A stretch of DNA of 64,000 nucleotides, taken from contig OZ022595.1 in assembly GCA_963669155.1 (NCBI GenBank), forward strand, positions 16,298,312 to 16,362,311, read 5' to 3'. This DNA is from Arbacia lixula. Lineage: Eukaryota; Echinodermata; Echinoidea; Arbacioida; Arbaciidae. Shown here piece after piece: positions 1 to 64,000 of the stretch (positions within the stretch are counted from its first letter, which is position 1; every line of letters begins with the position of its first letter). The position numbers and the translations under genes are program-made. A model generated the notes under the pieces. The model ran no database searches. It was not told the DNA's origin and was given only the letters and a program-made list of their open reading frames with translations.

Positions 1-1635
1 TATAAATAAATATATAAGGAATACAAGAACACTAAATGAACTGGGGGAAAGAATGTATAGTGGTAATAGTAGTAGTAGAAGAAGTAGAAGTACTTAGTAA
101 GTAGTAATGGAACTAGTAGAAATACTTGCCCTCCTTTCCTCTCTTTTGATTGAACATGCTTGTTCATAATCATTATATTTTAAAAAGTAAGTCATTGCAT
201 AAATATATAACAGATGCACCAATACTCAATCTTATCATCTACAATTGGCATAAGAAGTACAATGTATCCTCACAATACACTTTGCTGCAGACAGGATTTT
301 TAACACTTTTTTATGTCCTCTCTCGAAACAGTCCATTCAAATGTGACTGTAATAAATTGCTATTTTATTTAAACTGTACCAAGACCAATGTAAACATGTA
401 TATTCATATGATAATCAAGATTCTACTCTACATAAATATGAAGTTCATGTATTGGAATAAGCCAGCTGCATGTAAATGTACAGTACATACAATGTAAATA
501 ATATAATGAACCTACACTGTACATGTATTGACAATCAACCACATTCCCAGCTACTTGTAGCATTCTGGTGAGGGATTTTCATGGGCTTTACATGCAAATT
601 ATTGTTTTGCATTACAATTGTTTTTAAAAGTGGATGAAGTGCACAAAAAGTAAAATCACATTAACATGTAAAGTTCATTTAATTCATTCACACATGGAAT
701 ATTTATATAAGTTGATTAACAAACTATGGGTGGGTGGATGATAAAATGAATGGAGGCTTATGAAGTGATTAATGAGTCCATTAAAACTTAACAGAGATAA
801 TCACTGAGGAAGTTTGTATCAGTAGCTTAAAAGCTATCTCATCCGTCAAATCGGAAAAGGATGTACGCTTCATAGGACTGGTAGCACTTTGTTTCCATGT
901 GTTGATGATTGATATTTTTCCCTTCATTGTTAGCTTCAAAATCACAAAAGAACCAATAACAATATCTGTTATCATCACCTGTCAATCATTACCTGTAAAT
1001 TGTTTCCAGTTCCAGTGGACGATTTGGTCTTACGTTAAATTATGAGCAGATATTTATTTGATTGGCCTATTAACCACTCCTTTCTAATGGAGAAACTATG
1101 GTGTAGGCAGCTATCAAAGGTAATTTTCTTACATGATTTTAGTTGCTTTTGTTCACAATGGCATAATATGCAGGAATCAATTCGGTATCATTTTGCCACA
1201 CATCTAATTTTTTTTTCAGGATTGTTATTAGCATCGTTCCCATGACAAAAGGCATTCAACAAAAGCCACTTTTCCCCTGATAGGAAATTGAGCAATTAAA
1301 TCGGGCAAGCGAGATGTCCCGCAACCTAAATTACTACGCATCAATAATTACTCATCATCAAATGAAAATGGCAGCAAACTTTGTAGTCTAGCTGATACCG
1401 GAGATTGGTCAATGGTAGAGGTGATACTATCGAAGGTTATGCACAATGTACATGTACATGTACACAACTGTACAGTATGTACAAGTGTAATTCCCCACAT
1501 CCTGTGATCTTTCAGCCTACAATCAGCGGAACACGTGATTCTGGCAAGTTTCAAGAATGATTGAAAACACAACTGTGTGCAGAAACATTGTTTGGAAGTA
1601 ACAAAAAAGATGCATGTACCCATAGAAACATGTTT
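1..1635. other. AT-rich stretch without recognisable gene
   Basis: Begins with a short GTAGTAGAAG-type repeat (60-120). The rest is AT-rich with TACATGTACATGTACA near 1446. A minus frame at 781-978 ends TSSVIISVKF; I could neither recognise it nor find a splice partner. Confidence 0.5.
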
Positions 1636-2215
1636 CTATCAGAAACAGGATCTGGGTACATTTCCTTTAATTAATAAAATCAGGTTTTTAAACACATGTA
1701 CTCCAGACCCAATCCTAGCACATTTGAGTTGACTTATTACCTATCTATGAATGTACAAGTAGAAAGACAATTGTATAAACAGAATCTGGGTAAATTTGCT
1801 TTGATGAATGCAATCAAATTTTTAAGCAGCTACATTTCAACTCCAGACCCAATCCTAGCACATTTGAGTTCTTATTACCTATCTATGAATGTACCAATAG
1901 ACAAAGTATTTCTATAAGAAACAAGATCTGGGTAAAATTGCTTTGATAAATGCAATCAAGTTTTTAGGCAGATATACATGGGGGGTGGGGGTTGGAGGGA
2001 GAGAAGGGGGAGTAGAGAGGGCCACACTTCAACTACAGACCCAATTCTAGTACATATGAGTTGACTAATTACTTGTACCTCTCTACGAATGTAGTGCATT
2101 TGTATAAGAAACAAAATCTAGGTAAATTCACTTTGATAAATGCTATCAGGTTTCCATAAGGCCATACCTATGTATATGCATTTCAAGTCCTCACCTGATC
2201 CTTACACATTTGAGT
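1636..2215. repeat. Tandem repeat, about 145-190 base unit, 3-4 copies
   Basis: The unit includes CAGACCCAATCCTAGCACAT with TTGAGTT, ACCTATCTATGAATGTAC, AGAAACAAGATCTGGGTAAA and TTGCTTTGATAAATGCAATC. Copies start near 1702, 1842, 2034 and 2195 (partial). The short frames here are repeat products. Confidence 0.85.
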
Positions 2216-2370
2216 TGACTTTAAAATTGTGTTCTGTACAAAAGAGTTTGTTAAGTTTGATAATATTGCAAAAAAATATTTCAGCAAATTCTGCACTTGC
2301 ACACTTTAATGAATGCTAAAGGCATAATTGCATTAACAGCATCAACACAGGTTTTGGCAATCTGTCACTG

Positions 2371-2580
2371 TCTTTATTTGTACAATGCTGTTATTACAGA
2401 AATAACAAAGGGTTTTGCAGCTTTCCCAATCTTTATTTGTACAATGCTGTTATTACAGAAATAACACAGGTTTTTGCAATTTTTCCAAATCTTTATTTGT
2501 ACAATGCCGGTATTAAAGAAATACAGATCTTTGCCATTTGTCACCATCCTCATTTGTACAATGCTGGTATTAAAGAACAA
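2371..2580. repeat. Tandem repeat, about 62-75 base unit, 4 copies
   Basis: CTTTATTTGTACAATGCTGT followed by TATTACAGAAATAACA recurs at about 2371, 2430, 2491 and 2550, diverging to the right. Open frames on both strands here follow the repeat periodicity. Confidence 0.85.
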
Positions 2581-3473
2581 AGCATACACCGATGCGTTTG
2601 TAATAAAAACATCCATTATATCAACATTGATCAAGGGCTTGGGAAATTGGAAATGACACTTGCCGTGAAATCAAAATACAATATATGGGATGGGGAGAAG
2701 AGAGATACAGTATGAACTTATAGGGATACTCTTACAGCCTGATCTCATGAAATGAACACATTAAATCATACTCTTTATTATAACAATAAACAGAAAAGGA
2801 AAATAAAGCTCTTTACAGGGATGTTTTGGTATTTTTTAAAGGTTTCCCTTTTGTAAAACGGGTCAAATCGCATGCTGAGCCTTTATGTAGTGTTTAATAC
2901 TGCAATATCCTTTTCCTAAAGGTTGTCTTAGTAGTGTGTAGAGCTAGAGTAAAATGTATTTATAACACTTAATTGAGCTGGTTAACAGTTGTTTTATAAA
3001 GTACATGAACTACCGGTAAATGTTTGGTATGCTGGAACTGCACAGGTAGAAAGCAGAAAAAGAATTGAGTTCTGGAACTCTTCTAAATGCACTCATCACA
3101 ACAAAAGGAATGTACAAGTACGCCTAAAACCAGTGGAAACATTACAGAAGTGCATCACTCAAGAAAAGTTTGAGAGAATTCAAATTATTGATCAAGAGGT
3201 TTCAAAAGATTTATATGTACATGTATGTCTAAATCATCTCAAACATTTCCCAATCTGTTTCTCTTTGTGTTTTTTTTTTTCAATTTATTTCATCCCCAGG
3301 GTGATAACCTTTTTCACAGCAATCTTTCACACAATTAATGGTTTTCAATTCAGCAAATTGGGTACAATAAACTTTGGTGAAAAGTAAGCAAGATTATATA
3401 GTTCAAGGTTGGGTAGAATTATAAGCTGGTGATTTTATCCTTTGTCACAACAAATTGTAAATGTGTAATGTGG

Positions 3474-3797
3474 CATATTCTCAACTGTGGTGTAACTTGC
3501 AGTGTATAGAGTATGGTACATTTAATAAGAATGGATTTAAGAGGTATCAATGTGTGTTATCTGATTCTGTCACAAATTCACACTGGACCAGTATTTAATT
3601 CACACAATCATTAATGGTTATGTCTTTGAAATCATTATGGCGAGTGATTAAAGTCACTAACTGTTATGATTCTATGGACAAAATTATTTATTCTATTGAG
3701 AAAGTCATGAATTCTGTGATTTTGTGATGAAATGACAAATGCTGGTTCATGTTTTTGCCCCAGACAAGATATTTAGTTAAACCACAGTTGAGAATGT
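3474..3797. mobile_element. CATATTCTCAACTGTGG TIR element
   Basis: Ends CATATTCTCAACTGTGGTGT and AACCACAGTTGAGAATG are inverted repeats about 320 bases apart. The interior is AT-rich with GTGATTTTGTGATGAAAT-type repeats and no gene. Confidence 0.7.
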
Positions 3798-4119
3798 TGG
3801 CCAATGAGTTTAAAAAAAATTGTTGAGAGACAGGCAAAGTACTGCAGCTTGTTATGAGATTTTCTCTACCAGTTCATAGTTACATGAAGGTCTGATATTC
3901 CACTGAATTCAAAACTACTGGAATGCAGACAGGAATTTGGTTCTGAAGCTGTGTAGAGTTACTGATGTCATAACATTTTACCAGGAACACAAATAGAAAA
4001 ATGTGCACATGATGGAATGTTCTTTTGCTACGTTCTCAGAGCTGGACATTTGCATAATAATACATACAAAGTCTACAAACATGGTCGACCATCTACTGAA
4101 CTAGAATTCTAGCCTAATC

Positions 4120-4844
4120 CAGGGATGTGTTAGGAAAGGATATGAAACAACATTCTTTCTTTGAGCCCATGCGTGGCATTGCCGAAAAAAAATGTGGTCT
4201 CAGCATGTGCTTTTCATATGTTTTAACAATAACGAACAGGATTGCCTAGCAACGGTTTCTCAGAGAGAACAAAAGAAATGTAGAGTCTTATTTCGCTTGT
4301 CCACTTCTGTTGGATTGCATCAATACTTTTGTGAGGAAAAGAGATATCAGCGAACAAAAATAAACTGTTTTTTTATAGTAAAATATCTCAGCTGCACGCA
4401 AATTCACGCAAACTCTGTTAATGAAAATAAACAGCTTAATATAGAATTTTAATAATGATTGAATCCAACATTTCCGGAAATCTCCGGAAAGTGAAGAAAT
4501 TTGGTAATTACGTAAGTAAGAATATTATTTTATATCTCCGTTTGTTCATCATTCAACAATTATTTAGAAGAAAAACGATTGCAGGATCTTTAGAGGTGTT
4601 GCCCTTAACTTTCTTGAAAATTACAAAAAAATGTGATAAGAAACACAGCTTCGAGAAACAAAACAGGGAATTAAAGATATTGCTTTCCAAGTTGACGGCA
4701 GCAAAATGATGGTGCCACGCATGGGACTTCAAAGCATTGCAGTGATTGTGGAATGCTTTTGACATTCATTAGCACGCTTTAGTATCCACACAGATGTTTG
4801 AATACATTATGCTTGAGTTGTCCCTCCTTCCTAACACATCCCTG
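4120..4844. mobile_element. CAGGGATGTGTTAGGAA TIR element, 725 bases
   Basis: Ends CAGGGATGTGTTAGGAAAGG and CCTTCCTAACACATCCCTG, plus a second inverted pair inside (CCCATGCGTGGCA near 4168 and TGCCACGCATGGG near 4713). Two short + frames fill the middle (4192-4452, 4455-4709; 86 and 84 residues). Neither shows a known domain, but their contiguity is notable. Confidence 0.75.
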
Positions 4845-6341
4845 CCTAATCTAAGAGTGATATGAATGATTTAAAGTTATTTGGAGCAAAATTAATCTGC
4901 CCATGTATACTTTGCACCTGCTAAATGGCTTTTTACTGCTATTATACAAGACATTCAACATGAAAAAAGATAACCTTTTTTAAGCATGAGGTGATTTTTT
5001 TTTTTGTAGCAGGGTGATTCCACAGAGTTTGGACAATTTTTGTGACATGTCACAACTCCAAATCCATATCTTTTTCAAAGCAGGCAAATAAAGTCCAATA
5101 ATGGCATGAGCAAAAAAAAAATGGTGTCCCATCCAGGATTATTTCTCAGAGACCATGGCATATTACAATTTGACTTATGAAGTTTCTTGTCCATGTAAAA
5201 ACAATGTGATGTCCATGTAACGGTGGTAGATTTTTGTATGCCTGTTGAGTCAAATCCATAAACGATTTCCCATTTTAATGTCTATTACTGAGAAGAGAGC
5301 AATTTTTCATTGACAGCTCAAACTTAACCCCATCTGAATTGATCTTCATGGTGAACTGCAAAGGTTGATACCTCAGTTTCATGGACATTGCATCAAAACT
5401 TTGCCCCAAACCCCATGGAGTGACCCAGCAATAATTGTCCCCCCTCCCACCCCCCCCCCCCCCCCCCCCTGATCATTTACAGGATGGAGCATGCTGTCCT
5501 TATTATTGGGTGGGTATATGCCTCAAGTTTCTTTTGTAATTGAAGCAAAATGCCCTTTCACTAATGTTATGATCTTTGTTTTACTGTTATTCCCCATATC
5601 AATAAGATTAATTGTTCAATTTGTAAGATAACTTAAGAGGGGAGTGTTTCTTGAAATTATGATAACTCTATGCCGAGTTCTAAATCCAATAGTAAGTTAA
5701 GATTCAATTAATGGTTTAATTGAGATGTTTCATCTGTTGTGAATATGCATTTATTGATTTCATTTATTTGCATTTATTTCATCATATTCAGACATACATT
5801 TTGAGAATTAGCATGTTTGCCTAGACTAGAATTGACATGGTATCTTTCAACACGAATATGACCAAGATGGAAAGCATAGAAGAAACTTGATGCATTGATT
5901 CTACCAAAGAAAATGAGGGACTTTTATCAAACAATCTCCATTAAAATTATTAGTTATACACCAAGCCATAGAATAAGCAATATTTTAAAATGCACTCCGC
6001 CCCACATTTCAAGAAATTGTCGACATTTCCACCTGATATTTTATCAATCTTTGCAGAGTTTTCATGAGAAAGGTTATTAATTTGTCTGAAATTATGATTC
6101 GGTATCGATACACAAGATGTCACTGATATCCAAATTGGTGTCCTCTTTGAGAAACGGTTTGGAATCATTGATACTAGCATGAGTTCTCAATGAGATGTCC
6201 CTGGCATTCTAATACAGAAATGGGCCCAAATAGAGTACCAAGTGGTCTTGTCACATCCATTGTTATGTAGCTTCCTGGTTCTAAACAGCATCACTCTTGT
6301 GAAAGTGTCACTGGTCTGACATTGTTTAGAGTGCCCACTAT
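4845..6341. other. AT-rich stretch, no gene seen
   Basis: Contains a poly-C run at 5451-5469 and a reversed fragment of the CCCAGTA..GGATAGC repeat at 5478-5515. Otherwise nothing recognisable. Confidence 0.5.
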
Positions 6342-6774
6342 GGCCGTGTTTATCAACTTTTCAGAAATTTAAACGCGTTTCCAAAGGCCTTTACGAACGC
6401 GTTTCCAAACGTATTTAAAAAAATGGTGCATTTATCAACTCGATCGCCCAGGTCAAAAACCGGCCTTGCCACCGAAAACATGTGGTTTAAACGCGCTTCA
6501 AAACAGCTTTGCATTTATCTCGCTTCTTTAAACGCCTTTCTGGTTTAAACGCATTTAGGATTGTACAAATTTGCGTGTTTCAAAACAGCTTTCCAAACCC
6601 CATAATCAAAACACCTTTGCATTTATCAACTCGTTACAACGTTAAAACGTTAAAACACGTTAAAAACATGTTAAAACACGTTAAAACACGTTAAAACGTT
6701 AAAACGTGTTTTAAAAAAATCAAACGTGTTTGGAAACTTTAATTCTACCAAAAAAAAGAGTTGATAAACATGCC
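6342..6774. mobile_element. GTTTATCAAC-type MITE, copy 1
   Basis: Ends GGCCGTGTTTATCAACTTTT and AGAGTTGATAAACATGCC are inverted repeats. The interior is dense in AAACGCGTTT and GTTAAAACACG words, largely self-complementary. No coding potential. Confidence 0.85.
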
Positions 6775-7874
6775 CGATGAGAGTGTCCGCAATGATCACT
6801 TTTCTTTCTCTACCAACATAGTTTAGAACCAGTTGTCTCGACAACATGCTCATATGATGTCACACTTCGGTACTCTATACCCCAAACTTTTTGTTACTTT
6901 TCATTTGTTCCCAGTAGGATAGGTGTTTAATATTCAAAGAAAGTGAAGAGTGAAAAAAAAAAGAGAAACAGTTGTACTATATGCAACATTTTTGTGCAAG
7001 CCAGATAAAGGGCAAGTTGTGAAAATGAACTTGGTGGAAAAGAAAGACACACTTTAAACAAGTTTGTGGTGCAGTTACAAAGGTTACAATATTGTGCATG
7101 CTGTTTATGGCAAGAAACCCAAGTGTTTATGAATGGTGCAAAGGTATCAGAATTGATTAAAACCGGAAGAAGAATTTGACTAGTTTGTAAAAAAGAAAAA
7201 TCTAAATATTTTACCTTTCAAATGCTTGTGTGCTATTCAGAACAAAAAAGATCATCACAACCAGATTGAATTACATGTATCTTTACAACTCATTGTTTGA
7301 TGAATTCATGTTTGGTACTAAAATAGTACATGTACTAATGTGTGTACCCCAGAAACAAGAATTCTAATGTTAAGAAATACAAATTCAAGTATAACAGCTT
7401 GTTATCATTAAAGCACAAAACACAGGTACTGTTTAATGTATACAAGTAACTGTTTAATGAAAGGTACAGTACACACATGCAAAATGTGTGAAGTGCTTCA
7501 AACAATAAGACTTGGTTAACAAAGAAAACAGACTTGATTATTAAAATTTGGGAAATATTTTCCTGCAGAGATGCCAACATTAGTTTTTTTTAAATGGTAT
7601 TCCTAATGGTATTACACTAGGAAAACACAACACTAATGACAATTTCAATTTGTTGAAAATATTTTTCATCATGGAAAGAGAATAAATTAGCTTAAGAAAG
7701 TTGATCAAATTGTGTTTTGCTGGGGAAAATTGTATTAATTTGACCATTCATATCATAATAAATAGAACATCGTACTAGTTGACATCTCTGACATTGTAAT
7801 AGCTTGAAGGATAAACCATGGACAGATCATTCTTTTGACAAAAAACAGTCATAAATCGGCTAATGGCAATCTCA

Positions 7875-8114
7875 GCGTGCATTTATCAACTTTCTACGGT
7901 TAGAGTCAGCATCTTAAAACCTGTATGAAACAGGATTCTGTAATGTCGCATTTATAAAGAACTGTGGCTCATAAGCGTTTCAAAATTGCACATTTTCCTG
8001 TGTTTCAAAATGGAAGGCTAATCACGTAACAAAACGTGATTGCGTTTATCAATTAGTCTGAATCACGTTTGAAAACGGTGATTATAGGCTAGAACACAGT
8101 TGATAAATACACGC
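7875..8114. mobile_element. GTTTATCAAC-type MITE, copy 2
   Basis: Ends GCGTGCATTTATCAACTTTC and CAGTTGATAAATACACGC. The interior repeats CGTTTCAAAA / AAAACGTGATT words. It ends 40 bases past the donor of the exon at 8155-8796. Confidence 0.8.
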
Positions 8115-8154
8115 AAAACTTGCAAGAAACAGGTAGGAAGGGGGGCAAACTTAC

Positions 8155-8796
8155 TGTTCCAGGAGCTGGTGGTGAGGTTCCTCTGAGGCCCCATCCCCTC
8201 TGCAAAGGACAGACTCCCACCGGAGTCTGCAAACACCCTCTTCCTCTCGTGCCCCTCCGACCAGATCCGCTGTCTCTTTGCCTGGGAGGTCACCTCACCC
8301 TTACCCCCGCCGCCGCCGGCGCCATCCCCGCCCTGTGACGGGTTCGGCTCCGGGATGATGGGAAGGTTATTGACGTAGTCGGCCACGCGCTTCCACGAGC
8401 GTTGGCTGATCGGGATCTCGCGCCGCTTCTGCTCTAGGATCTGCCTCTGCTCGCTGGCAGCGTCTGGAAGCGTAGCCGTGGTTACCGGCAGGAAGACATC
8501 CGTGTCGGAGGCGTTGGATCCCCGCCGATCCTCGGGGTAGTCCGACTCGCTCGAAAGATTCGACCCGCTCATAAACGAGGACCGGGATTCGCTGTGGCAC
8601 CCGTTACGATTGGCAACCTCGCTCATTTCATCCTCGCGGGAGTGTCTTCGTCGATGCCGGTCGCCGTGCTGTGCCTCTGCTTCACCCAGGAGCCTTTCAC
8701 CATGGTATCTCTCTCGGTATCGACTGTTGGTGGGTCCGTCGCCATGGAAACCAGTGATGTCACCTGTGTTTGAGTCTGTGGTGTTTCCATTTCTCC
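8155..8796 (-). CDS. Large coding exon of an unrecognised gene
   Basis: A 642-base GC-rich open exon with acceptor CCAACAATAG after a T/C-rich tract and donor GGAACA|GTAAGTTTG. It encodes about 213 residues, mostly predicted disorder: Asn/Gly/Arg-rich (YRERYHGERLLGEAEAQHGD, HRRRHSRED), Ser-rich (SESRSSFMSGSNLSSESDYP), then a charged possible helix EQRQILEQKRREIPISQRSW and KRVADYVNNLPIIPEPNPSQ, a Gly run, and a basic KRQRIW / ERKRVFAD segment. GC content and codon choice resemble the ALS2 exons and differ sharply from its flanks. I do not recognise the family. It joins in frame to 11896-11973; the donor leaves phase 1, and the next exon is not visible to the left. Confidence 0.8.
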
Positions 8797-10064
8797 CTAT
8801 TGTTGGGAAGAAAGTTAGAAAAAGTGATCAATGGCAAGATTGTGTTATCAGGAAAGTGAATGAAATGCACACACAGAAAGCTTCAAATTTCCTGTCAGTC
8901 AAAAATAGTACATTAACAGATGCCAACCTCTGACACATACAAAAATTAATCCAAAGAGAAAAAACTGTATTTTACTACATGTAGCAAAAATTACAACAAA
9001 CAAATTTCAATAACAAAATACATCTAAAAATACTTTGTTGCAAAGGCACAAAAGTAACATTTTTAAAGAGAAAAATTAGTCAAAGACATTTCATACTCGT
9101 GCAGAAATTTTACACCAATCTACACTCTCAGAATCTCTTTGAATACTGTAACAAAAATATTCTTATTTTCAATTCAATTAAATAATATATACTCATGCAT
9201 TAATTTTCTGCATAATTAATCAGAGTTTTACTCTGTAACAAATCAGGTCCACATAATTTAAAACATAATCATATCCTGTACGCACCACATCTTCCAATCC
9301 ACCATCCCTTGGCCGGGCAGGTGCGTCATGAATTTGTAATGTCATTAAATAATAGCCTTCAACGTAGTGGTTATTAGGATTATTCTGCACCTAACTAACA
9401 GGTGAGGATATTAAAATATTCAAATTCTTCCTGTCAGCAAGACTAGTATATATGTTACCAAGAATAATAAATAATGGCTGAGAAGAAGTGGATTGCAGGG
9501 TACGATAAACAAAGGTAATATTATGTTTCAAATTAATGATGTGAATTACACACATTTCACTTTTCCGGTTTGTCAAAAAGTTACGTTATAATAACAAATT
9601 CCAAGGATCATTTCAAGAATAACAATTTCACAGGGTATGATTACATAAATGTTAACGCAAGATAACATTTCACAAAATATTCATTAAAAAAATGACATAA
9701 TTCAGCTTGACAATGTGTAAATTCCACTTTGATTCAAATACTGATTTTAGAGTTATGATCATTTAAAGGTTTGTTTCTTGTTATGCTTATTCACATGACT
9801 TCACAAGTAAGTTGATTAAATCTGATGTTTTGAAATGTCATTATGTACTGAAATACATGTATTCCTTTTTCTGAGCAAAACAAGTTTTTTTTTTATGAAC
9901 GGATGATAAATGATTAAATTCAATTCAAGCCAGATGTTTGTTTTTTTAACACGTACAGTGGTGGTGTACTAATACCCCATGCATGCTCACAACCATTTAT
10001 CCGATACAATATCCACATATTGGTATTGATCTTGTACTCTCAGCTGGTTTCTATGTGTGACTTT
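8797..10064. other. Intron of the unrecognised gene, AT-rich
   Basis: Intron between the exons at 8155-8796 and 11896-11973 begins here. No repeat stands out before the TIR element at 10065. Confidence 0.5.
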
Positions 10065-10523
10065 AGCCCCATTCATATACCATAATCATAATACCGCTAT
10101 ATTACCGACGGCTGCACATCAGCAAAAAAGTTTCCGGTGAGGCTCGAAAAACACTGTTCATATGCACCGAAAAAGCAGACTCTCCCTATACCTCAAGCTA
10201 GTGCAAACATGCAATGGTGACACGTTCAGCAAGCATTGCGATTAGCGAATCGCATGCCAGAGTGTGATACACAAGCTGGAACGTTTACAGCTATTTTGCG
10301 GATGCAGCTTATAAGATTTACTTACCGCAATATTACAGTATTTTTCCTGGATCTCAAGCCAAAAAATAACAGCAAAATAGCCAGAAAAAAAGAGGGAGCA
10401 AATTCTGTTTTATCTGAGTGACTCCTGTTCATATACATCTATGCAGCTGTCTGTAATGCATCAGAAAAATTGCCTCAAATGTCGTGCTCATTTTGCAGAT
10501 AGGTGACATATATGAACAGGGTT
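10065..10523. mobile_element. AGCCCCATTCATATA TIR element, copy 1
   Basis: Ends AGCCCCATTCATATACCATA and TATATGAACAGGGTT. It contains internal ATACCGCTAT and GTTCATATGCACC words. Related sequence occurs at 12033 and 46315-46594. Confidence 0.8.
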
Positions 10524-10760
10524 CTTGTGAATTTAGTTTCAGATGGCTGCAAAACACATGTTTCACTCCATCCTTTGTACATGTACATTAAATACCTGTG
10601 GGTTTTTACCATCTGCTACAGGTGGATTACACCACCTGGGAAGTTGAACAAATAGTGAGAGATAGCCTATTTCCAAGGCTGTCGGACATTTCATATCCAA
10701 TCTCTGACATGTCTACAGTCTGGTCTGGTGCCAGCAAGACTAATCAGCTTTTCTTCCTGT

Positions 10761-11059
10761 GGGTTGTTTCACCGAGATGTTTGTAAGCTAACAGACGACT
10801 TAACGCTAAATCATTTTCCTCAATTTGTTCTTGTAATTTCCAATAATCCTAATCAACTTTGACAAAATTACTCATAAACTTTGTATACAGATGCTTGTTG
10901 GCAACAAGAATTTCAATTTACATGTACAAAGATCAGATTTCAACTTGAGCTGATGGGAATAAAAACCATTGAGAATCTGATTTCGTACAAGAACAGGTCA
11001 CCAGTCATGAGTAAAGTTATTCTCAGCTTACATGTACAAACAGCTTGGTGAAACAACCC
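10761..11059. mobile_element. GGGTTGTTTCACC TIR element
   Basis: Starts GGGTTGTTTCACCGAGATGT and ends CAGCTTGGTGAAACAACCC. Inside the right TIR is a TACATGTACAAA word matching TTTGTAAGCT on the left. A C run follows directly at 11057-11074. Confidence 0.7.
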
Positions 11060-11089
11060 CCCCCCCCCCCCCCCAGGTCTGTATCAGGG

Positions 11090-11212
11090 TTCTCACATAT
11101 CAGAAGAGCTACAGAACAAAAAGAGACTGATTAGTCTACTGCAGCCAGACCTCTTTATGATCAACTTCAGATTTGAAATGTTCAACTGCCTGAGAGCAAG
11201 GCTAGGTGGTAG
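11090..11212. mobile_element. TAGCCTGGCT-family fragment, reversed
   Basis: Contains GATTAGTCTACTGCAGCCAG, the complement of the family signature, and ends GAGAGCAAGGCTAGG. Similar reversed remnants are at about 37080-37238. Confidence 0.5.
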
Positions 11213-11895
11213 ACAGTTTTGGAATGAATCTCAATGCTCACATGAAAGAATATAATTTGGATTTTGAAGTTACAGGGTATGCTCACCCTGAAATTAAGTT
11301 GGTTTTACTCAAAGCGAAAACATGAAAGCAACAAGTTAGTGAAGGTTTGGCAAAAAAAAGGATAAAAAGTTGCGAATTTGTGAATTCTTCATTTTGTGAC
11401 AGTATACTATTTCTTTTGTGGAAATAAACCATTTTCTCTAAAGGATATTAACATTTTTCTTGGGCATTCATTAAAACTTCATTAAAAAAGTCATAACTTT
11501 CTTATCCTTTGACAGATTTTTGTCAAACCTTCACTACTATGTTCCTCTCATTTTCGACTATTATCAACACCAGTAGACAATTTTCATTCATATGCACATT
11601 TTATGCATTCCTTCCAAACAATACGTTACTAATGGAAACCCAAATCTTGTCAGAGGTTCACATTTTATGCACGTCTTCCAAACAATTCGTTACTAATGGA
11701 AACCCAAATCTTGTCAGAGGTTCATCTGACTAGCAACAATTAATATATTCAAAGTGCATTCCACCCATTGAATCTGATGGACTAGATACAGGTGAATGCA
11801 ATAAAGCATTACTACACATTTAGAGGGAAAGTTGTGAATACATTATAAAAATGGTATATCTGACTTCAGGGTGACCTGTCCCTTTAAGTACTTAC

Positions 11896-11973
11896 CACGG
11901 ACCTGCCATGCTTCCATCTCGCCCACTGACTCTATTCCATGGGTGTCACCACCGCCACATGCACCAGCCAAGC
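11896..11973 (-). CDS. Small upstream coding exon of the same unrecognised gene
   Basis: A 78-base exon between acceptor TTTCTGCAG and donor GTCCGTG|GTAAGT. In the frame that fits the 8155-8796 exon it reads LAGACGGGDTHGIESVGEME and AWQVR, then a Gly codon split across the intron. The phases match exactly. An internal in-frame ATG (GAGATGG, purine at -3 and G at +4) could be the translation start if upstream exons are non-coding. Family unknown. Confidence 0.6.
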
Positions 11974-12032
11974 CTGCAGAAAGAATCCAAGACAAATCCA
12001 ATCAGAGAAAAAGGTTGTGATCATGTTCTGTC

Positions 12033-12256
12033 TAGCCCCGTTCATATACCATATACCGCTATTTTTACTGATGCACGTCGGTAAGCAAGTTCCCAGCAAG
12101 CCACAAAAGCACCGTTCATATACACCCCAAAAGCTGTAATGTTGCGGTGTTTTGGACAGCTGGACTCTCTCCAAACTGTTGGTAACATGTTCCACTCAGC
12201 CATACGAAAGGTGAGATTAGCGACCCATATGCCAGAGCGCGATGCACAAGGTGCAC
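12033..12256. mobile_element. AGCCCCGTTCATATA element, copy 2, right end missing
   Basis: Begins AGCCCCGTTCATATACCATA and follows copy 1 through GCCAGAGCGCGATGCACAAG, after which similarity ends; the right TIR is absent. The overlapping open frames on both strands here are products of this repeat and not genes. Confidence 0.7.
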
Positions 12257-12728
12257 AAGATGGTACCTTATCAAGATTCCTTGATGAACTCATCAGAAAG
12301 AAATTTCTTTATCAACATGAAACTTGAAACAAAATACAGAGCATTTCATTACATAAATTAACATACCCGTATGCTTTCTACATATACATACCATGTTTCA
12401 TGTGTAAGAAAAAAATACCAACAATTCTTCAAATGTGCGTTCTCTCCTGAGAAATGTAAAGCTAAATGAAAGAATCTCCCTTGATGTGGGATGTGTGATG
12501 GGATTTATGGATCAACAACAAGATGCACCAACAGTCATCAACTCTGTGTCTGTTTTCCAAAAATATGGCGATTTTTGCCATGAAATGGGAGAAAATGTTG
12601 AGCAGCTCAGCTGTGGCTTCATTACAGACACACACCTTGTAAACATGATATGTGCTCATTAGAGTCAACTCTTTTTATGAACTACACATATGCTAGCCTC
12701 AGGCCCAGGCAGTAGGTCATTTTCAAAT

Positions 12729-13107
12729 TTAAAGGGCATACTGTACTGGGAAGGCAAAAAAGCCTTCAAAATGTAATTGTTAGCAATCTTCTTGCCAATG
12801 GTCTTAAATTCATGAATTGTCTATTTCAGAAGCTTGCTGAAAGTTATTTGCCCTCAAATTATCCACATACGGAGTAATTAATGATTAATGATTAAATCCT
12901 CAAAATGTTCGGCCCGAACATTTTGAGGATTTGTGATTTAATCACTCATTACTCCAAATGTAGATCATTTGAGGGCAAATAACTTTCAGCAAGCTTCTAA
13001 AATGGACAATACATGAATTTAACTTATTTTAAGACCATTGGCAAGAAGATTGTTAACAATTACATTTTGAAGGCTTTTTTGCCTTCCCAGTACAGTATGC
13101 CCTTTAA
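12729..13107. mobile_element. Palindromic MITE, copy 1
   Basis: A 379-base near-perfect inverted repeat from TTAAAGGGCATACTGTACTG to the matching CAGTACAGTATGCCCTTTAA, with the turn at CAAAATGTTCGGCCCGAACA. The arms carry paired words such as GCCTTCAAAATG and CTTCTTGCCAATGGTCTTAA. No coding potential. It shares arms and centre with 38320-38690, 53650-54021 and 56038-56412. Confidence 0.9.
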
Positions 13108-13303
13108 GCTCAATAATATACAGGTCTGGCTGGCTGCAGTGGCCTAATATCCTTCTCTATCACGAAAGACAGACTTGAAAAGGGGGGATTATCCTTGTAC
13201 AGGGAACACTCATGTAATGGATAATGTACCGTAGAGTGGCAAGTCTCATTTTAAAAGCCCTTCCTGAATATTTATTAATTTAAACATGCATGTCAGAACA
13301 TGA

Positions 13304-13440
13304 CAGATAGAGGGGGGAGAGAAAGGAAGAGAATGAGAAAGAAAGAGAGGGAAAGAGAGAGAGAGAAAGAAAGAGAAAGAAAAAGAGAGTAATTGAGAGA
13401 AAAGGGGGGAAAAGAGCAAGAGAGAGACATAGAGATAGAT
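13304..13440. repeat. GA/GAAA-rich tract
   Basis: Purine-rich GAGAGAAAGAAAGAGAAAGA sequence with no gene; minus frames over it are low complexity. Confidence 0.9.
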
Positions 13441-13789
13441 GCATCTCATACGTGTACAACACCTTTATGTACATACTGCATTTAGCAGGTTTAATATTAG
13501 CAAAGCTATTAGATCTCCTGGCACCTACATGTTCCACGTAATGTCAGAACCGGAGTCTTAATTGCTTGTTGACTTTTCGGAGCCGCGACCTAATCGGGTT
13601 GCTGGTAAGCAATACACACCAAAACGCCTGTCCCTTGGGCAATGCTACACCGCTAGAACCACCTGTTGACGCTTCCAGCAGGGACGCGGCCTGCCGAGTA
13701 ACAAGTTTACCTCCTGCGTCCGATTACTCGGGTGCGGGGTTAGGGTTTCATGAATTCTCCGCACGGCGCTTTGGAGTTTGGACATGACT

Positions 13790-14790
13790 GTTCTTTAGAG
13801 CCTTGTTTATAGGAGAGAGGTCGGTGAAAGTGCCTCATCTCCCTGTTTTGACATTGTATTGAATGTTTATCTCCCGCTTGTCTTTCATGTTCTGCATAAG
13901 GAAGATTTACAAGGCTGTTAGCGTTCTGCAAGGTTCTTTTCAACATTACTACTCTTCAGAGCCTCTGGCTGCTTAGTTCAGGTGTAAACAGGTTGGATGA
14001 ATGTGCCTATCTCTCTGATTTTAACACTGTAAAATTGGCTGTAAATTTACTGTTTGTCTTTCATATTCTGTATGAAGAAGGTTTACACAGATGTAAGCAT
14101 CTACAATGTTGCTTAGACATGACTGCTCTCCAAATCTGAATTTGTATTTAATTTGGGTCAATGTACTTCATCTGCCTGATTTTACACTGTAAATTATAGC
14201 TACTGCTTGTCTTTCAGGTTCTGTATGAAGAGTATTTCCAAAGATGCAAGTGTCGCCAAGATATGATATGACAGCTTTTCAAAGCCTCATTCAGATGAAA
14301 CCGATAGGATGAATTTAAGTGTAATCTCCTTGTCTGCTTGTGTTTCATATCCTGTAAGAAGAAGATTTACAAGATTTTTAGCATTCGGCAAGGTTCTTTT
14401 TGGACATGGCTGTTCTTCAAAGTCTCATTCAGATGAAAGAGGTCGCATGAATGTCATCTCCCTGATGAATGTTCCTAATCTCTCTTAATTTGACAGAGTA
14501 CAGTTACATGTACATGTACATGTATCAAATGCCTGACTTGGAAGTTATTCATCTTCTGCTTGTCTTCCAAGTTCATATTTCAGGTTTACAAGACATTTAG
14601 GGTTCTACAAAGTGTTTTGGACATGGTTGCACTTAAAACCCTCTGGCTGCTTAGTTCAAAAGAAAACAGGTTGGATGAATGTTCCTAATCTCTCTTAATT
14701 TGACAGTGCACAGTTACATGTACATTAATCAAATGCTTGATATCTCTCATGTTCTGTCAATGGCCTACACTGTAAGAAGGTTTAGGATTC
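13790..14790. repeat. Degenerate tandem repeat, roughly 150-190 base unit
   Basis: Recurring order: GGATGAATGTGCCTATCTCTC, TGATTTTAACACTGTA, GCTTGTCTTTCATGTTCTG, GAAGATTTACAAG, TTCTGCAAGGTTCTTTT, GGACATGGCTGTTCTTCAAA. I count about six diverged units. No coding potential. Confidence 0.75.
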
Positions 14791-15055
14791 TTGTTTCTTC
14801 CTAAGTGGAAACTGTTCTTCCCATTTCCCAAGAATCCGTCAAGAGTGAATTGCACTTAATCAGCAGTCAGTGTCAGCTCCATCTGTAGAGAGTCTTAGGG
14901 GCACTACTCAAATACCGTCATGCAGTATACTGCCCTAACGATGACAAATTCAGAAGGTTCACAAGATATAATTATTTCAATTACCTGTGTATGTTTAGTT
15001 GAATCATTAACAAGTATCAGATTATCAATAGTGATTGCATTTTTAAGTCTCGTAA

Positions 15056-15530
15056 GGTGCGTCTTCATTAGCCCGATCAGACGAAATAGCGAGCTATTTT
15101 TCTGATCCCGGGAACTAGCCTGACGTAAGCTCGAGCTCGGGTTGCATAAATTATCCCGAGTTCCGCACATACCAGCAGTGTGCAACAGGAATAGGCCATA
15201 ACCGCATGGCTTGGGTTGTGAGCTCGCATTCATGCACGTGTAAAAACCTATTACGTCAACAATGCCTCGTGGGCGCTGATGCATGCCGGGATCGAGAAAT
15301 TTTCAGGCTGATGAAGACGCTCCAAACTAGCTCGAGATATTTCGCGAACTAGCTCGAGCTAGCTCCATCTAGCCCAAGATTTCTTGGTATATTTTCTCAA
15401 CCAAATAGCTCGCTATTTTGCCTGATCTGGCTAATGAAGATGCAAATAGCTAGCTGTTTCGTGATCTGGCTAGCTAACCCGATCAGAACAAGCTCGCTAT
15501 TTTGCCCAGCTCCAGCTAATGAAGACACCC
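15056..15530. mobile_element. TCTTCATTAGCCCGATC TIR element, copy 1
   Basis: Ends GGTGCGTCTTCATTAGCCCG and CCAGCTAATGAAGACACCC. The interior is filled with AGCTCGAGCT / TAGCGAGCTA words. The minus-strand frame over it (14904-15284) has no family resemblance and is an artefact. Confidence 0.85.
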
Positions 15531-15940
15531 CTAATCTTCAAAAACTTGAATCACTACATTTAAAGAAATGTTTAACAGATTAGGCAACACCTGTACAAAG
15601 TTGTGATAAATAATACAAACATAGAAAAACAAGTTTGGATTTGTGACATAAAGACCATTAGCCCAGATAGGTTCTCTACATCATTACTACATGTGGAGTG
15701 TGTATTATATAATATCTTCATCATCAATGCTTAATTTCATTTCAGCATACATACGTTTCATTACGTACATACTACAGGTACATTCTGTAAGTACTGGGAC
15801 GTTACTCCTCTGAAGGGACAAAAAATGAATCCACTGTTCAAGCAAAGTGGATGTGTCAAAGCAATGACGTACATCATCCATGGAGGGTGATTATTGATCA
15901 TAAATGTCACTTTTTACACTCCAATTCTTCAGTCAAATTG

Positions 15941-16138
15941 TAGCCTTGCTTTCAGGCTGTTGCACATTTTTGAACCAGACTATTTCATAAAGGGGTCTGG
16001 CTACAGTAGACTAATCATTCTCAATTTCTTCTCCAACTCCTTAGAAATAAGGAGAATGATATGGTGACATGTTTTAGAATATTAGATTCTCTTTTTTAGA
16101 TGAGATCTGAAATGTCTGACAGCCCGTACGTCAGGCTA
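15941..16138. mobile_element. TAGCCTGGCT MITE, copy
   Basis: Begins TAGCCTTGCTTTCAGGCTGT, contains CTACAGTAGACTAATCATTC and ends ACGTCAGGCTA. Same family as 56636. Confidence 0.75.
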
Positions 16139-18044
16139 CCAGTAGTCAAATGGAGACATTATGAGGTAGGTCTGCATTTCAGTGATGTTGACAAAATAGT
16201 GAGCTTTTTCTGATTGGGGATGTTACACCAAAGTTACAATTATGTCTGTATTTAGCCCGAAACAAGCATGTCACGCACTCTATTTCCCGGCCGCCTATGA
16301 CGGAAGCCCCAAGCTATTGCTGATTTATATAAATGCTGTTCGGGGGAATCTTCACAAGTGATTTTGGTCTCATGAAGATGCATGGGCCATTTCAGATTTC
16401 CGCACAAATAACATGCTTTCTGCAACTACAATTTAATGAAGATTCAAATGAATAAACCATGGTTCTAATTTTTCTATGTTGTTTGGTATTGAAATGCCAA
16501 AATAAATAATAAGAAAGCAAAATTTTGAAATACAATTGTGCACGCTATTTCAGCCAGTGTCTAATAATGCCCTCCAATTTTTTTGACCAAGATTTGAACC
16601 AATTTTTTGACAGTTTCTGTACAAATAAAACACAAGATTTGACATGTTTGACAGAACAGCTCGTCAGTGCTCACAAATTCCCTGTTGCTACTGTCGACAG
16701 GATGGTAATGGCTTGGAATAATTACAGTCGCTGCGATAGAAATGAGTCAGAGCATGTCTGGTTTTGACATGTTAGATTTATAGCGATCACTTGGTCCTTA
16801 CACCATATGTTTTGATTTCTTAAAGACAAATCTGTCTTATGGGACCACTTACATAATTTGTGATATCACCTGCCTACATGTAGCTCAAGCTGCTACATGT
16901 AAATAAAGATCATTATACACAACTTGATTGGAAAGAAAGAAATTCCAATTACAGGGGATTGACTTAATGGCACTTTTTGAAAGAAGCTATTTGAAAGTTA
17001 AGCTACTGTATCTGAAAGTTGCTTTCTTCTCCTTCTACACATACAAATGTTTGAGGTTAAAATTTAGTTATTTCCCCTTACATTAACATGTACAATGTAC
17101 CAACACACATGTATTTCCCTTTGTAAAAATCACATGTGATCAATATTTTGTACAATAAATTGATACATTTGAATTTTTACAAATGTTATTCCAAGTTCAT
17201 TTTTATTTTGTTCTGATAATATTATGATTAGAAGTGTGTGCATGACAATTTAAAGGCAGAGACATAAAGAAAATCTTAGATGATAGAAAAAAATTGAATT
17301 CAAGACTTACTGGTAATATACATATAGCTGTACAGTAGGTAAAATAAGAAGAAAGTGTGTGACATATCGTCACGAGTCTCACGACCTCTTTAAATCTTTC
17401 ATTACCACAGATTACACTGCTTGATACACCTGTAGGATTGGTGTGTAAAATGTATCACTGGATGTATAACAGTAGCGGATAAAGAGTTAATATGTTTCTC
17501 AGCCTAGTTGCATGTAACATGAGCTAGAGGTCATTTAGCAAAGAGTGGGATTCGATCTCAGCTCGATATATGAGTGACATCATATCAGGAAATGTGCTAT
17601 CAATTGTTAAAATCAGTCGGGATGGAAAGATAATCCCCCAGAGACAGAACAAACAGCATCTTGAGTCATTCACTTCACCCAATCCACAACAGGGCTACAA
17701 TCAATTGCACCACATATTTGAGATTTCAGACAATTTCTCATAGAACATACAGTACATGAAGTGTATGTATTGTACATGTACACTATGTACAAATAAATAA
17801 TAATACGTGCAAGGGGGAGGGGAGATCAAGGTAATTACCCCCTACTACCCCCCTTCCCCACGTCACCTCACTCCACCCCACGCCCCCCCCCCCCCCCCCC
17901 CCCGCAACACACACACACACAGTAAATGATAAAAAGAGTGTCTGTGAAAGCTTAACTTTTTTTTTCTAAGATAACAAATTTTGATATAACATGTAGTAGA
18001 AGGATGTGCATGTGTACAATGGGATTTATAGAACTACAATGTAC
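16139..18044. other. AT-rich stretch, no gene seen
   Basis: Only a poly-C/CA run near 17882 and scattered TACATGTA words. An 80-residue + frame at 16525-16767 has no family resemblance. Confidence 0.45.
17882..17920. repeat. Poly-C run followed by (CA)n
   Basis: C run of about 20 then ACACAC. Other C or G runs: 5451-5469, 11057-11074, 24477-24487, 25226-25247, 45308-45317, 45715-45725 and 60721-60735. Confidence 0.9.
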
Positions 18045-18295
18045 AATGTATTTGCTTGTTTTTTGGAGTTATGTAAATCCATCTTTACACAAAGATAATA
18101 ACTGAACAATGTCATTTATGAAACTATTTACATGGGTTCATATACCCCCGGTAAGTGAAATCCATGTTTACACAAAAGTAATAACTGAACAATTTCATTC
18201 ATGGAACTATTTGCTTGGTTTGTAGTTAAACCCATGTTACAAAAAATACTAACTGAACACTGTAATTTATGAAACTACATTTGCTTGGTTTCAAT
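18045..18295. repeat. Tandem repeat, about 85-95 base unit, 3 copies
   Basis: AATCCATCTTTACACAAAGA, TAATAACTGAACAATGTCAT and TTATGAAACTATTT recur three times, each with TTTGCTTGGTTT near the join. Confidence 0.8.
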
Positions 18296-20277
18296 ACACA
18301 TGTACCCTTAATCTTAATTCTTAATCTTAGTCTTAATTCTCCCTATTGCATATAGCCGATATCAAGCGCTTTCACCTCGCGATACCGACATCTGATCAAT
18401 TGCTCTTGGGACGTACACTTCCAGTAAGTGTTTGGTATGTATTCAATTCACGCAATAATGCATAGAATCTGTAATTTCGACCCTCTTAAACCTCGTAATA
18501 TTGAAATGGAAGGGTTGTTACATGGATGAAGGACTTCCAATCACTCACAGCATGTTTTAGCCTACCTTAACATTGATTGTGGATGGACTAATGAAAGAAT
18601 GAACACAAGCAAGACAATGGCTATAGAATGTTCGTGAACCGGAATTTCATATCCCAAGAATTAAAGGTAAAAAAATTAGAGCACCACACGCGTTCAGATT
18701 TGAAGAGCTATAAATATGCGATAGGGAGAGTAAAGAGCCTAACATACATTTGTTTGTTCTAATCATAAAGACATCCATCACACAAGGCATCAGTTTGATT
18801 ACCATGCACAGTTAAGAATTGACCTTGGACTCACCTCTATGATCACACACTATGATAACAACGTTTTAAAGACAGGCACCCATCTTCACGCAGGTGTTAA
18901 ATCTACGTCAAAGATCACTTCACCCATTTTCCTTTAAATTCCGTCTTTCATCCCCTCTTTCTCCCCCCTCTTGTCCACCAAAAACAGGAAGCTCATTTGA
19001 TGTCATCATCAACAAAGACGCCATCTGCCTTATTATCCCAGTCACCAAGAATAACAGTGATTTGCTCTCAGCCTCAGTCTTGGGCTCGTTCTCACTGGCG
19101 CACTACGGATGTGTTTATATAAAATTGACTGCAATAAATGTACTGTATAATGTAATGTACAGTTTACAGTTTGAACCAGAATTGAGATGTACATGTTTGT
19201 ATTACACCAATTCAAAATCCTGATTCTGGCTTAAAAAGGAGAGTTGTCTACATCCACTTGCTGTTTCTGGAAACAAGCTTCCAGCTTGCAGCTTTCCAAG
19301 AATACTTGCTCCTTACTGCAAGCTTGCTTGTACATGTAGCTTGCAAACATGTGCATTTGGATGACAGACAGCTTGCAGTGAGCCAAAACATTTTAATGGG
19401 GTATTAAATGTTTCCAGTGCGAACATACCCTCTCGTCACCCATACCCCCCTAATGCACCTTCCCCACGTCTTAATTCACTGCCGTCATCTTCTCATCTCT
19501 CCCCCTCTCTAATGGATGCGTGGCCCTGCCCCGTAACCAGGCAACCATCAAAACAACAAATCCTAATGGCTCCCAAACATCCAGAGGCTCGTGTAAAGCG
19601 CACGTGCTACATTTGCACAATGAGCACACCACCGCCAGGTAGCGCTGGCTTACGCTACTTAACGCTAATGGGAGCATTGGGCGACGCTAATTACAACCAT
19701 CCACTCCAGAGTTTTAATACCACTTTATGAAGTAATGTACACTCCAGCAGGTATATTGTAAAAGTGTGAATCACCGCGCCGTGAAAACTAATCCTTTCTG
19801 ACACACTGACACTAATTCCGTTGTCAAATTTGTTAAGTGTAGTCCTTGGAAAAGGAAATGAATGATTGGTCAGATTCACAATTCATGAACTTGTCCTGCT
19901 TTTGAAGCACATTAATACCGCTAATGACAGCACGATTTAGTGACTTTTCCCAGTAAATTAATTGATAAATCTTTCATTAGGGAAACTACAAAAGTTGGAC
20001 TTACACTGTACAAGTATGCACATGCACATGTACATCCTGTAATTACAATACTGTACATGCCACAGTAACGTTAAATAATGTCCCTTTTTAAAATCAATTA
20101 CTGTAAAGACTTAAAGGAGCTCCAGGTACACAAAATGTAATGTTGTAAAAAAAACATGGAAAATGGAAGAAAATACTGTCAGAACTTCCCTCCCAATGAT
20201 AGAACTGGAAATTTACTTTAGGCAAAATTATAGTAATCGCTAGATTTTGAGGAAGTTTTGGTCAGGTCATCCAACAC
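18296..20277. other. Non-coding stretch with mixed composition
   Basis: Locally GC-richer at 19430-19700, where short frames exist on both strands, but none has splice sites or a family match. AGCTTGCAAGC-like words cluster at 19270-19390. Confidence 0.4.
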
Positions 20278-20565
20278 CTACAGCCTACAGACCAGAGACT
20301 GCTGTGCGCTATTGTCCGCACTGGTCCGGTCAACAATGCATGCGTTAAATGAGAGCAATGCCCACGTCACGCGCTGATAGGGACCATACGCTTCCGAATG
20401 TAGACTATGGTCAGTGCATTTCAAACATAGACAAGGAAAGTTTCTTTTCCTGAAAATGTCTGTCAGGCTACGACTGTGAGATTTCATGTCACGTTAGCAT
20501 TAGGGTGAACTGCTGATTCCTGCCAAGTTTCATGACTTTTGCAAATCGGACACCCAGTCTTTAAA
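20278..20565. repeat. Dispersed repeat, copy 1 (GACTGCTGTGCGCTAT family)
   Basis: Shares the order AGAGACTGCTGTGCGCTATT, ATGCATGCGTT, GAATGTAGACTATGGTCAGT, AAACATAGACAAGGA and CATGACTTTTGCAAA with 54236-54517, and the reverse complement with 44895-45180. About 285 bases. No coding potential. Confidence 0.8.
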
Positions 20566-20785
20566 AAGTAGCCCACGGAAATTAATCTGCATGTCTCCCC
20601 GTGGAGAAGTGCCAAACGGCATGCCTGGTGTGTGCACACGATACCAGCATTTCTTCAGTTTGTATTTGTTAACCATCTCGGAACCAAGCCATGAAAATCA
20701 CACCAAGTGATTACACACATAGGACTTTACACATGGGACTGAGAAGATAACTCTGCAATCTAAGTATGGAAGTATCAAAGTCTAC

Positions 20786-21244
20786 TTAAAGGGGACCTCC
20801 GTGCATTACAAAACCAATGCTTTGTTGTTTTGGTACTAGAACTGAACATTAATCATCTTGTTGTGAGGTCTCATATGTTTTTGTAATTAGAGAAAAATGC
20901 AATTAATCAATACATCGCACGGAACATCGGCTCATGTTTTGCACATCTATTTGTTTTGCACATCCGCTGGATCAATAAGCGTACGTTATAGCGATCTATC
21001 GCCAGCGGAAACGATCGCGCATGCTAGCTCAAACTTTCATGCTAAAATGTGTACACACGCAGCTCGCATGATACGTAAGGCTTTGCTGGCTGCAATTGAT
21101 GCGAGTATCATGAGCTGGTATCGTTATCTGACAGAACTATTGAAATGTGATATTAAGAATGAGCAAGAAAGCAATGTAGAAATAAATTCAAGATCTCAAA
21201 CTTGTTTTGTAAGAGTTAAATTTCTTCCCGGTGGTACCCTTTAA
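20786..21244. mobile_element. TTAAAGGG MITE
   Basis: Termini TTAAAGGGGACC and GGTACCCTTTAA form an imperfect 12-base TIR 459 bases apart. The interior contains GCATGCTAGCTC and GCGATCTATCGCCAGC-type self-complementary words. An open frame of 115 residues (20897-21244) spans most of it but ends inside the TIR and shows no known domain; I consider it fortuitous. Confidence 0.65.
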
Positions 21245-21989
21245 GAGGCAAAATGCAAAGATGATGGTATCAGTAAGGTTATCTTCACTATTTTTAAAAC
21301 ACTAGTTTATTAGGAAGTATAAAGGAGGGAGAGTGAGTTGCCCTGCAAGTTCGAGTTGAAATGCCAATTTAATATTGATAATAAGATGAATTGAATAAAA
21401 GTATAATTCATAGAAACAGAGTGGGAAAGTTTATTTTTATATAAGTCTAACATGTACATCTAAGGATGCGTTCATGCAACACTTTTTTGCCCTAGAATCA
21501 TGATTACAAATGCGTTTCTGCAGAATCACGATTGCGTTCAGACGAAACTGAATACAAACGTCATTCAAAACGCAAACACGAAACACAGAAAAAGGGGCGT
21601 GTACATTGTAGAAACGCATTTCTGCAGTATCACGTTCGAAAAAGGTCGCTTGAACGCAACTTTCTTTTTAATCATGATTCTATGACGTCATTGTGTCGGC
21701 CTATATTTGACCCTATATTGACCCTAATCCGGTGCAACGTAACGTTTATTATTAGTTCAAAACAATATAACAAAGTAACTTTCCCATATAATTTCATCAT
21801 CATAATGAAGCTGATACAATTTTCTATAACTTTTACATCTGTGCACAAGTTTTCCTGTAAAAGTGGAAAGGTTTCAAAATATAGTAGTTCAAAAATGCAA
21901 ACACAGATAATAAAGCGCAAACTGAAAAGACCCAAAATAAACTCAGCACAGGGCAGATTTTGGGCTGGCATAATGAGGATTAGCCGCGT

Positions 21990-22900
21990 ACATGTAGCAA
22001 TGGGCTCTATTCATTGGGGAAGGCTTTGGGTTAAAAAAGCTGTTCAACAAGTGAGTGAGGAAGAAAGAAAACCAGTGGAGTGGAATAGGTGAAAGTATTC
22101 TTTCAGACAGCTTAGCTGGAAAGAGAGCTGTTGGCTTATTGAAATTGAAATAGCTTTGAAAAGAGCTGCTCTCGGAATGAGTGAGAAAGAAAGAAAGAAA
22201 ACAGATAGAAAAGAGAGGGTGAGAGTAAAGTATTCCTTCATAAAATTTACAGTAGCAATGCAGGGAGATGTTGGCTCATTCCTTTCTGAATAGCTCTTAA
22301 GAGAGCTGTTCAGGCAGAGAGCAAGGGAGAAAAGAAAGAAAACCAATGAAGTGGGGAGGGTGAAAGTCAGAGTTCTTTCAAAGAGGTTACAGCTTTGAAA
22401 CAACCTGCTCAGGGAGCATGTAAGAAGGGAAAGACAACTGATTGAGTAGTGAGAGAGGGAGTATTCAGTAAGCAAGTGGGAAAGACAGAAAACGGATCAA
22501 ATAGAGAGAGTGAGAGTAGAGTTTTCTAATGCAGAAGTTACACTGCAGCTCTGAAAAGTGCTGTTCAATTTGGCTCATTCATTTTGGAATTGCTCTGAAA
22601 AAGAAAGAAAAATAATGGGGTAGAGAGAGAGAGAATAGAGTCATTCATTTGGAGATATAAGCTCTGAGAATAGCTGTTGGCTTAATGTCCTTTCCATATA
22701 GTGTAAACATGGCTGTATAGTTCTGTTCAACTTGGCTCCTTCCTTTTGGAAAAGACTGTTCATAGAGCAAGTCAGAAAATAAACAAAACCGATGTAGTGG
22801 ATAGGGTAGGAGTCAAAGGGTTCTTTTTGAGAGCTAAGCTCTGAGAAGAGCTGTGGCTTGACGTCCGTTCCATATAATGTAAACGTGGCTGTATAGTGTA
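21990..22900. repeat. Degenerate tandem repeat, about 110-140 base unit
   Basis: Units combine AGTGAGAAAGAAAGAAAACA, GAGAGGGTGAGAGTAAAGTA, TTCTTTCA, AGCTTTGAAAAGAGCTGCT and TTGGCTCATTCCTTT. About seven units are visible, diverging along the array. Flanked on the left by unrelated AT-rich DNA. Confidence 0.75.
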
Positions 22901-24222
22901 AACTGGGTCATTTAGGAGTCAGGGTCTACAGGAAACCTGTATGTCAGTGACAGGAAAAGCTCTCACAAAGCATCTCTGAAACTTGGCTTCAGTCCACCCC
23001 ACACTCTACACGTACCACTTACACATGTGGCACTGCACACGGACAGCGTGCTGTACGGTGTATAGTAGTCCAGGTACCTGTCCTACGAAAAGTTATGACT
23101 GATTGCAACTTGACTTGCCATATATATCAATTGTAACTCTATACATTCAAGATAGGGGGATAGGACTTGCAATCACTTCCGATCAATCGCAACTGTTTAT
23201 AAGATGATACCCAAGGGTGTGTTTCCATAAAATCCCAACACCATACATATTGAACATTGTACAAACACTTGTAAAGATCAGGCTCAAGGGTATATTGAAA
23301 CATACATAGCATGTATGTGATGGGGGTGTTTCTACTTCTCATTCAATACTCTATGCATTTCACACAGAGTTATTGTGTAAATTTGAACACATGTATCAAG
23401 CTTGTAAACATACATTTTAATGTGTAGATTGTAGGCAGAGAAACACAATGCCTGGGGTTTGTTTCCACTATTCCTAACTCTATGCATTTCAAGTCGATAT
23501 TGGATCTAAAATGTTTTCATAGAAAGGTGTACAGTATGTAACTTCCTTGGAAGTGGTTTCATTTTTCTGAATTCTATGAAATTTATGTCAGTTTTCAGAA
23601 AATTACTTTTTCACTGCCTTTTTTACTTAAATTTCATTTGCAAATCTACATTGTACAGAATATATTATCTATGTGCATGTAGGGCGTTAAAATCGTTGGC
23701 CAACTCGGTTTTAATGGGTAGCAACATGGCAAATCTGTGTGCAGATGGCTCTGGTTCTTACATGTACTAGCAATATTAGTGACCGTGTAAACACAGCCTC
23801 TCGTTGATTCAGACTATCAGGGGATCGGTAGACAGGGCAGTATCTTCTGCCTAGTTTGCTCCAGACGTCTATAGTGTGTGTCATGTGTCCGTAAGTCAAA
23901 TCGAGGTATCTGTAATACGATCCCATACTTATTGCAACCCACACTACAGTCCGTGCTATTCATTTTTTTTCCCCTTCATTTTGTGTGCTTGATAAAGATA
24001 CAGTGCATGCTTGAGACGCTCATACTTTATACATACATGGTAGCGAAAATCTACAGAGTATGTTTATATTCTAGTTTTGTGTCAATAACTCAAAATTTCA
24101 CCAAAACTCAAGGACATCAGATTTCTGACTCAAAGAATAAACATTGAATTACACCTACAAAATGTATTTTAATTTATTTCTCCGGGTACAAATGCAAAGG
24201 ACTTTTGTTTTAACGAACACTG
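22901..24222. other. Stretch without recognisable features
   Basis: AT-rich, with no inverted repeat or exon that I could support. Confidence 0.45.
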
Positions 24223-24463
24223 TTAACCCGTTCTTTCCTGAACCCGCATATCTGTGGGCTGGCATTTCTCCACTCAGATACTGAGCAGCACGACTCCCGT
24301 GTTACCTGCTGTACGTACAATAGATAACAGGCTATAAATGAACTTCAAATCCCTTATAGGCCGTAATAAAGCCACTCGCCTTTGATTCCTGCAGTTCCAT
24401 GGCAAATGCTGAAGCTTTAACTGGACCACGGTTCACTGAGCCCCCAAGTCTTTTAACGGGTAA
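24223..24463. mobile_element. TTAACCCGTT MITE, copy 1
   Basis: Ends TTAACCCGTTCTTTCCTGAA and TTTTAACGGGTAA. Internal block CCACTCAGATACTGAGCAGC followed by ACGACTCCCG is shared with copies at 31326-31574 and 62014-62264. Confidence 0.85.
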
Positions 24464-24586
24464 ATGACATACTGTGGGGGGGGGGGGCATGGGGGCTCTG
24501 GGAAAACTAGCTCCTTAAATGCCCAAATAAGAGCCTCTGTAAAAACACATTTTTCTCATGACTAGAGACCTTGTTCCAGTGAACCT

Positions 24587-24693
24587 GGGGCCATATTCAT
24601 GAAATTTTTGTAGCCTAGTTAGTGACTAAAAATAAAAGTAGCTGATGCACTTTAGTAACTAACTGGTGTTAGTAAGGTTTCATAAATATAGCC
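24587..24693. mobile_element. GGGGCCATATTCATGAAA short MITE
   Basis: Ends GGGGCCATATTCATGAAATT and GTTTCATAAATATAGCC with TTAGTGACTAAAA / TTAGTAACTAA words between. About 107 bases. Confidence 0.7.
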
Positions 24694-25860
24694 AGTTTTT
24701 CATGCTCACACTACAGAACACAAAGGACATGTCAAAGTGAAACACCATTTCACCATTGCACTTTCTAATCAGCATGATTGTCCAAAAGATGTACAGTAAG
24801 ATCTAAATATAGCTTAAGGATGTGAACATTCAACAGTTGATGAGCCTGTTGAAGAGCAGTATATACATCGAAGGCCTACCACATTGTACGAGGCTTGATA
24901 ATGACCCTGCTAAATTTAGCTCTTACATGTTCAAGGAAACTTGGAATCAGAAGGGAAAAAAACAATGGTGAAACGTTTTTTCACTTACAATATACTTTCA
25001 AAGTTTTTTCACCTCTGGGAGAAAACTATCAAAAAGTCTGTACATTGTGTACATCAGGATTTTGTGATCAAAAGGGCTTCTTTTTCTAGCCTTATATCAT
25101 GAAATAAACAACCAGGACCATGTACATGTAGTGCATTTTACACTACAATGACCCCCTTTTCTCACATGGGCTCTTTTGTTATTCATTGGGGCCCTATTAA
25201 GCTTTGTGGGGGGTCAAACTGCCCTGAGCCCCCACCCCCCCCCCCCCACCCCTCTGTACTTTTTTGAACTGCCAGCAGCATACGTGTACCTGGCTATGCA
25301 TTTCTAAAACAGTCATCACTAGACTAATTTGAAAGATTTGTATCATTCCTATAACATTTTCTCAGCATAATAACAAGGCAATGCTTACATACATTGCACA
25401 CAGTAGTACATTGTACTTTTCTATGACAATACTGCATGAAAAACCAAACAAAGCTGGCAAAGTACAATTTCAGATCACATGAAATATATTTTTAAAATAA
25501 ACACACATTTCCAACATCATTTTCTGATTCTCACCAATCTATGTCTCTACTATCTTTTACTCACAGATTAAGTGTACAGCACAAATCAACATCATATTTG
25601 TATTAAAGGCTTTTGTTTTCCAGTAATGTGCCAAGCAACAAATGTGCATAATGATCTCGATATAATTAGTAGCATGGATCAAAGTCTGAAGAATGTACAC
25701 ATTTCCGCACTTTGGACACATGAGTTTCCACTTGAATGTCTTGAAACTTTGTAGCTGATTGCAGCAATTGTGATATAAGAGTACAAGATTGTTTAGAGAT
25801 GAGTACATGGATGAGGGGAGATCTGAGACAATGGCTCTCCGCTCTGTAGTGATCACTTTA

Positions 25861-26176
25861 GGTGCATCTTCATTAGCCCGATGAGACGAAATAGAGAGCT
25901 AGTTTGCTGATCCAGGGAACTAGCCTGAAGTTGCAATCGCGTGTTCATTTGCTCGAAACTCGAGATGCATAAATTATCCCGATGTTCGCACATACGCAGT
26001 AGTGAGCGATGGAAATAGACAATGACCGCATGGCTTCAGTTGAGAGCTCGCATTCACGCACATATCGTGCTTCGTGCTTCATGCTGAACTGGACAAAATA
26101 TACTGCAGTTTAAAACTGCAGCTCCTTCCCTTTCCCTTTCCCTTTCCCTATGCCAATTCCTTTGAGCTGTAGTGTA
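25861..26176. mobile_element. Chimera of two MITE halves
   Basis: Positions 25861-26070 match the left part of the element at 15056 (GGTGCATCTTCATTAGCCCG onward). From 26077 (TTCATGCTGAACTGGACAAA) to 26176 it matches the right half of the palindromic element at 28409. Neither partner is complete. Confidence 0.75.
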
Positions 26177-26824
26177 TGTATATATGATTGCATATTGTAT
26201 GTTTTTTCACAAATTTGACAAAAGAATCCTCCAGTGTTGACCTACATGTAGTCTTATTTTACAGACACATGCATGTACATGTATGTACCAGAAAAGTGAG
26301 CAATCCAGTATGCCCTTACAGACTACATGAACGTGAACCCCATGTACTTACCCTCAATATAGCAGGAGTGGACGTCTTATACAGCGCAGAATACAAATCA
26401 GGCTAGTCGCATTTTTGAAAAACCAGGTCAACTAGAAATATACAAAGAGAATAGACAACAAGCTTCCATAAGCAGTGGCCCAGAACAAAATTGGAAAAAA
26501 AGGAGAAATCATAATTTTACACACAAAATGTGGACTTTGAATGGGTGTGAATTGTACAAATAACAATAGATTGAGGTATTTCTGGCTTGAATGTGCCACA
26601 TACAGTACTGTAGATAAACAGTGTTTATTTGTACTTAATTCAAAATTTTACTCTCTGCTCGCTACGGCAGTGTAAAGTGAAAAGGGACTTTTGACTGGGC
26701 ATCTTGTTATCATATACACGTATAATGTATGATACATGTAACATGTGTATTTAACTTTTCTTCCTTTATGGATCCTTTTCCAGAGAGGCCAACCTTTCCA
26801 AAATAAGCATACCCTGAACTTTGT

Positions 26825-26856
26825 AAAAAAAAAAAAAAAAAAAACACACACACACT
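26825..26856. repeat. Poly-A run followed by (CA)n
   Basis: About 20 A then CACACACACAC. Could be the tail of a short retroposon, but no body is recognisable to its left. Confidence 0.85.
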
Positions 26857-27042
26857 TCTTTACCGATATGAAAAGCCAATTTTAGAACTTCCAAAAATAT
26901 ATTTAAAAGCTATAGATCCCCAAAGAGAGGGAAGAGCAGAAGAGAATTGATTGCCCTCTTCAAGTACTTGTATATCATGTAGATCAAATTTCAACTTATC
27001 TTAAATATAACAGAATCTGACCAGTTGGCTGGAGCACACACA

Positions 27043-27052
27043 CAAACACACA

Positions 27053-27093
<41 letters not shown>

Positions 27094-27177
27094 AACCCCT
27101 TCCCCTCTCTCTCCTTTCCCAGCTTTCTGACCTTCAATCCCTCCAGCTTTCCCTCTCTCTCTCTCCCTCTCAGTCCA
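27043..27177. repeat. (CA)n-(CT)n microsatellite
   Basis: CACACA then a CT run (27054-27090) and CT-rich sequence to 27177. Confidence 0.93.
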
Positions 27178-28408
27178 AACACACCACACACACTGGAGTC
27201 CACATTGCTACATGTATGTTGTATGCTTTTAAACAAATACGTAACCAGAAAAGAAATTTGAACATGACTGAATCCAATCAATTTCAATCATAATGTACAG
27301 TACCGTGTCAGGTGTCCATGTTTCAGGATAATTAAATTATTTATTTTTCTTATCCTGTTTTAATGAATTTCATGTATATAGATCTACAATTAGTGTTTTC
27401 CCAGGTACATGTATTTACTGTACAACTTAGTACTGTTACCTTTCTATGCATTCAGCAACATCCTGCATGAGACAGGCAGTTGATAACATAAATAAACATA
27501 ATATTTACTGGTACACTGCAGGAAGTCAGGTCTCACATTCAAGGTACAACAGAGGGGAATTTCCTGAACCAGTTCATTGCACAGTGCAGACATTTCTGTA
27601 AACATGCTGTTTTCAGGATGTTGGTAATATATTACATAACTTTGGAACAAGTCAGGACAAACTTTGGATTAAGCACACTTTAAAGACAGCCCGTCCCTTT
27701 TTCAGATCACCACAAAACTATCGAAACATTGGCAATTATATAGAGAAGTGTTAGCAAGCTGTATATTCATAATTTGAAACTGACACGTAGTGTAAAATTC
27801 AAATAATGCATGTAACAACGTCTGATTAATAGTCTTTCCCTCAGGCTTTTAGCAGTTTGTGTTGAAATATCTGCTTTATTGATTAATCTGTTTATTAAAT
27901 TATAAAACGCATTCTGGAAAAAATTGTTCTATAGAAGATATCATCTCCAAAGTTTGGTAATTACTCATACAATTAGGATTTCACATATGCATAATAACCA
28001 CATAGAGACTGTAAGAAAGACTAATACTTTTTTCATAGTACGAAAAAAGTCGTTTTGAAATTTAACGGCTGAAATTTTTACATATACAGAAAGCTGCAAT
28101 GTGGTTTATTCTCAGAAATGGTCTTGATTCATCTTTCTTCAATTTACGATCCTGATAGACGATTTCAAATTTTAAGCTTGCAAAAGGGATGGACAATCTT
28201 TAATATACATACTGTACTGTACCCTACTTATTCTGACCCAATGATTACTTGCACTAGGAATCAATTGTTGATGTCCACACATTAATGTTTTTTAAATGCA
28301 TGTAAATATGTGATTAAAATAAAATAAAATAAAAAAAATATATCGTTCATGGCAAGTTTCCAAATCATGACAAGAGAGAGACGTACAGTATATGCACCAG
28401 AGTACATG

Positions 28409-28644
28409 TACACTCCAGCTCGAAGGAATTGGCATAGGGAAAGGGAAAGGAAGAAACGGAAGGAGCCGCAGTTGTAAATCGCGGTATATTTTGTCCAGTT
28501 CAGCATGAAACATGATGCATTTTAGGCTAAAGCATTGTATTTCATGCTGAACTGGACATAATACACAGCCGTTCAAAACTGCGGCTCCTTCCCTTTCTTC
28601 CCTTTCCCTTTCCCTAGATGCCAATTCCTTAGAGCTGTAGTGTA
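28409..28644. mobile_element. Palindromic MITE with (CCCTTT) arms
   Basis: A 236-base fold-back from TACACTCCAGCTCGAAGGAA to TTCCTTAGAGCTGTAGTGTA. Each arm has GGGAAAGGGAAAGG (or complement), an AACTGCGGCTCC-type block and TTCATGCTGAACTGGAC. The loop is about 30 bases around 28520. Confidence 0.85.
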
Positions 28645-29580
28645 CCACGATAGATGTGGTTGTACAGTAATCTGATGTTGTTGTGTGTGATCATTGACCC
28701 AATTAAGGAATGAAGGGGAATTCATTGTATAGCTGTAGCTGCTGTACTATGCAAACTATTGAGTGTGTGCACACAAATACTGAAAAACCACTGATACCTG
28801 TGTTGTAGCTGATCAAGAAGGTTGTTTAGATATTTGGGTCACAAATTTGCTAAAACTCATATATTTACATGTACCTCACTAAACCCTATCCTAACCTTTT
28901 TCTGATCTGGATACTATCCATAACCTAATTCCATTGAGTTTTAAAAATAAGCTTTTAATTTATCTGAAAAAATTATCAACATAACTCCACATTCATGAGG
29001 AAAAAACTATCTGATCAGGATTCAGGAATGAACAAATTAAATTGAGGGTTTTTTTATTGAATAAAACTGTGTGAATTAGGCTTAGGGTTCAGGTCACATT
29101 TCCAGGTTATTTTATCCATTTTTAAAACATTTGTGGGACACAAAAACATATATGTGCGCCCTGAATCTTCTTTGGCAAAGTTTTGAGGTCCAAATATAAT
29201 AAAACCTTAATGCATCTTTGCCTATTTTCCTAATGTGGTCATAGATGGTAAACACATAACATTGACTGTGTTTATTTAGGGAATTTACACTTCGCACATA
29301 CTACACACAAACAGCCCAAGACAAGGTCAAAGGCTTCGGGCAAGCACTGTGGAGTGTTGGCTTCACATACTACACGCCATGAACAAAGATCTGCCACACT
29401 GACAAATTCACAATTGGCATTGATTGAAAACATGAGTGAACTTCATCAACAACATTGTCAATATCCATTTTGTAACTTACTTAGTTACCAATATTCCTGC
29501 TCTAATTACTTAAGATATAAGTAGTACAAGATCTCCCTTTGATTGCAACAACATGACTACACAGCAACAATGGTCATCTA
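28645..29580. other. AT-rich stretch without recognisable features
   Basis: No exon, TIR or tandem array seen. It precedes the CpG-richer region at about 29600-30070. Confidence 0.45.
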
Positions 29581-29801
29581 CATGTAGTGCACAGCTGCGC
29601 AGCTAAGCCTAAGCAGGATCTGGACGAACTAGCGGGCCTTTATCCCGGAGTTCCCGGGGAACTTCGGGGGAGTGCAGGTACCAGCAGGTACGTGTAAGTA
29701 TGGCACTGGCTGCGAGGAGTCGTGGCAGGATATAAATTGACAAATCAGTTTCAGAACACTTCGCAAATAAACATATTAAAACAACCACCTATATTACTTA
29801 C

Positions 29802-29990
29802 CAAAGGTTCGAGCTATCATACACTGTTCGCCAGACTGTGTGCCACGTTATTTGTCGCATTCAGTAGACTATTTACTCAGCTCCAATCGTCAGCTAAGGT
29901 CACAAAATAAACTTCATGAAAGTTTTCACGATAATTACCCGAAGTTTGCCGAACGCGCGCGTGTGCTGGCCTAGCTATGATTGCAACCTG
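29802..29990 (-). other. Candidate first exon / promoter-proximal region of the unrecognised gene
   Basis: On the minus strand a perfect donor (TTTG|GTAAGT at 29801) follows a short in-frame start at 29820 encoding MIARTF plus one base. That phase fits the exon at 11973. The area from about 29600 to 30070 is richer in GC and CpG (GCGCGCG near 29958) than its surroundings, as expected near a promoter. The upstream limit is a guess and no TATA box is visible. The intron would be about 18 kb. Inference only. Confidence 0.3.
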
Positions 29991-30368
29991 TAGAACTGTA
30001 GTTTGCATGTAGTACAGTGTATGTCCGATGTGTCGAGATGGCGCTCTCGCTCGACCGTGAATCGAGCTCACTGCAAGCTCGAAAATAAAACATGTCATTT
30101 ACACTATTATCAACGTTAGTTTTTGTATGACAAACTCAAAGATTAAAATGTTTATGAACCGTATATCAAAATCAAAGCCACATTGTTTGTTCACATTGCC
30201 ATTGTATGTTTCATTAGAGGTAAGTATAAGTTCTATTGTGGTATAGATAGTATAGGCCTTCTTCTTGAATATCACTAGTAAAATAAATGTTTAAGTATGG
30301 TGGCAACAATGAAAGGACAGTATATATTTTGCCCTGTCTCTCTTACAGCCTCACTCTTTACTGCGGTA

Positions 30369-30369
30369 G

Positions 30370-30448
<79 letters not shown>

Positions 30449-30624
30449 CTCTCTCTCTCTCTCTCTGTCTCTGTCTCTGTGTCTCTCTCTGTCTCTCTCT
30501 CTCTCTCTCTCTCCCCTCTCCATATCCTCCTCTCTATCCTTCTCTTCATATTCTCCTCTCTATCTCTCTCAATCTCTTCCTCTATCTCTCATCATCTCTT
30601 GCTCTCTATTTTTATTGCCATCTC

Positions 30625-30685
<61 letters not shown>
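30369..30685. repeat. (CA)n-(CT)n compound microsatellite
   Basis: About 78 bases of CA repeat to 30446, then CT repeat and CT-rich sequence to 30685 with a second long CT run from 30626. The overlapping frames are artefacts. Confidence 0.97.
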
Positions 30686-30689
<4 letters not shown>

Positions 30690-31325
30690 CTACCTGTCTA
30701 CATATCTGGATAAAGCATGGGAAATTAGATATTTTGAATTTCTGAGACAAACATGTTTTTATTAAGTTGCCAATACCACTTTGAACAGTAACATTAAGTA
30801 CATATATTAGAGATATATATAACATATCTGACAAACCATATATTTCCCACAATATATTGCACTGTAATTCATACAGACCATTAAATCATTAATGTGTATA
30901 CAGTTGAATTCAATAATTAAGTTTGCATCAATTTTATCATCTTTAGTACCTCCCAGATAAAGCAGTACCTGGGTTCATGCAATATTTGAGTCCGTTTTGA
31001 CTGCACATCTTCACTGCGCACATTGCAATAATATATTTTATACTTCCATCCTGACGATTCACAAACAAACACAGTCACCAATGAATTCAACTATGCTGCT
31101 GAAGATAAGGGAATTCATGAAACCCAGTGTACTTCACAATATTCATCAATCTTGAGATAATAAACACCTCTGTGACGCCTTCATCCAAGAAATATCTGTA
31201 CGCAAAATTATTGGGATTAACTGCATACAGTATCTTGTATTCTTATATAAGCACATATGACATGGCAGAAAGAGGTAAAACATACCTGACTTCAACTTAT
31301 AGTATAACATTGTCCAATTCTTTAA

Positions 31326-31574
31326 TCAACTCGTTCCTTACTGTGCCTGCCAATTTGCAAGCTGGCCTTTTCCCACTCAGATACTGAGCAGCACGACTCC
31401 CGCATAATCTGCCGGACCGACAACAGAAGAGAGACTATGAATAAACTTCAAATACTTTTTAGGGCAAAATCAAACCACACCTCTTTGGTTACTGCAGGTC
31501 CATGGTAATGTTTGACATCCTAACTGGACCAGGTTTCACAAAGCTAGAAAATCTAACCGTGAGCAAAGGGTTAA
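31326..31574. mobile_element. TTAACCCGTT MITE, copy 2
   Basis: Carries the same CCCACTCAGATACTGAGCAG block, then ACAGAAGAGAGACTATGAAT, and ends GTGAGCAAAGGGTTAA. Left end slightly eroded (TCAACTCGTTCCTTACTG). Confidence 0.8.
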
Positions 31575-34334
31575 CACTTTATGTGCCATTGTAACTTATT
31601 TGCGATACAGCATTTTCTCTGGCACAGATAGATGCATGACTTTTCTGGCTTATATAATCTTCCAGTTACATATGCCAAAAAAAATGTGTACAACCCAAAT
31701 GTTGTTTTAAAGATGGCCCGTCCCTTTCACAAACATCTGCATACTTCATGAAAGTTTGCACATATCTAGCATATATCTCTGGGATACCAACTGTAAAATT
31801 TTGAGGTCAGAGGTACCATAACTCCTGTAGAATAAATGAAAATCTAACACTAAGATTTGATTCAAATTGATTACCGACTGTTGACTTTTTAAAATTACGA
31901 CTTTTTTCGTGGTATGAAAAGACAAAGCTTGATCAATTATGGAAGATAATTTCCTCAAAACCGAATATTATGCTTTGTCGATTCCAGGGAAACGTTATAT
32001 AGCCACTCTCTCTCAAATGATGAAAAAGTCAGGGAACTTTCAGAATTAGGTCTGCAAAAGGGATGGGCTACCTTTAACACATTGTGTGCCCTGTATGGAT
32101 TTGTGACCATTAATAAACATAACTCCCATAGAGCGCCAGTTTGTCTGGCTTGATATTGGGAGCAGGGTTGAACTTGAAGCAAACTTATCCAGACCAAAAC
32201 TGACAATGTGGGGGCATTCTTGTATGAACAAACCATCCTTTCTTTAACAATTAACCTTCTCAGTACCAAGTTATGAAAACCCCATTGGTTTGTTACACAC
32301 CTATATGCCCATGCTATTGAGGAGGGTAACAAGAGTAGTTCTCTTACAGTATCTCGTTAAGTACAAGCACACATGAAAAATATTTGATTTTCTCGTCCAC
32401 ATGAGAGCAAAACAAAGTTATGACAAGCCATGCCCAAAAGCACAGCAAAATATATATTAATAAGTATATATAACTGCAGAGTTTTGCAGCAACAGATTCA
32501 AATGCAGGAAAATATATATTGCACATGCTTTGTAACAATGAAAGGAAATGGAATGAACATAAATTTCACATTCAGCAACGATAATAAATTACAATACAAG
32601 GAATGATAAATATGATAATTCTATGCAGTTTCTGCATCCTGACAGTAAAACGGAGTCAACAAATTAATTTTATTCTCTCTTCTTTTTCAGTCCTTACGAG
32701 AGAAAGAGGAGAACAATACATGGAATATGTATGTATACCACAGAGTGATGGAATATTGAGAGTAATCGTTACATAGCATAATGTTTATAAGAACTGTAGT
32801 AATTGCATGTATTTATTCACCATACACAAGTATTTCATGCTGTGCTTTTAACATTGATTTAATCCTCCTACTCGAATGTTCTTGTTAAGTCCACAAGAAG
32901 AGATACTGCTAACCTGCAGAATTTAGCATCAACTGTTGAGACAATACAAATCCTTCCAGGAACAGCAGTGGCCTTGTGTGGCCCTTCCAAATTTAATTTC
33001 TTTACCTTAGTCACAATATTTGTCAACATACTTGCACTTTACAAAAGGCTATAATTACATCCACGCAGTAAAACATGTCTATAAAGTCTTAACCTTAATC
33101 AAGCCCCTCAAATCTTGGCAACGGAACATGTGCCGACCACAAATTCCGGCATGTACGTTATTTGTCGCGTAATCCCTAAATATGCATACGGGTAAGTAGA
33201 TTTGTTTATTGTAACTAAAATCTACTTCTCAATTCTTTCTGTAAATTTTAGCAGAAATTTCACCATGTGATGGTTGGAAAGCAATCATTTCAGGCATACA
33301 TTTTCTTTATGATTTAATCAATAAGTGTATAACATAACAAAATTGCAAAAGCCACAATTCCCCTTTGACTTTTCACGTTTCAGAATGATTGCGCAAAATG
33401 TTGAGGGGTGGACATGATGGCAATCCAACAATCCAATAGTGAGATAAATACCTATGTACACCATTTACACTACCATTACAATGCTTACAAACAATTGAAT
33501 GAATAAACTGTCAGCCACAAGCAAATCAGTCTTCTCATAGCCAAATCAGTTGTTTATAATATAATTTCAGAAAAGGAAAGTACATGTACATATATACAAT
33601 TATTTGATTGTACAAACCAGGCCAAGTTACATTTAACTATACAAAATTTAGGATCTTTGTTAAACAAATACATGCACGCTCCTTAAAAATGAGATTAACT
33701 GATCAATCTTTACGTAAAAACAAGCAGAGAGTACAGTGTATCTACAAAATAAAGATCATGATACTGTCTATTGTTTCTTGGCAAACATTCATGTGAATTA
33801 CACTGGATGATACTTGAAACATCAGTGAGCTGTGTACATGGTCCGTGTTGCCATGGTAATACTAGTTACCATCCAATATAAGTTACAGAGCTTTATGCAA
33901 CATACCCCAGGAGGTTATGCTTAGACATATATACAAATAAATACAAATATGTTACAGAATAAACTTTTCTTCCTTCCAAAGTACAACTGAAAGCATAATT
34001 GTTACTACATGTGCCAGATTAGCAAGTAAAATATGTAGTTTTGAAGAAAAAAGTGAGAGGGGAGATGCATAAGATTCAGATTTTTTTTTAATGGCTCGGC
34101 TATATTTTCTTATGCTTTAAGTACAAAATAAGAACATATGGCATAACAATCACATACCCATTCTACACACAGCACAACTTCTCTTCATGTTTTGGTTAAC
34201 CACTCAGGTTTTTGTCCAAGTCCATTTACCATTGCCCCGCCCTCACTCATATCATCCATGTTTATGAACACTTTCCAGAAGCCCAATTATTCGGAAGGTT
34301 ATACCTGACCCTCGGTGGAATTTTGAATCACTTC
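31575..34334. other. Region past the ALS2 3' end, no gene seen
   Basis: AT-rich. Short stretches such as GGCCCGTCCCTTTCAC near 31713 and the similar one at 27688 look like one dispersed repeat. The ALS2 transcript end probably falls in this region (AATAAA on the minus strand near 33203 or 32811). Confidence 0.4.
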
Positions 34335-35115
34335 TTTCATGAAGTCTCTTCATTTGGATAATCTCCAAGCAAGCACGTTACAGCGATTTAAGGTTGATCT
34401 CCTTGGTAAACATTCAGCAGACCATGAGTGTATAGAAACTATTACCATTTCTACCATTGAGTCTCTCAGTGAAATTCTAAATTCATGCAGGCATGTTACA
34501 GAGTTTACGATTGTCCTTCTTGGAATAAATATAGGATAAATTCACTATTAAGTTACTAAGTACAGGTATAACTTCAATGCAATCACGTTTCAGCAATTTA
34601 ATATTGATGTTTTTGGTATACGTTTAGCTGGCCATGAGTGTATAGAAACTTATAACATATCTTTCATGGAGTTGCTCAGTTTTGTCCTAACCTTCCTACA
34701 AGCATGATACAATGATTTAAGGTTGTCCTTCATTAAGTCGGCTATGAGAACTATTCCACTATTGACTTGCTCAGTTAACGATCTCCATGCGAGCATGTTA
34801 AAGAGATTGAAAGTTGATGTTCTTTTATATATATTTAGCTGGCCATTAGAACATAGAAAGACTGAACACCCCTACTATAAAGTCGCTCTGTTTATGCTTT
34901 ATCTCCACGCAAGTACTTAACGCTGGTTTGAGGTTGACCTCCCTGGTAAGCATGAAGCTGGCCTTGAGTAAGTAACCTCCATGCAGACACGTTACAGAGA
35001 TTGGAGGTCGTCTTACTAAGTACACGTATACATTTAGCTGGCCATGAGTGTATATAAGCGCTGAGTTTTGGTTGAACCTCAATGCCAATACTTTATAGAC
35101 TTTAGGTTGTCTTTC
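34335..35115. repeat. Tandem copies resembling the end of the ALS2 last exon
   Basis: About eight degenerate units contain ACGTTACAGAGATT, AAGGTTGATCTCCTTGGTA and TTTAGCTGGCCATGAGTG-like words. They resemble GGTTACAGAGACTTAAGATT and GTCGTTCTTGGTGTACATAT at 35731-35770, where the ALS2 stop codon lies. Spacing alternates between about 90 and 120 bases. Probably transcribed as ALS2 3' UTR. Confidence 0.65.
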
Positions 35116-35117
35116 CT

Positions 35118-35321
35118 GGGCCCTGTTGCATAAAACTTACCATTAATGGTAACTCTGTCATCAATGGTAACTACCATGGTAACAGTGCTCAAGAGCCAAT
35201 CAAATTCAAGGTTTCCATGGGAGTTGCCATCAATAGTAAGTAAAGGTTACCATCAATGGTAAGTAAAGTTACCATCAATGGTAAGTAAAGTTAGTACAGT
35301 AAGTTTTATATAACCGGACCC
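35118..35321. mobile_element. GGGCCCTGTTGCATAAAAC MITE
   Basis: Ends GGGCCCTGTTGCATAAAACT and AGTTTTATATAACCGGACCC. The interior repeats TTACCATCAATGGTAAGTAA units. It probably sits in or near the ALS2 3' UTR. Confidence 0.8.
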
Positions 35322-35364
35322 TGGTGTACATGTACATGTAGCATGCATTAAATAAATAAGTGCC

Positions 35365-35648
35365 TAGCCTGGCCTCTAGGCTGTAGGATATTTCCAAACT
35401 AATCAATTTGATTAACCCCTTGTGCGTCATATTGATGCATTTCTTCTCAAGTAATACACAAATCACCGAGGGTGTGGATGTGTGTGGAATACAAAGGTTT
35501 AAAGAGGTCTAGCTGCAGTAGACTAATCATTCTCAATTTCTTCTCTGTCTCAAATGAGAAAAGAGGAGAACCATATGTGAATAGTCTTAGAATTCTATAC
35601 TCTTTTCCAGTTTGGGTCAGAAATGTCCAAGGGTCTGGAAGCCAGGCA
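35365..35648. mobile_element. TAGCCTGGCT MITE, copy in the ALS2 3' UTR region
   Basis: Begins TAGCCTGGCCTCTAGGCTGT, contains AGCTGCAGTAGACTAATCAT and ends CTGGAAGCCAGGCA. It begins less than 100 bases past the ALS2 stop codon on the transcript strand, so it is probably in the 3' UTR. Confidence 0.7.
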
Positions 35649-35732
35649 AGTACCGGTAGGTGCCATGCCAATGCGTATATCATATTTTTTCAGTTTTTTT
35701 CAGCCAGGGTAGTAGGCAGCATGCCAAGATGG

Positions 35733-35874
35733 TTACAGAGACTTAAGATTGTCGTTCTTGGTGTACATATAGCATGCCTTGAGCGTGGTGAACATGATAC
35801 CCAGCTTCCCGTGTATGAGATTGGGGTCCATCATGTCGTCGATGAACTGGATCTCCGAGCCGAGGTGCGGTATC
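35733..35874 (-). CDS. ALS2: ALS2 terminal coding exon (end of VPS9)
   Basis: Acceptor CTTGGCAG; stop codon TAA at 35735-35733. It encodes [20 protein letters not shown] and [18 protein letters not shown]. The T-x-L-x-A-C-Y segment carries the conserved VPS9 Tyr. I could not place the polyadenylation site; TTTATT (AATAAA on the minus strand) occurs near 33203 and 32811, which would give a long 3' UTR. Confidence 0.95.
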
Positions 35875-38800
35875 CTGCCAAGAGAGGACAGCAAACAGAC
35901 GAAACAGAACATGAAATCCTTTCATCTTTAAAAGACAGGGTAGCCCATTTACGAAAGTCACTTAAATACTCAATAAATAATCAATAAGGCAGCTATCTTA
36001 AGGCTCTGTTCCTTGCATGCTGCTACCATCTCACATTTACATTTGTGTTGCATTTGTTTATGCCTTTTGTATATCATTCATTTTGCAAAGTAAAATTCAA
36101 CTTGAAGTTGGTAATGAACTCAAATGTCTAAAGAGGAGGTATAAAATAAAGTGATGCGAAGCCTGCCCTCTTAGTCGTACCTTGCTCTGATGACGACGTA
36201 CTGGAAGACGGGGAAGAGGTCGTCCATGGACCAGATGTGGTCCTCCTCACCCTCGACGTTGACGGCGCTGTTGATGCCCTCGAACGAGGCCTCGATAACC
36301 CGCAGCTTGTCGATGGGACAGAAGGTTGTGCTGAGGTTCTGTAAGCTCTCAACTGCATCCAGGAACGATGCATCCTTGATCTCAGTCAACTGAAAGAGAT
36401 GAAGGGATTAATGAGGATTAATGGGGATTAATGGGGATAAACATGATAAACAAGGCCTTGATGACCTACAGCTTGTCAATAGAACAGAAGGTGGTGCTGT
36501 GGGCTCTCCACTGCCTGTAGGTACTACACATCCTTGATCTCAGTCAGCTGAGAGATATGAAGATATGAAGGGATTAAGAAGGATTAATGGGGATTAACAT
36601 GATAAATGCAAACTCAATGACCTACAGCTTTTGAATGGGACAGAATGTGGTGCTGAGGTTCTCCACTGCCTCTGGGAACAATGCATCATTAATATCTGTC
36701 AACTGAGAGAGATAAAGGAATTAAGGAGGATTAATAGGGATTAACATGATAAACAAGACCTCAATGACCTACAGCTTCTTGTTAGGACAGAAGGTGGTGC
36801 TGAGGATCTGTAGGCTTTCTACTGCATCTAGGAATGATGCCTCCTTGATCCCAGTCAACTGAGAGATATGAAGGGATTAAGGAGGATTAAGAGGGATTAT
36901 CCATGTAAGGCCTGATGACCAGCATCTTGTCAATGGGACTGAAGGGGATACTGCCTCTAGGAACAATGCAGCCTTGATCTCAGACAACTAAGAGAGAGGA
37001 AGGAATTAAGGAGAATTAACGGAAATTAGACAGAAATGCAACCTCCCCCTCTGTAACTCAATTACTATGTCATAGCAGCTTTCGGGATAGGTACTGTCAA
37101 GACTATTCTCTCTGTTTCTACACTGTAGGTGTATCTAACATCGAGATCCAGAAGACCTCAAGAGCGATTAGTCTACTTCAGCAAGACGTATTTATTCTAG
37201 GGTTTGGATTAGAAACCTCCAACAGCCAGGAAGCCAAGGTATAATAAACACAACTCACCTTTCCGGGATTAGACAACATAGTTTCCTCGATGTGCCAGAA
37301 TTTCCTGAAAACAAACAAATAAAATGACATTAGTACATGTAAATGTAAATGTAAATAGTAGTAACATCATCAAATAAAAAATAAATAAATGAAATGACAT
37401 TAGTACATGCATATGTAAATAGTAGTAACATCACCAAATAAAAAATAAATAAATAAAATGACATTAGTACATGCATTTGTAATTAGTAGTAACATCATCA
37501 ATTCTACTTTCTTAAAATCCTTCCTCATAATATTGTATTCTTAAATCATCTAATTTCATTTTCATTTGTACAAATGTATATTCAAACAAAAGTGTTAATT
37601 TAATGTACTTCACAATAGTTTCACTATTAAAACTAAGAATTCCAAAAAGGATGTAGCCAGAACTGAAGCTTTGAGCCTAAATTACCATACCTCTCTTTTT
37701 TTTCAATGCAAGTATATATGCCAAATTTCAATGATGAAATCTCTATCATAGTTAATCATTTACATCTAAGCAAAATGTCATATTGATCAGTTTCATAACA
37801 GTCTCTTAAATAGGGGAGTAAATACCAAAGAAGAAAGAGTTTTTGGAATATTACCATACCTCTCTTTTTTTTCAATGGAAGTATATATGCCAAATTTCAT
37901 TAATGAAATCTCTCTCATAGTTAATCATTTACATCTAAGCAAAATGTCATATTGATCAGTTTGATAACAGTCTCATAAATAGGGGATACCAAAGAAGAGT
38001 TTTTGGAATATCGCTCCAGAAATCTACTCACTGGTCGACGCCCAGATACGCCATGAGACCGAGGTCAGACTGCTTGTTGAGCCTGGCCAGCCTGTCTCGA
38101 TACCGCTCGTCCTCCTTCTCATTGCGGAGAGCGTACAGGGTGAAGATGACTGGGTACAGCCGAGGCAGAAGGGTCGGATGAAGGAGGCCCTCGCTGGTGA
38201 TCTGATGAGAGCTGAATGTAGAAAAGAAAAACCAAGTTAACTTGTTGCTCACAGTTAGAAATCTGGGGCTTTGTGGACCCTGGTCCAGTAAGGTCCATTT
38301 GAAGTAGATTTAATTAGCTTTAAAGGGAGTATACTGTAGTTGGAAGACAAAAAGGCCTTCAAATGGTGATCGTGAGCAATCTTCTTGCCAATGGTCTTAA
38401 ATTCATGTATTCGCCATTTTAGAACCTTGATGAACGTTATTTGCCCTCAAATGATCCACATTTGGAAAGATTAGTGATTAATCACAGATCCTCCAAATGT
38501 TCGGGCCGAACAATTTGAGGATTTGTGATTTAATGACTAATTATTCCAAATGTGGGCCATATGAGGGCAAATAACTTTCAGCAAGGCTCTAAAATGGACA
38601 ATACATGAATTTAAGACCATTGGCAAGAAGATTGCTAACAATTACATTTTGAAGGCTTTTTTGCTTCCCAGTACAGTATATGCCCTTTAAGTGGTTAACA
38701 GCTACCACCTGCTGTTAAACACTCTGGTCGATTCTGGGCTTCACCAGGGGCTGGAAACTGTGCAAGCAGCCTGACAAAACTCTTCTTATCCATCTTCATA

Positions 38801-40216
38801 TCCACCTCCATCTACTCCTTCTCTCTTCTCTCTCCTCCTCCTCTCTCTTCTTTCTTTCCCTCTCTCTTCTCTCTGAATTTCTTCTCGCTCTTTCTCATTT
38901 CTTCCTTTTTATCTGATATTTTATTTTGATAACTTTTTACTTCTTTTTATCGCAAAGAGCAGCTGCAAACTGAAAACAGGCCCTAGCATTGATTTGGGTT
39001 TGAAAGATGTTAAATCAATCAATCGATCAATTCCTCGTGAACATAAGAAGTGAAATAATATCTGTATCCGTTCTTACATGTCATCCTCATCCTTCTCCCT
39101 GGACGTGCTGTGGGTTGTGTTGTGGGGTGCGGCAGGGTGTGCGTCACCGTAGTCATAGTAATAGTGGAAATCTGGGGCCTGCTCCACCACAGGGGTCTTG
39201 ACTCTGGGCTCCTCACTGGGCAGGTCTGGGAACAGCACTCTGGAAGAATGGAAATAGGATGATTAACTCTCTGTGTCACATGCACCCTTTTTCTCCACGA
39301 GTAATACACACAGATCCTACTGAGCAGCAGGTTTACTGTCACAAAGTTTTAACCCCCCTTTTTGCTACAATGGATGGTGTTTGATACCATATGTGGATAT
39401 TACTGGCACAAAACTGCATGAGTGATGCATAAATAGTTCAAATTCACAGAGGAAGAGATAAAGAGGAGGATGAGGAGGAAGAGAAAGATGTGAAAGATAA
39501 TGAGGAAGAAGAGGAAAACTTCAGTTCCACCAGAGGGGTCTTGACTTTGGGCTCCTCACAGGGCAGGTCTGGGAACAGCACTCTGGAAGAAGGAAATAGG
39601 ATGATTAGCTCTTTCTGTGCCCTGTGTGCTTTTCTTCACTCACCATGCACACATATTCTATAGAGCAGCAGTTCAAGTGGTACACAATGAGTTAAACCCT
39701 GTTATGCCACAAAGAATGTTATTTGTCTGCGGTACAATTGTATAGCAGACAAATGTTGTTTATATCGTTAATTAATGCATACTTATGTTGGGTACGGGGC
39801 CGTTGCCCCGATGGAATGTAATTTGCATAGGCAGCTCGTACAGGTGTGCGAGCTAATTCTGCCACGGTGACCAGGGCACGTACACGGGTACGTGGCATCA
39901 ATTAGTACGTAATTGAACCATTTTAGCTTGAACTTTCAACGAGACAACTTTTATTTGCAATGAAAGTGTGTTTCCTAAGGTTTGAATTCTAGTCGTTGTC
40001 AGGCTATCCCACAATAATTGAAGTGTATTATTGTGTTATTTGTTTGTTTTGGGAGCCAGAGGGAGGACAGACGAAATAATAAGTGTAATTATAGAACAGA
40101 CTGGTGTTTGGTAGCATGTTTGTGTATTACTAGTACTAGAATGCACCAGTGATGCATAATTAATTCAGAATCATGGATGGGGAGATAAAGTCAGTGAGGA
40201 AAAGGAAGAGTACAAA

Positions 40217-40251
<35 letters not shown>

Positions 40252-40259
40252 AGAAGAAG

Positions 40260-40291
<32 letters not shown>

Positions 40292-43200
40292 GAGGAAGAA
40301 GAAGACGAAGGAGAGTAGGAGGAGGGGGAGTAGAGGATGAGAAAGGAAAGGAAAAAGAGGAGGAAGAAAAGGAGAAAGATGAGGGATAGGAGAATAAGAA
40401 AAAAGAATAGATGAGGAAAAGAAAGAGAAAGAGAAGAAAAGGGATAAGAAGGAAGGGGAGAAAGCTAAGGAGAAAAGGAAAGAGGATAAGGAGTAAGAGG
40501 GAGATAAGAAGTAAGGTGGAGATAGGAGGAAGAAGAGGAGAAGGAGGAGAAAGATAAGGAGAATTAGAGAACTGGATAAATAGCAGGAAGGAGAGGGAGA
40601 TAAGAAGTAGGAGGAAGATGAGAAAGAACAGAAGGAAGCTGAAGAAGAGGAGAACAGACAGGAAGAAGATCAAGAGGAGAAAGTGGACAAGATAGAGGGG
40701 GAGGAGGAAAAAAGGAAGACGAGGACAACAAGGAAGAAGAAGAACTATTCAATCATGGATTCATTTATGCCTCTCCATTTTAGCCCCTTACCTGAGAATA
40801 TTGTATAGCCTCTTGACGTATGAGTGTATCTCTGTGACTGCATAGGGCAACAGCCAATGGTGAGCCCCGACACCAATGTACGTGGCCCGGTAAACGTTGA
40901 CCAAGTTGTCTACCAGTCTACCCAGTGGGTGCAGAGGGTGGTCAAATGCCTGCAAAAAAAAAGGCAAGAAGTCGGGTTACAATCTTGTCCTCCGGTCTTA
41001 TCATAATTTCTTGTCGCGTATGACTAATGTTCAAAGTTATGTGATGCAATAAATTGTACACCAATTATGTTTGGAAGCCAATAACATATGTTTAACAAAA
41101 ATAGACACAAGAAGTTTGATTATTAATCCTTATTCAATGCTAGATTTCATTCACATTACATATCTCCTTTACTAAACACATCTAAGTTTCATAAATGGGA
41201 GATTAACCATTTCTTTCTTTTTGAACAAAATGCACATACCGAGACACGTTTATATGAAGGGAGACAAGAAATGTGGTCTTTAAGAGGAGGTGGCCTTCAT
41301 AACAGGTTACTTTGATATGGCTTACAATGAGGGCAATGTTGGAGGGAGACAAAAAATGTTGTCTTACAGGGAGATGGTCGCTAAAGCAGGTTTCATTGTT
41401 TCAATTTAAAAATACGGTGTAGACATTTTGTGTACACATGCACAAAACGCACACAAACAATAGAGAGAAAAGAATCATAATCATTCAAAGAACGGAATGC
41501 TTTGTGAATAGACTATAAATAATATAATCTCTGCTCTGCTGTTACTCTCTGGAACAATAAGGTTGCTTGATCAATTTATTTATTCATTCATCTATTGATC
41601 AGTATTATTTATCCATGGTAGCCCCTTCAGTGGTTGAACACTGTTCTACCAGGTGCCCCTGTTTTCATATTTTGACATTTAACACAACATGGTTTACATA
41701 AATCCAAACACATAACATGTACAGTTAAGTGACAAATATGCATGATTATGGAATTTGCATTATTTTAGCAAAATGATAACAAACAAAATTGTATCGGGAA
41801 GATCCATAGATGGATCAATCTGTTTGAAAATAAGCAAAGAATTATATTGGTCACCTTTGTAAGGTAGTCTTCAATGGCTCTGTAGTCTGCCTGGGTGATC
41901 TTGCCTCGGTTGTGGGTTGGGATTCTCTCCAAGCCTTCAATGGAGATCCGTCTCTCAATGCTGCAGGTGTGTGAAACAAGTGAATGAATGAACACCACTT
42001 CACCACCTCATTGTATTTCTACCCCCACCAATCCTACCTCCACCACCACCACCAACACAACTATCACCACAACAATCTCCACCACCAACACCACTATCAC
42101 TACCACTAATTCTACCTCAACTACCACCACACTGTATCTCTAAAACCACCATCCCTACCTCCGCCACCATCAACACCACTTTCATTACCACCAACTCTAC
42201 CTCCACCACCAACACCACTATCACCACCACCACCACAATGTAACTCTCCCACCACCATCCTTACCTCCACCATCACCAACCAATACCACTATGACCACCA
42301 CAATCACCACTACATTGTATCTCTTCCACCACCATCCCTACCTCCACCACAACAATCTCCACCATCCTCATCACTATCACCACCACCACCACCACCACCA
42401 CCACCACAATGTATCTCTTCCACCACCATCCCTACCTTCACCACAACAATCTCCACCATCCTTATCACTATCACTATCCCCACCACCGCCACATTGTATC
42501 TCTTCCACCACCATCCCTACCTCCACCACAACAATCTCCACCATCCTTATCACTGTCACCACCACCACCGCCACATTGTATCTCTTCCACCACCACCCCT
42601 ACCTCCACCACAACAATCTCCACCATCCTTATCACTATCACCACCACCACCACCACCACATTGTCCCTCCTCCACCACCCGAACACCACCGGCACCATCC
42701 CTCACCCTTCTTTAGAGTCCTGCTGCCGGTGTCCGCTTGACAGCGCCACGGCAACCGCTTCCCACGCCTTGTGTGATTCTGGGGCAGACTCCTCCACAAA
42801 CCCTAGCAGGGATCGACACTGGCCAAACACGTCTTCCCACTTGTGATCTGGCGCTACCGTGTGTCGGCCGATAGCACTGTTGGTAAACAGACAACAAGCC
42901 AACATAAACAATATTATACATTGGGATGTTGAACAGTGCAGATTAGACTGCTTAATGACATTCGAAGAATGTAATGTTGAACAAAGACACAATTTGGTGA
43001 ATTCACATTACAGATGCTACCTATCAGTTGCAGCGGACAGGCCAATCTCCACTTTCAGGGTCGATATCACAGCCTGCACCAGGTAAGAGATCAGTACCTA
43101 GCATCAAAATTTGCTACTGACATGGTACATAGATGAAAAAATGGCAGACCCAGCCGTCTTACTGCCCTTCTTTTGGCGAATGTGAGTCGCGGAATTAAAG

Positions 43201-46200
43201 AGGATTTAACTGATCGCGGCATATGTTGTTTACTTTAAATAAAATGTGTGGGTATAATAGCTAAGCATACAGTTGTATATTTAGACGTCGACATTTCCCA
43301 TGAGGCACTGCGGATTTTGGGCTGTCCACTACAACCAAAAGGTGGCCCACTGTATTGTAATGATATAGTCTATGTTTTGCTACTACTCTCCATAGTGATC
43401 AGATTTATTGATCACTAATCAAAGAAAAGAAAATGAGGATTGTGCCATTATCATAAGCCAAGCGGTAGCCTGGTGGACAATGGCGCTGCCTGGCAAGCAG
43501 TAGATGCAGCTTCAAGCCCTGCACAGTCCTCTTTCCCTCTGCTTATTTTCTACCAGACGAATCTTATTACTACAACGATTAACTGTACAGCAAAACAAAG
43601 ATTACATCTTGCAAAGAAATTTTAGGCATACACCCAGTAGCAAGGATAGCGTGCTCCATCCTGTAAATGAACAAAAAACAAGTCAGACAAAAATCTTGGA
43701 ACCAGACGGGACTTGAACCTGCAATCTACTGCTTACCGGGCAGCGACTTAACCACGCAATCTATTTCTAGTTCACGGGTCAAGACACAACAACATGGAAA
43801 CAAATACCCGAAACAGTCTCATTTCATCTGACTCATTAATATTCATGAGTAGTTCGCCGTAGGGACAATTCAGCTAGATTTTAGTGAAAGGGCTTTCTGG
43901 GGTAATTTCAATTTACAAAGAAATTTTAGGCATACACCTCAGAAAGCCCTTTCACTAAAATCTAGTTAAAGATTACATCATCGCAGTGGTGATCAATCTT
44001 TAGTTAAACATTGTATCTACTTAATTTTCTGTGTGTATTTAGTCACCACTGATGCACGCAAACCCAATGAAGTCTGGGACCGGGAGTGCTAATAAGCATC
44101 AGTAGATTTAGTAAGATGTATTTTGTGCATGTGTTTTTTTTTCAAAAATACTGCACTAGTGCACATTCACAACACTGAGTATTGATAATGATAATAATAG
44201 ATTCTGCTTATATAGCGCATTATATATATAGTGACATCTCTATGCGCTTTACATGTGAATCCATCATCAAATATATTACTACAAGAAAAATTATGCACTA
44301 TACGAACTATTATTAAGCATGGTATACATAGAACATATTACTAGTGACTGATATTATGAACAAATCCAAAATAGTTATTTCACTAACAGAAATGTTTTAA
44401 GGCGGTTCTTGAATGAGTCAATTGTAGGTGCGGTTCGAATAGAAATGGGAAGTATTATAATGCTTATAGTACATAACACTTGTATAGTGCTTCAAATAAT
44501 GTTTCTATGCATATAAACCAAGGAAATATAAAAATATATAGGAACGAGGACAAGATATAAATATCAATCATATGTTTATTGATATCACACGCGAGACATG
44601 CATCCCTCATGAATATGGACGTTATAAATCCATGAATAATAAACCACATCCTGTTTATAACACCCAAACTCATACCTGAACTTTCCATCTCCCCAAGTTA
44701 GGCGGAAGTATTAAATTTTACATGTTTTCCCCTAATTTGATGGGACAAGTTAATCCAGTAGTGTCTCCTTTGACCTTTTCGTGTTGGAAAGGGGTGGAAA
44801 ACATCTGTGGTATCTTTTAATGCAAATTCAAGGGTACAGTCTGTATATCTAGTCAAAGAATCTAAATCAAAACTAAATAAAATGACTAAATAAAAAGTTT
44901 TTGAAGACAGGGTGACCCATTTGCAAAAGTCATGAAACAGGAAACAGAAGTACACCCTAACCATAACGTGTATAAAATCCTGCACTTATCGCTTCATAAA
45001 CCTTTTTAAGGAAGAGTTAAAAACTATCCTTGTCTACGTTTGAAACATAGCAACAGCAGTCTATAGTCATAATCGTATTGCCCGAGTCAGTGCGCGATGT
45101 GTCAGGGAGCATTCCTCACAGTGAACACATGCACTCTGGTGAAGACCACAGCGGACAGTGGTCTCTGATCTCTATGTTACAAAAAGAGGGAGGGTTTGGA
45201 TGACCCGTCCAAAACTTCCTCGAAATCTAGATATGGCTATGATTCTGCTTAACCCTAATCAGGCCAGGCTTTTTGGACTGTTCTGTGGCCAGGGGGGTTG
45301 ATTCAACCCCCCCCCCCTCTTGAGATCTCAGCCATCGGTCGCGCGATTGCGACAAAATTTGGCACACACGATACCTGTGTCATAATCTTCAAGATTATTG
45401 TGTTATATTTTTCAAAATTGGTAATTGATAATTTAAATTAATTAATCATGCAAAATTGTCAAATGGAAAAACAATTAGGCTTTCATGAGTTTTATGAACG
45501 AGCACTGTTTTCCATAGGAAATGCACACAAAATTGCAAAATTGTGCACGTTTTGGGATGACATGCGTTACGAAAACGGGCGTGGCTCCGTAATGGTATGC
45601 GAATTTGGTCTCAAAAGATGTGCAAGACTTGAAAAAAAAAGTCAAAAAGTGTCGCGTTAAGTCGTTCTAGCGTTGCGGCATTATTGCATGAAACGTCAAG
45701 GTGGGGTTGATTCCCCCCCCCCCCCGACCGTTTTAGGGTTAAAAGGAAAGTCGCTTGCAGTCAGCTGAGCATTTGATCTTAGTTTCCATTGTACGTCTTG
45801 ACTTCTTACCACGCTCTTAACAGGCTCATCCAGGGCACCTTTGCTGAAGGTACCGTTGATCTTGACACCATAACCCAGAAACTTATCTTGACCCCGAACC
45901 CCCCAAAAAATTGTCTTATGACTAATCAGCAATAGCATGCATATAGATCAAGTGCATAGTAATTACAATAGCTGACTGCAATCAATTGCAGTTGCAGTCG
46001 GCTGAGAAGATGATCTTAGTCTCCACTGAACGTCTTGACTTCTTACCATGGTCTCTTGACAGGCTCGTCCAGCGCACCCTTACTGAAGGTACCGTTGATC
46101 TTGACCCCGTCCCCCCAGAGTCCGTTGAACGTCCCCTCCAAGATGTCACCATTCGGCATCGTCAGGATGCCCTTCACAAGAACAAAAAAAATCAGAAATG

Positions 46201-49200
46201 GCATGGCAAATATGTGGATAATTGACCTTTATTCATTTTCATTTATTTAACAGTATTATTTACCCAACAAATAAAAGAAGGTTTGTGATACCCAAGATGA
46301 TTCAGAGCACACAGGTATTTTATTTCAGCTAATCTAATCTTATAGAATGCGTCTGCAAAATAGCCATAAATTTGTGCCTCGTGCATCACGCTCAGGCTAA
46401 TCACACCACTCGCATTGCTTTTAGTGGAACATGTCAGGGGTATGGAGAAAGTCCAGCCGTTCAAAACAAAGCAATATTACGGCTTTTTCGGTGTATATGA
46501 ACAGTATCTTTAAGTGCTCGCTGGAAACTTTCTCACCAAAGTGCATCAGTAATAATAGCGGTATTATCCTGATTATTATATGTGAACGGGGCTAGATTGG
46601 ATGAGTAGCCCCTTCAGTGGTTGAACACTGTTCTACTAGGGGGCCCTGCTTTGACATTTAACACAACATGGTTTACAAAAATACAAAACAAATCATGTTA
46701 AAAAAAAAAGTCTAAAGAAATTTGACAGTATTTATTTTTACAGTAACATATTTGCATGCTCACATGCTTACATAATAATGATAACAATTGCATGCTTTTT
46801 GCTAACAATCCACTCATCTTGCATCACATCTCCTGCAATAAGTAATTTATTAGTCAGACTCGGCACAACATAATATTGATGTGTACATGTATAAGTGACC
46901 TTTGCAATACAATGTGAAATACAATGTGAAATACAATGTGAAATCTGCCCGAAACGTCGAGTCTACCTCTCTACTCATCAGCTCTTCACGCTTTCTGGTT
47001 TACAGTCCTTTTCAGGACTATACTCATTTTGAAAGAATATTCTACTTTCAAATCACCACTGTCTCTCCTTTCTATTTCACCTTCAATTCTATCCACGTTT
47101 TCTCATCTCAGTCCTCCCAGGACTTTACACATGGTGTACTGTAAACCTCTCTCGTGATTGATCATACCACCATGCAAACCTTCGAACATCATCTAATGTG
47201 AAAGAAATGTGGGGTGGTATTCTGAGCATCGTTTTATCTCTGTTTTAACTTTCTGTTTTATCTCTGTTGTAAGTCAGTGAGTTACAACAGCACTAAAACA
47301 GTTGTTAAACGGTATTCTGAACACCGTTTTAATGGTGTTGTAAGTCAGGAAAACCACGCCCACTGCCACAACTTTCACCAATAGGAAACGTTGTTAGAGG
47401 TAGCATATAAGAAGTTTTAACCAATCCGATTGCTCCCTTGGGCAAAAGCGCGCGAAACGCGCCTTGCTTTAACCCTATATAGCCCGGGCTATTTTGAAAT
47501 CGCATAGCCCGGGGGGGGGGGGGGGGGGGGGGGGGGGCAAAAACAGCCCCCCCCCCTAAGATCTCGACCATTGATCGCGCCATCTCGACGAAAATTGGCA
47601 CGTACGTCGCCGATGACGTAATCTCTACAATTCAATTGTAAATTGCACCAAAATTATTCAAATTTATTTTTAATTAATTAATTATGCTAATTAATGCATA
47701 AAATCGTAATTTGGTCGTAAATCTTTAAATATATAGCCCCAAAACTGCTAGATTTCAGTCCAGACAGTCTTCTTAGGATTATTATCAAATTAGGATTAAA
47801 AAAAATGGCAATATCAAATTTTTTCTTATGTTTTTTATTGTTTTTTTGAATTCCATATGTATTTCTTTGTTTTTTTTACTTAATGTTTTTCATTATTTTT
47901 TCAATGGAAATCGTTGGCAACACTATTTCAGTCATAAATAACATGAAATCTATTGTTTTTCATCAGTAAAAATAAAAATAACGATACATTTATGAATCTT
48001 GGCTAGATACAGAATTTGCATTGGATTTGTACATGAAATCACGTTTTTGAGCAATTTTGGGTCTGATGTGCACGTACAAAATGCTACGTAACTTCGGAAC
48101 CGCATACCCCCGCATCACAAATTTGGTATTAAAAGTTGCGTGAGACTTGGAGGAAAAAAGTCATGAAATGTCGCCGCGTGATCTTTATGCGGTACAAATT
48201 TATCGCAAAAAATGTTGAGGAGGGGGGCTGTTTTTGCCCCCCCCCCCGGGCTAGATAGGGTTAATATGCGCGTTTTTTTTTTAGCGCTATATTTTGCGCT
48301 GAATATTTTGCAATGGCTTTTTTGCTTGTGTTAATGTTGTGTGCATGTTATGCGAGAGAATTAAAAAAAAAACACCACAATTTGCTGAAGATAGTCATGG
48401 CAAGGGTTGGAAGAGGTGTGAATTTTCTCGCAGAAGAGGTTGAGCGATTAGTTGTTGAAGTTGTAGTGATAAAGATTGCCGCCATGACCATGATGACATA
48501 ACTATACAAAGTTAAAACACCATCCACCCTGTTTTATCTCACAGGCATATATTTGCACATGGGCAGAGTTACAACAGAAGATAAAACAGTAGTCAGAATA
48601 CCGTGTTACAGATATGGTTGTACTGTTTGCACCAAAAGTTACGCGCGTGCGCACAAACTATGACAATGGCATGCGCGGGCAAAGGGAGAGAGATAAAACA
48701 AACGTTAAAACAGAGCTAAAACAATAGTTACAACAGAGATAAAACGGTGTTCAGAATACCAATTAGTTACAACAGACTTAAAACAGAGATAAAGCGGTCT
48801 CAGAATACCACCCCAGACTGCCTACAATTGAATAGCTAGCCTGGCTTTCAGGCTGTTAGACTATTGAAATCTAAACTGAAAAATAAAGTCTAGTATTCAC
48901 AAGACTAGTCCAGAGCCAGACCTGTTTATAGACAGGCATTGGATTAGAATGCATTCCACTCATTGAAAAATAAATTACTGTAAAAGTGGAAATTTTACGC
49001 GGTGTGGACATTTTTGCGCATTTCGCGCCGCGTGTATTTGGCGCGAAAATAAAAATGCGCGGATATATTTGCGCCTAAACAAAGTTCATATCGGCGCGCT
49101 TTATATGCGCGCTTGCTTTGATGCATCATGCATCACGTACGTAGGCCTACGTTTATGGTTTAGCCTTAGTCAGCGCTTCAACAACATCATTACGCTATTG

Positions 49201-52200
49201 CCGGCCAGCACTGGCGTGGCAGTGGTACGCTGAGTGAATTGATCGTCCAAAGGGCGTGAAATTAAAAACACGCAAAATTCATTTTACTCCGCCGAGCGCG
49301 GAAAAATTAATCGCACGGCACTGGAGAATGTTGTGAGTACATTGCAAAAACGACTTCTTCCTGCAAAATATATAATATCTCTCTTACATACCTTCCCATT
49401 GAGTGTGGGTCCTGTTGCTAGCTCTCCCTCATAGCAAGTCCCATCCTCCGTCACCAGCACACCACAACCCTGCAGGCACAGAAACATCAAGCAAAGATTC
49501 TCAGAAATTATGAAACGTTGTTACGATTTCAATAGATCTTGTGCAATTGATAAGTAAAGAACTAGTAACGGAGAAGTTATAACAAGCACAATACCTAAAC
49601 CATTAGTAAGAGTGGTGTCATACCTACATCATTCACGATAACAGCAAGTATGGAGAACACAGAGGAGGAGGAGGATGATAATACAAGAGAAGAGAGGGGA
49701 GAGAAAGAGGCGAACAAGGTGAAGGGATGGTAGAGGAATTCAGAAAAGAAAAGAAAAATCAAATAAGAAAAAAAATTGGGCTTTGTAGATTTTACTGGTT
49801 CCAATAGGTCTACATGGTACATCACAAGTTAAAGGAGATGGTAGAGAAAAGACGAATTATGGAGAGAAAAAACAGAAGTCATACAAAGTAGAACGACCAC
49901 TCACACTGAGTTTGTTGTGAGTAAACACGCCCTCATAGTACACGCCATCCAACGTGATCACCAGTCCATTGCCCTGGCGATGGTCATCTTGCCACATGCC
50001 CATGTACTTCTCCCCACGCGAGTGGTCGTCGATGACCCCGTAACCATGACGCTTGCCGTTACGCCAGTTACCGATGTAGATGTCCTGAACGGCCCCGCGA
50101 CCGACGTTGAACGTTCCGTGCCCGTGTCGGACTCCGTCCTGGAAGTCCCCTTCATAGACGTCGCCATTTTGATACCTTTAGAGATAAAGGATTAAAAATT
50201 AAATTAAAGAACAAGACGAAATAGAGAAAGAGGAGGAAGAAGAAGAAGAAGAAGATGAAGAAGAAAATAGAATAGAATAGAAGATTAAGAAAATAAAACA
50301 GCAATAACAATTGAAAACCTATTTCCGAAAAATACAATTGACATTGGAAGTAGTGTCAATTTGAAAAGTAAATATGTGATGTAAATATTTCCAACCTGTT
50401 GCCAATTTGAAGAAATAGTGAAAATTTCACTTTCACTTGACATTAAAAAAAACACTGCAAAGGTGCTACATTTCACTAAACAACAAATATGGGTTTATTT
50501 TGAGCAGCAATCTGTGCTCTTTCATTTGATGCATGTTTTATAATTTTTAAGAGTTTATATGTAAAGTGATAGCCCTAAGACTATGTATTTGTACGGGATC
50601 CAGTGCTTACCTTAGAACACCAACTCCATGCATCTTGCCCTCAAGCCAGTGACCCTCAAAGACTTCTTGCTGAGATGGGTCTGGGCCTGGGATGGTTAGA
50701 ACGCCAGGTCTAGAGGAGAACATAAGACAGGACAGAACATAGGTAAACTAGTCTGACATTCAGACTTCTTGCTGAGATGGGTCTGGGCCTGGGATGGTTA
50801 GAACGCCAGGTCTAGAAGGGGGAACAAGATAAGACAGGACAGAAAATAGGTAAACTAGTCTGACATTCAGACTTCCTGCTGAGATGGGTCTAGGCCTGGG
50901 ATGGTTAGAACGCCAGGTCTAGAGGAGAACATAAGACAGAATGGAGTGTAAGTAAACTAGTCTGTCTTCCAAACACTTTATATGGCACACTCCACTTCAA
51001 ATTTTTGTGTGCTTTATGTCGTGATGACAAGAATGCTGGGGGATAACCAATCCTTTGGTCTGCAATCAAGAGCAAGGAAATCTTGCATCAACACACTGGG
51101 ATGAGATCCCGTTTTCAAAGGGGAAAAACACCTCCTCGCATAACACGTTGAATGAAGTAAAATGGGTGAGAGTTTGAAGGGGATGAAAAAGAAAGTTTTT
51201 TCTGTTTTACTAGAACACTTGAAATTCACTTGGTTTTCTGCACTAAACTTCAACAGTAGTTACATAGCTGGACTTTAGCATTTATTGCATTTTGTAATGG
51301 AACTCAAAATCTGTCCAGGAGGATTTCTTTTTCTTTTTCTCAGAAAACCAAACGCTGACTTGACATAACAGAAGTGCTTACCCATGCTGTAGACCATGCA
51401 CAAACTGTCCGGTGTACTTTCTCCCATTAGGCCATCTTAACGTTCCCCTTAAGACGGAAAAAACAACACATAAAACAATTTATTAATATATATAGTGTCA
51501 TTGCTATATAGATATACTAGTACATGTACGCAGACCACATTTCAAACTAGTGACTAGTTTTTATCTGTGCTGTAGCTGAACTGTGTTGCAAAGGCACGAC
51601 AAAGCAAATCTGATTTTAATCAATTTGACATTATAAATTCAATGAAATCAGCTATGAAATGTACTGCTACTTAAGACAGCTTTAAACTCTTACATTTTTC
51701 ATTGTAAGTTCATTCAGAAGTTAATTTTGCAAATACATTGTAACTATCCTACCACGGATGGTCTCAACGAATCCTCTAGCATCAATTTCATGCTACAAGG
51801 TAACTTTGTGGGTAATGAATTTTATCATACACAGGAACGGTTTACTAACAGAACACCCCCACAAATGTGGCTGGCGGAGGGTATATTTAGCCCTCACAGC
51901 ACTAAGATTTAAAAATCCCACTCAGTTTCTAAACATTTTCAAGTAGATGGTAATGAAAGTGTTGAGGAGTGCATGCAAAAGATTTTCCAACTGCAAAGTC
52001 GAAGATAATTCATAGGCGAAATTGTTCACACTAAAACCATTAAAATGGCAATCCAGTCCCTAAATATTTGAAACTTTCTCATTAGCTGTTCGATTTTCCT
52101 CAAGATATTTCAACTTTGCTTCTCAGATTTATCGGCTTCAATTGCATGCAACTTGTTTTTGGACTGGACTTTTTAGATTTCTTTCCCACTATAAGATGAA

Positions 52201-54988
52201 GAAAGACTTACTTTCCATGGCATTTTCCATTCAACCACGTCCCCTCAAAGACGGCGTCTTTATGCACCCCCGCTGACATGAATACATGCCTCCCCTGCCG
52301 TGTTCTCTTTGGTGGGACCTTCAACAACAACAAAAGAGAATAAACATGACAATCACACACACTTTACATTCTCAACAATTTTTATAACCATTTGTGTACA
52401 AGACAAACTGTTGATGTGAGGGATTTGCATGTGTTAGTGCAATATCTGGAGCAAGAGCTTGACGGATGCTATACACGCATGCCGGTAGGACAGTATTAAA
52501 TATTAGTTGGAAAGACCCCCCAGCACTTCAAGAAATTTATGGAGATGCACCAAGAATCTCTCAAATACTTCAGAAGAGACGACTCAAATTTGCTGGGCAC
52601 TGCTACAGAAGCGCTCATGAACCAGTCTCAAAACTTGTACTGTGGGCACCAACACAAGGAAAACGGGGCCGTGGAAGACCGGCTACTAACTACATAAACC
52701 GGATCACCAGAGATACAGGACTTAACCTTGATGAACTGGGACAAATATTGAATGACAGGGATCAGTGGAGGACCATCGCCAACAATGTTTTCGACCGTGG
52801 TCGACCATGAGATGAGACTTGTGCAAAAATGCATCAGTTGGCAATGAGACATAAGCACATTGACGAGCAGCCAGGTTACGCCTGTCATTTCATGAATTTT
52901 GTGGGGTTTTTTTTACTAAAATGTTTCACTTCCTGATAATACTCATGTAGAGATTGTACGAGTCTTGTCTCCTTTCATAAGTTTTCTGAATGTTTCCGTG
53001 GTGAGAGTATACCAATATATACTATTTAGAAAATCGTAAAATTTTCAGTAACACCATGTGGTTGTATTCTTTTAGGATATTTGACCCATTTATGAAGTAC
53101 CATCAAATAACATTAAATATCATCAACTATTTGTATACATTGTGTACCAAGCACACAACGAAAAAAGGTGTGATCTCATTTCTAATTTTTGCTAAATGAA
53201 AAGTAAATTTGATCTATATATATCAGTGTTTGATTTTTTTTGAGGGGAAGTTCCTGTTGTTTTTTGAGGGTGGGGTGAGTTTTAGATGATGGGCTTTGGT
53301 AAGCTCCTTTCTTTCCCAAACAAAAAATCTCTGAGATTTTTCCCCTCCAACTCACCTTTTGAAAGGGGCCATCTCTCTGTGTTGTCTCAGCAACGACAGG
53401 CGGACTCTTCTGATTGGCTGTGAGGACGACATCGATGGCCTGATTGATGGACCACAGCCACTCGGCTTTCTCACCAGGAGAGGGCGCTATTAATATCATC
53501 GTCTCCTCTGGCATGTTCAGCTGTAAGGCATTCCTGGGGTAGAAATTGTGATCTAATGTATAGCATCATTCAGGAACATCTTCAGTAAAGATAATGATAA
53601 TACAGTTTTGATAATGCACTTAATTTGAAACAGCATCATCTCTAAGCACTTAAGGGCATATACTGTACTGGGAAGACAAAAAAGCCTTCAAATGGTGATC
53701 GTGAGCAATCTTCTTGCCAATGGTTTTAAATTCATGTATTGTCCATTTTAGAACCTTGCTGAAAGTAATTTGCCCTCATATGATCCACATTTGGAATAAT
53801 TAGTGACTAAATCACAAATCCTCAAATTGTTCGGCCCGAACATTTGGAGGATCTGTGATTAAATCACTAATCTCTCCAAATATGGATCATTTGAGGGCAA
53901 ATAACTTTCTGCAAGTTTCTAAAATGGACAATACATGAATTTAAGACCATTGGCAAGAAGATTGCTCACGATCACCATTTGAAGGCTTTTTTGTCTTCCC
54001 AGTACAGTATATGCCCTTTAAAATGATTTAACCTTTTAAAGAGGTTTTGGTCTGGTAATACAGATTATGCCCTAATCCCTCTTACTGCCTTGGATCCTCT
54101 TCCTCGGCCCTGCTCCTGTGTGAAAAAAGAAGATCCAGGACAGTAAGAGGGATTAGGGGGCCTAGTCTGTATTACCAGACATAGTTGTTAATGACTCAGT
54201 TGTGACGATGCTCTCCTCAGCCTAGTAAGTAGGCTTGTAGCCTAGAGACTGGAAACCGCTGTGCGCTATGGTCCACACCACAGTGCATGCGTTCAATGGG
54301 AACAATGCTTGTATTGTACGCTGACAGGGACAATACGATTTATGAATGTAGACTATGCTCAGTGCGGTTCAAACATAAACAAGGATAGTTTTTCAAGTTT
54401 CATGAAAATGTTCAGGAAGCTACAACTGTAAGATTCCATACGCATTATCATTAGGGTATACTGCAGATTCCTGCAGAGATTCATGACTTTTGTAAATGGG
54501 ACACCCTGTCTTTAATTGATGTTTGATGTCAGCAGACTTACTTGACTTGGTCTGAGTCTGGGATGGGTTCTGCCCACACAAGGCCCAGGCTGAAGATTTG
54601 ATGGTTGGAGAACTGCACAACAAACAACATGGGAGACAAGAAAAACAACAAACTTAGTCAGGGCTAGGGATCATTTTGACATTATGCTTGACAATTAAAT
54701 GTTCTTCCCTGTATCATCATCACCATCATCCTTCATCCTTTGAATAATAGTTAAAATATTCATACCAGTATTACATAATCTAATATACTTGCAGAAGATA
54801 GCTGTGTTAATCATTTTATGTGTTGTATTTATATTTAAATGCTTTGGCCTTTAAATTGACACAATTCAGCTGTATGGCTGCAAAGATGAGTTTAATAAAC
54901 CTTAAATTGAATTGAATCCTTTATCTTTCTTCTTCCCTTCGCAGAACACCCTTTCCTTCTATGTCTACTCTCTCTCTCTTCCCTCTCT

Positions 54989-55082
<94 letters not shown>

Positions 55083-58000
55083 ATTTTCTATATTTTTATG
55101 AACCTTTGGTTTCATCATATAAACAGTTCCTCTTTGTACTTGATTTCTTTCAAGAGGATGGAAAATTGCCTCATCCCATTTTCATCCCATTTTCATATTC
55201 CCTTCTAAATTTTGATCTGAAAAAAATCTGCCTTTAATGAATGTAACTCAAACTTGATCTTACAACACAAGATGAAGCCAAATGTACAAGAATATGAAAT
55301 CAGTTGAGCAATATAGTCTCATGGTCATGAAACAGACACATATATGGAGGAATAAAACAAATAAACAAAAATACAATCAAGCATTACAACATAAATATAT
55401 CAGAGTAGCTTCATTCTGATAAGATTAATGCAAGCAAAATGTGATCATGACTGAATCTGAATGTACCCAAGACTTGGTGGGATAAAAGTATTCAGTATCT
55501 TTTAATACAAATTTTGTTTTTGTCCCAGCAGACATAAAGAACAGAATTTAATCAGAGATCTTCAAAGAGTCAAATTGTGGAACACTTTTTAGAGCAGTAT
55601 GTTCGATTTTCTCAACAGTCATGGCCCAACAATGTACATCTGATAATAGAAAATACATTTTAGGTACATTCACTCAGTAATAAGGATAGCATACCCCATC
55701 TTGAAAAACAAGTCATTCATATATGATGGAGCACGCTATCCTTACTACTGGGTATAGCCTAAAATCCATTTTCAAAATCAAATTGACCCAGAAAGCCCTT
55801 TCACTAAAATGCATGTGGAGTTATAAATTAGCTCTATCAAATGAAACTACATCTTCGTTCAAAAAGCCCATATGTTGCTTTTGAATGAAATATTTCAAAA
55901 GTTTCTATATTTCATAAACGACAGGGTAAATTCAGGCTATCTGTCATACATGTACATTTCCTAAACCTCTCAGGCATTTATAGACTTACTGCCTTATTTT
56001 AGCTGTAGTGATTAGATTTATACTATGGACGTGGAATTTAAAGGGAATGTACTGTGCTGGGAAGACAAAAAAACCTTCAAACAGGTGATCATGAGCAATC
56101 TTCTTGCCAATGGTCTTAAATTCATGTATTGTCCATTTGAGAAACTTGCTGAAAGTCATTTGCCCTGAAATGATCCACATTTGGAGTAATTAGTGATTTT
56201 ATCACAAATCCTCAAATTGTTTGGCCCAAACATTTTGAGAATTTTGAGATTTTACCACTGATTACTCCAAATGTGGATAATTTGAGGGCAAATAACTTTC
56301 AGCAAGTTTCTAAAATGAACAATACATGAATTTAAGACCATTGGGAAGAAGATTGCTCATGATCACCTGTTTGAAGGTTTTTTGTCTTCCCAGCACAGTA
56401 TATTCCCTTTAAATGGACCCTTTGAAATTGTGTCTGTGTAACCAAAGACCATGTTCATGGATATAACTTTTGATTGTATTATCACATTAAACCAACAACA
56501 TGTCATATATTTCCATTAAAGATGTACCTGCTACCTTTTGCCATGATAAAACAAAACAATAAACACTGAGCCATGCAACATTCATACAGGAACATGTAGA
56601 TACTTCACAAAAATCAGTCTAAGACAAATATAGCCTAGCCTGGCTCCCAGGCTGATGGGCATTTTCTCTTCAAACTACAATATTCAATAAGTGGGTCTGG
56701 CTGCAGTAGACTAATCATTCTCAATTCCTTCTCCAGCCTGCCCAAACAGAATATAGAGAAGAATGAAAGAGTGACTAGTCTTAGAGTACTAGACCCTATT
56801 TTTGTTTAAAGTTTGAATTAGACATGTCCATAAGCCTGGAGCCAGGCTAAGACAAATAAAGAGGAAGGATTATTGTCATACCAGCGGTGCGCCCTGTCAG
56901 CATTTTAGCGATTTAAGAGAGCAAGTGGAGGAGGGATTTAATTCACAACACAATACAGCATTTTTTTTATTGGCTTCTCCCAGTAAAGATTTTAACAGGA
57001 ATGCACATGCAAAAATACAGACTAAAGCATTTATTTAAAAAATTTCTTTTAAGTGTTTGAAAAATAGTAGGACTTTCACACAAAGGCTAAATATTTTTTA
57101 TTGTTTTTTATCAATTATGCGAATTATATTACAATATATTAACAAGATAGACAATACCATTTAAACGCCTGGTTAAAAATGATACAAATATGCTTCATAA
57201 TTTGAAGGTGATGGATTGAAACGGTGAAGATAACAGACCAATCATCAGGGGAAAACTTTTAAAGCATCAGAATAACTGGATAAATCTTTTTTTAATAGGT
57301 AGGGGGTCCTGCTCTTTGTGTAATGCTAAAATCTGATGAAATTCTTTGATTTTCTTAAGACGGACAAGTGACAACTCGATAGACAGGTGCTCTGACAGTC
57401 ATTGAAATGCAAAGTGCACACACAAGATACAATGTAAATTACACTTTCTATCATTACATAATATGAATACGAAGCATGAAAAACAAAAAAATTAATACCA
57501 TACATAGAAAAATATCACTAGTGAGAAAAAAAATGCACAAATATTATCACATACAGTTGATCACGGAAAGAACAAATTAGAGTGATTTGACTTTAGATTT
57601 TGGGTCTACCTTGATAGGATCAGGAGCACTTTGAAAAGCAGGCAATGGAACCTTGCCTTCCTCCTTTGAAAATGTTTTAAACAAAAAACATATATACAAC
57701 CATTTCAGGAAAATGCGACATATCTTTATATAAATCAAACCAAATATGTGCATCCACATTTGTAAAATAGATACTGTCTGGATTGCCCCACAATTGTTCA
57801 AGTAGTTCATTGTGTAAAATGAACATTTTGATAGCTCTCACAACTCTACTATTCTAGAAATTCAGGTGCCGTATCGATTGAATAAGGCAATCATGTTATT
57901 CCATAACTCCGTCTCTAGCTTTCTACATAAGTTTTGACCCTCGATCCCCTACTCCTCTCTTTTCAAGCCATTTCATCAAGCTATCCATCCAAAGTACTCT

Positions 58001-58597
58001 CCTTCTTCCTCTCCTCATCTTCCCCTCAATCTTGCCCGTCATTGACAATTTCGCAAGTCCTCCTTTAAGTATTAAACGCCCCACAAATCTAATCTGCCTA
58101 GTTCTCATTTCAAAAAGTAGTTTCTGATTGACCGTAGCTCTTCTCAGTACTTCTTCATTATTAACACTATCTGTCCATTTGGTTTTCATCATTTGTCTTA
58201 TGAACCACAATACGCAGCAAACCACACGCTTTTTTATGTCTGTTGTTATTGTCCAGGCTTTGCTTCTGGGAGAGAGGGAGGGAGGGAGAGAGGGAGAGAG
58301 GGAGAGAGGGAGAGAGGGAGAGAGGGAGAGATGGAGAGAGAGAGGGAGGGAGGGAGGGAGGAAGGGAGGGAGAGAGGGAGAGATGGAGAGACGGAGGGAG
58401 GGAGGGAGGGAGTGAGGGAGGGAGGGAGTGAGGGAGGGAGGGAGTGAGGGAGGGAGTGAGGGAGGGAGGGAGTGAGGGAGGGAGTGAGGGAGGGAGGGAG
58501 GGAGGGAGGGAGGGAGGGAGGGAGGGAGGGAGGGAGGGAGGGAGGGAGGGAGGGAGGGAGAGAGGGAGGGAGAGCGAGAGAGAGAGAGAGATACAGA

Positions 58598-58636
<39 letters not shown>

Positions 58637-61600
58637 GGGATAAACAGAGAGAGAGGGGGGTATTGTAGTTAGGAAGAGAGAGAGAAGAGAAGAAGTTTAA
58701 AGCAAGAAAGTAGAAGAGAAGATGTATTATAGAAGGCAAGGGGATTCTGAGGAGGGAGGAAGAGAATATGATGAACATTAAATACTCCCATTCTAGTTCA
58801 CAACTATACCACAGTACTGTCCTAGATACTTACATATGCATGAACAAAGATGTCGTTGAAGAGCAGGAACCAGTGGGTGGACAGGCGTTTGGCATTGTCC
58901 AGCTGAAGGGGCTTGTTGCGACTGTCCCTGATGAGTCTTCTGTCCGGAGACTTGACCGCTTCCTGCAGGAGGGTCAAGGTATCAACAAGGTTTTTCCATC
59001 AGATTCAGGGCACATTTTAGTGCCAAAAATGTACCATAACTGAGAAACTATATATCAAATTCTCAATATCGCTTATAACTACAAAATATTGTTCTTTTTG
59101 CGTAATACAGATCAAATGGGAATTAAAGAACACTGCACACTAAAAACCAGCCTATTTTTAGCAGACTAGAAGTGAAAGTCCATCAGAATTCAGGGGTTAC
59201 TATATCTGCATTGCATTCAACAATGCATATTGCATGCTGTGGTGCATCACATGGCCATCAGCTTTTCTGTGGCATTCAAATGCTCATGATAATTCTTTGT
59301 TCGGGCCGGTGTTGATGATTGTAATGCATGTGGTGGTTTTTTTTTGTAGTGACAGTTATCTCTTGTGCGCAAAAAATAATATCCCACGAATATGTTTGCT
59401 TGTGTCTGCGAAAATGTACTTGCGCGAAAATGACAGATATTACAGTATAATCTCTATCAAGAACTTTTTTATAGCTCTTAAATAACATCCCGCGAATATG
59501 TTTGCTTGTATCTGCGAAAATTTACTTGCGCGAAAATTACAGATTTTAGAGTATACTCTCTATCAAGAACTTATTTATAGCCCTTAAATAACATCCCGCG
59601 AATATGTAAGCTTGTGTCTGTGAAAATGTACTTGCATGAAATATGTTTTTGCTTGCATCTGCGAAAATGAACTTGCGCGAAAATTACAGATTTTAGAGTA
59701 TAATCTCTATCAAGAACTTATTTATAGCCCTTAAATAACATCCCGCGAATATGTAAGCTTGTGTCTGCGAAAATGTACTTGCATGAAAATTACAGATTTC
59801 AGAGTATAATCTCTATCAAGAACTTCTTTTTATCTCTTGATGTGCCATGTGGGGTCTACACACACAGGTGATACAAACAGCTCCCATAGAGCTGCTATGA
59901 ATCCGTCACTCAAAGGGGTAATATGTTAGTCAACTCACAGCCAGCTTGGCGGGGCAAGACTCCCAGAATTCCCTGGTGTCGTCTGCGTCGGCCTGCTTCT
60001 TCTCCACCGTCTTCTTCAGCTCTTCCCACAATGCACTGCTGTCTCCGAGCAGACTGTACTCACCGGAATCCTAGAGAAAACAAGTAAGAATGGTTTGATG
60101 GAGGTGAGCCGACAATGTAAAAACTGAATGATGGCTTAGTGCAATTTAGCTCCCAGCAATAAAGACAAGGTAGTTCGCGAACCACGAGTCTCGCCTGATT
60201 TCGAAATCAATAAGCAGTGCTAACTTTTTTTTTTCAAATATTTAAAATGGTGCCGAGACAACCTTTGACCTCATCATCCTCATCAACACATGTGGAATTA
60301 CCCAAGGATCATTTGTACCAAGTTTGATCACAATTGATGCAGAAATAAACAAATGAGAGCAAGTTAAACAAAAACTTTAACATTTTTGTTAAAAAATACT
60401 AACAGACTAACAGGAAAAGTGATTACTAGGTCTCTGCCGAACTTTGTTCAGGCGAGACAAAAAATCCCACATGAATAAATACTTTACGAAAAACAAGACC
60501 CTGTGAACTTTACCAGAGAACATGTAGTTACAGTAACATGACAGTGTGGAGCAGAGAATCGCAATGTGCACTGATTGCGGTCTCCGCCCCGAGGCTACAA
60601 GAAATGCAGAGGCTATGGACGACCCGTTGGAAACCTCATAAAGTCTTCTCGCTCTAAGTCAATTTCCATCTCTATAATTGGGAGGGAAGCTCTCATAATA
60701 AACACAACCAAAAAAGTAAGTCCCCCCCCCCCCCCTAAGCAAAATAGCATAACTTTTTATCGAAGTGGTTTTGGGCAAAATAATTTGGTAGGATTGTTCC
60801 CTAACTTATTGACTAACTTATGTGTGAAAATCACATTAATCCAAGACCTCTTCAATAAAAAGTTATGCTGTTTAACTTAGGGGGGACTTACTTTTTTTGT
60901 TGTGTTTAGTATTTTCTTCCATCTTCCATACTTTTTAAAATAGTTTCTTTCATTGACCCTGTCTTTAAGTCTAACCTCTGGGTAGTACTCCTTGAGCTTA
61001 GTCAGCAGGTAGGAATAGGTCTTGACTCGGTCGAGCGGAAGCTTCATGGCCATCCTCAAGGGGGCGCCAAACACGGTGGGTTTGTCTTCGTTCAGCACCT
61101 CAGCAAAGACCGAGTCGTGCTTAGATAAGGCATCACTAGAATCGTGACACAAAGGAGAGAGGGAATGGGGTAAAATAAAACGACTCTTGACGAGACAATT
61201 GTATAATCTTATGTATGTAAATATGTTTTATTTTTGTTGTTTGGTTTTATAATGAAATGAAATGAAATGACAAAGTTTTGCTGGGCTTTCAGGTTGTCTG
61301 CCATTTTGAAATTAAACTACAATATTCAATAAATGGGACAGGCTGCAGTAGCCTATTCGTGACACTGTGATGGCAGTTGCTAGTGGATTGGCACGTGTGA
61401 TGCACAATGGACATTGTTCTGTTTTGAATTAATTATCTGATACATACATACATACATATTTTTTTTAGATTTAAGGGAAAGGCCCATTCTAGCTCAACCT
61501 AATTTTCATACCCTGTACAAAAGTATGCAGTGCTCACACAAATGTGAATCATTTTCATTCTCTTTGGTGTCATTTGAAAGCTGAGTTTAAAAGCTTTCCA

Positions 61601-62821
61601 TACATATAAACCTTTGACCCCAGAATGTTTTATATGGCAGCCATTTTACGAAATGTACAGTGTTTTTTTTTTTAAATGCACGGTATAAAAGAACTGAGAA
61701 GAAGAGCAAGAAGAAGAGCAGAGCCTTACTTTGCAACTTTTCCCAGATGGGTGAAACCTGTGATGGTGACAAAGTCGCACACGGCGTTAGCATACTCCTG
61801 GAAGAACTGAATGTAGCGACCAATCTCCTTCAGCATGGTCATATCCCACAATTCCTTGCTGCGCTGCGTCAAGCCGGTCAGATGGAGGCAGTTCTGGGCG
61901 ACAAGGCCGCACACGGAACCAAACAGCTCCAGGATCAGCCTGAGAGGCTCGCTGTAAATACTGCCCTCTATCAGCTTCTGCACCTCTGCAAAAACACAGT
62001 TTCCAACTAATTGTTAAACCCGTTCTTTACTGAGCTCGCATATTTGCATGCTGGCTTTCTTCCACTCAGATACTAAGCAGTGCGACTCCCAAGTAATCTG
62101 CTGTAAGCACAATAGACAACAGGCTATGAATAGATTTCAAATATCTTGTGGAATGCAATTAAGCCACACCCCTTTGGTTACTGCTGTTCCATGGAAAATT
62201 TTGATATATCCTTACTATACCAGGGTTCATGACGCCCACAAATCTAACCGTGAGCAACGGATTAGCCTGTGTTCTACCAGATACACACAAAAACGAGTAG
62301 CTGGTATGTCACTACACATTTTATGTCCATCTCTTAAGAAAATCTTCATGCATGCATAACACATTGAATGAAGCTGGTTCCAAAATATTTTCTGAATAGA
62401 CTTTCACCTGTATTTTATCTGTATTTTCAAATTGAAACTCCTTCCAGAATACTAACTATTTTATATATTTTCTGACTAGTTATTCATTTATTTACAAGAT
62501 CGTGCATTATAGCTTTATTACAATGAGGTAACCATCATTTCATTTCATATTTGTTACTCCTCCCAAAAATCTTCTTCAGGAGATAATGGGATGATTCATA
62601 GGCACAATCCTAACCTGCACTTTGGAGAGTTTTGACTATTGACGACTTGACAGAGGCTAGCTGGCTGTAGAGTAGTCTCTCCGTAGCGGAGAACTCGTGA
62701 AGGATTGCTACGAAGCCGCTACTGCTCTTGTCAGCGATACAGGCACATTGGTCACTGGATGCTGCCACTGCTTGTAGCCAGCCATTCTGGAGAACCAGAG
62801 AGATAGAGAGATGGAGAGATG

Positions 62822-62872
<51 letters not shown>

Positions 62873-62916
62873 CGAGAGCGAGAGAGAGAGAGAGAGAGAG
62901 CGAGAGCGAGAGCGAG

Positions 62917-62966
<50 letters not shown>

Positions 62967-63591
62967 GAGAGATAGGAGAGAGGAGAGATAGGAGAGAGGA
63001 GAGAGGAGAGAGGAGAGAGGAGAGAGGAGAGAGAAGAGAGAAGAGAGAGGAGAGATAAGGGTGATATCAAATTATATAACAGGGTGTAATACTCTATGAG
63101 ATGACCTGACATACAGGCTAACATTTGACATACAGGCAAATGCCACATTGGTCACCAAAGGAGTAGAGGGAAAAGGAGGGTTAGGGATAGAAAAGAGAGG
63201 GGTAACAAGGGGGATGGAGGGAGAAAGAGGGGAGACTGGAGAAGAAGGGGGAATGTAGAGGGAAGGAGACCACTATCACCATCACCATCACTATCACCGT
63301 CATCATCATTATCATCGTCACCATCACCATCCTCATCACCATTAACATCACCATCATCATCATTGTCACAATCACCACCACCATAATCATCACCATTTCC
63401 ATCATCACCACCGTGAGAGTGGTACCTTTTTGAGAAAAGTGAGTTTCTCCGGCTGCTTAGCTCTGGCTGCGTACTTGACGGTGGGTGACTTGGAGATGGA
63501 CGAAGACATTGGGCGCTTCTTAGACTTGTCGCCGTCTCTCAGGGGGCTCTCAGGGGTCGGAGTACTGTTAGAGTTCCTCAATTCTTGAAGA
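35733..63591 (-). CDS. ALS2: ALS2 (alsin), C-terminal two thirds, 22 coding exons
   Basis: Alsin is an exchange factor that activates Rab5 on endosomes through its VPS9 domain; its DH/PH module is linked to Rac signalling. Exons on the minus strand, in transcript order: 63591-63426, 62786-62615, 61985-61730, 61135-60976, 60070-59939, 58962-58834, 54612-54542, 53533-53356, 52318-52212, 51447-51382, 50709-50611, 50175-49905, 49469-49392, 46171-46047, 42876-42706, 41960-41855, 40949-40792, 39239-39078, 38211-38032, 37304-37259, 36389-36181, 35874-35733. Joined they give 3184 nt, one frame, about 1060 residues and a stop. Order of domains: linker (1-70), DH (about 75-295), PH (296-395), MORN repeats (440-650), VPS9 (about 880-1060). 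Vertebrate alsin has about 1650 residues, so the RCC1-like N-terminus lies beyond the window. All introns are GT-AG. The domain order and sequence leave little doubt of orthology; exon ends were set by eye from splice consensus and phase. Confidence 0.95.
36181..36389 (-). CDS. ALS2: ALS2 window exon 21 (VPS9 catalytic core)
   Basis: Acceptor TCTCTTTCAG, donor GCAAG|GTACGA. It encodes [20 protein letters not shown] and then [19 protein letters not shown]. The DDLFPV motif holds the VPS9 Asp that contacts the Rab nucleotide site (known for Rabex-5). The 5' part of the exon with its acceptor is repeated four times upstream at 36455-37020. Confidence 0.96.
36455..37020 (-). repeat. Four degenerate tandem copies of the 5' edge of ALS2 exon 21
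   Basis: Units of about 150 bases at 36455, 36612, 36759 and 36909 repeat the exon start with its acceptor and adjacent intron (GGGATTAAGGAGGATTAATG). The third reads [20 protein letters not shown] before a stop. Three have a stop within the copied part, and none includes the exon's donor or the DDLFP motif. All lie upstream of the true exon on the transcript strand. Confidence 0.85.
37259..37304 (-). CDS. ALS2: ALS2 window exon 20 (46-base micro-exon)
   Basis: Acceptor GTTTTCAG, donor GGAAAG|GTGAGT. It encodes [15 protein letters not shown], which joins GVDQ to LTEIKDASF in the expected alsin order. Confidence 0.9.
38032..38211 (-). CDS. ALS2: ALS2 window exon 19 (start of VPS9)
   Basis: Acceptor CTACATTCAG, donor GACCA|GTGAGT. 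It encodes [20 protein letters not shown] and [20 protein letters not shown], the start of the VPS9 module in alsin. Ends two bases into a Gln codon. Confidence 0.94.
38320..38690. mobile_element. Palindromic MITE, copy 2
   Basis: Same fold-back element as at 12729, inside the ALS2 intron between window exons 18 and 19. Ends are TTAAAGGGAGTATACTGTAG and CAGTATATGCCCTTTAA; the centre is AATGTTCGGGCCGAACAATT. Its right end carries a small deletion (TTTTTTGCTTCCC). Confidence 0.9.
39078..39239 (-). CDS. ALS2: ALS2 window exon 18 (variable acidic linker)
   Basis: Acceptor CATTCTTCCAG, donor GACAT|GTAAGA. It begins [11 protein letters not shown] and continues through a Tyr/Asp-rich, His/Thr-rich and charged stretch ([20 protein letters not shown]). 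The position matches the divergent insertion of alsin. The 5' edge of this exon is duplicated upstream at about 39524-39600. Confidence 0.88.
39524..39640 (-). repeat. Partial copy of the 5' edge of ALS2 exon 18
   Basis: CCACCAGAGGGGTCTTGACT, TTGGGCTCCTCACAGGGCAG and GTCTGGGAACAGCACTCTGG match 39186-39243 with few changes, and similarity goes on into the intron (GGAAATAGGATGATTA). It retains the acceptor. Weaker similarity continues to about 40190 (CAGTGATGCATAA), suggesting one larger duplication. Confidence 0.8.
40195..40745. repeat. Purine-rich (GGA/GAA) tract with CAA run
   Basis: About 550 bases almost free of C and T on the + strand apart from an (AAC) run at 40259-40290. On the ALS2 transcript this is a long pyrimidine tract in the intron between window exons 17 and 18. 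The 160-residue minus frame is low complexity. Confidence 0.9.
40792..40949 (-). CDS. ALS2: ALS2 window exon 17 (helical region before VPS9)
   Basis: Acceptor TTTTTTGCAG, donor CTCAG|GTAAGG. It encodes [20 protein letters not shown] and [20 protein letters not shown], a strongly conserved alsin stretch. About 50 bases past the donor begins a 550-base CT-rich tract (GA-rich on the + strand). Confidence 0.93.
41855..41960 (-). CDS. ALS2: ALS2 window exon 16 (helical linker before VPS9)
   Basis: Acceptor CACCTGCAG, donor ACAAAG|GTGACC. It encodes [20 protein letters not shown] and [15 protein letters not shown], corresponding to the alsin segment ahead of the VPS9 fold. Confidence 0.92.
42005..42705. 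repeat. CCA/CAC-rich array with an 84-93 base higher-order unit
   Basis: Trinucleotide-like CCACCA sequence becomes a minisatellite from about 42316: TGTATCTCTTCCACCACCAT, CCCTACCTCCACC, ACAACAATCTCCACCATCCT, TATCACTATCACC. Units begin near 42316, 42409, 42495 and 42577. It touches the donor of ALS2 exon 15. Long frames on both strands are artefacts. Confidence 0.9.
42706..42876 (-). CDS. ALS2: ALS2 window exon 15 (MORN-VPS9 linker)
   Basis: Acceptor ACCAACAG, donor GAAGG|GTGAGG. It encodes [20 protein letters not shown] and [20 protein letters not shown], matching the Trp-x-x-Val-Phe-x-x-Cys linker of alsin. The intron that follows begins with a CCA/CAC-rich minisatellite that starts almost at the donor. 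Confidence 0.92.
43450..43770. mobile_element. Inverted pair of tRNA-like SINE heads
   Basis: The minus strand at 43704-43765 has a perfect Pol III A box (TGGTTAAGTCG, 43754-43744) and B box (GGTTCAAGTCC, 43719-43709), typical of a tRNA-derived SINE head. The + strand at 43466-43520 has the related sequence GGCGCTGCCTGGCAAGCAGT with a one-mismatch B box (GCTTCAAGCCC). The two heads point at each other and diverge in between. No intact tRNA cloverleaf is claimed. Confidence 0.65.
43874..43965. repeat. 92-base palindrome
   Basis: CTAGATTTTAGTGAAAGGGC with TTTCTG is mirrored by CAGAAAGCCCTTTCACTAAA ending ATCTAG. The loop includes AAAGAAATTTTAGGCATACA, which also occurs at 43612 just outside the first SINE head. 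A fragment (CAGAAAGCCCTTTCACTAAA) recurs at 55789. Confidence 0.8.
44185..44262. repeat. Short dispersed-repeat tail (TATATAGCGCAT..GCGCTTTAC)
   Basis: AATAATAGATTCTGCTTATA, TAGCGCATTATATATATAG and CTATGCGCTTTACATGTGAA follow a pattern common in marine invertebrate genomes as an end of SINE-like repeats. Only one copy is seen here, so the family call rests on general knowledge. Confidence 0.4.
44895..45180. repeat. Dispersed repeat, copy 3, reversed (GACTGCTGTGCGCTAT family)
   Basis: Begins GAAGACAGGGTGACCCATTT and GCAAAAGTCATGAAAC, the complement of the end of copies 1 and 2, and continues with TGTCTACGTTTGAAACATAG and AGTCTATAGTC. A short piece of the same end (AAGACAGGGTAGCCCATTTA) recurs at 35929. 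Confidence 0.7.
45249..45742. mobile_element. TTAACCCTA element, second copy
   Basis: Starts TTAACCCTAATCAGGCCAGG and ends GACCGTTTTAGGGTTAA, with C runs just inside both ends. The interior shares the GATCTC..CCAT..TCGCGC..CGACAAAATTTGGCAC pattern with 47469-48264. A 70-residue frame at 45448-45660 has no recognisable domain. Its right end lies about 10 bases from the partial copy of ALS2 exon 14. Confidence 0.8.
45752..45872 (-). repeat. Partial copy of the 3' half of ALS2 exon 14 with donor
   Basis: The minus strand reads [19 protein letters not shown], then a donor-like GTGGTAAGAAGTCAAGACGT. It matches 46000-46115 across the exon end and into the intron. The 5' half of the exon and its acceptor are missing, so it should not splice in alone. 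Confidence 0.9.
46047..46171 (-). CDS. ALS2: ALS2 window exon 14 (last MORN repeats)
   Basis: Acceptor TTGTGAAG, donor CCATG|GTAAGA. It encodes [20 protein letters not shown] followed by [20 protein letters not shown], the end of the MORN array. Its 3' half and donor are duplicated at about 45752-45872. Confidence 0.94.
46315..46594. mobile_element. AGCCCCGTTCATATA element, copy 3, reversed and truncated
   Basis: Ends TATTATATGTGAACGGGGCT, the complement of the copy 2 terminus. Internal words such as CTGCAAAATAGCCATAAATT match copy 1 in reverse. It lies in the intron between ALS2 window exons 13 and 14. Confidence 0.7.
47210..48815. mobile_element. TIR element with a second element nested inside
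   Basis: Termini TGGGGTGGTATTCTGAGCAT and its complement ending GGTCTCAGAATACCACCCCA. The internal parts are rich in TTTTATCTCTGTTGTAA-type words in both orientations. Without the insertion at 47469-48264 it would be about 810 bases. It lies in the ALS2 intron between window exons 13 and 14. No transposase seen. Confidence 0.85.
47469..48264. mobile_element. Nested TTAACCCTA element with G/C runs
   Basis: Starts TTAACCCTATATAGCCCGGG and ends CCCGGGCTAGATAGGGTTAA, a 20-base TIR. It contains a 27-base G run (47511-47537) and matching C runs at the far end. The interior is AT-rich with no long coding frame. Related to 45249-45742. Confidence 0.85.
48837..48950. mobile_element. TAGCCTGGCT-family fragment
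   Basis: TAGCCTGGCTTTCAGGCTGT is followed by a short remnant ending CCAGAGCCAGACCTG. The internal signature is missing. A similar left-end remnant lies at 61281-61355. Confidence 0.5.
48975..49110. repeat. CpG-rich repeat fragment (AAATTTTACGCGG..GGCGCGAAAAT)
   Basis: TACTGTAAAAGTGGAAATTT followed by GCGCATTTCGCGCCGCGTGT and GGCGCGAAAATAAAAATGCG. CpG and GCGC density is far above the surroundings. It shares the GCGCGAAAA motif with 59345-59835. The right boundary is unclear. Confidence 0.5.
49392..49469 (-). CDS. ALS2: ALS2 window exon 13 (MORN repeat)
   Basis: Acceptor GTGCCTGCAG, donor GGGAAG|GTATGT, 26 codons in phase 0. It encodes [20 protein letters not shown] and PTLNGK, completing MORN 7 and starting MORN 8. 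Confidence 0.93.
49905..50175 (-). CDS. ALS2: ALS2 window exon 12 (four MORN repeats)
   Basis: The largest coding exon in the gene here (271 bases), acceptor TCTCTAAAG, donor CTCAGT|GTGAGT. Repeats visible are [45 protein letters not shown] and [14 protein letters not shown] content is much higher than in the flanking introns, as in the other coding exons. Confidence 0.95.
50611..50709 (-). CDS. ALS2: ALS2 window exon 11 (MORN repeat)
   Basis: Acceptor CTCCTCTAG, donor CTAAG|GTAAGC. It encodes [20 protein letters not shown] and [13 protein letters not shown]. The first 49 bases plus the acceptor and about 53 bases of intron are tandemly repeated twice just upstream on the transcript strand (see the repeat entry at 50661-50962). 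Confidence 0.92.
50661..50962 (-). repeat. Triplicated 102-107 base block covering the acceptor of ALS2 exon 11
   Basis: Units at 50661-50762, 50763-50869 and 50870 to about 50962 each hold GACTTCTTGCTGAGATGGGT, the exon start and CTCCTCTAG acceptor, then GGTAAACTAGTCTGACATTC. Identity between units is very high, so the event is recent. Only the first unit continues into the intact exon. Confidence 0.93.
51382..51447 (-). CDS. ALS2: ALS2 window exon 10 (MORN repeat)
   Basis: A 66-base exon, acceptor CGTCTTAAG, donor CATGG|GTAAGC. It encodes [20 protein letters not shown], completing MORN 1 and starting MORN 2. The acceptor has a weak final context (TAAG rather than CAG) but phase and homology fit. 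Confidence 0.9.
52212..52318 (-). CDS. ALS2: ALS2 window exon 9 (first MORN repeat)
   Basis: Acceptor TTGTTGAAG, donor GGAAA|GTAAGT. It encodes a basic stretch and then [13 protein letters not shown], the start of the first MORN unit (F/Y-x-G-x-W-x-x-G-x-x-H-G). MORN repeats bind phospholipids and support oligomerisation in this family. Confidence 0.92.
52443..52810 (+). mobile_element. Degraded LINE fragment, C-terminal end of reverse transcriptase ORF
   Basis: The + strand reads [12 protein letters not shown], shifts frame near 52480, and continues [20 protein letters not shown], then [20 protein letters not shown] and [16 protein letters not shown], ending [13 protein letters not shown] and a stop at 52810. 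The L-D-x-x-YTRML-R...RRLKFAGH...GKRGRGRP pattern is the familiar C-terminal tail of non-LTR retrotransposon ORF2 proteins. It is 5' truncated, frameshifted and antisense within an ALS2 intron. Not functional. Confidence 0.85.
53356..53533 (-). CDS. ALS2: ALS2 window exon 8 (end of PH domain)
   Basis: Acceptor CTACCCCAG, donor CAAAAG|GTGAGT. It encodes the last PH strands and C-terminal helix, with [18 protein letters not shown] containing the invariant PH helix Trp, then a polar linker to the MORN region. Confidence 0.93.
53650..54021. mobile_element. Palindromic MITE, copy 3
   Basis: Same family, between ALS2 window exons 7 and 8. Ends TTAAGGGCATATACTGTACT and AGTACAGTATATGCCCTTTA. The arms are still nearly complementary over about 180 bases each. 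Confidence 0.9.
54236..54517. repeat. Dispersed repeat, copy 2 (GACTGCTGTGCGCTAT family)
   Basis: Same block order as 20278-20565, ending GGGACACCCTGTCTTTAA. It ends about 25 bases before ALS2 window exon 7 donor side. Confidence 0.8.
54542..54612 (-). CDS. ALS2: ALS2 window exon 7 (PH domain)
   Basis: A 71-base exon between acceptor TTGTGCAG and donor GTCAA|GTAAGT. It encodes [20 protein letters not shown], which corresponds to the alsin PH segment with the Leu-x-Trp-Ala-Glu-Pro core. It ends two bases into a Lys codon. Confidence 0.92.
54956..55081. repeat. (CT)n microsatellite
   Basis: A nearly pure CT run in the intron between ALS2 window exons 6 and 7. Confidence 0.97.
55673..55760. 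repeat. Fold-back with the CCCAGTAGTAAGGATAGC word
   Basis: ACTCAGTAATAAGGATAGCA is mirrored by ACGCTATCCTTACTACTGGG at 55727-55750. The same word occurs at 43630-43668 and, reversed, at 5478-5515, so it is a dispersed family. Confidence 0.65.
56038..56412. mobile_element. Palindromic MITE, copy 4
   Basis: Same family, in the long intron between ALS2 window exons 6 and 7. Ends TTAAAGGGAATGTACTGTGC and GCACAGTATATTCCCTTTAA. Both arms carry the same CACAG/CTGTG variant, which suggests arm homogenisation. Confidence 0.9.
56636..56849. mobile_element. TAGCCTGGCT MITE, best copy
   Basis: Ends TAGCCTGGCTCCCAGGCTG and AGCCTGGAGCCAGGCTA are inverted repeats. The internal signature is GGCTGCAGTAGACTAATCAT followed by TCTCAATT. 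Related copies occur at 15941, 35365, 48837, 61281 and, reversed, near 11090 and 37080. Confidence 0.85.
57923..58262 (-). mobile_element. Second LINE fragment, reverse transcriptase C-terminal tail
   Basis: The minus strand reads [20 protein letters not shown], then [40 protein letters not shown] and [20 protein letters not shown], ending at a stop at 57923. WTD-x-V-x-NEEVLRR and GKIEGKR-GR are hallmarks of a second family of LINE ORF2 tails. It stops abruptly at the GGGA microsatellite at 58268, so it is 5' truncated. It lies in the ALS2 intron between window exons 6 and 7 on the same strand. Confidence 0.85.
58268..58680. repeat. (GGGA)n / (GA)n microsatellite
   Basis: A GGGAGAGA stretch gives way to pure GGGA around 58490-58560 and GA at 58570-58635. 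Interrupted by GTGA units. All long frames here are low-complexity. Confidence 0.95.
58834..58962 (-). CDS. ALS2: ALS2 window exon 6 (first half of PH domain)
   Basis: Acceptor CTCCTGCAG, donor GCATAT|GTAAGT, 43 codons. It contains [18 protein letters not shown], the characteristic PH strand in which a Phe-Leu-Phe-Asn-Asp core is followed by the loop entered by the next exon. The intron that follows is long (about 4.2 kb) and holds a LINE fragment and simple repeats. Confidence 0.93.
59345..59835. repeat. Tandem repeat, about 110-125 base unit, 4-5 copies, CpG-containing
   Basis: Units read ATCCCGCGAATATGTTTGCT, TGTGTCTGCGAAAATGTACT, TGCGCGAAAATTACAGAT, GAGTATAATCTCTATCAAGA and ACTTATTTATAGCCCTTAAA. 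It ends about 105 bases before the donor of ALS2 window exon 5. Short frames within it are artefacts. Confidence 0.88.
59939..60070 (-). CDS. ALS2: ALS2 window exon 5 (DH-PH connector)
   Basis: Acceptor TTCTCTAG, donor GGCT|GTGAGT, exactly 44 codons in phase 0. It encodes [20 protein letters not shown] and [11 protein letters not shown], matching the helical connector between DH and PH in alsin. Confidence 0.9.
60702..60906. mobile_element. ACACAACNAAAAAAGTAAGTCC MITE
   Basis: Ends ACACAACCAAAAAAGTAAGT plus a C run, and a G run plus ACTTACTTTTTTTGTTGTGT. The element is 205 bases and includes TAACTTTTTATCGAAG / CAATAAAAAGTTATG arms. It sits 70 bases downstream of the donor of ALS2 window exon 4. 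Its TIR on the minus strand contains AAGTAAGT, a donor-like word. Confidence 0.8.
60976..61135 (-). CDS. ALS2: ALS2 window exon 4 (DH domain)
   Basis: Acceptor GATTCTAG; donor CCAGAG|GTTAGA, which is weaker than the others. The product includes [20 protein letters not shown], the last conserved DH segment (P-R-KY-LL type), and KLKEYYPE. The frame stays open past the donor, but the next exon joins in phase 0 only if this donor is used. Confidence 0.9.
61730..61985 (-). CDS. ALS2: ALS2 window exon 3 (DH domain)
   Basis: Acceptor TTTTTGCAG, donor GCAAA|GTAAGG. It carries the central DH helices, with [20 protein letters not shown] and [20 protein letters not shown]. The phase on both sides matches the neighbours (GAG at the 5' join, AAT at the 3' join). 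An AACCCGTT-type TIR element lies about 30 bases upstream of the acceptor on the transcript strand. Confidence 0.93.
62014..62264. mobile_element. TTAACCCGTT MITE, copy 3
   Basis: Starts TTAAACCCGTTCTTTACTGA, has the CCACTCAGATACTAAGCAGT block and ends GAGCAACGGATTA. It inserts 29 bases upstream of the acceptor of ALS2 window exon 3 on the transcript strand. Confidence 0.8.
62615..62786 (-). CDS. ALS2: ALS2 window exon 2 (start of DH domain)
   Basis: It runs from acceptor TTCTCCAG to donor GCAG|GTTAGG. It encodes [20 protein letters not shown] and then a helix with [20 protein letters not shown], typical of the first conserved helix of a DH domain. It ends one base into a codon. A long GA microsatellite begins about 25 bases upstream of the acceptor on the transcript strand, giving a CT-rich tract there. 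Confidence 0.9.
62800..63057. repeat. (GA)n and GAGAGGA microsatellite
   Basis: GA with AGCGAG interruptions, then a GGAGAGA pattern. On the ALS2 transcript strand it is a CT tract immediately upstream of the window exon 2 acceptor and may act as an extended polypyrimidine tract. Confidence 0.95.
63262..63415. repeat. CATCAC/CATCAT array
   Basis: Trinucleotide-like ATC/ACC repeat just past the donor of ALS2 window exon 1. Confidence 0.9.
63426..63591 (-). CDS. ALS2: ALS2 window exon 1 (linker before DH)
   Basis: The acceptor is CTTTCAG at 63592-63598 and the donor follows AAAAAG at 63425. It encodes 55 residues beginning [20 protein letters not shown] and ending KLTFLKK. The segment is Ser/Pro/Lys-rich and resembles the poorly conserved linker between the RCC1 propeller and the DH domain. 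The first base completes a codon from an exon outside the window. Confidence 0.85.
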
Positions 63592-63754
63592 CTGAAAGAC
63601 AATGACAGAGGACAAGAAACATCATGCGACAGTGTGGGAGGAAGGATTTGCGAAGGAAGATAAGTTCCTCAATTCTTGAAGACAATGACAGAGAACAAGA
63701 AACATAATGGCCTCAATTCACAAAGGAGTTTTAGATGTAGACCATGGTTAAAGC

Positions 63755-64000
63755 AAATTTTGAAGAGGGGAAGGAAGAAGAAAAAAATGAAGAAAAAAAA
63801 AGAAAAGGAAAAAGAAAAAGAAGAAGAAGAAGAAGAAGAGAAGGAAGAAAAAATAAGGAGAAAAAAAAAGAAAAAAAAAGAAGAAGAAGAAAAAAAAAGA
63901 ACAAGAACAAGAACAAGACAAAGAACAAGAACAAGAGGAACAAGAAGAACAAGGAGAAAAAGAAGAAGGAGAAGAAGAAGAAGAAAAAAAAAGGAAAAGG
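63755..64000. repeat. GAA/GAAAA purine-rich tract
   Basis: About 245 bases of nearly pure purine with ACAAGA units at 63900-63950. Continues to the window edge. Confidence 0.95.

Follow-up and report, generated by a model that had tools for sequence, protein, structure and literature searches.

Tandem partial copies of a VPS9 exon edge in the alsin gene of Arbacia lixula: very probably neutral duplicates decaying within an intron

In the alsin (ALS2) gene of the sea urchin Arbacia lixula, a VPS9-domain exon is preceded by a run of partial copies of its own 5' edge, each furnished with an acceptor, which raises the question of whether such an array acts on the splicing of the exon or is the debris of local duplication lodged in an intron. 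The initial annotation of the window (the whole 64,000-nt stretch of DNA analysed, from contig OZ022595.1) had raised the former possibility, proposing that the spliceosome meets four decoys before it reaches the genuine site.

The host gene is, on its predicted domain content, alsin, which lies in minus-strand orientation between ~62.8 and 35.7 kb of the window. Pfam profile matches of the window exons were obtained for VPS9 (PF02204, E 3.7e-24 over four joined exons), for MORN (2.9e-14), for PH_alsin (4.5e-9 and 36.6 bits from one exon, which does not reach the curated cut-off of 40; 0.0029 from a second exon) and, weakly, for RhoGEF (0.085), so that MORN repeats, an alsin PH domain and a C-terminal VPS9 domain are found together in one gene, as in alsin. 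Furthermore, the VPS9 part matches solved Rab5 GDP/GTP exchange factors (4e-6), and we take the exon order to be consistent with that of human alsin. Twenty exons were placed (the gene start was left unplaced), with AG preceding all 20 and GT following all 19 that require a donor; their reading phases fit except at the junction of exons 5 and 6, which suggests that at least one exon is missing there. The real VPS9-domain exon (36389-36181, minus strand, 209 nt, PF02204) is the 19th of these 20 and the last but one coding exon, with an acceptor that ends in tcatctctttcag and is followed by TTGACTGAG, and with the donor gtacgact. It is preceded by an exon at 37259-37304 (minus strand, donor gtgagttg) and followed by the last coding exon (35733-35874 up to the stop codon, minus strand). 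Where the alsin coding sequence ends (about 35732-35775), it is similar to a stretch near 34495-34537 (44 nt, E 4e-7), and this stretch sits in a diverged local repeat (34358-34648 vs 34568-34859). At gathering scores Rfam gave no match anywhere in the window, and the VPS9 exon had no relative in contig collections of bacteria, archaea and viruses (a comparison uninformative about animals).

In the minus-strand intron between 37259, where the preceding exon ends, and the VPS9 exon stand four tandem partial copies (u1 to u4) of that exon's acceptor edge. When the real unit (36280-36460) was compared to the window by blastn, three copies were matched at 83.8% over 148 nt (E 7e-42), 76.8% over 168 nt (4e-32) and 74.4% over 168 nt (2e-29), and the fourth in two pieces (82.3% over 79 nt, 6e-18; 84.6% over 39 nt, 5e-6); chance similarity, which the initial annotation had allowed for, is far exceeded, and the bodies of the copies are 74.5-82.5% identical to the real exon in the multiple alignment. 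Each copy consists of an intron tail (TTAAT motifs and a pyrimidine tract) and at most ~100 exon bases, past which the exon likeness fades and intron-like sequence resumes, and the period of 147-156 reported by Tandem Repeats Finder agrees with the ~150-base units originally described. The arrangement, in which part of an exon and the adjoining intron are repeated head to tail, is that of a tandem partial-exon duplication. Copy u1 (36909-37045; the ends of all four copies are approximate, and all lie on the minus strand) is exon-like from 36987, behind an acceptor ctctcttag that ends at 36988, and has a 22-nt deletion; u2 (36753-36908) is exon-like from 36858, behind atctctcag ending at 36859, and is open for 29 codons up to a TAG; u3 (36609-36752), exon-like from 36702 with its acceptor ending at 36703, has a 9-nt deletion and is open for 26 codons up to a TAG aligned with that of u2; and u4 (36449-36608), exon-like from 36547 with its acceptor ending at 36548, has an 8-nt deletion in the body and an 8-nt insertion in the intron tail. 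The spacing from each unit to the next is 129, 156, 155 and 158. As to the order of duplication, informative columns conflict among the copies and the identities are close; the TAG common to u2, u3 and u4 is the best hint of an ancestor of these three apart from u1. The real unit has, within its intron tail, a 10-base repeat at 36404-36438 (GGGATTAATG on the plus strand) that multiplies the TTAAT branch-point-like motifs, and motifs resembling these also precede the decoys.

All four decoys retain an AG, a pyrimidine tract and branch-point-like motifs. The annotated CTCTCAG-like acceptor is present in each copy (CTCTCAG in three, CTCTTAG in one) at most 8 bases from the position originally given, and the 20-letter peptide quoted at the time was located in the second copy. 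Position-specific models were trained on the gene's 20 acceptors and 19 donors with the scored site left out (or, when the array was scored, that of the VPS9 exon), and as the acceptor model is noisy with so few training sites, a pooled model was run too. The pooled model scored u1 to u4 at 0.64, -0.88, 2.09 and 0.39 (real VPS9 acceptor: 1.49), with 56 to 152 of 1583 non-exon AGs (decoys counted in) scoring at least as high as each decoy. The position-specific model scored them at -0.45, -8.2, -2.04 and -5.22, as compared to 0.07 for the real site, which itself ranks 238th against the 1583 non-exon AGs. On these scores the decoys and the real VPS9 site alike would be weak, though possible, acceptors. 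Splicing from a decoy to the donor at 36181 would yield exons of 807, 678, 522 and 367 nt (u1 to u4) rather than 209 nt, and in all four copies the frame runs into a stop, as had been annotated, after 36, 29, 26 and 7 codons, respectively. These stops lie 699, 591, 444 and 346 nt upstream of the VPS9 exon donor, in agreement with the earlier expectation of a truncated VPS9 domain upon decoy use. Under the standard exon-junction rule, transcripts with such stops would be targets of nonsense-mediated decay (NMD). Among the GTs of 37040-36300 we found no credible donor, the best scoring 1.18 vs 4.5-12.3 for the 19 real donors (leave-one-out, on a small training set). A decoy or poison exon, bounded by acceptor and donor, is therefore not what the array offers, the acceptors being present and the donor too weak; neither does it constitute a cluster of mutually exclusive exons, which would be whole and frame-keeping, since the copies are about half exons and all carry in-frame stops.

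The state of the copies is one of decay. The first 100 bases of the real exon hold four CpGs and the same stretch of each copy holds none: 0 of 16 homologous CpG sites are kept in the copies, and 13 of the 16 now read TG, CA or TA. The CpG observed/expected ratio is 0.48 in the window and 0.39-0.91 in 20 sampled 10-kb stretches (L011-L030), a spread that would fit patchy methylation. Comparison between the copies revealed no conservation of splice signals above their surroundings, with 9 of 28 columns variable in the acceptor stretch (-3 to -30) vs 29 of 70 in the non-CpG body (p 0.49). A pairwise alignment of u4 gave 14 of 35 intron differences (p 0.025), which in our view stems from misplacement of its 8-nt insertion, and the multiple alignment was used instead. 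With respect to coding sequence, the non-CpG differences between the copies and the real exon fall on the three codon positions as 12:11:30, a lean towards the third that is expected if the real exon itself changes mainly at silent sites; the corresponding dN/dS of u1 is 0.73, and the other copies are at 0.20-0.24. Among the copies themselves the minimum changes by codon position are 11:13:16 (p 0.62), and dN/dS is 1.02-1.06 in pairs with u1, 0.17 for u2-u3 (where third positions hold 13 of 19 differences), 0.53 for u2-u4 and 0.43 for u3-u4. An approximate neutral simulation (a star phylogeny in which the number of changes from a majority sequence was fixed) gave p 0.19 for the mean synonymous excess and p 0.07 for the largest pair. 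In the same simulation a copy stays stop-free over 29 codons with a chance of 0.71-0.81, so that open frames of 26-36 codons in three of the four copies mean little. Taken together, these comparisons do not demonstrate that the copies have been under coding constraint; a small part of the u2-u3 pattern is left unexplained.

Three further exons among the 20 placed also have edge copies, all of them on the minus strand: exon 16 (39239-39078) has one partial copy of its acceptor edge at 39526-39725, exon 9 (50709-50611) has two partial acceptor-edge copies at 50762-50964 (91% and 96% identical), and exon 12 (46171-46047) has one partial copy of its donor edge at 45755-45869 (88% identical). With local duplicates defined by blastn self-comparison (E up to 1e-8, partner at most 1 kb away), 4 of 39 splice edges lie inside duplicates vs 5.0 expected from chance placement (p 0.75); when partners were allowed up to 6 kb, the figures were 4 vs 6.3 expected (p 0.89). 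Local duplicates cover 13.5% of the alsin gene and 9.9% of the window, which places the window on the duplicate-rich side, given that 20 sampled 10-kb stretches, taken from 20 contigs, had a mean of 4.8% (range 0-15.8%). The copies at exons 9 and 16 have a peculiarity of their own. Between the exon 16 copy and its real counterpart (39183-39383), 3 of 57 exonic bases differ as compared to 42 of 142 intronic ones (p 1e-4), with 1 of 29 differing in the last 30 intron bases; for the two exon 9 copies, the differing positions number 2 and 0 out of 50 in the exonic part vs 7 and 4 out of 46 in the intronic part. Constraint on the real exon alone would be expected to yield a roughly twofold gap between exonic and intronic divergence, and plain neutral decay appears to explain that seen at exons 9 and 16 only in part; gene conversion, or some use of these copies, is possible. 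No such gap was found in the VPS9 array.

Outside alsin, a survey of VPS9 matches in the genome returned 8, two of which (L004 and L006) are this alsin gene, leaving six loci (in this survey and the following one, exon borders were read by eye). In only one of the six, ~6 Mb away (L007), is the coding end accompanied by two clear copies of itself; a further one (L003) has a 47-nt copy, and the remaining four (L001, L002, L005 and L008) have none. Both coding-end copies of L007 (1117-1406) lie downstream of that VPS9 gene in the coding direction. In a second survey we took 20 of 38 RhoGEF matches (the best of 24 without internal stops; several share one gene), and 2 of the 20 examined showed donor-edge arrays of three to four copies: four copies, with the GT kept in one, at L035 (1093-1510) and three at L037 (308-732). 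Another match (L036) had one weak 30-nt similarity, a 30-nt tandem repeat just beyond the match at L040 was left uncounted, and 16 of the 20 were devoid of edge copies. The arrays of L035 and L037 mirror the acceptor array of ALS2, and their donors are partly decayed. Within its gene and genome, the VPS9 array does not look special.

We consider it very probable that the array consists of neutral tandem partial-exon duplications decaying in the intron. The unit that would have undergone repeated tandem duplication comprises the 3' end of the intron and the initial ~100 bases of the VPS9 exon; the final copy alone would have remained joined to the remainder of the exon and its donor, and for that reason the others would have become intron. 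The intronic copies would then have decayed neutrally, losing their CpGs (presumably via deamination of methylated cytosine), acquiring insertions and deletions and gaining stops, whereas acceptor-like signals would persist for being short and slow to vanish. From this we infer a neutral history and an absence of function. Decoys may occasionally be used by mistake, giving transcripts with early stops, with no sign of selection for it.

Three other explanations deserve weighing. The array could be a selected set of decoy or poison acceptors, in which the spliceosome engages the four sites and thereby slows removal of the intron or generates NMD transcripts, tuning the level of alsin. In line with this, the four acceptors retained come close to the genuine site in pooled-model score, every use of a decoy would lead to a premature stop far upstream of the last junction, and OGT is among the genes in which intron retention through decoy exons has been described (PMC12017769). 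However, the acceptors are not preferentially conserved among the copies, CpGs have decayed, the best GT of the array falls well short of the weakest real donor (1.18 vs 4.5), and like copies occur at other exons and in other genes (donor-edge arrays included), within the alsin gene at the rate of chance placement; the retention of four out of four AGs would not be unlikely at such divergence. The splicing device suggested by the initial annotation is not borne out by these observations, and we regard selection of this kind as unlikely. The more elaborate proposal, that splicing of the VPS9 exon is held up or redirected by the run of decoy acceptors, with the accumulated copies thereby setting the level of functional alsin, and that the other exon-edge arrays of the genome do likewise for their own genes, appears to us very unlikely.

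Alternatively, the copies could be relics of alternative exons that were once translated and later came to lack their 3' halves and to carry stops, a reading favoured by the low dN/dS of the pairs among u2, u3 and u4, by the frames of u2 and u3 that stay open to a TAG at one aligned place, and by the length of the u3 deletion (9 nt). On the other hand, all copies end near one and the same exon base, as though the unit had never included the 3' half, the u1 pairs show dN/dS around unity, and the synonymous excess stays within the neutral simulation, so that this origin too is quite unlikely. An assembly artefact is scarcely credible, as the units are ~17-30% apart in their bodies (mutually and from the real exon) and carry private insertions and deletions, the ~17-25% that separates the copies from the real exon speaks against a mis-join of near-identical haplotypes, and a search of the 607-Mb assembly (which passes over simple repeats) found the array once, the sole further match being 33 nt on another contig.

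The array has counterparts among described systems. In the potato RdRp gene, a tandem genomic duplication across an intron-exon boundary made a new intron, spliced in RNA-seq reads (PMC4974935). As in that case, the unit comprises the 3' side of an intron and the 5' side of the next exon, and so acceptor, pyrimidine tract and branch site were copied along; unlike in potato, the ALS2 copies are four, diverged, interrupted by stops and devoid of a good donor, and are known from sequence alone. The tandem exon duplications that gave rise to mutually exclusive exons (U2AF1 and others) likewise involve tandem copies with an acceptor, but at ALS2 the copying took in roughly the first half of the exon and left out its donor; duplicated exons that are recognised and introduce stops are reported to be generally downregulated via NMD (PMC5224494). 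Similar to the OGT-type decoy exons of retained introns, the ALS2 units are intronic stretches that bear a splice site and would introduce a stop if included; OGT-type decoys, however, possess both 3' and 5' splice sites and their inclusion was measured in RNA (PMC12017769). Were the ALS2 array functional, it would be expected to act in the manner of these exons. The portion of the literature covered on alsin in connection with alternative splicing, poison exons or NMD mentions no such exons, which at that coverage is no proof of their absence.

The array represents a tidy case of local tandem duplication that proceeds regardless of exon borders, and the acceptor-bearing remnants that such events deposit in introns may be taken for exons by gene finders and read mappers. 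Moreover, as several acceptor- and donor-edge arrays were met within a small sample, this genome would, if RNA showed an effect on splicing, lend itself well to determining the number of decoy splice sites that a gene tolerates.
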